Of a DNA stretch of 47,344 nt, positions 1-47,344 are shown in pieces. Location of the stretch: positions 1 to 47,344 of the forward strand of contig JAUWCZ010000004.1 of NCBI GenBank assembly GCA_030609055.1, written 5' to 3'. Source of the stretch: Chloroflexota bacterium. GTDB lineage: Bacteria; Chloroflexota; Anaerolineae; Anaerolineales; UBA11858. The position numbers and the translations under genes are program-made. Every line of letters begins with the position of its first letter. Within the stretch, counting starts at the first letter, position 1. The notes under the pieces were generated by a model, which searched no databases, was not told where the DNA came from, and worked only from the letters and a program-made list of their open reading frames with translations.

Positions 1-647
1 CAGGCACAGCAGTTGCAGATAGCATAAAATCGATTCAGCATGGCATCTTTGAAAAACGCATGGTGAACGTGTCCCTGTTCATGTTCTGCCTGAAGAATAT
101 CCATGGCTTCCAGGGAAGAAATCAGGCGAGCTTTTTCAGGCTGGTGTTCCAGTATAAAACTCACAAATGGATCACCAATGATTAGGCACACATCCAAGGG
201 GTAGCAGGGTTCTTCGCGGGATGATCGACAGGGACAAACAAGAGCTGCAATCCGGTCCGGATTTTGCAGTATGATATCCTTCGCCCGGGTATAGGGGATA
301 ACATGTTCAAGGTCTTTAAGGATAATCTCCTCCTGGATAGATACCAGGTTTTTCGCCTCCTCAAGCGGGACTACTTTTCCATGATACGTATTCGCATACG
401 CTTCCCCATTACCATTAGAGTGGCCATCAGAATTGGGGGAAAGAAGCGAGGAAAGAAATAAGAACAGTGGTTTCAAGAAACGGTTTAGTTTATGTTCTCC
501 AGTAGCTACACCAATATATAAATATGGCCATTTTATATAAAGATATCCATGTAGAAAATCATATAAGGAGAAATCTTCCGTGTTTTTCCCCTCCTGGTAG
601 AATTCTCTTGTGGATTGTTTGATGAGCGGATGATTACTATTCTCCAT
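1..647 (-). CDS. Partial cysteine-rich, probable iron-sulfur (ferredoxin-like) protein; C-terminus beyond window
   Basis: Manual minus-strand translation from ATG at 647 stays open to the window edge: MENSNHPLIKQSTREFYQEGKNTEDF...ALVCPCRSSREEPCYPLDVCLIIGDP...EHEQGHVHHAFFKDAMLNRFYAICNCCAC. Cys motifs CPCR..CYPLDVC and CNCCAC. Absent from ORF track because no stop lies in the window. Confidence 0.6.
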   Translation of the reverse strand, partial: MENSNHPLIKQSTREFYQEGKNTEDFSLYDFLHGYLYIKWPYLYIGVATGEHKLNRFLKPLFLFLSSLLSPNSDGHSNGNGEAYANTYHGKVVPLEEAKNLVSIQEEIILKDLEHVIPYTRAKDIILQNPDRIAALVCPCRSSREEPCYPLDVCLIIGDPFVSFILEHQPEKARLISSLEAMDILQAEHEQGHVHHAFFKDAMLNRFYAICNCCA

Positions 648-726
648 GGAAACCACTCTCCTCAACGATGGACGGTTGCTTGATGCTCTTCAGCTATTGT
701 ACATCATTGATTGAGTTAGTTAAATT

Positions 727-760
727 AAAAAAAGGCAGGAATATTCAAAATCTTCCTGCC
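727..760 (-). terminator. Intrinsic terminator downstream of the slipin unit
   Basis: Minus strand reads GGCAGGA-loop-TCCTGCC followed by TTTTTTT. Confidence 0.65.
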
Positions 761-826
761 CAAACAAGACTGACTATCTATTCAACTGCTGGAAGTGGAG
801 ATATAACAGTTCGCCCTATTTGTAGT

Positions 827-1324
827 TCATGCAGCTGCAGCATTTTGCTCCTGCCAGTTTTTTGTGACCAGAAAATAGGTTAATACAAGCAAAGGCAGGG
901 GTATCGGCTGATAAATCGAAACCAGCGCCCCCCTTTTAAATGCACCCTTCGACTGAATAGCTGATAAAATCTGTCCTGCGGCATCTATAAGATAATATTT
1001 ACTCGACCAAAATTTGACCGGGGTCAATTCAAAAAAACTACCTTCCAGCTCAATCAAAAGATTTCGGGAGAAAAACCCGGGAGGTTTTGCAGTGCCCAGG
1101 ACTTCATTTTCCTCCCGGATTTGATAATGCTTTTTCCAGATACTGGGTTGTTCTATCTGATAGTTTTCACTATCAGATCCTTGAAACATACCACAGCTCC
1201 TACCGCCTTTGATCAGTAAAGTTCCCAAGTCCTGGGATAAGGTATGAAAGGTGTGCTTGGTTTTGAAAAAACCTACCACCCGAACTTCTATGAGATCCGC
1301 CGAATAGCTACCGGTATTCATCAC
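827..1324 (-). CDS. Hypothetical protein linked to slipin, hydrophobic stretch near C-terminus
   Basis: 165-aa ORF immediately downstream of the slipin ORF on the same strand; hydrophobic PLPLLVLTYFLV near the end. Confidence 0.55.
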   Translation of the reverse strand: MMNTGSYSADLIEVRVVGFFKTKHTFHTLSQDLGTLLIKGGRSCGMFQGSDSENYQIEQPSIWKKHYQIREENEVLGTAKPPGFFSRNLLIELEGSFFELTPVKFWSSKYYLIDAAGQILSAIQSKGAFKRGALVSIYQPIPLPLLVLTYFLVTKNWQEQNAAAA

Positions 1325-1331
1325 CTAAATC

Positions 1332-2285
1332 TCAGTCCTCACCCTCAGGTTTAATAAGCTCGTCCGCCATTCCCGTCATTGCGGTTAATCCCATTAAACC
1401 ACCCAAATTCATTGTATCTACTGCGCTTGACGGTACGATCACCATAGCTCCCTTTTCCTTCAATCCTTCAAAGAGCATATTCATTGCCCTCAGGTGAAGG
1501 GCTGTAGGATTATTCCGGTACGCTTCGGCTGCCTTTGCAAATGAGCCCGCGATTTGCTCCTCACTTTCACCCAGGATTACCCTTGCCTGGCGTTCACGCT
1601 CTGCCTGGGCTTGACGGCTCATGGCATCTTCCAACCCTCCCGGGATGACAATATCACGGATTTCCACAGATTGGACTGTGATACCCCAGGGAGTAGTCCG
1701 ATCGTCAATAATGTGTTGGAGTTCTGCATCCATGCGTGCTCTGCCAACTAAGATATCTGCCAGGTCCATCTGGCCGATGATCTCACGTAGAGCGGTTTGA
1801 GCTGCCCAAGAAATTGCTGCACGATAATCTTCCACTTCAAGAGCTGCTTTTTCAGCATCCCAAACTACCCAGAACAACACAGCATCAACATCCACTGGAA
1901 CGGTATCCTTAGTGAGAGTCCTTTCTGCAGTGAATGATGTCACCATCACACGGTGATCAATCCAGGCAGGTAATGTATCGACAATAGGTATGATCCAGAA
2001 TGGACCAGGACCCTTGAGGTTTACAAACCTGCCCAGCCGGAGATGAATTGCTTTCTCCCACTGCTCAGCCACTTTGAAGGCCAGCAGAATATATAAACCA
2101 AGGATATTCAGCACCAACAGCTCTGCAATAATCCAGATGACATACACTCTTTCATAAGCCATCCAGACTGCAGCAGCAGATGAGATCATCATCAGGACCA
2201 CAAATATCAATATAGCAACGCCGTTGACCTGGCTCTCCTTCTTCTTCTCGTATCTGAAGTTTAGTCCTGTTGGTTTAATTATCAT
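1332..2285 (-). CDS. Slipin / stomatin-like SPFH (Band 7) membrane protein
   Basis: N-terminal TM segments followed by RLGRFVNLKGPGPFWIIPIVDTLPAWIDHRVMVTSFTAERTLTKDTVPVDVDAVLFW and ALREIIGQMDLADIL...WGITVQSVEIRDIVIP, typical SPFH motifs. Confidence 0.93.
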   Translation of the reverse strand: MIIKPTGLNFRYEKKKESQVNGVAILIFVVLMMISSAAAVWMAYERVYVIWIIAELLVLNILGLYILLAFKVAEQWEKAIHLRLGRFVNLKGPGPFWIIPIVDTLPAWIDHRVMVTSFTAERTLTKDTVPVDVDAVLFWVVWDAEKAALEVEDYRAAISWAAQTALREIIGQMDLADILVGRARMDAELQHIIDDRTTPWGITVQSVEIRDIVIPGGLEDAMSRQAQAERERQARVILGESEEQIAGSFAKAAEAYRNNPTALHLRAMNMLFEGLKEKGAMVIVPSSAVDTMNLGGLMGLTAMTGMADELIKPEGED

Positions 2286-2312
2286 TGTTTCCTTCCTCCT
2301 TTCAAATATAAA

Positions 2313-2711
2313 TCATTGCTCTCCATTCTTCTCTATCCAAACCTTCATTTCTTCCTGAAAGGCTTTTTTAATTTCAGACGGAGAATAACCTAGATTCTGG
2401 GCTTCCTCCAGGACAGCTTCGATTATGGAGTGGAGCAATTTTTGCCGTTTGCGTTCAATTTGTTCTTTATCCGGTACTCCTGTAACAAAAGTACCCTTAC
2501 CGCGCTGAGTGGAGATCACTCCATCCCGGTCTAATTCATGATATGCCCGGGCGACTGTGTTAAGGTTCACCCGAATGTCTGCAGCCAGCTCCCGGATCGT
2601 TGGCAGTTGCTCCCCCGGTTGTAATTGGCCTGCAGCTATCTGGGAATGAATACTGTCTTCTATCTGGACATATATTGGCACACTGCTGTCAGGATCTATG
2701 TTTAATTTCAT
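2313..2711 (-). CDS. GntR-family (YtrA-like) transcriptional regulator
   Basis: SSVPIYVQIEDSIHSQIAAGQLQPGEQLPTIRELAADIRVNLNTVARAYHELDRDGVISTQRGKGTFV is a GntR wHTH; the short C-terminal part fits the YtrA subfamily. Confidence 0.93.
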   Translation of the reverse strand: MKLNIDPDSSVPIYVQIEDSIHSQIAAGQLQPGEQLPTIRELAADIRVNLNTVARAYHELDRDGVISTQRGKGTFVTGVPDKEQIERKRQKLLHSIIEAVLEEAQNLGYSPSEIKKAFQEEMKVWIEKNGEQ

Positions 2712-2729
2712 ATTCTCCTATTGTTATAG

Positions 2730-2741
2730 TGTATTAGTACA
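2730..2741. promoter_or_regulatory. Candidate GntR/YtrA autoregulatory operator
   Basis: Inverted repeat TGTA-TTAG-TACA about 20 nt upstream of the regulator ATG, in an AT-rich promoter-like region. Confidence 0.4.
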
Positions 2742-2872
2742 TTAATATTATTACATGGAATTATCAGTTTGTCAAGTTTCTGATGAGGATTCCCGGGTAG
2801 ATATATAGATTGCCGTAAAGTGGATTGTGGTGATATTACATTCTCCCCTTCTCCAAGTCACCCAGTCCCTTT

Positions 2873-3325
2873 CTAAATACAGTGCCATTCAATATATAGT
2901 TCTCGATTAAAGGCAAACTCCCTCAATTCCCCCTTCCCAAGTGCGCGTTTCTTTTGCTTTTGAGCTTGTTCTTTCACCTGGCATTTTATTGTGATTTCTT
3001 CCGGAAGGGTTCCAAGATATTCCCGGCTTACCTGAGATAAATTCTCAAAAGCCCACTGAAGCGCCAAAAAGGTTTCAGGGCGATTCTTCTCTCACCATTG
3101 GGCACTTTTTTTAGGAAATTTCAGGATCCAGGTATCAAAATTTCCCACGATACTGAGTACATTTTCTTTCCGGAGTCTACGGACAACCTGATCTGGTTCA
3201 GCACCATATCCAATAAAATCCCCCAGATTCCAAATCACTTCCACATCCTGTTGCCGAGCATGGTTCAATACTGCGTCTAAGGCAGGTAACTTGGCATGAA
3301 TATCACTTATCAGCGCCACCTTCAT
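2873..3325 (-). pseudogene. Degenerate metallophosphoesterase (YfcE-like) with in-frame TGA and truncated C-terminus
   Basis: MKVALISDIHAKLPALDAVLNHA...WNLGDFIGYGAEPDQVVRRL...GNFDTWILKFPKKSAQW-TGA(3092-3094)-EKNRPETFLALQWAFENLSQVSREYLGTLPEE. Both parts are in the same frame. Confidence 0.75.
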
Positions 3326-3328
3326 GTA

Positions 3329-5470
3329 CTACTCCGCATGATGCCAAATCCCTCGATTTTTTATCAGCCATTCCTGGGAATTAAAGGGGTCTTCATTTTC
3401 CCCCCTTTTTACAGGTTCATAAGTACCGTCTGGCAGCATGCGGCGGGCTTTCACATTATCTTTCAGGTGGATATTTAATATCTCATCTCTGATAGAGTTT
3501 CTGATGATTTCATCTTCGATAGGGAATAAAGTCTCTACTCTTCGGTAGAGATTTCGAGGCATCAAATCAGCGCTACCAAGCCAGATTTCTTCTTCCCCTC
3601 CATTGTGGAAATAATAAATTCTGGCATGTTCCAAAAACCTTCCCACAACGGATGTCACGGATATATTTTCGCTCACCCCTGGGATACCCGGGCGCAAACA
3701 GCATATTCCCCGGGTTTGAATGTCAACCTTTACTCCGGCCTGGGATGCTCGATAAAGAGCTTCAATACAATGGAGATCCACCAGAGAGTTCATTTTAAAA
3801 GCCAGGTAGCCACCACCCTGCTCCTGATGGATTTTTATTTCCCGGTCTATCCGGAAGATGATTCCCTCCTTCATATTTCCAGGTGCAACCAGCAATTTTT
3901 TGTATTCTTCATCCCGGGAATATCCAGTCAAACCATTAAACAGCGCAGAGACATCCTTACCTAAAGAAGGATCACAAGTGAAATAACCTAGATCAGCGTA
4001 TACTCTCGCTGTTTCATCATTATAGTTACCAGTCGCCAGGTGGATATAGCGGCGGATACCTTCCTGTTCGTGGCGGATCACTACACTGACTTTGGCATGT
4101 GTTTTGAGTCCTACCAGACCATATACAACGTGAACACCTGCTCGTTCCAGAGATTTTGCCCAGACGATGTTGTTCTCTTCATCAAACCGCGCTTTCAATT
4201 CAACAAGTACGGCAACTTGCTTTCCATTCTCCCGGGCATCCATCAAAGCAGCAACAACTGGTGAATCCGGACCGACCCGGTACAAAATCATTTTTATCGC
4301 TAAAACTTCCGGATCACGGGCTGCTTCACGGATGAAACGAACGACTGGATCAAAACTATCGTAGGGATGATAGATCAAGATGTTTTTCCTACGAATCACT
4401 GAGAATATGCTCTCTTCTGTAGATAGGGATGGAGGAACTGAAGGTTTAAAGGGCACATCTTTCAATTCAGGTCGATTAATTCCCATTAACTCCATTACAT
4501 CACTCAAACCGATTGGTCCATCAACAATATATATTTGATAGGATGCCACATCCAGGTTAGTCTGCAGGATATCCCGCACCTGATCCGGCATTGAACGATC
4601 AATTTCCAGACGGATAGCTGATCCAAATTGCCTCACCCGGACGCTTTCCTCAATTGCCTCCAATAAATCCGAAGCCTCATCTTCCTCAATTTCAGGATCT
4701 GCGTCCCGAGTAACCCTAAACGGGTAAGCAGCTTCAACTTTTAATCCCGGGAAAAGTAAATCCAGGTTTGCTTTCACAACCTCTTCCAACCAGACAAAGT
4801 TGGTTGAATTACGTTCATGTAATCCTAAATCTTGGTATTCATCGGCTTTTTCTTCACTGGGGATGGGTATTAAACGTGGATAATTTTTTGGTACTTTTAA
4901 CCGCGCAAACCGTTGACCGTGTTTTGGATCATGGACAACCACCGCAAGATTCATTGAAAGGTTCGATATATGAGGAAATGGATGCCCTGGGTCGAAAGCC
5001 AGGGGGGTTAACGCCGGATAAATCTCTTTCTTAAAATAACTTCGGAGTAGTTTTCTTTGTTTCCGTTTTAGTTGTTCATAATGAAGAATTTTGATTCCTT
5101 GATCTTTTAACTTGGGAAGAAGGTCATTTTGCCAGCAGTCATACTGCTCTTCTAGTTTTGGTAGTAAACGCTGGCGGATCATAGCCAATTGTTCCGATGG
5201 AAGAAAGTCATCCGGCGGAGCCTCCAAAGTGCTGGCTTCCATCTGTCTTCTTAAACCGGATACCCTGATCATATAAAATTCATCCAGGTTACTGGAAAAG
5301 ATGGCCAGAAATTTCAATCTTTCAAATAGCGGATGGGTTTCGTCCAGGGCTTCTTCCAGGACACGGTCATTGAATCGTAACCAGCTTAATTCGCGGTTGA
5401 TGTATAAGTCCGGATTTGAAAGGTCTTGGGAGCTTCCGCTCAATCTTTGTTTTATATTTTCAATGACCAT
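3329..5470 (-). CDS. ppk1: Polyphosphate kinase 1
   Basis: NRELSWLRFNDRVLEEA...ERLKFLAIFSSNLDEFYMIRVSG...ILIYHPYDSF...VGLKTHAKVSVVIR...HLATGNYN are PPK1 motifs. Start taken as MVIENIK at 5470; the ORF extends to 5503. Confidence 0.97.
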   Translation of the reverse strand: MVIENIKQRLSGSSQDLSNPDLYINRELSWLRFNDRVLEEALDETHPLFERLKFLAIFSSNLDEFYMIRVSGLRRQMEASTLEAPPDDFLPSEQLAMIRQRLLPKLEEQYDCWQNDLLPKLKDQGIKILHYEQLKRKQRKLLRSYFKKEIYPALTPLAFDPGHPFPHISNLSMNLAVVVHDPKHGQRFARLKVPKNYPRLIPIPSEEKADEYQDLGLHERNSTNFVWLEEVVKANLDLLFPGLKVEAAYPFRVTRDADPEIEEDEASDLLEAIEESVRVRQFGSAIRLEIDRSMPDQVRDILQTNLDVASYQIYIVDGPIGLSDVMELMGINRPELKDVPFKPSVPPSLSTEESIFSVIRRKNILIYHPYDSFDPVVRFIREAARDPEVLAIKMILYRVGPDSPVVAALMDARENGKQVAVLVELKARFDEENNIVWAKSLERAGVHVVYGLVGLKTHAKVSVVIRHEQEGIRRYIHLATGNYNDETARVYADLGYFTCDPSLGKDVSALFNGLTGYSRDEEYKKLLVAPGNMKEGIIFRIDREIKIHQEQGGGYLAFKMNSLVDLHCIEALYRASQAGVKVDIQTRGICCLRPGIPGVSENISVTSVVGRFLEHARIYYFHNGGEEEIWLGSADLMPRNLYRRVETLFPIEDEIIRNSIRDEILNIHLKDNVKARRMLPDGTYEPVKRGENEDPFNSQEWLIKNRGIWHHAE

Positions 5471-5981
5471 TGCTAACTCCCTGAAGAATAAACTCAAAAA
5501 CAATACAGATTGAGTCTTTATTTACATCTCTAGGACCCAAAAGGAGTTGTATAGACAAATCATATCCTCTAGGGAAAAAATTTTACCACAGACCGGATCT
5601 ATTTTTTTTCTCTAGTATTGAAACTCAACCTTATGCCTTATTCTCACCTCCCGATAAGCGGAAGAATTTTCAAATCACATTGACAGATTGATATTTTTTT
5701 GCACCTAAAAATACCCTGGAGATACCTCTGGAAGAGGGGTTTCCTTATAACACTGTTTGTTATCACCTACGCAGGAGCTGATCCCGGATTATAATCAAGT
5801 GGAAATAATCTCAACCTGGCCATAGGCAACTCTAGCGCATATAACCGTCAAGTGGTGTAAATAAGAAAAACTGAAACTTAAAACTCCTGCTACTTGTATA
5901 CTATATAGATAGTTGTGCAAACCATCCTTAAGAGCAGGACAACAATTATTGAAAATTGATCTGGTGTTGAAAGGTTTTATC

Positions 5982-6977
5982 ATGATGAATAAAAATACTG
6001 ACCTATATTTATTATCCTTGATGATTGTTCTCGCTTTGTTGTTTTCGGGTTGCAGGCTGGAAAAAGAGCCTTTAAAAATCGGTGACCTGTCCCCTGAAGG
6101 ACAGGGATCTCCAGAACTCCCAACCGAATCCCCAAAAGAGCAGGTATATGAAGTGGGAGATATCATCAGCATTAATAACACAATTCTGGTTGTACTGGGT
6201 TGGGATCAACCACCTGGTGGTGATTTAAACCCTCCAGCAGCCGGGAAAAAGTACCTTGTTGTGGATGTTATGCTGGCTAATCAGGGAGAGAGTTCCTTCA
6301 ACATATCTCCTGTATTCCAAATGACATTAAAGGATGCAACGGGCCAGAAATATAATGTAAATGGAAAAGCGAATTTAGCTTCGGGAAGCAACTCACCCAA
6401 CGGTGAATTAAATCCTGGCGAAGTTATCCGCGGGAAGGTTGGTTTTCATGTTCCTGAGGATTTGGTAAATTTTATATTTATTTATGAGGTAAACTTAATC
6501 GGCCTGGGAGAAGTCTCTGTGAATTTAGGTCCTACTCCGGTAGCAATGGATCCACCTACAGATCTAAACCTGGCCCAACAACAAGAGGTATATCAAATTG
6601 GTGATTTGATTGAAATTTCCAATTTAGAAATCCAAGTGATCCAGGTAAACTATCCCCCTGGTACTGAGATCATAAAACCAAAAGAAGATTACAAGTTTGT
6701 ATCTGTTGATGTTACTGTTGAAAATCAGGGGAGATCACCTCAGGAGATCTCCAGCATCGTCCAGATGTATCTGAAGGACTCAACCGGCCAAAAGTACACT
6801 TTCCACCTTGGCGCTCAATCTGTTATCGATAGTGGATTACCGGATGATGAACTCCAACCCAGGGAAAAGATCCGGGGGCAGATCGGTTTTCAAGTTCCAG
6901 AAAACGCAAAGGGATTAGTGTTTGTATTTGATGCAGAAATCTTTGGATACGGCAAGGTATTTATTGCCCTAGAGTAG
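5982..6977 (+). CDS. Lipoprotein with two tandem DUF4352-like domains
   Basis: Signal peptide with lipobox LLFSGC. Repeated pattern VGDIISINN..AAGKKYLVVDVMLANQGESSFNIS..FQMTLKDATGQKY and IGDLIEISN..EDYKFVSVDVTVENQGRSPQEIS..QMYLKDSTGQKY. Confidence 0.82.
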   Translation: MMNKNTDLYLLSLMIVLALLFSGCRLEKEPLKIGDLSPEGQGSPELPTESPKEQVYEVGDIISINNTILVVLGWDQPPGGDLNPPAAGKKYLVVDVMLANQGESSFNISPVFQMTLKDATGQKYNVNGKANLASGSNSPNGELNPGEVIRGKVGFHVPEDLVNFIFIYEVNLIGLGEVSVNLGPTPVAMDPPTDLNLAQQQEVYQIGDLIEISNLEIQVIQVNYPPGTEIIKPKEDYKFVSVDVTVENQGRSPQEISSIVQMYLKDSTGQKYTFHLGAQSVIDSGLPDDELQPREKIRGQIGFQVPENAKGLVFVFDAEIFGYGKVFIALE

Positions 6978-6998
6978 ATCAATTAAAATAGGTAACAC

Positions 6999-7985
6999 CT
7001 ACAGGCTTTCCAGGATCCCTGACCTTTTTTGGATGCGTGTGACAAGAAATGTAAGCCAGGGAGAGGGATTCTTTTTGTCAGCAAAAGACCACTCCTTCCA
7101 AGCCCGGTACATGGAGGATGCAGTATACCTTCCTTTTTCATCCACTTGATCCGTCAGGGTCTTTAATATTTCCCTGAAGCGTGGATCATTATGGGTAATT
7201 GGATACCTGCTTAGTACCTCAACAACATGCAGCAGGTCATACCAGATTAGAGGGTACTTTAATTTCCGAAAATCAGACCCAATCCCAAATAGATAGTATT
7301 TCTTTTCTCCCCGAATCTCCCAATGGTTAAGCAGTACCTCAACACCCTTCGTGGCCCTGGAATCTCCGACCAGATTTGGATCCAATGAGATCGCTTTTAG
7401 GGCATATACATTGGTAATTGGGCAAGGATCCTCGCGTCTTCCGGGGCCTTTAAACTTTCCTAACATATCAGATGAACTGCAACGCCAACCATTTTCTTCT
7501 ACCAAAGACAATATATGAGAGGTTGCTTTTTGCACCCGGAAATTATTGCCTAATCCAAAAGATAACAGGATATACAACAAAACAGTCGCATCACAAGCCA
7601 TCCAGGTCCAATACTCTCCTTCCAAACCCCCGAAACGTTTATAAAGCTGAATCCGGGTCTCATAGGCTCCGTCAGGCGATTGATGCGCCAGCACGTTCTT
7701 TACTACTTTTTCCATCCCCGGATCAGTTGCTCTTATTCCAAAATCCGCCAGGACAGACATCGTATGTAATGGGTGGTTGGCATCATTATGACGCTTTAGG
7801 GGATAACCAGGCCAGGTCGAACTCTTCTTGATTAACTCTTTAACCAGCGGGTGTTCTAACATTGCCAGCCGATCTTGAGCTGCTTCTGGGTGATCCTCAT
7901 CCATTCCGAGGATGTCAATACGCGTTCGATACCGAGTCCAGGGTTCATCAGATGAGATTAACCAGGGAATGAGATTATTCTTCAT
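6999..7985 (-). CDS. Terpenoid-cyclase/prenyltransferase-like alpha-alpha toroid protein
   Basis: Repeats such as VLAHQSPDGAYETRIQ, HILSLVEENGWRCSSSD, LTDQVDEKGRYTASSMYRAW resemble prenyltransferase/squalene-oxidase repeats. Confidence 0.55.
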   Translation of the reverse strand: MKNNLIPWLISSDEPWTRYRTRIDILGMDEDHPEAAQDRLAMLEHPLVKELIKKSSTWPGYPLKRHNDANHPLHTMSVLADFGIRATDPGMEKVVKNVLAHQSPDGAYETRIQLYKRFGGLEGEYWTWMACDATVLLYILLSFGLGNNFRVQKATSHILSLVEENGWRCSSSDMLGKFKGPGRREDPCPITNVYALKAISLDPNLVGDSRATKGVEVLLNHWEIRGEKKYYLFGIGSDFRKLKYPLIWYDLLHVVEVLSRYPITHNDPRFREILKTLTDQVDEKGRYTASSMYRAWKEWSFADKKNPSPWLTFLVTRIQKRSGILESL

Positions 7986-8003
7986 CGGTATCCTTTATGC
8001 CTC

Positions 8004-9614
8004 TTAGAATGAGATCTCCTGGAAATGTCCCTGGGGGAGGAGGACTTGAATGGCTGCCTCTCCAGATAAGGGGCATTTATTCTCGCAGATGCCGCACCCC
8101 GTACAGCGTTTTCTGATCACAAACGGACGCTGAACAATTTTTTGTTCCCCCTCCGGGGTTACTATCAGCGTTTCTTCTAGACGAATAGCTTTATCAGGAA
8201 TCGGGCACACCTCTTCACATACTATACAATCCTGGTTATCAGCCCAGGGTATACACCGGTTCGTGTCAAGGTAAGCCCTGCCAATAATCTGTTTTCTTTT
8301 TTCCTCAAGAGATAAGGGTGGAATAGCCTCAACCGGACATACCTGTCCGCAAGCATGGCAAGAATAATCACAGTACCCGATCCTTGGAATAAGCATCGGG
8401 GTCCACAAACCCTCCATACCTGCTTCCCCTACAGTCAGCTGGATGGCGTTGGTAGGACAGACCGTGCTGCACTCTCCACATCGGATGCAAGTACTCAATA
8501 GACGGTCATTAATCACACCAGGAGGGCGAAGCAGCTTAGGTGATTTGTTTTCGCTCACCGGATAGCTTTCCAGCAGACTTACCCCCAGAACTGCAGTTCC
8601 AAGCGATACAAGGATTTTTCTACGCTCAATATCATACGGCTGTCGAATTATTTGCGTGATTCTTGCCGGATAAGTTACTGCTCTTCCGGGGCATTCAGCC
8701 GCACATGCGAGACACATGGTGCATTCTCCTGGATCACAAAACACGTGATCATTTGATTGAATTGCACCAGTCGGGCAAATAGAGATGCAATTCCCACAGA
8801 GGTTACACTCCGGTGTGATTTCACACTGGATAAAACTGAATTTCCCCAGAAAAGCTAACATTCCCCCTAAAGGGCACAAGTAACGGCACCAGAAGCGAGG
8901 TGCCAGATTATTGAGTGCGATGATGCCAAGGAAAAATCCAAAGTAGAGCCCACCATAGCGGTAGGATGCCGGATGGGGAGGAAATATTGATGGTCGAATC
9001 AAACTATCAAAACCGCTGACAGCTGGACCCAGAAATGGAATTCGATAGAGAGCCAGTTCGATTCCAGTCACAATCTGGTCCAAGGCGGGCCAAATTGCAG
9101 TGGTCATAGTCCTGTAGAGGATGGTTATCGGATCAAGGAACAGTAAACTTATGTTTTTTAATAATCCCGCAAAGAGAATGACCAGTAGTAAAACATACTT
9201 TACCCCCCGCAGTCCTTCCGGGATATTTGGGCTGCTCCTTTTCCAGGAGCGGAAGGGAAACCAATCTAACAGAGTGCCAACTGGACAGAACCATCCACAC
9301 CATACTCTTCCCAATAACAGTGTCAATATCACTGTAATTACCGCTAAAAGTGATCCGATCAGAAAAGTCCTGCTAGCCAAGAGTTGAACAATCATCACCA
9401 GTGGATCGAGTTTCAGAGGAAGGTTAATTAGTTTCTGCTTAATCCCAGACCCACCCCCGGGGAAAAGGTAAAACTCACGTCGGGACCAGAGATAAAAAAC
9501 CAGAAGCAAAATTAAGAAAAATAACTGGGAGTATTTTCTCAAGTTCAGCCACTGGTCCGGAGTTAAACCCGAAGGGCTTTTTTTCTTATTATCAACCAAG
9601 GTTGATTTCCTCAA
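8004..9614 (-). CDS. Multi-cluster [4Fe-4S] integral membrane ferredoxin (NapH/YccM-like)
   Basis: Multiple TM helices with WCGWFCPVG and WCRYLCPLGG, plus CNLCGNCISICP, CTMCLACAAECP, CIRCGECSTVCP, CHACGQVCP, CIVCEEVCP and CTGCGICENKCP. Confidence 0.9.
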   Translation of the reverse strand: MRKSTLVDNKKKSPSGLTPDQWLNLRKYSQLFFLILLLVFYLWSRREFYLFPGGGSGIKQKLINLPLKLDPLVMIVQLLASRTFLIGSLLAVITVILTLLLGRVWCGWFCPVGTLLDWFPFRSWKRSSPNIPEGLRGVKYVLLLVILFAGLLKNISLLFLDPITILYRTMTTAIWPALDQIVTGIELALYRIPFLGPAVSGFDSLIRPSIFPPHPASYRYGGLYFGFFLGIIALNNLAPRFWCRYLCPLGGMLAFLGKFSFIQCEITPECNLCGNCISICPTGAIQSNDHVFCDPGECTMCLACAAECPGRAVTYPARITQIIRQPYDIERRKILVSLGTAVLGVSLLESYPVSENKSPKLLRPPGVINDRLLSTCIRCGECSTVCPTNAIQLTVGEAGMEGLWTPMLIPRIGYCDYSCHACGQVCPVEAIPPLSLEEKRKQIIGRAYLDTNRCIPWADNQDCIVCEEVCPIPDKAIRLEETLIVTPEGEQKIVQRPFVIRKRCTGCGICENKCPLSGEAAIQVLLPQGHFQEISF

Positions 9615-10662
9615 TTTTCAACTTACTCAGGTTATTTTCGCCCAATCCCATCTCTTTACCCTTTTTAATATATGTGAGGTCGTTGGGTTTAAGCCCAAAC
9701 AGTGTTGCTGCGTAGCTATCAGCAGCAACAATATCAGGGGAGGCGATGATTGTATCCGCTTTTTTTACATCAGCCAGATTACCCCCAGATGGACCATGGT
9801 TCATTAACATGCGAACAGCGTCTACTATCACTAATGAGGACCTGACCCGGCTGTTTAAGTCGGCCAGCCTCTGACCTAGATTAGCGTGCATCATAGGTCG
9901 GTTGGAAATGACACCCATCATATTCTTCATAGCCAGGGTTAAACGGGCTAATTCATGATGTTTGGCGATCGGCACGTTGATCAACACATCCGCATTTAAG
10001 ACACCATTGTATATTTTGGTTGATTTTAGATCTTTACCCTTGGGTATCGAAGTATCAACATACCTCAGATTGGACATGACCACCATTTTGCCGCCAGCTT
10101 TATTCACTTCAGCCTTAATACCACTGACATTGTATGCTTGCTCTGCGGATCCTCCAAAAGGATAATCCATCACCTTTACATTCTTGGCGCCAGCTTCTAA
10201 GGCCAATTTTACGATTGCGGCAACAACCCAGGGGTTTGTGGTGGCAGCATATTTGTAACCATGATAAGCTACACAAATATTTGGTTTTACCACCACCTTA
10301 TCCCCAGATTTTACAAAGCGCTCCATGCCCCCCAGGGCTTGAACTGCTTTCCTCACCATCTCTTCCGGGTCTCCATTACGAGCTACTACTAAATTTGGGT
10401 ATGCAATTGTCGGAGAAGGTTCTGGTGTATTTTCGGGTGTGCTTGTTGCTAGGTCTGTTGCCGTAGGGGGAATTTCCGTAGAGGTGGGATCGGGTTGAAA
10501 GATTGTCGGTGATATTTTTTCTGAATCAATAGATTTAGTAAGCAGTTTTTCCTGGTTAAGGCAGCCTGTCAGATAAATCCCTCCCAGAGATCCCAGACTG
10601 GCGGCTATGAGGTGTAAAAAATGTCTGCGTGAGAGATCGTTCATATTCACCTTCCAGAGCAA
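9592..10662 (-). CDS. DUF362-domain protein with Tat-like/lipoprotein signal
   Basis: MNDLSRRHFLHLIAASLGSLGGIYLTGC (twin Arg plus lipobox), then VVVKPNICVAYHG...NVKVMDYPFGG...NVPIAKHHELARLTLAMKNMMGVISN, a DUF362 signature. MNDLS start is at 10644. Confidence 0.88.
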   Translation of the reverse strand: MLWKVNMNDLSRRHFLHLIAASLGSLGGIYLTGCLNQEKLLTKSIDSEKISPTIFQPDPTSTEIPPTATDLATSTPENTPEPSPTIAYPNLVVARNGDPEEMVRKAVQALGGMERFVKSGDKVVVKPNICVAYHGYKYAATTNPWVVAAIVKLALEAGAKNVKVMDYPFGGSAEQAYNVSGIKAEVNKAGGKMVVMSNLRYVDTSIPKGKDLKSTKIYNGVLNADVLINVPIAKHHELARLTLAMKNMMGVISNRPMMHANLGQRLADLNSRVRSSLVIVDAVRMLMNHGPSGGNLADVKKADTIIASPDIVAADSYAATLFGLKPNDLTYIKKGKEMGLGENNLSKLKIEEINLG

Positions 10663-10835
10663 TCAAATATTTAACCGTCAAAAGTAACTACCCAGCTATC
10701 TAGCAGATATGTTTGGTGGATACCATAAATTGTACCCGTAATTATTATTGTTCACAGAAGGGAAAACCCTTTGGTAACCTAAAATAAAGGATCGACAATA
10801 ACCTTATCTTCTGATCAAAAGCCCTTGCTCACCAG

Positions 10836-10877
10836 ATAAAAAAAAAGATCCCGGGGAGAAAAATCCCTCCCGGGATC
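10836..10877 (-). terminator. Intrinsic terminator downstream of ahcY
   Basis: Minus strand GATCCCGGGAGGG-ATTTTT-CTCCCCGGGATC followed by a poly-T run. Confidence 0.8.
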
Positions 10878-10931
10878 CAGCGATTTAAATGATTTTGATA
10901 GGTAATTGTTTGCTCCTCTTACAGCTCAGTA

Positions 10932-12215
<1,284 letters not shown>

Positions 12216-12248
12216 TCAATATCATTGGAAAATGATTTCACAAGTCTA

Positions 12249-13205
12249 TTATAAAAGCACATCCAGTATGCCCTGATCGTCAAAGTGCTCCCTGAAGCGT
12301 TTAAGGAAGGATTTCGGTGTATAGTGATGGGTCTGTGGTCCATCGGCTTCCAGGCAATAAGCAGCTGCCAGTGCGCCCATTTCTCCGCATAACTTTAAGT
12401 CCAGCTGGAAACTGTACCCGGTGAGAAAACCACCCCGATAGGCATCTCCAATACCTGTTGGATCGACTATCTCTTTCGGCGGTACAGCGGGAATTTCAAT
12501 TTCATCATCTTTCGTTACGATAAGTGATCCTTGTTCCCCTTTTGTAATCACCAAGATCTCCAGCAGATCCTTTAGATCATTCATGGAAAGGCCGGTGTGT
12601 TTCTCTATCAGACAGAATTCATACTCATTTACAAAGAGAGAATGTGCCCCTTCCACCCCCTGTCTGAGCTCCTCGCCCGAAAGACGGACCGTCTGCTGAC
12701 TGGGGTCATATAAGTAGGGCAGGTTCAGCGCTTGAGTTTCTCCTACATATTGGATCATAGCGCCCGGATCGGTGGGGGAGATCACAACATAATCCAGTGG
12801 TTCCCCCTCCCAGTCAGCGAGCTTTACTTCAGCTGCATGACTCATTGCACCCGGGTAAAAACTAGCGATTTGGCAGTTATCATAGTCAGTGGTCGCAAAA
12901 AAGGAGGCTGTGAATTCATCCGGGATCACCTTCACTCCCCGTGTATCCACTCCATTCTCCTCCAGCCAGGAGCGATAGTCATCAAAATCCTGCCCGACTG
13001 TCCCGAATAAGGTAGGTGTCCCTCCCAGCAGGGCCATGGTATAGCCAATGTTGGGACCAATTCCTCCTCTCCGTTTAATCATTTTGTCTACCAGGAAGGA
13101 TAGACTGATGAATTCCAATTTATCTACTAATAGATGCTCTTTAAAATGCCCGGGGAATGTCATTAAATAATCAAATGCAATCGATCCGGTGAGTGCTATT
13201 CTCAT
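12249..13205 (-). CDS. PfkB-family carbohydrate kinase, probable adenosine kinase
   Basis: GGIGPNIGYTMALLGGTPTLFGTVGQDFDDYRSWLEENGVDTRGV and the PfkB C-terminal signature DPTGIGDAYRGGFLTGY; adjacent to ahcY. Confidence 0.85.
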   Translation of the reverse strand: MRIALTGSIAFDYLMTFPGHFKEHLLVDKLEFISLSFLVDKMIKRRGGIGPNIGYTMALLGGTPTLFGTVGQDFDDYRSWLEENGVDTRGVKVIPDEFTASFFATTDYDNCQIASFYPGAMSHAAEVKLADWEGEPLDYVVISPTDPGAMIQYVGETQALNLPYLYDPSQQTVRLSGEELRQGVEGAHSLFVNEYEFCLIEKHTGLSMNDLKDLLEILVITKGEQGSLIVTKDDEIEIPAVPPKEIVDPTGIGDAYRGGFLTGYSFQLDLKLCGEMGALAAAYCLEADGPQTHHYTPKSFLKRFREHFDDQGILDVLL

Positions 13206-13361
13206 AGATACCTTTTTATATTTTTTTTTGTGAACATCTTGTAATTAATGCTATGGGCAAATTCAATTTCCTGTTCAAAATCCTGCTATATATTACCACT
13301 GAAACTGGTAAATCAAAAGTACCCCAAGTGTCCCCCAGGATATGTATGCTATACTCCCTTC

Positions 13362-14900
13362 ATGAAACATATCGCCCGATCTGCCCTGATCATCGCAGTG
13401 TTTTTTGGTCTGGAAAAGGTGCTTGGATTTATCCGAAATGTATTAATTGCCCGGGCGTTTCAACTCTCAACTGAACTAGATGCTTTTAATGCCGCCAATA
13501 ACATCCCGGATTTGATCTTTGCCCTCATATCTGGAGGTGCCCTGGCGATGGCATTCATCCCGGTATTATCAGAATACAGGGAGACCAGAGATAAATCTGA
13601 TATATGGGGGCTTTTTTCCCAAGTAACGAATGGTGTTTTCCTGGTCACTGTTTTGCTTTCATTATTGATCGCGATTAGTGCAAGGCGGCTTGTCTCCTGG
13701 GAGATCGGTATCGCCCCCGGTTTCACTCCGGCACAGCAGGATCTGGTCGCAGATTTGATGCGATTGAATCTGGTTGCCACTATCTTATTCTCTTTAGGAG
13801 GTTTGGCGATCGCTGGGCTGCAGGCGCACCAGCATTTCCTGATTCCGGCCTTAGCCCCCAGTATGTATGACATCGGATCGCTGATCGGTATCTTGATTCT
13901 TGCACCGGAACAAGGTTATCAGATCGGTCCTGTTGTGCTGCCAGCTTTTAATATGGGCGTATATGGATTGGTTTACGGTGTGATTATTGGTGCTGGTCTG
14001 TTTCTATTAATTCAGCTCCCAACCTTGATAAGATTCGGGTTCCGGTGGAGTCCCAAATTTAACCTGAAAGACCCGGGCGTGGTAAAAGTTCTGCATTTGA
14101 TGGGACCCAGGGTAGTAACCGTATTTTTTATCCAATCGGTATTCATATTTCAGGACAATCTAGCATCCCGCCTTCCGACCGGATCTGTTACTGCTCTAGT
14201 GTATGGATGGTTATTCATGCAGCTTCCGGAAACACTTATCGGGACAGCCCTTGGAACAGCTTTGCTCCCCACCCTGTCTGAGCAAATTGTAAATAATGAT
14301 CTTGAAGGTTTCCGTACTACATTAGAAAAAACAATTCGTGTGATCACTGCCCTGACTCTGCCGATCGCAGTTATCCTGGCGATTAATCTAGGGCCTGTCA
14401 TCAAAATATTGGGGTTTGACGAAGCTGGAACGAATCTGGTTTTGTGGACCGTCAGGGCCTTTATGGCAGGGCTGCTTGGTCATTCCCTGCTGGAGGTTGC
14501 CGCCAGGTCATTTTACGCCCAGCACAACGCCAAAACCCCCCTGCTTGCCTCCGGACTTACTTTTGTGGCTTTTATTTTGCTCGCAATCCCTCTTTCAAGG
14601 AACCTTGGTGCACCTGGCATTGGCCTGGCAAACGCACTTGCATTCACAGGAGAAGCCCTGCTACTCTTTATTCTTTTAAATCGTGTTATGCCATTTCGTC
14701 CCCGCCTAAAAGGAACTTTGACCCGGTCGATCGCAGCCAGCATTACCGGGGCAGGGTTGAGCCTGCTGCTGCAAAATCTGTTGGGAACACCTTCATCCAC
14801 ACTGGCTGGCCTGGGTGCAGCAAGCGGGATTATATTTCTTTCGACCGGGATTGCCCTGCCCTGGTTGTTACCAGAACTAAGAGATCTGCTGGCAATCTAA
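13362..14900 (+). CDS. murJ: Lipid II flippase MurJ
   Basis: KVLGFIRNVLIARAFQLSTELDAFNAANNIPDLIFALISGGALAMAFIPVLSEY is a strong MurJ/MviN signature with about 14 hydrophobic segments. Start set to MKHIARS. Confidence 0.95.
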   Translation: MKHIARSALIIAVFFGLEKVLGFIRNVLIARAFQLSTELDAFNAANNIPDLIFALISGGALAMAFIPVLSEYRETRDKSDIWGLFSQVTNGVFLVTVLLSLLIAISARRLVSWEIGIAPGFTPAQQDLVADLMRLNLVATILFSLGGLAIAGLQAHQHFLIPALAPSMYDIGSLIGILILAPEQGYQIGPVVLPAFNMGVYGLVYGVIIGAGLFLLIQLPTLIRFGFRWSPKFNLKDPGVVKVLHLMGPRVVTVFFIQSVFIFQDNLASRLPTGSVTALVYGWLFMQLPETLIGTALGTALLPTLSEQIVNNDLEGFRTTLEKTIRVITALTLPIAVILAINLGPVIKILGFDEAGTNLVLWTVRAFMAGLLGHSLLEVAARSFYAQHNAKTPLLASGLTFVAFILLAIPLSRNLGAPGIGLANALAFTGEALLLFILLNRVMPFRPRLKGTLTRSIAASITGAGLSLLLQNLLGTPSSTLAGLGAASGIIFLSTGIALPWLLPELRDLLAI

Positions 14901-14909
14901 AGGAACCGA

Positions 14910-15164
14910 ATGGATCAGCAACTCTATCTAAAATACCTTAAAGAGTACACCCTGGAAGCTCTGAAAAAGGTAGAGTATGATGTCTCCCGGGCAGCTGATT
15001 ACCTGGAGAAAAAGCCTACACCAATATACTTTCAAAAAGACAGAAAGGAGAAAAAAGCCGCCCTGAACAGAGTGAAAAAGGTATTTTCTGCATCACGGGA
15101 GCGTTCGCTTTATGTTGTCTTAAAAAGCCTTGGTTTTAACGACCTTGCGAAAGATGCACTCTGA
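14910..15164 (+). CDS. Small helical protein, possibly Fis-like HTH
   Basis: 84-aa ORF 10 nt after murJ: YTLEALKKVEYDVSRAADYLEKKPTPIYFQKDRKEKKAALNRVKK. Confidence 0.6.
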   Translation: MDQQLYLKYLKEYTLEALKKVEYDVSRAADYLEKKPTPIYFQKDRKEKKAALNRVKKVFSASRERSLYVVLKSLGFNDLAKDAL

Positions 15165-15182
15165 ACTGTTATAACTTAAATC

Positions 15183-15219
15183 AAAAACAGACACTTAATA
15201 CAACCCGTGTCTGTTTTTT
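15183..15219 (+). terminator. Intrinsic terminator after murJ unit
   Basis: AAAACAGACAC-TTAATACAACCC-GTGTCTGTTTTTT. Confidence 0.85.
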
Positions 15220-15245
15220 CTTGTCCTCCATTACCAGGAGTGACT

Positions 15246-16784
15246 TTATAATTTGGAGCCAGCCATCAACAAGCCCAGTTCAGCTTTTGTTATCTGATCT
15301 GTTTGATGGATAGATACAATTTCTCCCTGATATATGACCGCGATTCGATCCGCCAATGACATAATCTCATCCAATTCAGCTGAAATCAATAACACAGCAG
15401 CCCCTTTATCCCGTTCCTCAATGATCCGGTTATGTATGTATTCAATGGATCCCACATCTAACCCACGGGTGGGTTGATTGGCTATTAAAAGTTGCACCGG
15501 TCTGCTTAATTCCCTAGCAACAATCACTTTCTGCTGATTTCCACCGGATAATTTCCCAGTATTCACCAGTGGTCCTGGTGTTCTCACATCAAAATCATGG
15601 ATCAATTTTTTTGCATTTTCCAAAACTGCTTGATGATTTCTCCGCAAGCCCCGGGCAAAGGGTGATTCATAATATGTGCACAGAACCATGTTGTCAGCAA
15701 CCGCATAAGACATCACCAGACCATGCCGGTGACGATCCTCAGGAATATGCGATAGCCCAGACTCAATGAGTCTCCGCGGGCTACCACTGGGCATTTTTTT
15801 ACCGTTTATGGAAAATTCCCCGCTAGCTGCATTTCGCAGCCCGGTTAAGGCTTCAGCGATCTGTGTTTGTCCGTTCCCCTGAACTCCCGCAATACCTAAG
15901 ATTTCTCCTTTCCTAACCTCAAAGGAGACATTATAGACAACTCTGATTCCCCTATCATCATTCACTGATAAGTTCGTCACATTCAGGACAGGTTCCCCGG
16001 GAGAAGCGGGACCTTTTTCAACTTCCAGAATTACCTCTCGTCCAACCATCATTTCCGCTAAACCCTGTTTATCTGTTTCTTGGGGAGTTGTTGTCCCTAC
16101 TACAGCACCCCTTCTCATCACAGTGATGCGATCGGCGATATCCATCACTTCCCGGAGTTTGTGGGTGATGAATACAATCGATACTCCCTTTTCTGTCAGC
16201 TCTCTCATAATCCTGAAAAGATCATCCGCTTCCTGGGGTGTGAGGACAGCAGTTGGTTCATCCAATACCAGGATATTTGCATCCCGATAAAGGGCTTTGA
16301 GAATTTCGACTCGCTGTTGAACACCTACCGGGATTTCTTCAATGATTGATCTTGGATCAACTTTGAGTCCGTATCCTTCTGACAACCTGGAGATATCCTG
16401 GCGGGCCTTATTTAGATCCAGGGTAGTTCCCCTGGTCACCTCAGAACCGAGGATGATATTCTCGGTTACAGAGAATACTGGTACCAGCATGAAATGCTGG
16501 TGGACCATACCTATCCCGTGATCGATGGCATCATGAGGATTATTGATCTCTACCTTCTCCCCATTAATTAGCACTTCGCCCTCATCAGCGGTATAGAGAC
16601 CGTAAATCACATTCATTAAAGTAGATTTCCCCGCTCCGTTTTCACCCAAGAGCCCATGTATCTCACCTTTTTTGAGTGTGAAATCTACTTGATCATTCGC
16701 GACCACGCCGGGAAACCGTTTTGTAATATTACGAGCTTCTAAAGCTATTGGTATATTCTCATTCATAGGAATTCTCTTTTCCAA
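15246..16784 (-). CDS. BMP-type nucleoside/sugar ABC transporter, double ATP-binding protein (NupO/RbsA-like)
   Basis: Two ABC modules: GLLGENGAGKSTLMNVIYGLY...LVLDEPTAVLTPQEADDLF, and GIAGVQGNGQTQIAEALTGL...LSGGNQQKVIVARELSRPVQLLIANQPTRGLDVGSIEYIHNRI. Confidence 0.93.
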   Translation of the reverse strand: MEKRIPMNENIPIALEARNITKRFPGVVANDQVDFTLKKGEIHGLLGENGAGKSTLMNVIYGLYTADEGEVLINGEKVEINNPHDAIDHGIGMVHQHFMLVPVFSVTENIILGSEVTRGTTLDLNKARQDISRLSEGYGLKVDPRSIIEEIPVGVQQRVEILKALYRDANILVLDEPTAVLTPQEADDLFRIMRELTEKGVSIVFITHKLREVMDIADRITVMRRGAVVGTTTPQETDKQGLAEMMVGREVILEVEKGPASPGEPVLNVTNLSVNDDRGIRVVYNVSFEVRKGEILGIAGVQGNGQTQIAEALTGLRNAASGEFSINGKKMPSGSPRRLIESGLSHIPEDRHRHGLVMSYAVADNMVLCTYYESPFARGLRRNHQAVLENAKKLIHDFDVRTPGPLVNTGKLSGGNQQKVIVARELSRPVQLLIANQPTRGLDVGSIEYIHNRIIEERDKGAAVLLISAELDEIMSLADRIAVIYQGEIVSIHQTDQITKAELGLLMAGSKL

Positions 16785-16788
16785 CTAA

Positions 16789-17802
16789 CTATTCTTTTTC
16801 GTAGGGGATTCCATCAGCAGCTGGGGGTCGTGATCGCCCAACCACACCTGCCAGAACAACAATCGTCAGTAAATAAGGCAGCATGCCTATAAACTGATGG
16901 GGGATATCTAGCACACCGGCAAATTGGATCTGAGTCTGAATAGCGGATGTCATACCAAACAACAGGGCTGCTCCCCAGGAACCGAGAGGTGACCACTTGC
17001 CGAATATCATCACTGCCAAAGCAACAAATCCCCGTCCATTCGTCATCAATCGCTCGAATGATCCCACTGCCTCCAGGGTAAGAAAGACTCCTGCCAAGCC
17101 GGCAATCGCTCCACCGAGAATCACGTTAATGTAACGAACTCTATATACATTGACACCCACTGTATCAGCGGCCCTAGGATGTTCACCAACAGCGCGTGTA
17201 CGCAAACCCCACTTGGTATAGAATAGGACGTAATGAAGGACAAACACTAAAATAATGGCTGCATAAGTTATCGGCGGATTATTAAACAAAGCTCGTCCAA
17301 TGATCGGGAGTTCCGCCAATTTTCCAAGAGCGATAGGTGCCAGTTTACCTTTGGTGGTCAAACCTGCCTGGTAAAAATAGCCGGTTAATCCAACAGCAAT
17401 TATGTTGATCACTGTTCCACCAATTATCTGATCTACTTTTAGAGTCACTGACATAAAAGCTAGCAGAAGTCCTAAAACCGCTCCGGTAGCAACACCGACA
17501 AAGACTGCCACCAGTAAATTACCGGTCCAGGCATTAACCAAGTATCCAACGAAGGCTGACAACAGCATTTGACCTTCAATGCCTATGTTAATAATACCCG
17601 CACGTTCTCCCATCAAACCACACATAGCTCCTAAAACCAGAGGGGTAGCCTGGCGAACGGCAGAAGCAAGAACAGCCTCAGTGATAATTGGGTTTTGCAA
17701 ATAAAAATATAGTATCCCTAAAACCACTCCCCCACCCAGGATAATAAACGCTCCCCACTGTCGGAAGAATCTCTTCCAGGAAATTGATCTATCCATATCC
17801 AC
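16789..17802 (-). CDS. BMP-type nucleoside ABC transporter permease (NupQ-like)
   Basis: RQATPLVLGAMCGLMGERAGIINIGIEGQMLLSAFVGYL...GLRTRAVGEHPRAADTVGVNVYRVRY. Confidence 0.92.
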   Translation of the reverse strand: MDMDRSISWKRFFRQWGAFIILGGGVVLGILYFYLQNPIITEAVLASAVRQATPLVLGAMCGLMGERAGIINIGIEGQMLLSAFVGYLVNAWTGNLLVAVFVGVATGAVLGLLLAFMSVTLKVDQIIGGTVINIIAVGLTGYFYQAGLTTKGKLAPIALGKLAELPIIGRALFNNPPITYAAIILVFVLHYVLFYTKWGLRTRAVGEHPRAADTVGVNVYRVRYINVILGGAIAGLAGVFLTLEAVGSFERLMTNGRGFVALAVMIFGKWSPLGSWGAALLFGMTSAIQTQIQFAGVLDIPHQFIGMLPYLLTIVVLAGVVGRSRPPAADGIPYEKE

Positions 17803-17806
17803 CTCT

Positions 17807-18919
17807 TTATTGACCCCAACCTGTCGTGAGTTTGATCCCTTCCTCTTCTGGTTGCATACGGAGCAGCCAGCGGATGATCATATCTGCGGCAACGAAGAAC
17901 AATATCAACGCTTGGATCACGTCTACAATTTCTTTGGCAACATCCGCAGAAAACTGCATCTGGCTTGCTCCTGCCTCCATTGCTCCTACCAGAATCGCAG
18001 CTGGAATGACTCCAAACGGGTTTGTCTTTCCAAGTAATGCGATCGTGATTCCATCAAAACCCAATCCAACATTGAATCCGGGCTGGTATCGTCCAACTAC
18101 ACCCTGAGTCTCGACTGCCCCACCTATCCCGGCAATGAATCCACTGATCACCATGGCTAAAATAACCGTCCTGGCGACCTTGACTCCTGAATATTCAGCC
18201 GCATCAGGATTTTGTCCAACGGTTCTGATTTCAAAACCCAGTGTTGTATGCACAAGCAGCCACCAAATCAATACAGCAAACAACAAAGCAATCAAGAAGC
18301 CAACCGGGAACCCGCCTACCTCCGGGATAACAGCAGTCTCAAAGATTTTTGGGGTTCTGGCAACAATATTGCTGGGACTGGCATCCTTCCATGGACCATC
18401 AGCCAGGTAATCAGTGATGTTGATTGCGACATAGTTAAGCATGATGGTTGTAATTACCTCATGAGCACCTGTATATGTCTTTAGTGCTCCAGGGATGGCG
18501 GCAAACAATGCGCCTGCAATTGCTCCTCCCAACAAAGCCAACGGTGCGTGAATGTAGGCTGGAAGTCCTTTAATGGTAAATCCAAGGAATGCTGATACTA
18601 TGGCCCCAAAGAGCAGCTGACCTTGAGCACCGATGTTGAACAATCCCGCTTTAAATGCAAAGGCAACAGCAAGCCCACTGAATACTAATGGTGTTGCTTT
18701 CTCCAAGGTCCGTGTAAATGCATCAACATCTCCAAACGATCCCTTGATTAATGCTGAATATGCTTCAATCGGTGATGCACCTGAAATATATAGGATGATT
18801 GCTCCAATTAATACAGCCAGGAAGACAGCAAAAATGGGAACGCTGATCACTCTTGTAACACTAGCAATCGATTGAAGAAAGCTGGATCGAGGAGCTCCAA
18901 CATTTTGATCTTCACTCAT
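17807..18919 (-). CDS. BMP-type nucleoside ABC transporter permease (NupP-like)
   Basis: ATPLVFSGLAVAFAFKAGLFNIGAQGQLLFGAIVSAFLG...FEIRTVGQNPDAAEYSGVKVART. Confidence 0.92.
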   Translation of the reverse strand: MSEDQNVGAPRSSFLQSIASVTRVISVPIFAVFLAVLIGAIILYISGASPIEAYSALIKGSFGDVDAFTRTLEKATPLVFSGLAVAFAFKAGLFNIGAQGQLLFGAIVSAFLGFTIKGLPAYIHAPLALLGGAIAGALFAAIPGALKTYTGAHEVITTIMLNYVAINITDYLADGPWKDASPSNIVARTPKIFETAVIPEVGGFPVGFLIALLFAVLIWWLLVHTTLGFEIRTVGQNPDAAEYSGVKVARTVILAMVISGFIAGIGGAVETQGVVGRYQPGFNVGLGFDGITIALLGKTNPFGVIPAAILVGAMEAGASQMQFSADVAKEIVDVIQALILFFVAADMIIRWLLRMQPEEEGIKLTTGWGQ

Positions 18920-19106
18920 GGGTTTTCCTTTTATTACTGAAATGGAAAATTAACATTACTCAATTCGTTAGCAATGCTGATATTAAATTCACCTATTAAA
19001 ATAACGGATAAAGATGGAGATAGGAAATTATATACAAATATCATTTTACCAGAATAATGAAGGGGACATCCCATAAAAAGAAATATTAAGAAGCCGCTGG
19101 GATTAG

Positions 19107-20150
19107 TCACTCAAAACTAGTCTGGATATAACCGCTGGATACTTCTTCTAACATTCTTTCTACCAGTTTGACTTTTCCTGGGCTGAGCAAATTACTATTT
19201 ATATCCGTAATTAACAAAGGTGGAGTCTGGTCAAATCCCACATCCGAAGTCAGAAATGCAGGCCAGAAATCCTCAAAAGCTGCCAGAAGATCATATTCCA
19301 AGGATGCGACCCAATAGTTACCATATTCCTCCCTGTAGTCGCTGCCACAGCCAATGATGAGTTTTTCATTACTGGTCAATATAGAATAGATCTTGGGATC
19401 CCCTACTCCAGGGACGATGTAAAAGGTATTTACATACCGATCAATTAAGAAATTGACATTGGCTTCGATTTCTATATCGCTTACCTCCGCAGGGAGATCA
19501 ATATACTTAGGGTAAATATAATTAACCCCCATAGGCGCATATTTCGGATTGCATAAACCGCAAAAATATTTCACGCCCACTCGGAAACCTTCCCGGGCAG
19601 CCAGTGCATCTTCACTCTCTTGAACGCTCAATACTCCCACACGCCAATCTGGAGTAATCATAGCAGCAATATATCCAGCGATAAATCCTTGCACATCAAA
19701 ATCACCACCTCCGGACCGCAATACACTTAGGTTGTCCAAAGGATCCAGGTTATTAAAACCTATCGCCAGGAATTTAGTTCCAGGGGTTTGTTTGGCGAGT
19801 CCTTCCAGATCTGGAAAAGGCGGCACTACAACCACCAGATGGAAATCATCCCTGCTGAAATCCTCTGCAGTCATCGTCTCGAGGACTTGGAATCGGAGAC
19901 CTTCAGCTCGGATATACTCAGTGACTAACGGATTTAAGTCCGCTACCAGATTGGGATCAGATCCTGGTGGAGTTAAGAAAACACCTACTGGTGCGAGCGG
20001 AGTTGGCGTGTCGACTGGTATTTCTGTTGGAAGAGAGGTCTCCGTAAATACCAGGTCTCCATTCGGTGTTTGGGATTCCCCCTGGATGCTGCATCCTGCC
20101 AGGATTGTAATTATCAATAACAACCAATAAATATGTTTAGATTTAGCCAA
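19107..20150 (-). CDS. BMP-family-like substrate-binding lipoprotein
   Basis: Lipobox ILAGC; GFIAGYIAAMITPDWRVGVLS...FRVGVKYFCGLCNP resembles BMP proteins; first gene of the transporter unit. Confidence 0.78.
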   Translation of the reverse strand: MAKSKHIYWLLLIITILAGCSIQGESQTPNGDLVFTETSLPTEIPVDTPTPLAPVGVFLTPPGSDPNLVADLNPLVTEYIRAEGLRFQVLETMTAEDFSRDDFHLVVVVPPFPDLEGLAKQTPGTKFLAIGFNNLDPLDNLSVLRSGGGDFDVQGFIAGYIAAMITPDWRVGVLSVQESEDALAAREGFRVGVKYFCGLCNPKYAPMGVNYIYPKYIDLPAEVSDIEIEANVNFLIDRYVNTFYIVPGVGDPKIYSILTSNEKLIIGCGSDYREEYGNYWVASLEYDLLAAFEDFWPAFLTSDVGFDQTPPLLITDINSNLLSPGKVKLVERMLEEVSSGYIQTSFE

Positions 20151-20233
20151 AATAACTCCTTAGGTTTAACAACCAGATTTTTATTTTACTACTTTTTCCA
20201 GGAGAGTACTCTTTCTAGTATAATAAAAAAGTC

Positions 20234-20704
20234 ATGATTAAGGTTGAAATTCCCGGGATAGGAGAAGTGCAATTAGAAAACGTTGTCTTTGATGTCAATG
20301 GTACACTTGCTGTAGACGGAGACCTGCTTCCGGGAGTATCAGCATTGCTGGAGGATCTGGGTGAAAGGGTTAATATCCACCTATTAACAGCTGATACTCA
20401 TGGAAAACAATCTAAAATTGATCAGCAATTAGGCATCAAGGCAGTCCGGGTAGCACCAGGAAATGAAGCAGAACAGAAAGCAGATTACCTCAGGAAACTT
20501 GGCCCAGACCACTCAGCAGCAGTTGGGCAAGGAGCAAACGACTCCCTCATGTTGAAAGAAGCCAGAATTGGTATCTGCATCCTGTCACAGGAAGGTACTG
20601 CCCTGGAAACATTCCTTCAGGCGGATCTGGTCGTTCCAGATATCATATCTGCCCTGACAATAATATCAAAGCCCAGTCGTTTAACAGCAAGCCTTAGAAA
20701 ATAG
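20234..20704 (+). CDS. HAD-superfamily, soluble P-type-ATPase-like phosphatase
   Basis: FDVNGTLAVDGDLLPGV motif I with Asn at D+2; later VGQGANDSLMLKEARIGICIL motif. Confidence 0.82.
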   Translation: MIKVEIPGIGEVQLENVVFDVNGTLAVDGDLLPGVSALLEDLGERVNIHLLTADTHGKQSKIDQQLGIKAVRVAPGNEAEQKADYLRKLGPDHSAAVGQGANDSLMLKEARIGICILSQEGTALETFLQADLVVPDIISALTIISKPSRLTASLRK

Positions 20705-20721
20705 CTCACTTCTGAATAAAT

Positions 20722-21942
20722 ATGTCAATCCCAAAATCCGATCAATTTCCTGACAATCCAGAAGATCTTTCACCAGCCCGACGCCGTCGAGCAGAGAGAG
20801 GTCTGGTTCCGGAAGACCTGGTCTCAATAGCAGAAGACATTGAGAGCCTGGCTCAAAGCACCATACCATCTTTTGATTTTTATCTCTTTTCACTACTAGC
20901 AGCAGCAATAATCACAGCAAGCATTCTGGCTGATTCACCTGCCCTGTTAGTTCTGGGGGCGCTGGCTGCACCACCGCTGACCCCGTTTATCGGAATCGCC
21001 CTTGGGACAGCAACTGGATCGTTTAAGTTCTTTGGGCAGCGCTTCATGGGATCAATTATTGCCAGCGGATTTGTATTTTTAGTTGGCATTTTAGGTGGGT
21101 ATGCTTCCTTTGTTCTAAAGACACCAGGAATCCAGTTCTTGATCTATAATGCCCGAGTTTCCTGGACTCACATTGTGTTGCTGATAGCCGGAACAACTTT
21201 AGCTATTATCAGCATCAAACGACAGGGTCAATCCCCAATATTACCCAGTGTCGCACTAGCGTACGAGTTGTATGTCCCTCTGGCAATCGCTGGCTTTGGG
21301 TTTGGAAGCGGACAACCTCACCTGTGGCCAGACGGGTTGGTTGTTTTTGGAATACATCTTGCTGTTGTGGCAATAAGCGGGACGATTATATTTATGCTTC
21401 TGGGAATCAAGCCGTTGTCATTTATCGGTTATACCCTGGGCAGTGTGGTAACCATACTGGCGATCGTTTTGGTGATTGGACTGAGCAGCGCCGGTCTAGT
21501 TGTTGGTGGGAAAATAGCTATGCCGACACTCGTTCCAACAGCAACCCAAACAGTAACTCCTGTACCGCCTACCTCCACACCAACAAAAACTCCCATTCCC
21601 CCTACTCCCAGTCCTTCCCCAACTGTACCAACCGCTACTGCTACACCATTACCGACAGCAACCAGCACAATCACTCCCAAACCGACCCCATTTTACGCTG
21701 AAATCGCAGTCTCAGAGGAATACGCTGGGGCATTCATTCGAAGTGAACCGAGTTTAGAGAGTCAAATCCTTACCTCCCTTGTTAACGGCACAGTCATAGA
21801 AATTCTCAATCCCTCCCCCTCATTTGATGAACAGGGAAGGAACTGGTTGAATATCCGGTTTATGACCGAGGAAGGTACAGAAGAAGATGGCTGGATTATT
21901 GAGAATCTACTGTTGATCTCAACTCCGCGACCTGTTTGGTGA
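20722..21942 (+). CDS. DUF389 membrane protein with Pro/Thr-rich linker and C-terminal SH3b-like domain
   Basis: Hydrophobic core ...SPALLVLGALAAPPLTPFIGIALGTATG..., then PTATQTVTPVPPTSTPTKTPIPPTPSPSPTVPTATATPLPTATSTITPKPT, then GAFIRSEPSLESQILTSLVNGTVIEIL...WLNIRF. Confidence 0.82.
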   Translation: MSIPKSDQFPDNPEDLSPARRRRAERGLVPEDLVSIAEDIESLAQSTIPSFDFYLFSLLAAAIITASILADSPALLVLGALAAPPLTPFIGIALGTATGSFKFFGQRFMGSIIASGFVFLVGILGGYASFVLKTPGIQFLIYNARVSWTHIVLLIAGTTLAIISIKRQGQSPILPSVALAYELYVPLAIAGFGFGSGQPHLWPDGLVVFGIHLAVVAISGTIIFMLLGIKPLSFIGYTLGSVVTILAIVLVIGLSSAGLVVGGKIAMPTLVPTATQTVTPVPPTSTPTKTPIPPTPSPSPTVPTATATPLPTATSTITPKPTPFYAEIAVSEEYAGAFIRSEPSLESQILTSLVNGTVIEILNPSPSFDEQGRNWLNIRFMTEEGTEEDGWIIENLLLISTPRPVW

Positions 21943-21946
21943 TCCG

Positions 21947-22354
21947 CTACTCAAGCAAATCCTGGCTAAGAAAAGCTCCAGGGAGAAGATCCTTTACAGT
22001 GCTCTGTTGGAGTAAATTTTCCCCCTCATCTGCCTGCAGTACTTCAATATCCAATCCGAATTCCGATAGCACCTGTCGACAGGATCCACAAGGTGCACCT
22101 CCATTCCTGGTTACAATGGCAATGGCATCGAACTCCCGTGCCCCCGCACTTACAGCGCTGAAAACCGCAGATCTTTCGGCACAGATGGTGTCTGAATAGG
22201 CAGCGTTTTCAACATTAACTCCAGTGAATGTTTCTCCGTTTTTAGTTAACAAAGCCGCACCTACCTGGTAGTTGGAATATGGAGCATAAGCCCGGGTCCT
22301 GGCCTGGCTTGCTACTCGGATCAACTCTTGTCGTTTCTCATCAGATAGGGTCAT
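21947..22354 (-). CDS. cdd: Cytidine deaminase
   Basis: AYAPYSNYQVGAALLTKNGETFTGVNVENAAYSDTICAERSAVFSAVSAG...GGAPCGSCRQVLSEF. Start set to MTLSDEK; the ORF extends to 22384. Confidence 0.95.
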   Translation of the reverse strand: MTLSDEKRQELIRVASQARTRAYAPYSNYQVGAALLTKNGETFTGVNVENAAYSDTICAERSAVFSAVSAGAREFDAIAIVTRNGGAPCGSCRQVLSEFGLDIEVLQADEGENLLQQSTVKDLLPGAFLSQDLLE

Positions 22355-23618
22355 CAGCTTTGTTCTCCTCATCAGACATTTCACTGGTCGATTTTTTAAT
22401 TCTTACTTTGCTAATCCGGTGCTCATTAACTTGTTCAACAGTGATTAAAAGGTTGTCAAATTGTACCACTTCCCCAATCCGGGGTACGTGTCCAAGGCGG
22501 TAGTAAATCAAACCTCCCAGGGTATCTGCTTCCTGATTTGGGAGAGTACTATCAAGTATTAGGTTCAAATCGTCGATATCTATCCTCCCTAGGAAAATAT
22601 ATTCATCAGGACCAACCACCCGGTAAATATTCTCTTCTGTATCATATTCATCCTGGATTTCCCCAAATATTTCTTCAATAATATCTTCCAGGGTGACGAT
22701 ACCAGCTACACCGCCATACTCGTCGACTACTATAGCGAGGTGTATGCGTTTTTTTTGCATATCAGCCAATAATTCATTGATAATTTTTGTTTCCGGTACA
22801 AAATAAGCACTGCGCATTAATTCCGTGATTCCCCCTTGATATTCCCCATTTCCGGATACTTCTAGGAGATCCTTGGCGTAAAGCAAACCAATGATATTAT
22901 CCACATTATCCTGATAAGTCGGAATTCTCGAAAAGCCGGATTCCACAAATTGATTGACAGCCTCGGCGAATGGGACTGTTGCTTCCATTGCTAAAATGTC
23001 TATCCGGGGGACCATGATTTCCCTAGTTAACGTATCGTCCAGACGGAACACCGAATGGATCATTTTCCTTTCCTCTTGTTCCAAGATGCCATCTTTATGG
23101 CTTTCATCAACTAGGCTTTTAAGTTCTTCTTCACTCACCTGATCCAGCTTCTTTTGGGCTTCCTCTAAATTTCGGATAAATAAAAACAGAAAGGCAACCA
23201 GGGGAGAGACTATCTGGTTAATAATCCAAATTCCTCCGCTCAATCTTAGCGCCCAACCCTCAGGATTCTTGACAACACTCATCGAGGATGCCCACTCCAT
23301 TACTGCCAGAATCAGTGCTCCCCCCAATAGGGAAAGATAAAACCACCACTCCCAGTGCAAAATATTTCCACGGCTGATTAACAGAAGGGTAAATCCTACC
23401 GCAAAAAACCGGGACAACATCTGGACTATCTTCAGCCCGGTATCCACGCGGGTATAGTTATCTACCAGGAAGTGAATCCGATCAACCTGACGTGATCTTT
23501 CCGTGAAATGTTGAAGTTGGCGGCTGAAGTGAATTTTGTTGAGGACGGAACGGGCGGCAGATAAATAAACATCCAGAACCAGCACTAAAATCAATACAAG
23601 TACAATTATTGTGATCAT
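22341..23618 (-). CDS. CNNM/CorC (hemolysin C-like) family CBS-domain membrane protein
   Basis: N-terminal TM region, EEELKSLVDESHKDGILEQEERKMIHSVFRLDDTLTREIMVPR, CBS region, HLAIVVDEYGGVAGIVTLEDIIEEIFGEIQDEYD, CorC_HlyC C-terminus. Confidence 0.93.
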   Translation of the reverse strand: MITIIVLVLILVLVLDVYLSAARSVLNKIHFSRQLQHFTERSRQVDRIHFLVDNYTRVDTGLKIVQMLSRFFAVGFTLLLISRGNILHWEWWFYLSLLGGALILAVMEWASSMSVVKNPEGWALRLSGGIWIINQIVSPLVAFLFLFIRNLEEAQKKLDQVSEEELKSLVDESHKDGILEQEERKMIHSVFRLDDTLTREIMVPRIDILAMEATVPFAEAVNQFVESGFSRIPTYQDNVDNIIGLLYAKDLLEVSGNGEYQGGITELMRSAYFVPETKIINELLADMQKKRIHLAIVVDEYGGVAGIVTLEDIIEEIFGEIQDEYDTEENIYRVVGPDEYIFLGRIDIDDLNLILDSTLPNQEADTLGGLIYYRLGHVPRIGEVVQFDNLLITVEQVNEHRISKVRIKKSTSEMSDEENKADDPI

Positions 23619-23634
23619 AAGACTTCAAAGGGTA

Positions 23635-24981
23635 TCATTTCTTCTTTCTTTTGGAAATCTTCCGGGCTGGTATACCTACTACAACGGTATTTGGGGGAAC
23701 ATCTTTGTTCACCACAGATCCCGCCCCGGTTACGGAATTTTCTCCTAACACTAGTGGGGCAACCAGCATTGAGTCACTTCCGATAAAAACCCCATCCTTA
23801 ATGACTGTCTGATGCTTCTTTTTCCCATCATAATTACAGGTAATGGTACCCGCTCCAATATTCACATTCTTACCGATTTGAGCATCACCCAGGTAAGTAA
23901 AATGGCCTACTTTGGTACCCTCACCTAGGTAGGAATCCTTGATCTCACCAAAATTCCCGATGTGCACACCAGGTCCAAGGTGAGTCCCTTTGCGCAGATG
24001 GCTAAAAGGTCCAACATCCACACCATCTTCAATGATTGATTCTTCGACAACAGAAAACTCGATTTCACAGGAATTTCCAATTCGACTGTTGTAAATTTTG
24101 GTGTTAGGTCCTATTTGACAATTATTCCCCAGGATTGACTCTCCTTGGAGATAGGTATTAGGCAGGATTACAGTATCAGGACCGATTTTTACATTGGCCT
24201 CGATATATACAGTCTCCGGATCAACCAGACTGACTCCAGCGAGCATCCACCCTTCGTTGATACGCTGGCGGAGAACTTTTCCTGCCTCAGCCAGGTGAAC
24301 CCGGGTGTTGATGCCAATCAGCTCCTGTGGATCAAGAGCTGAGACAGTTTCAATCTCTAATCTCTGATCCACAGCCATCCCAACTAGATCTGTAAGATAA
24401 TATTCACCCTTAGGCGAAAGCTTCAAATCTTCCAGATTCTTCCAAAGCCATTCTGCTTGAAAACAATACATTCCAGCGTTTAATTCCGTGATCTTCAGCT
24501 GGTCCGCTGTGGCACTCGTTTCCTCTATAATTTTCTGAATATTTCCTTCTTCGTTTCGGAGTATTCTCCCAAATCCTCTGGGGTCATTATCCTGGACTGT
24601 TAAAAGGGTCATTGGACCTGTATTGGATTTCTGGGTAGAAATTAATTCCTGTAAAGTATCAGTCCGAATCAAGGGCATGTCCCCGTAGGTGACTAGAATT
24701 AAGTCTGCCCCGCTTAAAAGAGGTCCTGCTTGCTTTACAGCGTGTCCTGTGCCTAAGAGTTCATTTTGCTCTACATAACGCAAATTCTCTCCCAGAACAT
24801 CCCGGATTTGTTCAGCACCATATCCGATGACCAATACTGGGTCGTTGTCCACCAGCGAAACGACAGAATCCAATACATATTGAATAATCGGTTTTCCCAG
24901 GATGGAGTGCAAGGTCTTAGGCAGCGTCGAATGCATTCTTGTCCCTTTTCCTGCAGCGAGGATTACAACATCAGTCACCAT
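23635..24981 (-). CDS. glmU: Bifunctional GlmU: UDP-GlcNAc pyrophosphorylase / GlcN-1-P acetyltransferase
   Basis: VVILAAGKGTRMHSTLPKTLHSILGKPI, ELLGTGHAV, left-handed beta-helix repeats, NYDGKKKHQTVIKDGVFIGSDSMLVAPL. Confidence 0.96.
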   Translation of the reverse strand: MVTDVVILAAGKGTRMHSTLPKTLHSILGKPIIQYVLDSVVSLVDNDPVLVIGYGAEQIRDVLGENLRYVEQNELLGTGHAVKQAGPLLSGADLILVTYGDMPLIRTDTLQELISTQKSNTGPMTLLTVQDNDPRGFGRILRNEEGNIQKIIEETSATADQLKITELNAGMYCFQAEWLWKNLEDLKLSPKGEYYLTDLVGMAVDQRLEIETVSALDPQELIGINTRVHLAEAGKVLRQRINEGWMLAGVSLVDPETVYIEANVKIGPDTVILPNTYLQGESILGNNCQIGPNTKIYNSRIGNSCEIEFSVVEESIIEDGVDVGPFSHLRKGTHLGPGVHIGNFGEIKDSYLGEGTKVGHFTYLGDAQIGKNVNIGAGTITCNYDGKKKHQTVIKDGVFIGSDSMLVAPLVLGENSVTGAGSVVNKDVPPNTVVVGIPARKISKRKKK

Positions 24982-25163
24982 ATTTAATCCCTTTTAAAAA
25001 TATTTCCGATTGAATAGGATTGGAAAACAATGACCACTTGAGATATGAATAAGCGAGCAGGGCACAGTTAAACAGCCTCGGCTCGCTTGACGCCATATTC
25101 TTCATTATATTCTTCAGGAGGGTCTTCTTCTATCCCGGATTTCATATCACAAAGGCAGTAAAG

Positions 25164-25235
25164 CTGGGGAGCCTGGACTCGAACCAAGATCAAAGGCTCC
25201 AAAGGCCTCTGTGCTGCCAATTGCACCACTCCCCA
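25164..25235 (-). tRNA. tRNA-Gln (anticodon TTG)
   Basis: Minus strand TGGGGAGTGGTGCAATTGGCAGCACAGAGGCCTTTGGAGCCTTTGATCTTGGTTCGAGTCCAGGCTCCCCAG. Acceptor TGGGGAG/CTCCCCA, anticodon loop CTTTGGA, T-loop GGTTCGAGTCC. CCA not encoded. Confidence 0.95.
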
Positions 25236-25309
25236 ACGTCAGCCAGAGCATTGTAACATAGGATGATTTTACTGACAATGGAAACCAGTTTGACTGCCTT
25301 GATTTGAGG

Positions 25310-26431
25310 TCAGGAAGTTGTTTCTTCCCCCGGGATAAAACCAAGTTTTTGTGCTTGTTCAAAGGATAAGGAATCTGGGTTGTCAATCCGCTGAATTTCT
25401 GTTTCCAGCGTCGCAGCTTTCCAGAACTCGTGAACTTCGCTTTCTTCTGAATTCTTGTCCTCAGATGATTTTTTTGTATTATCTGTTTGCTTCTTCGTGG
25501 CCTTCGTTTTGGATGACCCGTTTGCGCCCTTTTCCTTCTTCTTTGGAACTTCAGCTTTAGCTGGTGTTTTCTGACTGGTCTTCTTTGTTGCAGCTGGTTT
25601 TTTCTTTGCAGGGGCTGGATTCTCCGAGAGACCAAGGATAATCTGGTTGACCTCTTTAATTGCCAAGTCTAATGTTGTCAGGACCCAGGTCAAATCGTTA
25701 TTCTGAGTCACCGGGTTTGTAATCACCATCATGCCATAATGATCATCGATGTGGGACCAGAATAAATCGTACCTCTCCCCAGAAAAATACCACACGCTCT
25801 CCGGTTTTTCCCTACCCAAAAAGGAGGATATTTTATTGGTCGTACTGAAAGTTTGCAGCAGCAACGGCATTACATGGGATTCATAGATTGTGTCTGGAAC
25901 AATCCCGGTTTCTGCTGAAATAAACCCTGTCTCCTCGATTATTATGATCGATATTGCCCCCAGTTCTCCCCGCAAATCTGCAATCCTGGCAGTGACATCA
26001 TTATGCAGGATCTTTTTGGTTAATTTGGTCAGAGTTTCCAGCTCAGTTTCTACAGGATCAAGACCCATAGTTTTCCGGACTGCATTTAAGAATTCCGGCA
26101 TTTTAAGCGGTTTAAAGAAAAACGCTTCTGCCCCAACATTGGCAATTTCCTGATGGACTTCTTCATCTTCTAATCCTGTAATTAGAATCACCTGCATCTT
26201 GGGATAGGTGTGTTTTAGTTTTTGAGATAGTTCAATACCGGACAATCCCGGAAGACCAAAATCCGCGATTAATAGATCAATACCAGTGCCCACAATCTCC
26301 ACAATGGCCTCTTCGCCAGAGGGCACATCTACCAGATCCAGATCCAGTTCTAACGCTTCCAGATTCGCCCTCAACGCGGTGCGAATCTCCTGGTGATCAT
26401 CAACTAACAACACCCGGAATTTTTCTGCCAT
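25310..26431 (-). CDS. Response regulator: REC domain, Roadblock/LC7-like domain, Lys-rich tail
   Basis: FRVLLVDDHQEIRTALRANLE...DLLIADFGLPGLSGIEL...ILITGLED (REC); RIADLRGELGAISIIIIEETGFISAETG...YGMMVITN (Roadblock-like); PAPAKKKPAATKKTSQKTPAKAEVPKKKEKG tail. Confidence 0.78.
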   Translation of the reverse strand: MAEKFRVLLVDDHQEIRTALRANLEALELDLDLVDVPSGEEAIVEIVGTGIDLLIADFGLPGLSGIELSQKLKHTYPKMQVILITGLEDEEVHQEIANVGAEAFFFKPLKMPEFLNAVRKTMGLDPVETELETLTKLTKKILHNDVTARIADLRGELGAISIIIIEETGFISAETGIVPDTIYESHVMPLLLQTFSTTNKISSFLGREKPESVWYFSGERYDLFWSHIDDHYGMMVITNPVTQNNDLTWVLTTLDLAIKEVNQIILGLSENPAPAKKKPAATKKTSQKTPAKAEVPKKKEKGANGSSKTKATKKQTDNTKKSSEDKNSEESEVHEFWKAATLETEIQRIDNPDSLSFEQAQKLGFIPGEETTS

Positions 26432-26662
26432 GCAAAAATTGTATCATGGGGCGTCTGCTGAAATACCCTCCGGAAAGGTTTTTTACCTTGCAGTTTTATT
26501 AGGTAAGGGAAGTCTTCCCTACAGTTATCGGTGAATTGCGATGAACATGGAATGATTTGATTCCATCATCAAGTGTTCTTGGGATTGTTTTTCTGCTTTC
26601 GCTATTCAGCTTGAGTCATCAAAAAATACCTCGCCCCGAAAGAAAAAAACAATCTATTTAAC

Positions 26663-28027
26663 ATGCTTTTATGGTCTATTGGGCAGGAAATGTCGGTTAA
26701 TCTTTTCTTTGATATAATCATGGCTATGTCTTTAAAAAAACCTGCGGAACGCTCACTTCGGGTTAACTCCTATCTCATACCTGCAATAGCTCTGATCCTG
26801 ATCTTTGTACAGCTCTTTTTCCCTTTTAGAGGGTGGGCGATTTTAGCGTCATCCTTTGTTGGTCTCTGTCTGTTTTCCTATTTCTGGTCTCGGAGTCTGA
26901 AAAAGAATCTTTCACTGGAAAGAGAAATGCGTTTTGGCTGGATGCAGGTTGGTGACCACATTCAGGAGCGTTTTTCAATCGAAAACGACAGCAGAATGCC
27001 AGCTCTTTGGGTAAAGATCATCGACTATTCTCAGATGCCGGGGTATACCGCCAGCAAAGTTACCAGCGTTCGAAGCCAATGGTATTCCCACTGGTTTACC
27101 CGGGGTGTCTGCAATCGTCGTGGTATTTATACTTTAGGTCCAACCAGCCTGGAAACCGTTGATCCACTAGGAATGTTCACAGTGCGGATTGATTACCCTG
27201 AAACAGTTACTATGATGGTCGTTCCTCCCATCCTCCCACTGCCCCGGATAGAAATCGCCCCAGGAGGAAGAACTGGTGAGGGAAAATCCACCAGCAGCGG
27301 ACTGGAAAGGACCATTGTAGCTGGCGGCGTCCGGGAATACATGCCAGGAGATAGTTTGCGTTGGCTGCATTGGCCAACAACTGCCCGAAAGAATAAACCT
27401 TTTGTCCGGGTGTTTGATTTCTCGCCTGCCAGCAACTGGTGGATCTTGTTGGACATGGATCCCAACGTGCAGGCCGGAAAAGGGCAGGAGTCAACCGAGG
27501 AATATAGCGTTATTCTGGCAGCTTCCTTGGTAAATGAAGGATTAAAAGAGGATAAGTCAGTTGGATTAATCACCCACGGCGATGATTTGATCTGGCACAC
27601 ACCGGATGTGGGAGATGCCCATCTCTGGAAGATTCTCAGATCACTGGCTGTTGTCCGACCAACAGGTCCATCGCTGCCAGAAATGCTAGATCATCTTCGC
27701 ACCACGCTGGAACAACGCACCAGTCTGGTGGTAATCACTCCGAATATTAATCCCGGCTGGTTGAATGATTTGGGATTACTGCTCAGGAAGGGGATCGTCC
27801 CCACAGTCCTGCTTTTGAATCCAACCGGATTTGGAGGTATCGGAAAACCGGATGCGATCCAGGATCGCTTACTGCGGATGGGTATCAAACATTACAACAT
27901 TAATGATACTCTCCAGGATCTCTCCCAATTCCAACCGGAAGATTTTGCCGTCCAGCCAGGTGATCAAATGAGAAAGTATACCCAGAGCTTGAAGAAACAA
28001 ACAGTGAATTGGAGGACCCTGGGATGA
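26663..28027 (+). CDS. DUF58-domain protein
   Basis: Two N-terminal TMs, GVREYMPGDSLRWLHWPTTARKNKPFVRVFD is the DUF58 signature. The likely start is an internal Met (MAMSLKKP). Confidence 0.92.
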   Translation: MLLWSIGQEMSVNLFFDIIMAMSLKKPAERSLRVNSYLIPAIALILIFVQLFFPFRGWAILASSFVGLCLFSYFWSRSLKKNLSLEREMRFGWMQVGDHIQERFSIENDSRMPALWVKIIDYSQMPGYTASKVTSVRSQWYSHWFTRGVCNRRGIYTLGPTSLETVDPLGMFTVRIDYPETVTMMVVPPILPLPRIEIAPGGRTGEGKSTSSGLERTIVAGGVREYMPGDSLRWLHWPTTARKNKPFVRVFDFSPASNWWILLDMDPNVQAGKGQESTEEYSVILAASLVNEGLKEDKSVGLITHGDDLIWHTPDVGDAHLWKILRSLAVVRPTGPSLPEMLDHLRTTLEQRTSLVVITPNINPGWLNDLGLLLRKGIVPTVLLLNPTGFGGIGKPDAIQDRLLRMGIKHYNINDTLQDLSQFQPEDFAVQPGDQMRKYTQSLKKQTVNWRTLG

Positions 28028-30453
28028 TCACTGCGGTTCGCGAATTTGCTGATCATCATTTCACCGGCAGGACAATAAGAACCTGGATGTTGGTTCTTCT
28101 ATTGTTTGTCATGCTGGCAAACGTCCTGCGAGATTCAATCCGGGGGGTGGAAAACAGTCTGCTGATGTTGATGATTGTTATCGGATTAATTCTGGGTTGG
28201 ATCCTGGCCATTTCCAATGTTCCGGCTTGGAAAACCGGGTTGATCTCATTGCTCAGTGGCGGTACCATTATCACAATCCGAGTAGGCAGGCTGGGAAATT
28301 TAATCTCCGCCCTGTTCATCCAAATCATTGAATTGGGAGCAAAAACCTGGCAGTGGATATTCCAGGAAGGCCAAATTCCCCGATCAAATACAATTCCCCT
28401 AGGAGTAGCTGAGCTTGGAACGCGGATATTGACATTGGGATCCCGTCTGGCAGTCTGGATTCAAAGTCTCCTCCGGGGCAAACCGATCTTTGATCCTGTA
28501 GCCACAGCATTTGTCTGGGGGGTCCTAATCTGGATGATTGCTATCTGGGTCATGTGGCTAACAATCAGGATTCAAAATCCACTACTGGGGATCATTCCCA
28601 TAATGACCCTCACTGCTCTGAGTCTGGTCTACACTGGCAAATCTGTCTACAATTTGATTCCTATGCTGGGTTTCATGATCGGATTGCTGGTCATGGTCCA
28701 GTACGATGCCCAAGAGGCACGCTGGATAGCAGAGAAACTTGAATTTGCTGGCATAATCCGGGAGAGAATGCTGGCATTCGCAGTTCAGTTGGCTTTTATT
28801 CTGATGATTTTCGCAGCCCTCAGCCCTTCTTTTTCCATTCGCAGAATTGTTGATTTTATCAACCGTGTCACATCTGACAATATCCATGAGGATGACCTGG
28901 TGCGATCACTGGGTTTAGAACCTCCTCCTGAACCTGGAAATATCAACGTTCTGGACAGCCGGCAAAGCGGAGGGCTCCCCAACAGGCATCTGATCGGCTC
29001 TGGAGAAGAGCTAAATGATCAAATTGTGATGATCATCAAGGTCCAGGAGCAGAGTGATACCGACACAGGGGATTTAGATTTTTCAGACCGTGTTTATTAC
29101 TGGCGCAGTTTAACCTATGATCAGTATGTGGGTCGAGGTTGGGTCTCCCGGGATAGTGTAGATCAGAAGTACAATCCCGGAGAGAAAACACTCTCCAGCT
29201 GGCCTGATAATTACCGCATAATCCGGCAAGAGGTGGCGTACATAGAAGATTTGGGCGGTCTTATGTTCAGTGCCGGAATTCCCCTCAGCACAGATCAAAA
29301 CTTTGAGATTGCCTGGAGGGTTCAGCCCAGAGATCAGGAGGTATTTGATATTTTTGGCGCATCCCTCAATGAGAATCATTATATAGCAGATTCTCTGCAG
29401 GCCGTGGCAAGCAAGGTGGAGTTGCAGGAAACCGGACAGGATTACCCGGATTGGATCCGCAATCGTTACATTGGCCTACCCGAGTCAGTTCCGGAACGGG
29501 TGCTTGCCCTTGCCCGGGATATCACAGCAACTGAACCAACTCCCTACGATCGGGCTATCGCCATCGAAACATTCCTACGCAGATTTCCATATACCCTGGA
29601 TCTCCCGCAGCCGCCACAGGACCGGGATATCACTGATTATTTCTTATTCCACGCCAAGCGGGGCTATTGCGATTATTATGCCAGCGCCATGGTTGTTCTC
29701 TCCCGCGGTGCGGGGCTGCCTGCCCGATTAGTTACTGGATACATTGGTGGATATTACGATGAAAACCTGGATGCATATTTGGTCACGGCAGATCTTGCTC
29801 ATGCCTGGGCTGAGATATATTTCCCAGGATATGGCTGGATAATCTTTGAACCAACCGGCGGAAGACCTGAGATTGACAGACCGGAGGATCCAATTCCGAA
29901 ATTTGCTCAGGATTACGCCTCATCATTTGATCCCTTGGTTCCAGAAAAACCAGGGTTAGGGGTAAACTGGCTGCTAATCACACTGGCAAGTATTGTGGTC
30001 ACCGGACTACTCGCGTACGGAGCTTTAGTCCTGGATGGTTTAATCCTCACAAATCTTCCGGTCCAAAAACAATTACCCAGGATCTACCGTCGAATATACA
30101 GGTATGCGCGTTGGATGGGTTATTCATCCCTACCGGGTGATACAGCCCATGAATTTATAGATAAATTGATTCATTTCATGAACCAATATGGCAAAGGAAG
30201 TAAAGAAGCCGAGTGGTTGTTGCCCGCAGCCGACCAGCTGCGAGAAATTACCTGGGCATATTACCTGGTTATGTACAGTCCTGATGGCGGCGCAGCGATC
30301 GATCCCAGGGAGACAGCCCTTACTTACCGCTACCTCCGTTCCCGGATGTGGTATCTCTGGTTATTGGTTCGCGCTTATCCCTATCGGCTATCACGGTATT
30401 TTCTATGGGACTCAGCCCCGATGATAATCAGCCCGCGACCAACACAAACATAA
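28009..30453 (+). CDS. Transglutaminase-like (TgpA-type) membrane protein
   Basis: Multiple N-terminal TMs; catalytic core AKRGYCDYYASAMVVLSRGAGLPARLVTGYIGG...DLAHAWAEIYFPGYGWIIFEPTGG. Confidence 0.94.
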   Translation: MEDPGMITAVREFADHHFTGRTIRTWMLVLLLFVMLANVLRDSIRGVENSLLMLMIVIGLILGWILAISNVPAWKTGLISLLSGGTIITIRVGRLGNLISALFIQIIELGAKTWQWIFQEGQIPRSNTIPLGVAELGTRILTLGSRLAVWIQSLLRGKPIFDPVATAFVWGVLIWMIAIWVMWLTIRIQNPLLGIIPIMTLTALSLVYTGKSVYNLIPMLGFMIGLLVMVQYDAQEARWIAEKLEFAGIIRERMLAFAVQLAFILMIFAALSPSFSIRRIVDFINRVTSDNIHEDDLVRSLGLEPPPEPGNINVLDSRQSGGLPNRHLIGSGEELNDQIVMIIKVQEQSDTDTGDLDFSDRVYYWRSLTYDQYVGRGWVSRDSVDQKYNPGEKTLSSWPDNYRIIRQEVAYIEDLGGLMFSAGIPLSTDQNFEIAWRVQPRDQEVFDIFGASLNENHYIADSLQAVASKVELQETGQDYPDWIRNRYIGLPESVPERVLALARDITATEPTPYDRAIAIETFLRRFPYTLDLPQPPQDRDITDYFLFHAKRGYCDYYASAMVVLSRGAGLPARLVTGYIGGYYDENLDAYLVTADLAHAWAEIYFPGYGWIIFEPTGGRPEIDRPEDPIPKFAQDYASSFDPLVPEKPGLGVNWLLITLASIVVTGLLAYGALVLDGLILTNLPVQKQLPRIYRRIYRYARWMGYSSLPGDTAHEFIDKLIHFMNQYGKGSKEAEWLLPAADQLREITWAYYLVMYSPDGGAAIDPRETALTYRYLRSRMWYLWLLVRAYPYRLSRYFLWDSAPMIISPRPTQT

Positions 30454-30457
30454 AAGG

Positions 30458-31414
30458 ATGACTATGAAAAATATCAAAACATTCTCTGAAAAAATCGTCG
30501 CCAATATTAGCCGGGTGATTATCGGTAAAAGAGAGACTATTGAACAGGCAGTGGTCTGCCTGTTATGCCAGGGACACCTTCTAATTGAAGACATCCCCGG
30601 GGTGGGGAAAACGATGCTGGCCCGCAGTCTGGCTCGTTCTCTCGAGGCATCCTTCGGACGCATCCAATTCACGCCTGATATGCTTCCCAGCGATATCACC
30701 GGGGTATCCATTTATAACCAGGCAACCAAGGATTTTGAGTTCCGGGCAGGACCAGTGATGGCAGAAATTGTGCTGGCGGACGAGATTAACCGGGCCACTC
30801 CCAAAACACAATCCGCCCTGCTGGAAGCCATGCAAGAAAGAACAGTCACAGTCGATGGGATTACCCATCCTCTTCCTGAGGTGTTTATGGTAATCGCCAC
30901 CCAGAACCCTATTGAGCATGAAGGAACATTCAGGCTTCCCGAAGCCCAGTTGGACCGGTTTTTAATGCGGATCCCCATCGGCTACCCGCTATTAAAAGAT
31001 GAGATTGATATTCTTGATGGTCAACAGTTCCTGCATCCGATTGATGAACTGAAACCAGTGGTCACTGTAAAGGATGTTCTTGAAGCCCAGCATACCCTTC
31101 GATCCGTTCATATCGCTCCACCAGTGAAGCGCTACATTGTCGAACTGGTTCAGCGCACCCGGGCGCACGAGGATGTATACCTTGGGGCCAGTCCCCGCGG
31201 CAGTTTGGGACTCTTTCGGGCTGGACAGGCAATAGCAGCCATCCAGGGTCGTGATTATGTCACCCCTGATGATATCAAATCTGTGGCTGACCCTATTCTC
31301 GGTCACCGCATGATCCTGGCTCCTGGAGCCCGGCTACAAGACCTCAACGAAGAATCTGTATTGGAAGATGTGTTGGAAAACACGCCAATCCCAAAAGGTG
31401 ATTATTCAGAATAA
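30458..31414 (+). CDS. MoxR-family AAA+ ATPase
   Basis: GHLLIEDIPGVGKTMLARSLARSLEASFGRIQFTPDMLPSDITGVSIYN...GPVMAEIVLADEINRATPKTQSALLEAMQE...ATQNPIEHEGTFRLPEAQLDRF. Confidence 0.97.
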   Translation: MTMKNIKTFSEKIVANISRVIIGKRETIEQAVVCLLCQGHLLIEDIPGVGKTMLARSLARSLEASFGRIQFTPDMLPSDITGVSIYNQATKDFEFRAGPVMAEIVLADEINRATPKTQSALLEAMQERTVTVDGITHPLPEVFMVIATQNPIEHEGTFRLPEAQLDRFLMRIPIGYPLLKDEIDILDGQQFLHPIDELKPVVTVKDVLEAQHTLRSVHIAPPVKRYIVELVQRTRAHEDVYLGASPRGSLGLFRAGQAIAAIQGRDYVTPDDIKSVADPILGHRMILAPGARLQDLNEESVLEDVLENTPIPKGDYSE

Positions 31415-31447
31415 TATCAAGAAATAATCCAACGATAAGGAGATTTA

Positions 31448-32513
31448 ATGCTGGCTTATATTGTGCGGAGAATATTGATCTTACCGATTATTATGGCGAT
31501 TGTTACATTTGTCTTATTCTTCCTGATCATGCAGCTTCCAATCGAGCAGCGAGTAGCAGTATATCTTCCTTCAATGAGTGCGGATACATTTTTTGACCCG
31601 GAAAAAGCGCGGGCTCTAATTGATAATACAATTGAGAAACACGGGTTAAACGATCCTTTTCATACCCAGTATATCCGCTGGGTAAAAAAGACTGATAGTT
31701 GGCGATTGGGGTTTTTCCCCAACCTGGAGGCAGCCGGTATTAGAAGGCATATTAGCTCGTGTTCCAGCAACAGCTGAGTTAGCGCTGGCTGCATTTATCC
31801 CGTCGATAATCCTGGCATTAATACTTGGAGGGCTGGCAGGAAGATATCAAGGAAAATGGCCAGACCATCTAATCCAAACAATGACATTTGTATTGTGGGC
31901 TTTCCCATCGTTTATTCTTGGCCTAATATTGCTTAATTTGCTTTATGCTTGGAACGGGTGGTTTCCTCCAGGGAGGTTAAGCATATCGGCAGGTCCGATT
32001 GTTGATTCAGAGTTCTTTATAAACTATACAGGCATGTCTACCTTTGATGCATTAATTAATGGGAATTTTGAAATACTCTGGGATGCTATCCGTCATCTCA
32101 TTCTGCCGGTAATTACCTTGGCAGGCGCCCAGTGGGCGTTGTTAACACGAATCATGCGCTCATCCATCATTGACACGTTAACGCAAGATTACATAAAAAC
32201 GGCCCGTGCAAAAGGTTTGCCCGAAGAGCGAGTATTAAATCTCCATGCCCGTCGCAATGCGCTGTTACCGTTTATATCCACCGGGGGTGTAGCTGTATCA
32301 CTGCTTCTCAGCGTGATCGTAGTTATTGAAACAGTATTTGCCAGAAATGGGATTGGTAATTCAGCAGCGGAAGCGATCCTATTCAGCGACATCCCGGTAG
32401 CAATTGGATTTGCATTGTTTAGCTGCCTGGTTACGGTGATCGCCAGTTTAATTGCAGACATTCTCTATGGCATCATCGATCCCCGGGTCAGATTAACCGG
32501 ACCAACTCTGTGA
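31448..32513 (+). pseudogene. Peptide ABC transporter permease (DppB/OppB family) split by a one-base frameshift
   Basis: ORFs 31448-31777 and 31881-32513 are the two halves in different frames. Removing one T from GGGGTTTTTCCCC (31708-31720) gives continuous ...WRLGFSPTWRQPVLEGILARVPATAELALAAFIPSIILALILGG.... Confidence 0.85.
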
Positions 32514-33412
32514 AAATTTTCAAATTCCTTCGTCGTAACTTCGGTATGGTAGTTGGTTTTTTGATCGTGGTAAGTTTTGCAGTAGTGGCTATAACTGTGC
32601 CTAAAATTGCCCCCCCTGAAGATACAGAGGATCCTTATACCCTTCCAAGAGGTTCTTACGGTGCCTCACCCAAGCCCCCCTCCGAGGAACACCCGCTGGG
32701 ATTATTGGAAAATCAAGGTGATATCCTCTATGGGCTGATCTGGGGGACAAGAGGAGCATTCATCATGAGTTTGCTGATCGCATTGGGACGAGTCTTGATT
32801 GGTGGGGTGATAGGCATCTTCTCTGGATACTATGGACGGATTATCGACGCAGTCCTTATGCGCCTAACGGATGCTTTTCTCTCCTTTCCACTCATGGCTG
32901 CCGTTCTGATCCTGCTAACCCTATTTGGCGGAGGATTATTAGGGATCCAGACCGGCGGCGCGGAGAAATATATCATCATTGCCTTAATAGCCTTCGGTTG
33001 GATGGGGCATGCCCGATTAATCAGGGGTAACGTGTTATCGGAAAAAAACCAGGAGTACATCCAAGCAGCCATCACCCTGGGCGCAACTCCCCGTCGGATT
33101 ATCTTTAAGCATATTCTACCCAACACCTACCACGGATTATTAGTCCTGATCACTTCTGATATTGGCAGCATTGTGGTCTGGATGGCAGTCTTCAGTTTTC
33201 TGGGATTCTCCGGAATCCAGCCAACAGCAGATTGGGGAAAAATGGTCAATAATTCACGCAACTGGATCGTCAGTGCGCCCACAACCGCTTTAAAGTATTG
33301 GTATACTTTTATCCCTCCCAGCCTAGCCATCATCTTATTCTCATTTGGTTGGAATCTGATCGGGGATGGATTAAGGAATTTGCTTGACCCCCGGATTTCT
33401 AAGACCCAATGA
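32510..33412 (+). CDS. Peptide ABC transporter permease (DppC/OppC family)
   Basis: LIRGNVLSEKNQEYIQAAITLGATPRRIIFKHILPNTYHGLLV...FGWNLIGDGLRNLLDPRI, the DppC EAA loop and C-terminus. Confidence 0.93.
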   Translation: MKIFKFLRRNFGMVVGFLIVVSFAVVAITVPKIAPPEDTEDPYTLPRGSYGASPKPPSEEHPLGLLENQGDILYGLIWGTRGAFIMSLLIALGRVLIGGVIGIFSGYYGRIIDAVLMRLTDAFLSFPLMAAVLILLTLFGGGLLGIQTGGAEKYIIIALIAFGWMGHARLIRGNVLSEKNQEYIQAAITLGATPRRIIFKHILPNTYHGLLVLITSDIGSIVVWMAVFSFLGFSGIQPTADWGKMVNNSRNWIVSAPTTALKYWYTFIPPSLAIILFSFGWNLIGDGLRNLLDPRISKTQ

Positions 33413-33424
33413 TCATTTTAACCC

Positions 33425-33460
33425 AAAGGACCAGGTCCCTTCGAGGGACCTGGTCCTTTT
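33425..33460 (+). terminator. Intrinsic terminator after the plus-strand dppBC pair
   Basis: AAAGGACCAGGTCCCT-TCG-AGGGACCTGGTCCTTTT, near-perfect stem. Confidence 0.85.
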
Positions 33461-33472
33461 AGATGATAACCA

Positions 33473-33504
33473 TAAAAAAACTCCCCAAGGAAATTTGGGG
33501 AGTT
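33473..33504 (-). terminator. Intrinsic terminator of the minus-strand peptide ABC unit
   Basis: Minus strand AACTCCCCAA-ATTTCC-TTGGGGAGTT followed by TTTTT. Confidence 0.85.
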
Positions 33505-33547
33505 CTGTATTCTAAGCTAGTTTTGGTTACTATTTCAGGTTAACCGT

Positions 33548-34459
33548 TTAGCGTGGTTTTCTTAACCTGGGATCCATAATATCGCGGACGGCATCACCAA
33601 GCAAATTCCAACCCAGCACGTAAAGTGAAATGGTGACCCCCGGAAAAACAATAATAAACCAATATTTATCCAAGACCGGGATCCAATTGCGGGCAAAGTT
33701 AATAATCTGGCCCCAATCGGCATATCCTACCTGAACTCCAACTCCCAGGAAGCTGAGAGTTGCAAATGCCAGGACATAGGTGCCGATATCCATGGAGGCA
33801 ATCACCAAGGTTGGAAAGATTGCATTGGGTAAAATATGCCGCGTCACGATTCTCATATCAGTGGCACCAGACACACGGGCAGCCAAGACATACTCTCTCT
33901 CCTTAACAGAGAGAATATCACCTCGAATTAAACGAGCATAGGACGTCCATCCAAAGGCAATTAAAGCTATCATCGGTGTCACAATGCCTTTTCCTAATTT
34001 TGGCTGCAAAACTGTCGCAATCGTTAAGGCAGCTAACAAATATGGAAAAGCCATAAAGACTTCCACGATTCGCATTAATACTTCATCCACAGCACCGCCG
34101 TAATACGATGCAATTGTCCCAATCAGCAGCCCTATGACAACAGTGGAAAAAGTAACAATCAGACCCGCTTTAAAGGCTGTCCTGGTTCCCCACACCAACC
34201 CGTAATAGATATCATATTGACCTTCTGTTGTGCCCAGCCAGTGCCAATCTTCATCTCCAGGGGAGAGATCCTCATCGGTCATCCAGGAAGGCGGCTGCGG
34301 TTCAGCTCGAAATCCATCCCGGGGAATATCAAAACGATCATCATAATCTTCGTATGGAGCAAGCACCGGTGCCAGGATCGCAATAACCAGGTAGACCAGG
34401 ATCAGTATGATCCCGATCAACGATATCGGGGTTGTAAGTAATTTTCGGACGTTTTTCAT
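33548..34459 (-). CDS. Peptide ABC transporter permease (DppC/OppC family)
   Basis: LIRGDILSVKEREYVLAARVSGATDMRIVTRHILPNAIFPTLV...LGWNLLGDAVRDIMDPRLRKPR. Confidence 0.95.
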   Translation of the reverse strand: MKNVRKLLTTPISLIGIILILVYLVIAILAPVLAPYEDYDDRFDIPRDGFRAEPQPPSWMTDEDLSPGDEDWHWLGTTEGQYDIYYGLVWGTRTAFKAGLIVTFSTVVIGLLIGTIASYYGGAVDEVLMRIVEVFMAFPYLLAALTIATVLQPKLGKGIVTPMIALIAFGWTSYARLIRGDILSVKEREYVLAARVSGATDMRIVTRHILPNAIFPTLVIASMDIGTYVLAFATLSFLGVGVQVGYADWGQIINFARNWIPVLDKYWFIIVFPGVTISLYVLGWNLLGDAVRDIMDPRLRKPR

Positions 34460-35523
34460 GACAGCCTCACCCGGGGATCAAAGAATCCATACAGCACATC
34501 AACCAGCAAGTTCCCTCCCACCATGACGAAACTGCTAAATAACACCAATCCCAATAAGGTAACCACATCAAAGGCAGCAGCAGAGTTAACAAACAAGCGG
34601 CCCAAACCATGCAGGTTATAAATTGTTTCTGTAATTACAACACCTGTCAAGAGGCCGATAAAAAGCAGCCCACCAATGGTAACAACTGGCAGCATGGCGT
34701 TCTTCCGGGCATGGAGGTTCCTGACCACCCGCTCACTTAATCCCTTCGACCGGGCTGTTTTAATGTAATCCTCACGTAAAGTCTCCAACATGGAGGATCG
34801 CATCACCCGCATTACCTGGGCAAAGATTAAATAAGATAACCCGAACACCGGCAGAATTAAATGTTTTACCGCATCCAGGAAAACATCCCAGCGCCAGTTA
34901 AGGATTGCATCAACGGTATTGATTTTGGTATATTGCGTAAAGACGGTAGGATCCCAAACGATATTTTTTGCCCATTGAGACAAACTTTCTGGCGGCAGCC
35001 AATCTAACCCGGAATAGAATATCATCAACATTAACAGGGCAAACACAAAGGTAGGAAATGACCAGGCAACCACCGCAAACACCCGCGAGAACTGATCGAT
35101 AAATTTGTTGTGATTCACAGCCGCCTGGATCCCCACATAGATTCCCGATGCCATAATGGGGCCGATACTCCACAAAGCCAGTTCTAGGGTTACAGGCAAT
35201 TTGGTCATAATCGCTTCCGTAACAGGCATTTGGGCTGTATGGGACCACCCTAATTCTCCTCGAAGGATCCCCCCTTCAATTTCTCCAGTTACTTCATCTT
35301 TATTTCCCACCAACCAGCGAATATATTGTTTAGGAATCGGTTCATTTAACCCATATTTTTCGATAATCTTCTGAACTGCAGTTGCTGTTCTTGGGACATC
35401 AGAGACATATAAAGTCGCTCGCTCTATTGGATCAAGCAGCATCAGCATCGCAAATATCAATATGGTGACCCCAAACATAATTACTGGCAAAATTAATAAC
35501 CGCCGCAGAATATAAGCCGTCAT
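34456..35523 (-). CDS. Peptide ABC transporter permease (DppB/OppB family)
   Basis: MTAYILRRLLILPVIMFGVTILIFAMLML...SSMLETLREDYIKTARSKGLSERVVRNLHARKNAMLPVVTIGG...DVLYGFFDPRVRLS; 4-nt overlap with dppC. Confidence 0.95.
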   Translation of the reverse strand: MTAYILRRLLILPVIMFGVTILIFAMLMLLDPIERATLYVSDVPRTATAVQKIIEKYGLNEPIPKQYIRWLVGNKDEVTGEIEGGILRGELGWSHTAQMPVTEAIMTKLPVTLELALWSIGPIMASGIYVGIQAAVNHNKFIDQFSRVFAVVAWSFPTFVFALLMLMIFYSGLDWLPPESLSQWAKNIVWDPTVFTQYTKINTVDAILNWRWDVFLDAVKHLILPVFGLSYLIFAQVMRVMRSSMLETLREDYIKTARSKGLSERVVRNLHARKNAMLPVVTIGGLLFIGLLTGVVITETIYNLHGLGRLFVNSAAAFDVVTLLGLVLFSSFVMVGGNLLVDVLYGFFDPRVRLS

Positions 35524-35622
35524 ACAAACCTCCGTCCATTATTAACTAGATGCAAATACAAAATAAAAATAATATTGAATAATTCCAGTTAACGTAAATT
35601 GTCAAAAATTGTCATACGATCG

Positions 35623-35666
35623 AAAAAAAAAGAGCCGAGGATGAGGTTACACTCAAACCTCGGCTC
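35623..35666 (-). terminator. Hairpin with poly-T between SBP gene and dppB, possible partial terminator/attenuator
   Basis: Minus strand GAGCCGAGG-loop-CCTCGGCTC-TTTTTTTTT, 3' of the SBP ORF and 5' of the downstream permease genes. Confidence 0.75.
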
Positions 35667-35685
35667 AGAGAAACTATATCATGAG

Positions 35686-37707
35686 TTACTCAGCCATTTC
35701 ATTGGCGAGTTCGATCGCAAAATCTTCAACTGCAATTCCACCCATGATTGGCTCCCAGAACATCCACTGCGGGCCGCCAGCGCGGTCCTGTAACAGACCT
35801 CGCCAAAGAGCATACGCAGCATCATGCGCTTTCAGTTCATCGCCATTGTGGAATTTCACACCTGAGCGAATCTTAAAGGTATAGGTTGTCCCATCCTCAG
35901 AGATCTCCCAGGATTCCGCAATGCCACCCACGAAGCTGCTGTAATCTTCCCTTTCCATCATGACCAGGGGTTCATACAACTGCATTATAACGCCGCTGCT
36001 TGCACTATCGTACATGTAAGCCGGGTCAAAAGTCTCCGGTCCTCCAATCGTGGTGTAAATCAACGTGGTAGGATCCGCCGCGTCATCACTCTTGGATAAT
36101 GGATAGGCATAGGGATCTGGGTAAGCAGCATTAAAGTAATAACCCTCCACGTAGAGTGGTTCGTAGTGGCGGCCTGAAGCCTGCACACCGAAGATGTCGA
36201 TTGCATCTGCAACAGCCATTTGCTGAAGCTCATTGTAAGCAGCATCAGCTTTAGCAGCATCTGCGTAAGATAACGCCTCATCAATCTTGGCTTCATATTT
36301 CGCGTACAGATCCTCGGGGAAATTCTGCCAGCCAGAGAAGGTGCCATAGCTCGCCATGTAGGGGGTAACCCAGTTGTGCGGGTGATGGTAATCCTCAATC
36401 CAGCCAATCCAGAACATGGGGAAGTGTCCGGCGATCATGCCTTTCAGGTAGGTCGGCCACGGCACGGAAAGAATCTCGACCTGGAAATTGTCATTGAGGG
36501 CTTCCACATTGGTTTTGAGAATTTCAGACATCATCCGGCGTTGATCGTTGCCGGTGTTGTAGGTGAGGACCATATAAAAGCCTTCGGTCCAGACATCACC
36601 TTCATCATCCTCGCCAGCGGGAATGCCGTCACCGTCAACGTCCGCCGCCTTAAATTCCTCTTCAGCCTTTACAGGATCGAAGGAATAGGCAAAGTCATCG
36701 GCATGGTAACCCAGCATGGGGTTGATGATCGGACCCAGACGCTGTTCAGCCTCACCCAGGAATCCCTCTTCAATGAAGATGGCCCAGTCAAAGCTGTAGT
36801 TAAAGGCTTTCCGAAGATGGACATCGGAGAAGAAGTCAACGGGGATACCGTCACCCAAAGATCCGTTTCCAATGTAGGGGTTGCCGCCTTCAGCATTAAC
36901 GTTGAAGTTAAAGAAGCCGTCAACTGAATCTACACCTCCCAGTCCCTTATAGAGCCGGAACTGGCCATCAGGATTAACTGTGACACATTCTTCTGTCACA
37001 TAGTCGCATTCCTCGGCGACCATGGGGTCAACCTGTTCAGCGTACTGCCGCGGAACATAGTTAAAGTCGGCATCTCCCGCTTCAAACATGGAGAATCGGG
37101 TGCCCCACTCATCTACGCTCTTAATCACGTATCTATCGAGGGCCGGGGGACCACTCGGCCCGCCTTCCCAGATCGGTTCTGTCCGGAAGTAATCAGCATT
37201 GGCGACAAATGATATTTCTTCACCATGCCTCCAGTGTTCCAGCTTAAAGGGTCCGGTGCCATTCGCGGCATCAAACAGGATAGATTCCTCAGCTGAGGGA
37301 TCATGCCAAGGCACCCAATTGTCACAGGAGCCGTCCCAACCGCCGTTAGCAGCCATCCACGCTTGATCCAGCGGGCTTGCCCACCCATTGGCCAGGGTTT
37401 GCAGCATCGGACCGAAAGCTGCAGGCATGTTGATGGTCATGGTCATGGCGTCGTCATCGTAGGTGACGGCGGCTTTGACCGCTTCACAGACCTTAACCAG
37501 CACATCAGCGGGAACATCAGCAAAATCAGTGATGCCCTCGTCTTCTGGTTCGGGTTCTGGTTCAGGGGTTGCCGTAATCACAACTTCTACTTGTTCCTTC
37601 ACTATTCTTTCGACTACTTCAGGTACTGAAGGACCACAAGCGCTGAGAATAAAACTCGCAATCAAGATTATTCCCAAAACAAGCATCAAATTTTTCTTAA
37701 ACCTCAT
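35686..37707 (-). CDS. SBP_bac_5 peptide-binding lipoprotein with apparently circularly permuted segment order
   Basis: Lipobox FILSACG. The mature protein begins in the canonical middle (DVLVKVCEAVKAAVTYDDDAMTMTINMPAAFGPMLQTLANGWAS...NGTGPFKLEHW), reaches the canonical C-terminal end (RHYEPLYVEGYYFNAAYPDPYAYPLSK), then carries the canonical N-terminal segment (DPTTLIYTTIGGPETFDPAYMYDSASSGVIMQLYEPLV...WEISEDGTTYTFKIRSGVKFHNGDELKAHDAAYAL). Confidence 0.92.
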   Translation of the reverse strand: MRFKKNLMLVLGIILIASFILSACGPSVPEVVERIVKEQVEVVITATPEPEPEPEDEGITDFADVPADVLVKVCEAVKAAVTYDDDAMTMTINMPAAFGPMLQTLANGWASPLDQAWMAANGGWDGSCDNWVPWHDPSAEESILFDAANGTGPFKLEHWRHGEEISFVANADYFRTEPIWEGGPSGPPALDRYVIKSVDEWGTRFSMFEAGDADFNYVPRQYAEQVDPMVAEECDYVTEECVTVNPDGQFRLYKGLGGVDSVDGFFNFNVNAEGGNPYIGNGSLGDGIPVDFFSDVHLRKAFNYSFDWAIFIEEGFLGEAEQRLGPIINPMLGYHADDFAYSFDPVKAEEEFKAADVDGDGIPAGEDDEGDVWTEGFYMVLTYNTGNDQRRMMSEILKTNVEALNDNFQVEILSVPWPTYLKGMIAGHFPMFWIGWIEDYHHPHNWVTPYMASYGTFSGWQNFPEDLYAKYEAKIDEALSYADAAKADAAYNELQQMAVADAIDIFGVQASGRHYEPLYVEGYYFNAAYPDPYAYPLSKSDDAADPTTLIYTTIGGPETFDPAYMYDSASSGVIMQLYEPLVMMEREDYSSFVGGIAESWEISEDGTTYTFKIRSGVKFHNGDELKAHDAAYALWRGLLQDRAGGPQWMFWEPIMGGIAVEDFAIELANEMAE

Positions 37708-37816
37708 ATCTCCTCCTAAAGATTTTTCAAAGAACAGTCATTCATACTTGAAATATTTTTTTATCTATGTCTGATACCACCTCCTTTTGTCTTTCCTTGG
37801 TATTGAATTAGGATCA

Positions 37817-38821
37817 TTAAAGAATTATGGCTTCCCCATCCCTTTCAACCAAATGGCACGCACTAAAATGGTCAGTTTCTATTTCAATAAAATCAGGTTC
37901 TTTTTTGAAGCAGATATCCTCTGCCAAGGGACAGCGGGTGTTGAAATTGCATCCCTGAGGTGGATTGGCTGGGTTTGGAAGGTCTCCCTCGATTAATACT
38001 CTTGACCTTTCTTTTTCAATCTTAGGATCAGGGATAGGCACTGCAGATAACAATGCTTGTGTATAAGGGTGGAGAGCGTTGTCATATAGAACTATTTTAT
38101 CAGCAATTTCCACAATTTTACCCAGGTACATGACGGCTACGCGGTTACTAATATGACGAACCATGCTAAGATCATGGGCAATGAAAATATATGTGAGTCC
38201 TAACTCATCTTGAAGTTCTTCCAGCAAGTTGACCACTTGAGCCTGGATTGAGACATCCAGCGATGAAATGGGTTCATCGCAAATGATCAGCTCAGGATTC
38301 AATGCCAGCGATCTCGCGATTCCGATTCGTTGCCGCTGGCCCCCTGAAAACTCATGGGGATATCTATTCATACAGGATGGTGAAATACCAACATAATCAA
38401 GTAATTCGGCAATCCTATCATCCAAGTCTTTTCCCCGCATGGCGTCATGAATTTCTAAAGGTTCACCAACAATATTTTTTATATTCATGCGAGGGCTAAG
38501 GGATGCATAAGGATTCTGGAAAATCATTTGGATTTTTCGACGTAATGTTTGGAGTTCTTTCTTCGAAAGCAGGGCTAGATCCTCTCCATCAAAAAACACA
38601 TGACCATCCGTTGGCCGATAGAGTCGAACGATCGTTCTTCCTATAGTCGTCTTTCCACATCCACTTTCTCCAACTAATCCCAAGGTTTCACCGCGATAGA
38701 CATTAAAATTTACTCCGTCAACAGCTTTTACATCTCCAACATGCCTTTGAAAGACACCTCTTCGGATTGGGAAGTACTTTCTTAATCCCTCAATCCGTAA
38801 AATCTCATCTTCTATTCTCAT
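37817..38821 (-). CDS. Peptide ABC transporter ATP-binding protein (DppF/OppF)
   Basis: [27 protein letters not shown]...[40 protein letters not shown], oligo_HPY C-terminus with [14 protein letters not shown]. Confidence 0.96.
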
Positions 38822-39813
38822 CAGAATTTCTCCACCTTTTCACTTTCCCAACATGCCACCTCATGATTCTCATTCAATTTTTCCAATGGCGGCATTTCCT
38901 GGAGACAACGGTCAATCACAAATGTACATCGATTAGCAAATGGGCATCCTTGAATTTTCCCAATCAGATCAGGTGGTTCTCCAGCAATTGAATATAATCT
39001 TCTTTTGGAAGTAGCTTCTGGATTCGGTAAAGATCCTAACAAACCCACCGTGTAGGGATTTTTGGGGGTATCAAACACTTCATTGACTGACCCTTTTTCA
39101 ATGATTCGTCCTGCGTACATTACATTAACTCGATTCACCATCCGTGCAATAACCCCCAAATCATGAGTAATCCAAATAACAGACATACCCAGCTTTTCCT
39201 TAAGGTTATTAACCAGGTCAATTATCTGCGCTTGAATTGTAACGTCGAGAGAAGTAGTCGGTTCATCTGCTATTAATATTGTAGGATTACAAGATAAAGC
39301 CATGGCGATCATTGCCCGCTGACGCATTCCCCCAGAGAAATGATGGGGGTAATCATCAAGCCTTTGTTTAGCTTCTGGTATCCCTACTAATGATAATAAT
39401 TCTGCAGCGCGGTCCCGGGCTTGTTTATTCCCCATATTCTGATGAAGTTTTATGGCTTCCATGATTTGAAAACCAACGGTTAATACTGGATTAAGAGATG
39501 TCATGGGGTCCTGAAAGATCATCGCGATTTCATTTCCGCGAATTTTTCTCATTTCATTTTCATTCAAGCTCAGTAAATCTTGACCGAAAAAAACTACTTT
39601 TCCAGCTTCAATTTTTCCTGGAGGTGAAGGAATAAGGCCCATGATTGACAAGGCATGAACAGATTTTCCACAGCCGCTTTCCCCCACTACTCCCAATGTA
39701 TCACCTTTATCCATTTGATAGGACATTTCTTCTACTGCGTGGACTACCCCTTCTTCCGTGTAAAAACGAGTGGTTAGATTTTCAACATTCAGAATACGTT
39801 CCCGATTCTCCAA
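38821..39813 (-). CDS. Peptide ABC transporter ATP-binding protein (DppD/OppD)
   Basis: [27 protein letters not shown]...[41 protein letters not shown]-terminal [14 protein letters not shown]. Confidence 0.96.
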
Positions 39814-40066
39814 TCTGCAACCCTCCGATAAGAACTATTCTTCTTTGTACACTCTACGATTACAAAGGTTCGGTTTTTATTGCTCCATTCAACCAAAATT
39901 TAACCTTGAAATCAAAGTTATATGCAAAAGATTTAACCGTTTTCTATTTATATCATACTGTAATTTGAAATTCTACCATATAAGGGGGTTTCATACACAA
40001 TATCAGCAAAATTGTTTATCCCATCGCTGGGGATTGAATAATATCATAACTAAGTACATCCAACAA

Positions 40067-41965
40067 CTACCTTATCCCGCCGATATTCCACAATGGGGGG
40101 TAAGAGCCAGACTGAAACCCCTCCAGGATCGGGTTGGAGAGGATGATATCCCGGCGGAAGAACAAAGGGAGAACCGGCAAGTCATCTGCAAAGATTGTTT
40201 GCATCTTCATTAGAGATTCTTGTGTATCATTCGAATCCGGCAGGGATGAGTGAATAATGTTGCACTCGGCATCAAAACTTTCGTTGGTATAACCAGGCGC
40301 ATTGGCACCACCCCAACCTTTTGGAGCCGACGGATAAAGACCTGGAATTTCATCTAAAGTAAAAATACGGCAGAGGTGATAGTGCCCGGTTGACCACGCA
40401 AAAAGAGCCAGATCAAACCGCCGTCCAAAAACAGGTCCTTCCGGACCTGGCGCCAATAACTCAGACGCAGGGAGGTTTTCAATTAAAACCTCAATACCAC
40501 AGGAAGTTAAATCATCTTGTATCAGCGTAGCTGTAGGGGGTACTATTCTTTCTCCCACCACCAGGAAGGATAGTTGAAATTGCGTACCATCCTTGACATC
40601 TTCCACTCCTTCCGCTACTCGGGGTGTATTTTGATTCTGGTCATGGTCGATCCAGCCAATCTCTTCCAAGGTATTAGCAGCGTCTTGAGGTTGGTAGATA
40701 ATGCTGGAACCATGGTTAATAAAACGGGGATCATCTGGGGGATAGAAACTATTTACTACAAAACCTGCATCGCCTCGATTTGCTGCGATACCCTCTCTAT
40801 TAATGCACTGAGCTATCGCCTGTCGGGTTCTTGGATCCTTAAGATAAACCCTTTTTGAATTCAATGAGTTAATCCCAAAACTAATCTGCTCCCAAGCCCC
40901 CCCCTCAATATAATTGAGTCTTACTTCGCCTTCTTGTTCCAGAATCTGTAATTCCGGTAGATAATCAAATAGATCAGAGATATTAGCGACAATCTCACAT
41001 TCACCAGAAGAATAAGCAGCCAATGCTTCTTCGGCACCTTCTACAAACCGGAATACCAGGGCATCGAAAGCGGGTAGCCCTTCCCCTTTTAAATGATATG
41101 CGTCATTTTTAATGAGTGTGATGTGATCTCCGACAACCCATTCTACAATCCAGTATGGCCCCCACCCAAGCGGTTGTTGAGTCGTCTGGTTCGAGGTCAA
41201 CAGATCTGCCACTGACAGATCTGCCCAAAGGTGCTCCGGTAAGGGGGAGAAATAAAACTCCGGATATGAATAGATACCCAGGTATCCCGGTACTCCTTTC
41301 CAGAGGATTGTGTTCTCATCCACCGCTTCGTAATCAGCGGTAAATCGTAGATTCTGGGGGCCTGAGGAGCCATATAATTCCCGTGCGATTTGATAGGAAA
41401 ACACGGAATCGAGTGCAGTTAATGGGGTTCCATCAGACCAGGTAAGGCCAGTTTTTATTGGGAACTTTATCTCAACTTGATCTAGTATGACCGGGGTTTG
41501 ATTCTGATAGGTTTCCCAACAATCAATACCTGAACAACCAGAAGGACGATATTCCACCCCACTAGCCAGTATCGATAGATTTCCTTTTGAATCGACTATC
41601 CTCTCACCAGGGTTAACTTCCACCGGGACAACAGATACCAATTCATTAGCCCGGGAGGGGATCTCCTCCAGCAGTGGCGAATAAAACTCATAATCAACCT
41701 CATCTACAGGACCATCATAAATTGCCTGGCGAATAATTTTCGCAGAGGTTGATTGATCTCCATAAAGAAAGAGCGAAGTGGGTTCCTCTCCCAAGCAGAT
41801 TGACAGCACCCTTTCAGGCAAGGGAGAAGGCGCCAGCATAGGGGTTGTATCTTCCTGGCTTGTTTCAGGAAGCTGCAGTGGATAGTTCCCTTCAAAACCA
41901 CAAGCTGATAGGAGAAATAAAAATAATAAAATGAGGGACAGGATATATCTGCTCTTTAAAACCAT
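40067..41965 (-). CDS. SBP_bac_5 peptide-binding lipoprotein, canonical segment order
   Basis: Lipobox FLLSACG; PERVLSICLGEEPTSLFLYG near N-terminus; TGLTWSDGTPLTALDSVFSYQ; PLGWGPYWIVEWVVGDHITLIKNDAYHL. Confidence 0.88.
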   Translation of the reverse strand: MVLKSRYILSLILLFLFLLSACGFEGNYPLQLPETSQEDTTPMLAPSPLPERVLSICLGEEPTSLFLYGDQSTSAKIIRQAIYDGPVDEVDYEFYSPLLEEIPSRANELVSVVPVEVNPGERIVDSKGNLSILASGVEYRPSGCSGIDCWETYQNQTPVILDQVEIKFPIKTGLTWSDGTPLTALDSVFSYQIARELYGSSGPQNLRFTADYEAVDENTILWKGVPGYLGIYSYPEFYFSPLPEHLWADLSVADLLTSNQTTQQPLGWGPYWIVEWVVGDHITLIKNDAYHLKGEGLPAFDALVFRFVEGAEEALAAYSSGECEIVANISDLFDYLPELQILEQEGEVRLNYIEGGAWEQISFGINSLNSKRVYLKDPRTRQAIAQCINREGIAANRGDAGFVVNSFYPPDDPRFINHGSSIIYQPQDAANTLEEIGWIDHDQNQNTPRVAEGVEDVKDGTQFQLSFLVVGERIVPPTATLIQDDLTSCGIEVLIENLPASELLAPGPEGPVFGRRFDLALFAWSTGHYHLCRIFTLDEIPGLYPSAPKGWGGANAPGYTNESFDAECNIIHSSLPDSNDTQESLMKMQTIFADDLPVLPLFFRRDIILSNPILEGFQSGSYPPLWNIGGIR

Positions 41966-42882
41966 GGAATTTTATCTTCTTCAACCTCTCTCATGCGCAG
42001 ATATGACCTGTAGCGGTCCGGGTGGATGTTCTTATTCCTGACCGCATCAATCACGGCACAGTCCGGTTCATGAATATGAGTGCAATCACTGAATCGGCAA
42101 TCCCCCACGATGCTGCTGATTTCCCGGAAGTAGCCATCTACTTCCTCTGGTTCTATATCCCATAGATCCAACGCCTTTAAGCCGGGTGTGTCCGCCACAT
42201 ACCCTCCCTCACTTAAAGCGACAAGCTTTCTACTCACAGTGGCATGTTTCCCTTTCTGGGTTGCTTCACTAATTTCTCTCACTGCCAGCCCCAAACCGGG
42301 TTGGATCACATTTAGGATACTGGTTTTTCCAGCTCCAGAAGGTCCTGCCAGCAAGCTGACTTTACCTATCATACGCTTTTTGAGCGCTTTGATCCCACGC
42401 TTAGATACTGCAGAGGTATAGAATACTGGATAATCTATCTTCTGATAGCGGTCAAATAGCTCCCGGGCTTTTTTCATGCCGGTTAAATCAATCTTGTTGG
42501 CGACAATGATAGCGTCAACCTCCTCTCTTTCCGCGATGACCAGGAAACGATCCAGCATCCTCAAGCGAGGCTCGGGCTGGACAATGGAAAAAACAAACAC
42601 AGCTTGATCAGGATTGGCAATGATAATCTGCTGATATTCACCGCGAGGTGTAGGGGCCATCCGGAAGATCATGCTCTGACGGGGCTCTACTTCTTCAATC
42701 ATCCCTTGCCCGTCTTCTTGTTTTGACACCTGGACCCAATCCCCGATAGCGACAAGATCCCCCGTTTTGCGGCCTTGTTTTAAACGCCCCCGGAGTTGAC
42801 AGACCAACACGCCCTCGGCGGTTTCAACGGTGAAAAAACCGGATTGAGCCTGGATAACCAACCCGCGTAGGAATTCACTCAT
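41956..42882 (-). CDS. rsgA: Ribosome small subunit-dependent GTPase A
   Basis: Circularly permuted GTPase: VANKIDLTG (G4), LLAGPSGAGKTSILN (G1), ATVSRKLVALSEGGYVADTPGLKAL (G3), then CRFSDCTHIHEPDCAV zinc motif. Confidence 0.96.
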   Translation of the reverse strand: MSEFLRGLVIQAQSGFFTVETAEGVLVCQLRGRLKQGRKTGDLVAIGDWVQVSKQEDGQGMIEEVEPRQSMIFRMAPTPRGEYQQIIIANPDQAVFVFSIVQPEPRLRMLDRFLVIAEREEVDAIIVANKIDLTGMKKARELFDRYQKIDYPVFYTSAVSKRGIKALKKRMIGKVSLLAGPSGAGKTSILNVIQPGLGLAVREISEATQKGKHATVSRKLVALSEGGYVADTPGLKALDLWDIEPEEVDGYFREISSIVGDCRFSDCTHIHEPDCAVIDAVRNKNIHPDRYRSYLRMREVEEDKIPWF

Positions 42883-42903
42883 GCAGCAACTTTCCTCACA
42901 AGA

Positions 42904-45123
42904 TTATTCTTCACCATTTTCAGTGTCCGGTCTCGCCCAAACGCCAATTTCGGCTTCCCAGGGATAATATCGCAAAACCTGGTTAAAATAGAGCTCCACC
43001 ACGCGCCGGAAGATAGGAGCTGCCACATCAGATCCTTCCCCGGCATTTTCAGCAATCACCACCACCGCAATATCTGGTTTGTTTTCATTTTGATTATTTG
43101 TATATCCCGCAAACCAGGCGTGGGACTCTCCAGATCCAGACTCTGCAGTTCCTGTTTTTCCAGCGACAGGGATTTGTAATCCCCTGATCCGGTGATTAGC
43201 AGTTCCCCGGGGATTACTAACCACCTGGATCATGGCGTTCTTTATGAAGTTGAGATTCTTGCTGCTGATTGGTAATTCGCCCACTGTTTGCGGTTCAAAG
43301 GAGAATACCTCTTCACCACCGGAGCTTCGGATGCTCTCCACAAACTGGGGTCGATAGAGGGTTCCTCCATTTCCTATAGCTGCCATGAATTGAACAACCT
43401 GGAGTGGTGTCACCAGAGTATCCCCCTGGCCAATGGCCAGATTTGTGGCGTCAATTTCGGATTGAGGAACGGGTATAAATCCAGCTTCCTCCTCCAGTGT
43501 CTCAATCCCTGTTAAGGATCCGAGCCCAAAACCTTTTGCCATTTCTGATATTGCATCGGTGAGCCCTTTCCGGTACAGGTCCAACCCGATATGCCAGAAG
43601 TATGGATTACAGGATCGCATTAACCCTTCAGTCAGAGTAAGCACTCCGCTGGGAGGTGTCTCATCATCTTCAAGGAAGTGGTCGTAGGTCCAGTCAGTCA
43701 AAACCACTCCAGCCAGTTCTTCAAAGAAATAGCCACAGTCATAGATATCCCCTGCCTGGAATTCTCCACTTTCCAACCCGGCGGCCAAGGTAATGATTTT
43801 AAATACAGAGCCGAGGGGATATAAACCCTGGGTTGCTCGATTGAGAAAAGGAGATTTCTGATCCGATTTATAGTATTCCTGGAGCAGAAGGCTGGAGTTG
43901 TAATAATAAGAATTAAATGCATTGGGATCAAAATGGGGATTGGATGCCATTGCCAGAACTCGTCCGGTATCCAATTCCATCACCACAATAGCACCGTTGT
44001 AACCATATAAAGCCTTCTGAACCTCCAGCTGAAACTCTTTATCTATAGTGGTATAAATTTCTGCTGGCGGTGCGGCTTCAGACCTTGCCAGCTGGGAAAG
44101 AATCTCACCTTCTCCATCCACTACATAGAGGACCCCACCCCGGTCACCGCTTAAGTAAGGTTCCCCCCACTTTTCCAGACCTTGCCCGCCAACCTTTTCA
44201 TCTCTGGAATATCCGAGGATTCGGTAATCATCTTCCTCCGCTTCCTGAATCCAGCGTACATACCCAACAGCTTGCGGGGCTACACCACCACTAAAATAAT
44301 ACCGGCCATCAAAAGTCCTTAATAACAGCCCGGTATTTGTATAGCCCTCGAGGATTCCCAAACGCGACTCAATGGTATCCATCGAAAGTGCCCCCAGCGG
44401 AATGTACCAATCCACATCAGGAGGAAAATCTTCATACATGGCATAAATCACTTCCGGGGGTATATCAAGATCCCTGCCTAATTCATCTAATAACTTTTCT
44501 TCTTTTTTGGGTTTTATTTGTGAGGGTGTAATGCCCAGCGAAACTGCTTCAGCATAGGCTACGATGACACTACCCTCCCGGTCATAGATATTGCCCCTGG
44601 ATGGAACAATTCGGGTTAGCTGCACCTGGTTCTCCCCTTCTATCTCTGGGAAGATGAGGGCTTTTGACCAATCAACTTTCCACTCACCGCTGGATAAGGT
44701 TAGCATGAGAATAATATCCCGATTGATAGCTTCGATCAAACGACTGTTGTAGGTAATGGAAATGGCAACCTGTGCCTGCTCTGGATCAATAAAGGATGAC
44801 AAGACGGTATAATCCAGGGATTCCAAAGCAAGCTCAACAGCAAAATCCTGGTAAAGTCTTGAAAACTCTTCCTCACTTACTTGAGATTGACTCGCTGGAC
44901 TCAACTGAGCATACATAGCCTGGTAATCATTCTCTTTCCAGTTATCAAGGAAATCCACAGCAGTCTTTTCCACATCGGGTGTCTGGGTTGTCTGTACAAC
45001 TGGCGTGGCTAACCCCGGTGTTGGTGTGTCAATCTCTGCTTGGGTTGCTTCAGGAGAGGATTTCCTACATCCCACAAGCAAGATCAATAGGCACAAGAGT
45101 ATTTTTTTTCTTTTCATAACCAT
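42904..45123 (-). CDS. Class B penicillin-binding protein (MecA-like NTF2 domain, dimerisation and transpeptidase domains)
   Basis: Lipobox-like LLVGC; TAVDFLDNWKENDYQAMYAQLSPASQ (NTF2-like); RGNIYDREGSVIA-type dimer motif; LGSVFKIITL (SxxK), SCN, AGKTGTAESGSG (KTG). Confidence 0.93.
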   Translation of the reverse strand: MVMKRKKILLCLLILLVGCRKSSPEATQAEIDTPTPGLATPVVQTTQTPDVEKTAVDFLDNWKENDYQAMYAQLSPASQSQVSEEEFSRLYQDFAVELALESLDYTVLSSFIDPEQAQVAISITYNSRLIEAINRDIILMLTLSSGEWKVDWSKALIFPEIEGENQVQLTRIVPSRGNIYDREGSVIVAYAEAVSLGITPSQIKPKKEEKLLDELGRDLDIPPEVIYAMYEDFPPDVDWYIPLGALSMDTIESRLGILEGYTNTGLLLRTFDGRYYFSGGVAPQAVGYVRWIQEAEEDDYRILGYSRDEKVGGQGLEKWGEPYLSGDRGGVLYVVDGEGEILSQLARSEAAPPAEIYTTIDKEFQLEVQKALYGYNGAIVVMELDTGRVLAMASNPHFDPNAFNSYYYNSSLLLQEYYKSDQKSPFLNRATQGLYPLGSVFKIITLAAGLESGEFQAGDIYDCGYFFEELAGVVLTDWTYDHFLEDDETPPSGVLTLTEGLMRSCNPYFWHIGLDLYRKGLTDAISEMAKGFGLGSLTGIETLEEEAGFIPVPQSEIDATNLAIGQGDTLVTPLQVVQFMAAIGNGGTLYRPQFVESIRSSGGEEVFSFEPQTVGELPISSKNLNFIKNAMIQVVSNPRGTANHRIRGLQIPVAGKTGTAESGSGESHAWFAGYTNNQNENKPDIAVVVIAENAGEGSDVAAPIFRRVVELYFNQVLRYYPWEAEIGVWARPDTENGEE

Positions 45124-45135
45124 TCACTCATTCAA

Positions 45136-45843
45136 TTATTGTAAATGTTCTCCAAATAATATCTGGGGATACATCGGGCATTGATAGTTAATGGATTCCT
45201 GGCAGCGATCTGCAACTCCCGAATCCAATTTCCCCTCGACCTCCTGAATAAGCAGCGAGAGGTGACAGAGTGGCAAACCCATCACATTAGCGAAACAGCC
45301 ACTAAACTCAGGGGCAGGATTAAAGTATTCATTCTGGATGGCGTAAGCGCCAGCTTTATCAAAAGGATCGCCGCTGGCTATATAGTCCAGAATCTCTTTT
45401 TCGCTGTAATGCCGCATGGTTACTTCCGTGGTAATCACCTGAGATCGCATTTCCCTAGTTGGAAGGTGATATACTGCTAATCCGGATAGAACCTGGTGCG
45501 TTTTACCTTTCAGACGGTCTAAAATAATTCTCGCATCCTCAGGATTCTTTGGTTTACCCAGCATCTCATCCTGATCAACAACGATTGTATCAGCAGCTAT
45601 TACTACTACTTCCGGAAGTGAATTCTCAGCCATTCTTTTCCCAGCAGCTAACGCTTTTCCTTTGGCTAATCTAAGAACATATGCTGCAGGTTTCTCTCCG
45701 GGGAATTTGGTCTCTTCAACATCAGTATCCAGGACGATGAAATGATTAAACAGATTCCTTAACAACATCTGCCGCCGCGGGGATTTGGATGCCAAGATAA
45801 ACTCTGTCATGGCTAACGGGTTGATAGATTTCTTCTCCATCAT
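45136..45843 (-). CDS. maf: Maf-family nucleotide pyrophosphatase
   Basis: FILASKSPRRQMLLRNLFNHFIVLDTDVEET...VVIAADTIVVDQDEMLGKPKNPEDARIILDRLKGKTHQVLSGLAV...SGDPFDKAGAYAIQ. Confidence 0.94.
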   Translation of the reverse strand: MMEKKSINPLAMTEFILASKSPRRQMLLRNLFNHFIVLDTDVEETKFPGEKPAAYVLRLAKGKALAAGKRMAENSLPEVVVIAADTIVVDQDEMLGKPKNPEDARIILDRLKGKTHQVLSGLAVYHLPTREMRSQVITTEVTMRHYSEKEILDYIASGDPFDKAGAYAIQNEYFNPAPEFSGCFANVMGLPLCHLSLLIQEVEGKLDSGVADRCQESINYQCPMYPQILFGEHLQ

Positions 45844-45982
45844 GCTGCTCGTTCAACACAACAAATTCTATCACACGATAGGAATAATCTTCTGATATCG
45901 ATGACAATGGGGGAACAGGCCGAATTAAAAAAACAGTAAGCCAAAACTTGAGTACCTTTTGGTAAAATGGCTTTGATAAAAC

Positions 45983-47344
45983 ATGGTTAAAACACAGTTT
46001 AGAAAGAATTTTCTGAAGGGATTGTTGATCTGTCTCAGCCTGCTGTGCACCATATCGACTGTGGGAGCGCAAGCTGGACGAGACGTGGTTATATCCAATC
46101 CAGAAACAGCTCAATTTCCCTTTATCACGGTTTATTTTGATATCACTGATAGGGACGGCAGATTGGTTACTGATCTGCTTGAAGATCAGGTTACGCTCAA
46201 GGAAGATGAAACTGAGCTGACAGTTCTGGATTTTGAATCCCTCACACCTGGTATTCAGCTGGTCACTGCATTAAATATCTCTCCCCCATTTGCAATCCAG
46301 GATATCAGCGGTAAATCCCGATTCAATTACATTACAGAAGCACTGCTAAATTGGGCTAATCAATCACAGGCTGACTCGCCAGATGATATTAGCTTGCTAT
46401 CCAACGATGGGCTTGAACTCACCCATACGGATGACAAGGATGATTTTATAGCTGCGCTGGAAGCGTATTCTCCAGAATTGCGGGAGACAGAACCTAATTT
46501 CAATGTCCTGGCAAAGGCAATTGAGCTTGCTTCTGATCCTGTGGATCAATTAGGAATGAAGAGGGTTGTGCTGCTATTCACTCCCCCATCTCCACCCGAT
46601 GGTTCTGCTGCAATAGAAAGCCTGATCTCACAAGCCAAAGACAATCAGGTAATCGTAATAATCATCCTGGTATCATCACCAGCCTTTTTTGAGTCTACCG
46701 GTGCTGAATTATTAAAAGAGCTCAGTGTAGAAACTAAGGGGGATTTTATAACTTACTCTGATGGTCAAACCCTTCCTGATTTTGAAAGCATGTTTTCTCC
46801 GCTACGCAGTACTTACCTGATTAATTATAAATCTCAAATCGTTACCTCCGGAGTTCATACACTGGAGTTATCCATAGGGTCTGATTTGGGTGCTAGTCTT
46901 GGGCAAATAGAATTCATCCTCGATGTGCAGCCACCGAATCCCATTTTTATATCTCCCCCTCAGGTGATCACTCGCAAGGGCACTCAATCGGGAGATGAAA
47001 CTAACTCTACGGTTGAGTTCGAACCGTTATCAGTTAATCTGAATGTGATCATTGAATTCCCCGATGGACATCCAAGAGACCTTGAAGAGGTCATTTTCCG
47101 TGTTGATGGGGAGGTCGAAACCAGAATAACAACACCTCCATATTCTCAGGTTGATTGGGATTTAAGTCAGTATCAGACCAGTGCCGTCCACTATATAACC
47201 ATCGAGGCTGTGGATACTCTCGGACTCAGCAGACAGAGTGTTCAAACACCTGTACAGATCCTCATCGATGTACCTCCTCCCACGATCAGAAACATTATGG
47301 GCGAGAATGCCGGGGCTTTTGCGGGACTGGCATTTGTTCTCATC
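45983..47344 (+). CDS. Partial secreted VWA-like / Ig-like protein; C-terminus beyond window
   Basis: ATG at 45983, signal peptide MVKTQFRKNFLKGLLICLSLLCTISTVGAQA, VYFDITDRDGRLVTDLLEDQVTLKEDE...KRVVLLFTPPSPPDGSAAIESLISQAKDNQVIVIIIL; open to the window end. Absent from ORF track because no stop lies in the window. Confidence 0.75.
   Translation, partial: MVKTQFRKNFLKGLLICLSLLCTISTVGAQAGRDVVISNPETAQFPFITVYFDITDRDGRLVTDLLEDQVTLKEDETELTVLDFESLTPGIQLVTALNISPPFAIQDISGKSRFNYITEALLNWANQSQADSPDDISLLSNDGLELTHTDDKDDFIAALEAYSPELRETEPNFNVLAKAIELASDPVDQLGMKRVVLLFTPPSPPDGSAAIESLISQAKDNQVIVIIILVSSPAFFESTGAELLKELSVETKGDFITYSDGQTLPDFESMFSPLRSTYLINYKSQIVTSGVHTLELSIGSDLGASLGQIEFILDVQPPNPIFISPPQVITRKGTQSGDETNSTVEFEPLSVNLNVIIEFPDGHPRDLEEVIFRVDGEVETRITTPPYSQVDWDLSQYQTSAVHYITIEAVDTLGLSRQSVQTPVQILIDVPPPTIRNIMGENAGAFAGLAFVLI

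Follow-up and report, generated by a model that had tools for sequence, protein, structure and literature searches.

Most natural circular permutations of proteins are one-off, ancient rearrangements that separate distant relatives, and it is therefore difficult to test how they arose or how they affect fitness. Among the substrate-binding proteins (SBPs) of ABC importers, a naturally permuted, lipid-anchored representative has been described in Treponema pallidum, i.e., Tp0684/TpMglB-2, for which a crystal structure and ligand binding have been documented (PMC4990184). In a general model of circular permutation, a gene is duplicated, the copies are fused, and the product is then trimmed; the permutations of DNA methyltransferases and of saposins/swaposins have been explained in this way (PMC3320104).

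The gene described here lies in the window (the whole stretch of DNA analysed, 47,344 nucleotides) and encodes a protein which shares with the DppA/OppA/GbpA/NikA-type proteins (SBP_bac_5, PF00496) the sequence family, the full set of blocks, the operon partners, and the lipoprotein signal. Unlike in those proteins, its blocks are rotated and the anchor leads into another loop; the protein also exceeds E. coli DppA in length by over 100 residues. The signal peptide and lipobox, the cysteine of which (Cys24) would be the lipidation site judging by the motif, are followed by a PEPEPEPEDE linker and then by the usual C-terminal ~480 residues. The old C-terminus (..YAYPLSK) runs via the joint SDDAA into the old N-terminus (DPTTLIYTTIGGPETFDP..), i.e., into the usual N-terminal 130 residues, and the frame continues with zero internal stops or frameshifts to the stop codon at 35686-35688. 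This layout had been proposed in a preliminary description of the locus, whose block boundaries turned out to be correct within a few residues; its claims of a single open frame and of a position directly before the dppB/C-type permease genes were confirmed as well (Table 1). As in relatives, the receptor is encoded together with two permeases and two ATPases (D-F-SBP-B-C).

Table 1. Features of the permuted receptor gene and its surroundings in the window.
Feature	Positions	Strand	Basis or remark
Circularly permuted SBP_bac_5 lipoprotein gene	35686..37707	-	673 aa, frame intact
Signal peptide and lipobox (..FILSAC)	37636..37707	-	Sequence; same cassette in canonical and permuted relatives
Flexible low-complexity linker (..ATPEPEPEPEDE), residues 25-57	37537..37635	-	Sequence and model
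Block internal/C-terminal in canonical proteins, here in front, residues 58-538	36094..37536	-	SBP_bac_5 profile 70-365
Joint SDDAA, old C-terminus to old N-terminus, residues 539-543	36079..36093	-	
Block N-terminal in canonical proteins, here last, residues 544-673	35689..36078	-	SBP_bac_5 profile 2-77
dppB/oppB-like permease gene, same operon	34456..35523	-	Operon conserved
dppC/oppC-like permease gene	33548..34459	-	Operon conserved
dppF/oppF-like ATPase gene	37817..38821	-	Operon conserved
dppD/oppD-like ATPase gene	38821..39813	-	Operon conserved
Second SBP_bac_5 gene, canonical order	40067..41965	-	Distant relative L268 permuted
Second permease-like ORF set	31881..33412	+	Converges on the operon's dppC-like gene

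The whole protein scored 193.1 bits against PF00496 (cut-off 32.4), and the match was not collinear. When the protein was searched in pieces, the 129-aa piece at 35689-36075 matched profile positions 2-77 (E 5e-19), and the preceding 544-aa piece matched positions 70-365 (E 6e-37), so that the latter stand before the former; each piece exceeded the cut-off by a wide margin. The solved structures gave the same picture: residues 7-81 of GbpA (3m8u) match residues 551-625 of the query, and residues 278-466 match residues 293-497; residues 2-81 of DppA (1dpp) match residues 548-627. Hence, the swapped Pfam and structure matches indicate that the order is rotated and essentially the whole profile is kept. 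The two non-collinear SBP_bac_5 matches anticipated earlier were thus recovered, and neither Pfam nor the solved structures yielded a collinear alignment to canonical proteins. Canonical orthologs, mostly 35-54% identical, likewise align to the window protein as two blocks in reversed order. As in a natural circular permutant, all parts are present, their order is rotated, the old termini are joined, and the new termini lie elsewhere. The protein falls far below the cut-off of the DppA equivalog model NCBIfam NF043070 (75.7 bits vs. 1005), as does the canonical ortholog L061 (37.7). Assignment to the TpMglB-2-like Type Ic/Cluster Bc found no support: the listed sequence matches are all SBP_bac_5-type proteins.

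For structure prediction with AlphaFold2, relatives were entered as separate blocks, so the alignment imposed no canonical order. The full-length model of the window protein reached pLDDT 81.4 and pTM 0.79, with low confidence around residues 39-55 of the linker. The preliminary description would have been contradicted by a C-terminal segment failing to complete the fold; this segment is predicted to be folded, with pLDDT mostly about 77-93 over residues 571-640 and weak spots at the loop 561-569 and the last residues. A model of the permuted Longilinea protein (class P2, see below) was similar in quality (pLDDT 83.1, pTM 0.78). Foldseek matched both models to GbpA, YliB, DppA, and their relatives, with these three among the top matches of the window protein. 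The superposition was only partial, since Foldseek requires the same order and the block order is swapped: TM was about 0.37-0.48 by query length with rmsd mostly 5-10 A for the window protein, and about 0.27-0.33 over about 300 columns for the P2 model.

Relatives were sought in samples of relatives, of the order, of the class, and of the phylum, and every ORF was placed on a reference composed of the N-block (130 residues) and the C-block (486 residues) of the window protein. Strong matches to the window protein were present in 120 of the 399 sampled genomes of the order; in the nine sampled genomes of the same genus, none was found at the strong-match threshold. Besides the canonical arrangement, the ortholog group comprises four permuted classes, hallmarked by their cuts in reference coordinates: P1 (130/131; the window and G136), P4 (202/203; G585, G573, G631, and G595), P2 (344/349; more than 30 genomes, that of the isolate Longilinea arvoryzae among them), and P3 (about 428/442; G328 and G197). 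A second copy in G631, considered as a possible overlap at the P4 site, was rejected as such, being simply another P4 gene. Every complete permuted example possesses its own signal peptide, lipobox, linker, and intact frame, and its content is near-complete. In G136, a genome of another family, the P1 arrangement is split over two contig ends: one encodes the signal peptide and the beginning of the C-block, its linker being interrupted by a run of N, and the other encodes the rest of the C-block and the whole N-block up to the stop. In the isolate Longilinea arvoryzae KOME-1 (NZ_DF967972.1, L204), the P2 gene resides on a 4.1-Mb contig; a Pelolinea MAG (L208) harbors a gene of class P3.

An earlier scan of genome contigs with a single protein as the query gave no match. 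A scan of GTDB genomes with the P2 protein alignment, a query biased toward P2, recovered 80 loci, about 50 of them permuted. The contig of one locus (L187, DYPD01000170.1), filed as a Thiomargarita MAG, bears an Anaerolineae-like operon with a P2 permuted SBP and was probably mis-binned. Overall, the permutation reported in the preliminary description is real but is not a single oddity, with at least four classes in the ortholog group and further cases in other SBP_bac_5 subfamilies. The split matches, the predicted fold, and the independent genomes support an intact, naturally circularly permuted SBP_bac_5 receptor, and from sequence and model the window protein is very probably a functional permutant, the predicted receptor lipoprotein of a Dpp/Opp-type ABC importer.

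In nearly all loci with enough sequence, the D-F-SBP-B-C operon, or its SBP-B-C part, is common to canonical and permuted genes, so the rotations seem to have occurred in place, within the operon position. The joints of the permuted classes are alike in length (about 3-6 residues), often with SK and then D/N-P. In the P3 protein of L122 and L208, cysteines are located near both new termini (..EEKTCKEVS.. and ..ATMMVCE-end), and a disulfide between them might re-close the ring. A canonical relative (L124) has roughly 78 additional residues, flanked by cysteines, inserted at the P3 site.

Weak matches across the joint led to at least five further SBP_bac_5 subfamilies with permuted members in Chloroflexota. 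Family II (P1-type, mostly about 560-600 aa) has full-length matches also outside the window's class, and family III (P3-type) is represented by G002, G004, G005, and G007, all of the window's own genus; the two families share about 30-40% identity in the swapped blocks. Families IV (L014 and L262 of Longilinea) and V (L267/L268) are P2-type, the latter being distant relatives of the canonical second SBP of the window. Family VI, examined with Pfam (about 870-975 aa; L265, L266, L269, and L270), is opened between the GTGPY segment and the next strand, which constitutes a fifth cut point; a search of plasmid records for this family gave no match. In one locus (L250, G034:C3:55000-60500), a 963-aa ORF on the reverse strand apparently carries a family-1-like (sugar-type) binding protein fused before a P1-type permuted SBP_bac_5 body.

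In a Pfam census of nine genomes, about 16 of the 65 SBP_bac_5 genes were permuted, a count made by eye from the hit order in genomes partly picked for having permuted matches and therefore not an unbiased rate. The extremes were G057 (0 of 13) and Longilinea arvoryzae (4 of about 9, one of which, from family VI, was assigned by homology only). Taken together, SBP_bac_5 of Chloroflexota probably represents a permutation hot spot, with at least seven changes in one group (see below) and at least five subfamilies, a few loops of which one has been reused, an anchor moved each time, and about a quarter of the receptors in the sampled genomes affected, possibly under selection for anchor position.

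The history of the ortholog group was reconstructed from 95 sequences reordered to a common arrangement. Strongly supported branches of this tree force at least seven changes between canonical and permuted order; P2 occurs in four separate places (the main clade, L120 with L121, L135, and L118), and P1, P3, and P4 in one place each. The permuted forms are nested among canonical ones, with canonical outgroups, and the canonical order is the ancestral state as indicated by canonical orthologs in the same operon, the nesting, and outside relatives. It is displayed by the solved relatives with alignments shown and by plasmid genes of Thermomicrobium and Deinococcus (two), the plasmid records being a partial control outside the phylum. 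Trees of the protein halves, lower in resolution, each contain at least three P2 changes on strongly supported branches. In these trees the halves of L118 fall near different rows, so some recombination is possible in the history of the group. Among P2 and P4 pairs, those whose dS is usable have dN/dS ratios of about 0.09-0.14; the ratio of the P1 pair, with a nearly saturated dS, is about 0.17. Purifying selection is acting on the permuted genes.

Why the permuted forms have persisted is a separate question. They may have been retained because the lipid anchor on another face of the receptor changes how the receptor faces the permeases or how far it extends. Such an advantage would be in line with the opening of P2 at the same loop in four tree places and with the invariable retention of the signal and linker cassette, and an anchoring advantage has also been suggested for the permuted Treponema MglB-2 (PMC4990184). 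At the same time, the variety of cut sites, the unchanged operon, and the coexistence of canonical and permuted copies within one genome (G138, L139) also fit neutral tolerance, which explains the persistence equally well; an adaptive cause is conceivable, if less likely than not.

The diversity of classes could also stem from a single ancient rotation, or from an ancestral fused ring, followed by re-cutting, reversal, or horizontal spread. Such a common source would account for the similarity of the joint across classes (often SK, 3-5 residues, then D/N-P) and for the clear likeness of families II (P1-type) and III (P3-type), at the identity level given above. Still, the AU test rejects a single clade of all P2 rows (lnL -424, p 5e-7) and of all permuted rows (lnL -628, p 2e-7), and the seven changes are forced by strongly supported branches. 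Moreover, the residues at the joint ends are those often seen at canonical termini, which allows alike joints to arise repeatedly, and a reversal to the canonical order takes as many steps as a new rotation. Reversals may be among the seven changes, and a single origin of all rotations is nevertheless improbable.

Repeated rotation in place is the preferred reading. The cassette of signal peptide, lipobox, and linker stays in front of the rotated body. In the window protein, the five-residue joint closes the ring, which has been reopened at another loop, immediately ahead of the segment leading to the strand 'VTYDDDAMTMTIN'. The fold would be restored and the pocket kept, with the lipid tether entering the body elsewhere; the receptor would bind a peptide-like or other small solute and feed the adjacent permeases. 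As the route to each rotation, we infer an in-frame tandem duplication with fusion, followed by trimming from both ends, and consider it rather likely. This route is open because the canonical ends can be joined by about 3-6 residues and tandem copies of the gene do occur. In L145 (G666:C43:84000-92000), two full-length canonical copies follow each other in one frame; one TAG interrupts them, after which about 64 codons stay open up to the signal peptide of the second copy. This tandem is a possible precursor state of a fused and later permuted gene. Other genomes contain tandem SBP-B-C or whole-operon copies.

The long ORFs of the relatives included no fused double-length SBP (N-C-N-C), and tblastn with nine reference bodies revealed no remnants of a second copy in the immediate flanks of permuted genes, the distant matches nearby being a neighboring second SBP; the duplication and fusion hence remain inferred. 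Four long ORFs considered as double-length SBPs (L146, L147, L148, and L150) were rejected, since in each of them a canonical body is preceded by WD40-like repeats or by a Ser/Thr kinase. The repeats precede the canonical SBP_bac_5 body in L146. In L147, L148, and L150 (G129:C28, G194:C403, and G198:C165), a Ser/Thr kinase, a transmembrane-like stretch, and a canonical SBP_bac_5 body are combined in one ORF, apparently as a kinase with a binding-protein sensor domain; a zinc ribbon is located in front of the kinase in L147 and L150.

Fission and subsequent re-fusion, whereby the two blocks would once have been separate genes later joined in reverse order, is a model established for other permuted proteins (PMC3320104). 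Here it is quite improbable: apart from contig-end fragments, halves encoded as separate genes were not seen in the relatives examined, and the pieces would have had to come together again downstream of the original signal peptide more than once. An assembly or binning artefact, in which mis-joined contigs place gene pieces in swapped order, might be suspected in a set dominated by metagenome assemblies, and tandem SBP copies could mislead an assembler, but it is largely refuted and deserves almost no credence, because the arrangement recurs in G136, related permutations occur in more than 30 further genomes, including that of the isolate with its 4.1-Mb contig, each case would need three novel in-frame joins, and the permuted genes are under purifying selection.

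The open-access literature, to which the search was confined, contained no permuted SBP_bac_5 protein and no repeated permutation in Chloroflexota. Treponema MglB-2 is a known precedent for a naturally permuted substrate-binding protein; a repeated, multi-site form in SBP_bac_5 did not turn up in this search. With many separate rotations at several cut points, the phylum is exceptionally well suited as a natural system for the study of protein rearrangement. Since related bacteria repeatedly have canonical and differently rotated orthologs at one and the same operon position, three questions become testable: how rotations arise, which loops tolerate opening, and whether the anchor shift alters transport. 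In practical terms, annotation by collinear profiles can miss rotated receptors, and these proteins offer natural examples for the design of permuted binding-protein sensors.

With TpMglB-2, the window protein shares the natural permutation, the lipid anchor, and the substrate-binding role in an ABC importer. TpMglB-2 belongs to another family, the Type I/Cluster B sugar-binding proteins, and has one cut point and a poorly conserved permuted segment, whereas the Chloroflexota SBP_bac_5 proteins feature at least five cut points across subfamilies and well-conserved moved segments. The DNA methyltransferases resemble the SBP_bac_5 case in the presence of several topologies in one family. Still, the methyltransferase and saposin/swaposin permutations relate diverged classes, whereas the rotated and canonical SBP_bac_5 proteins are orthologs occupying the same operon position, with an identity of up to about 65% between P2 proteins and their canonical sisters.
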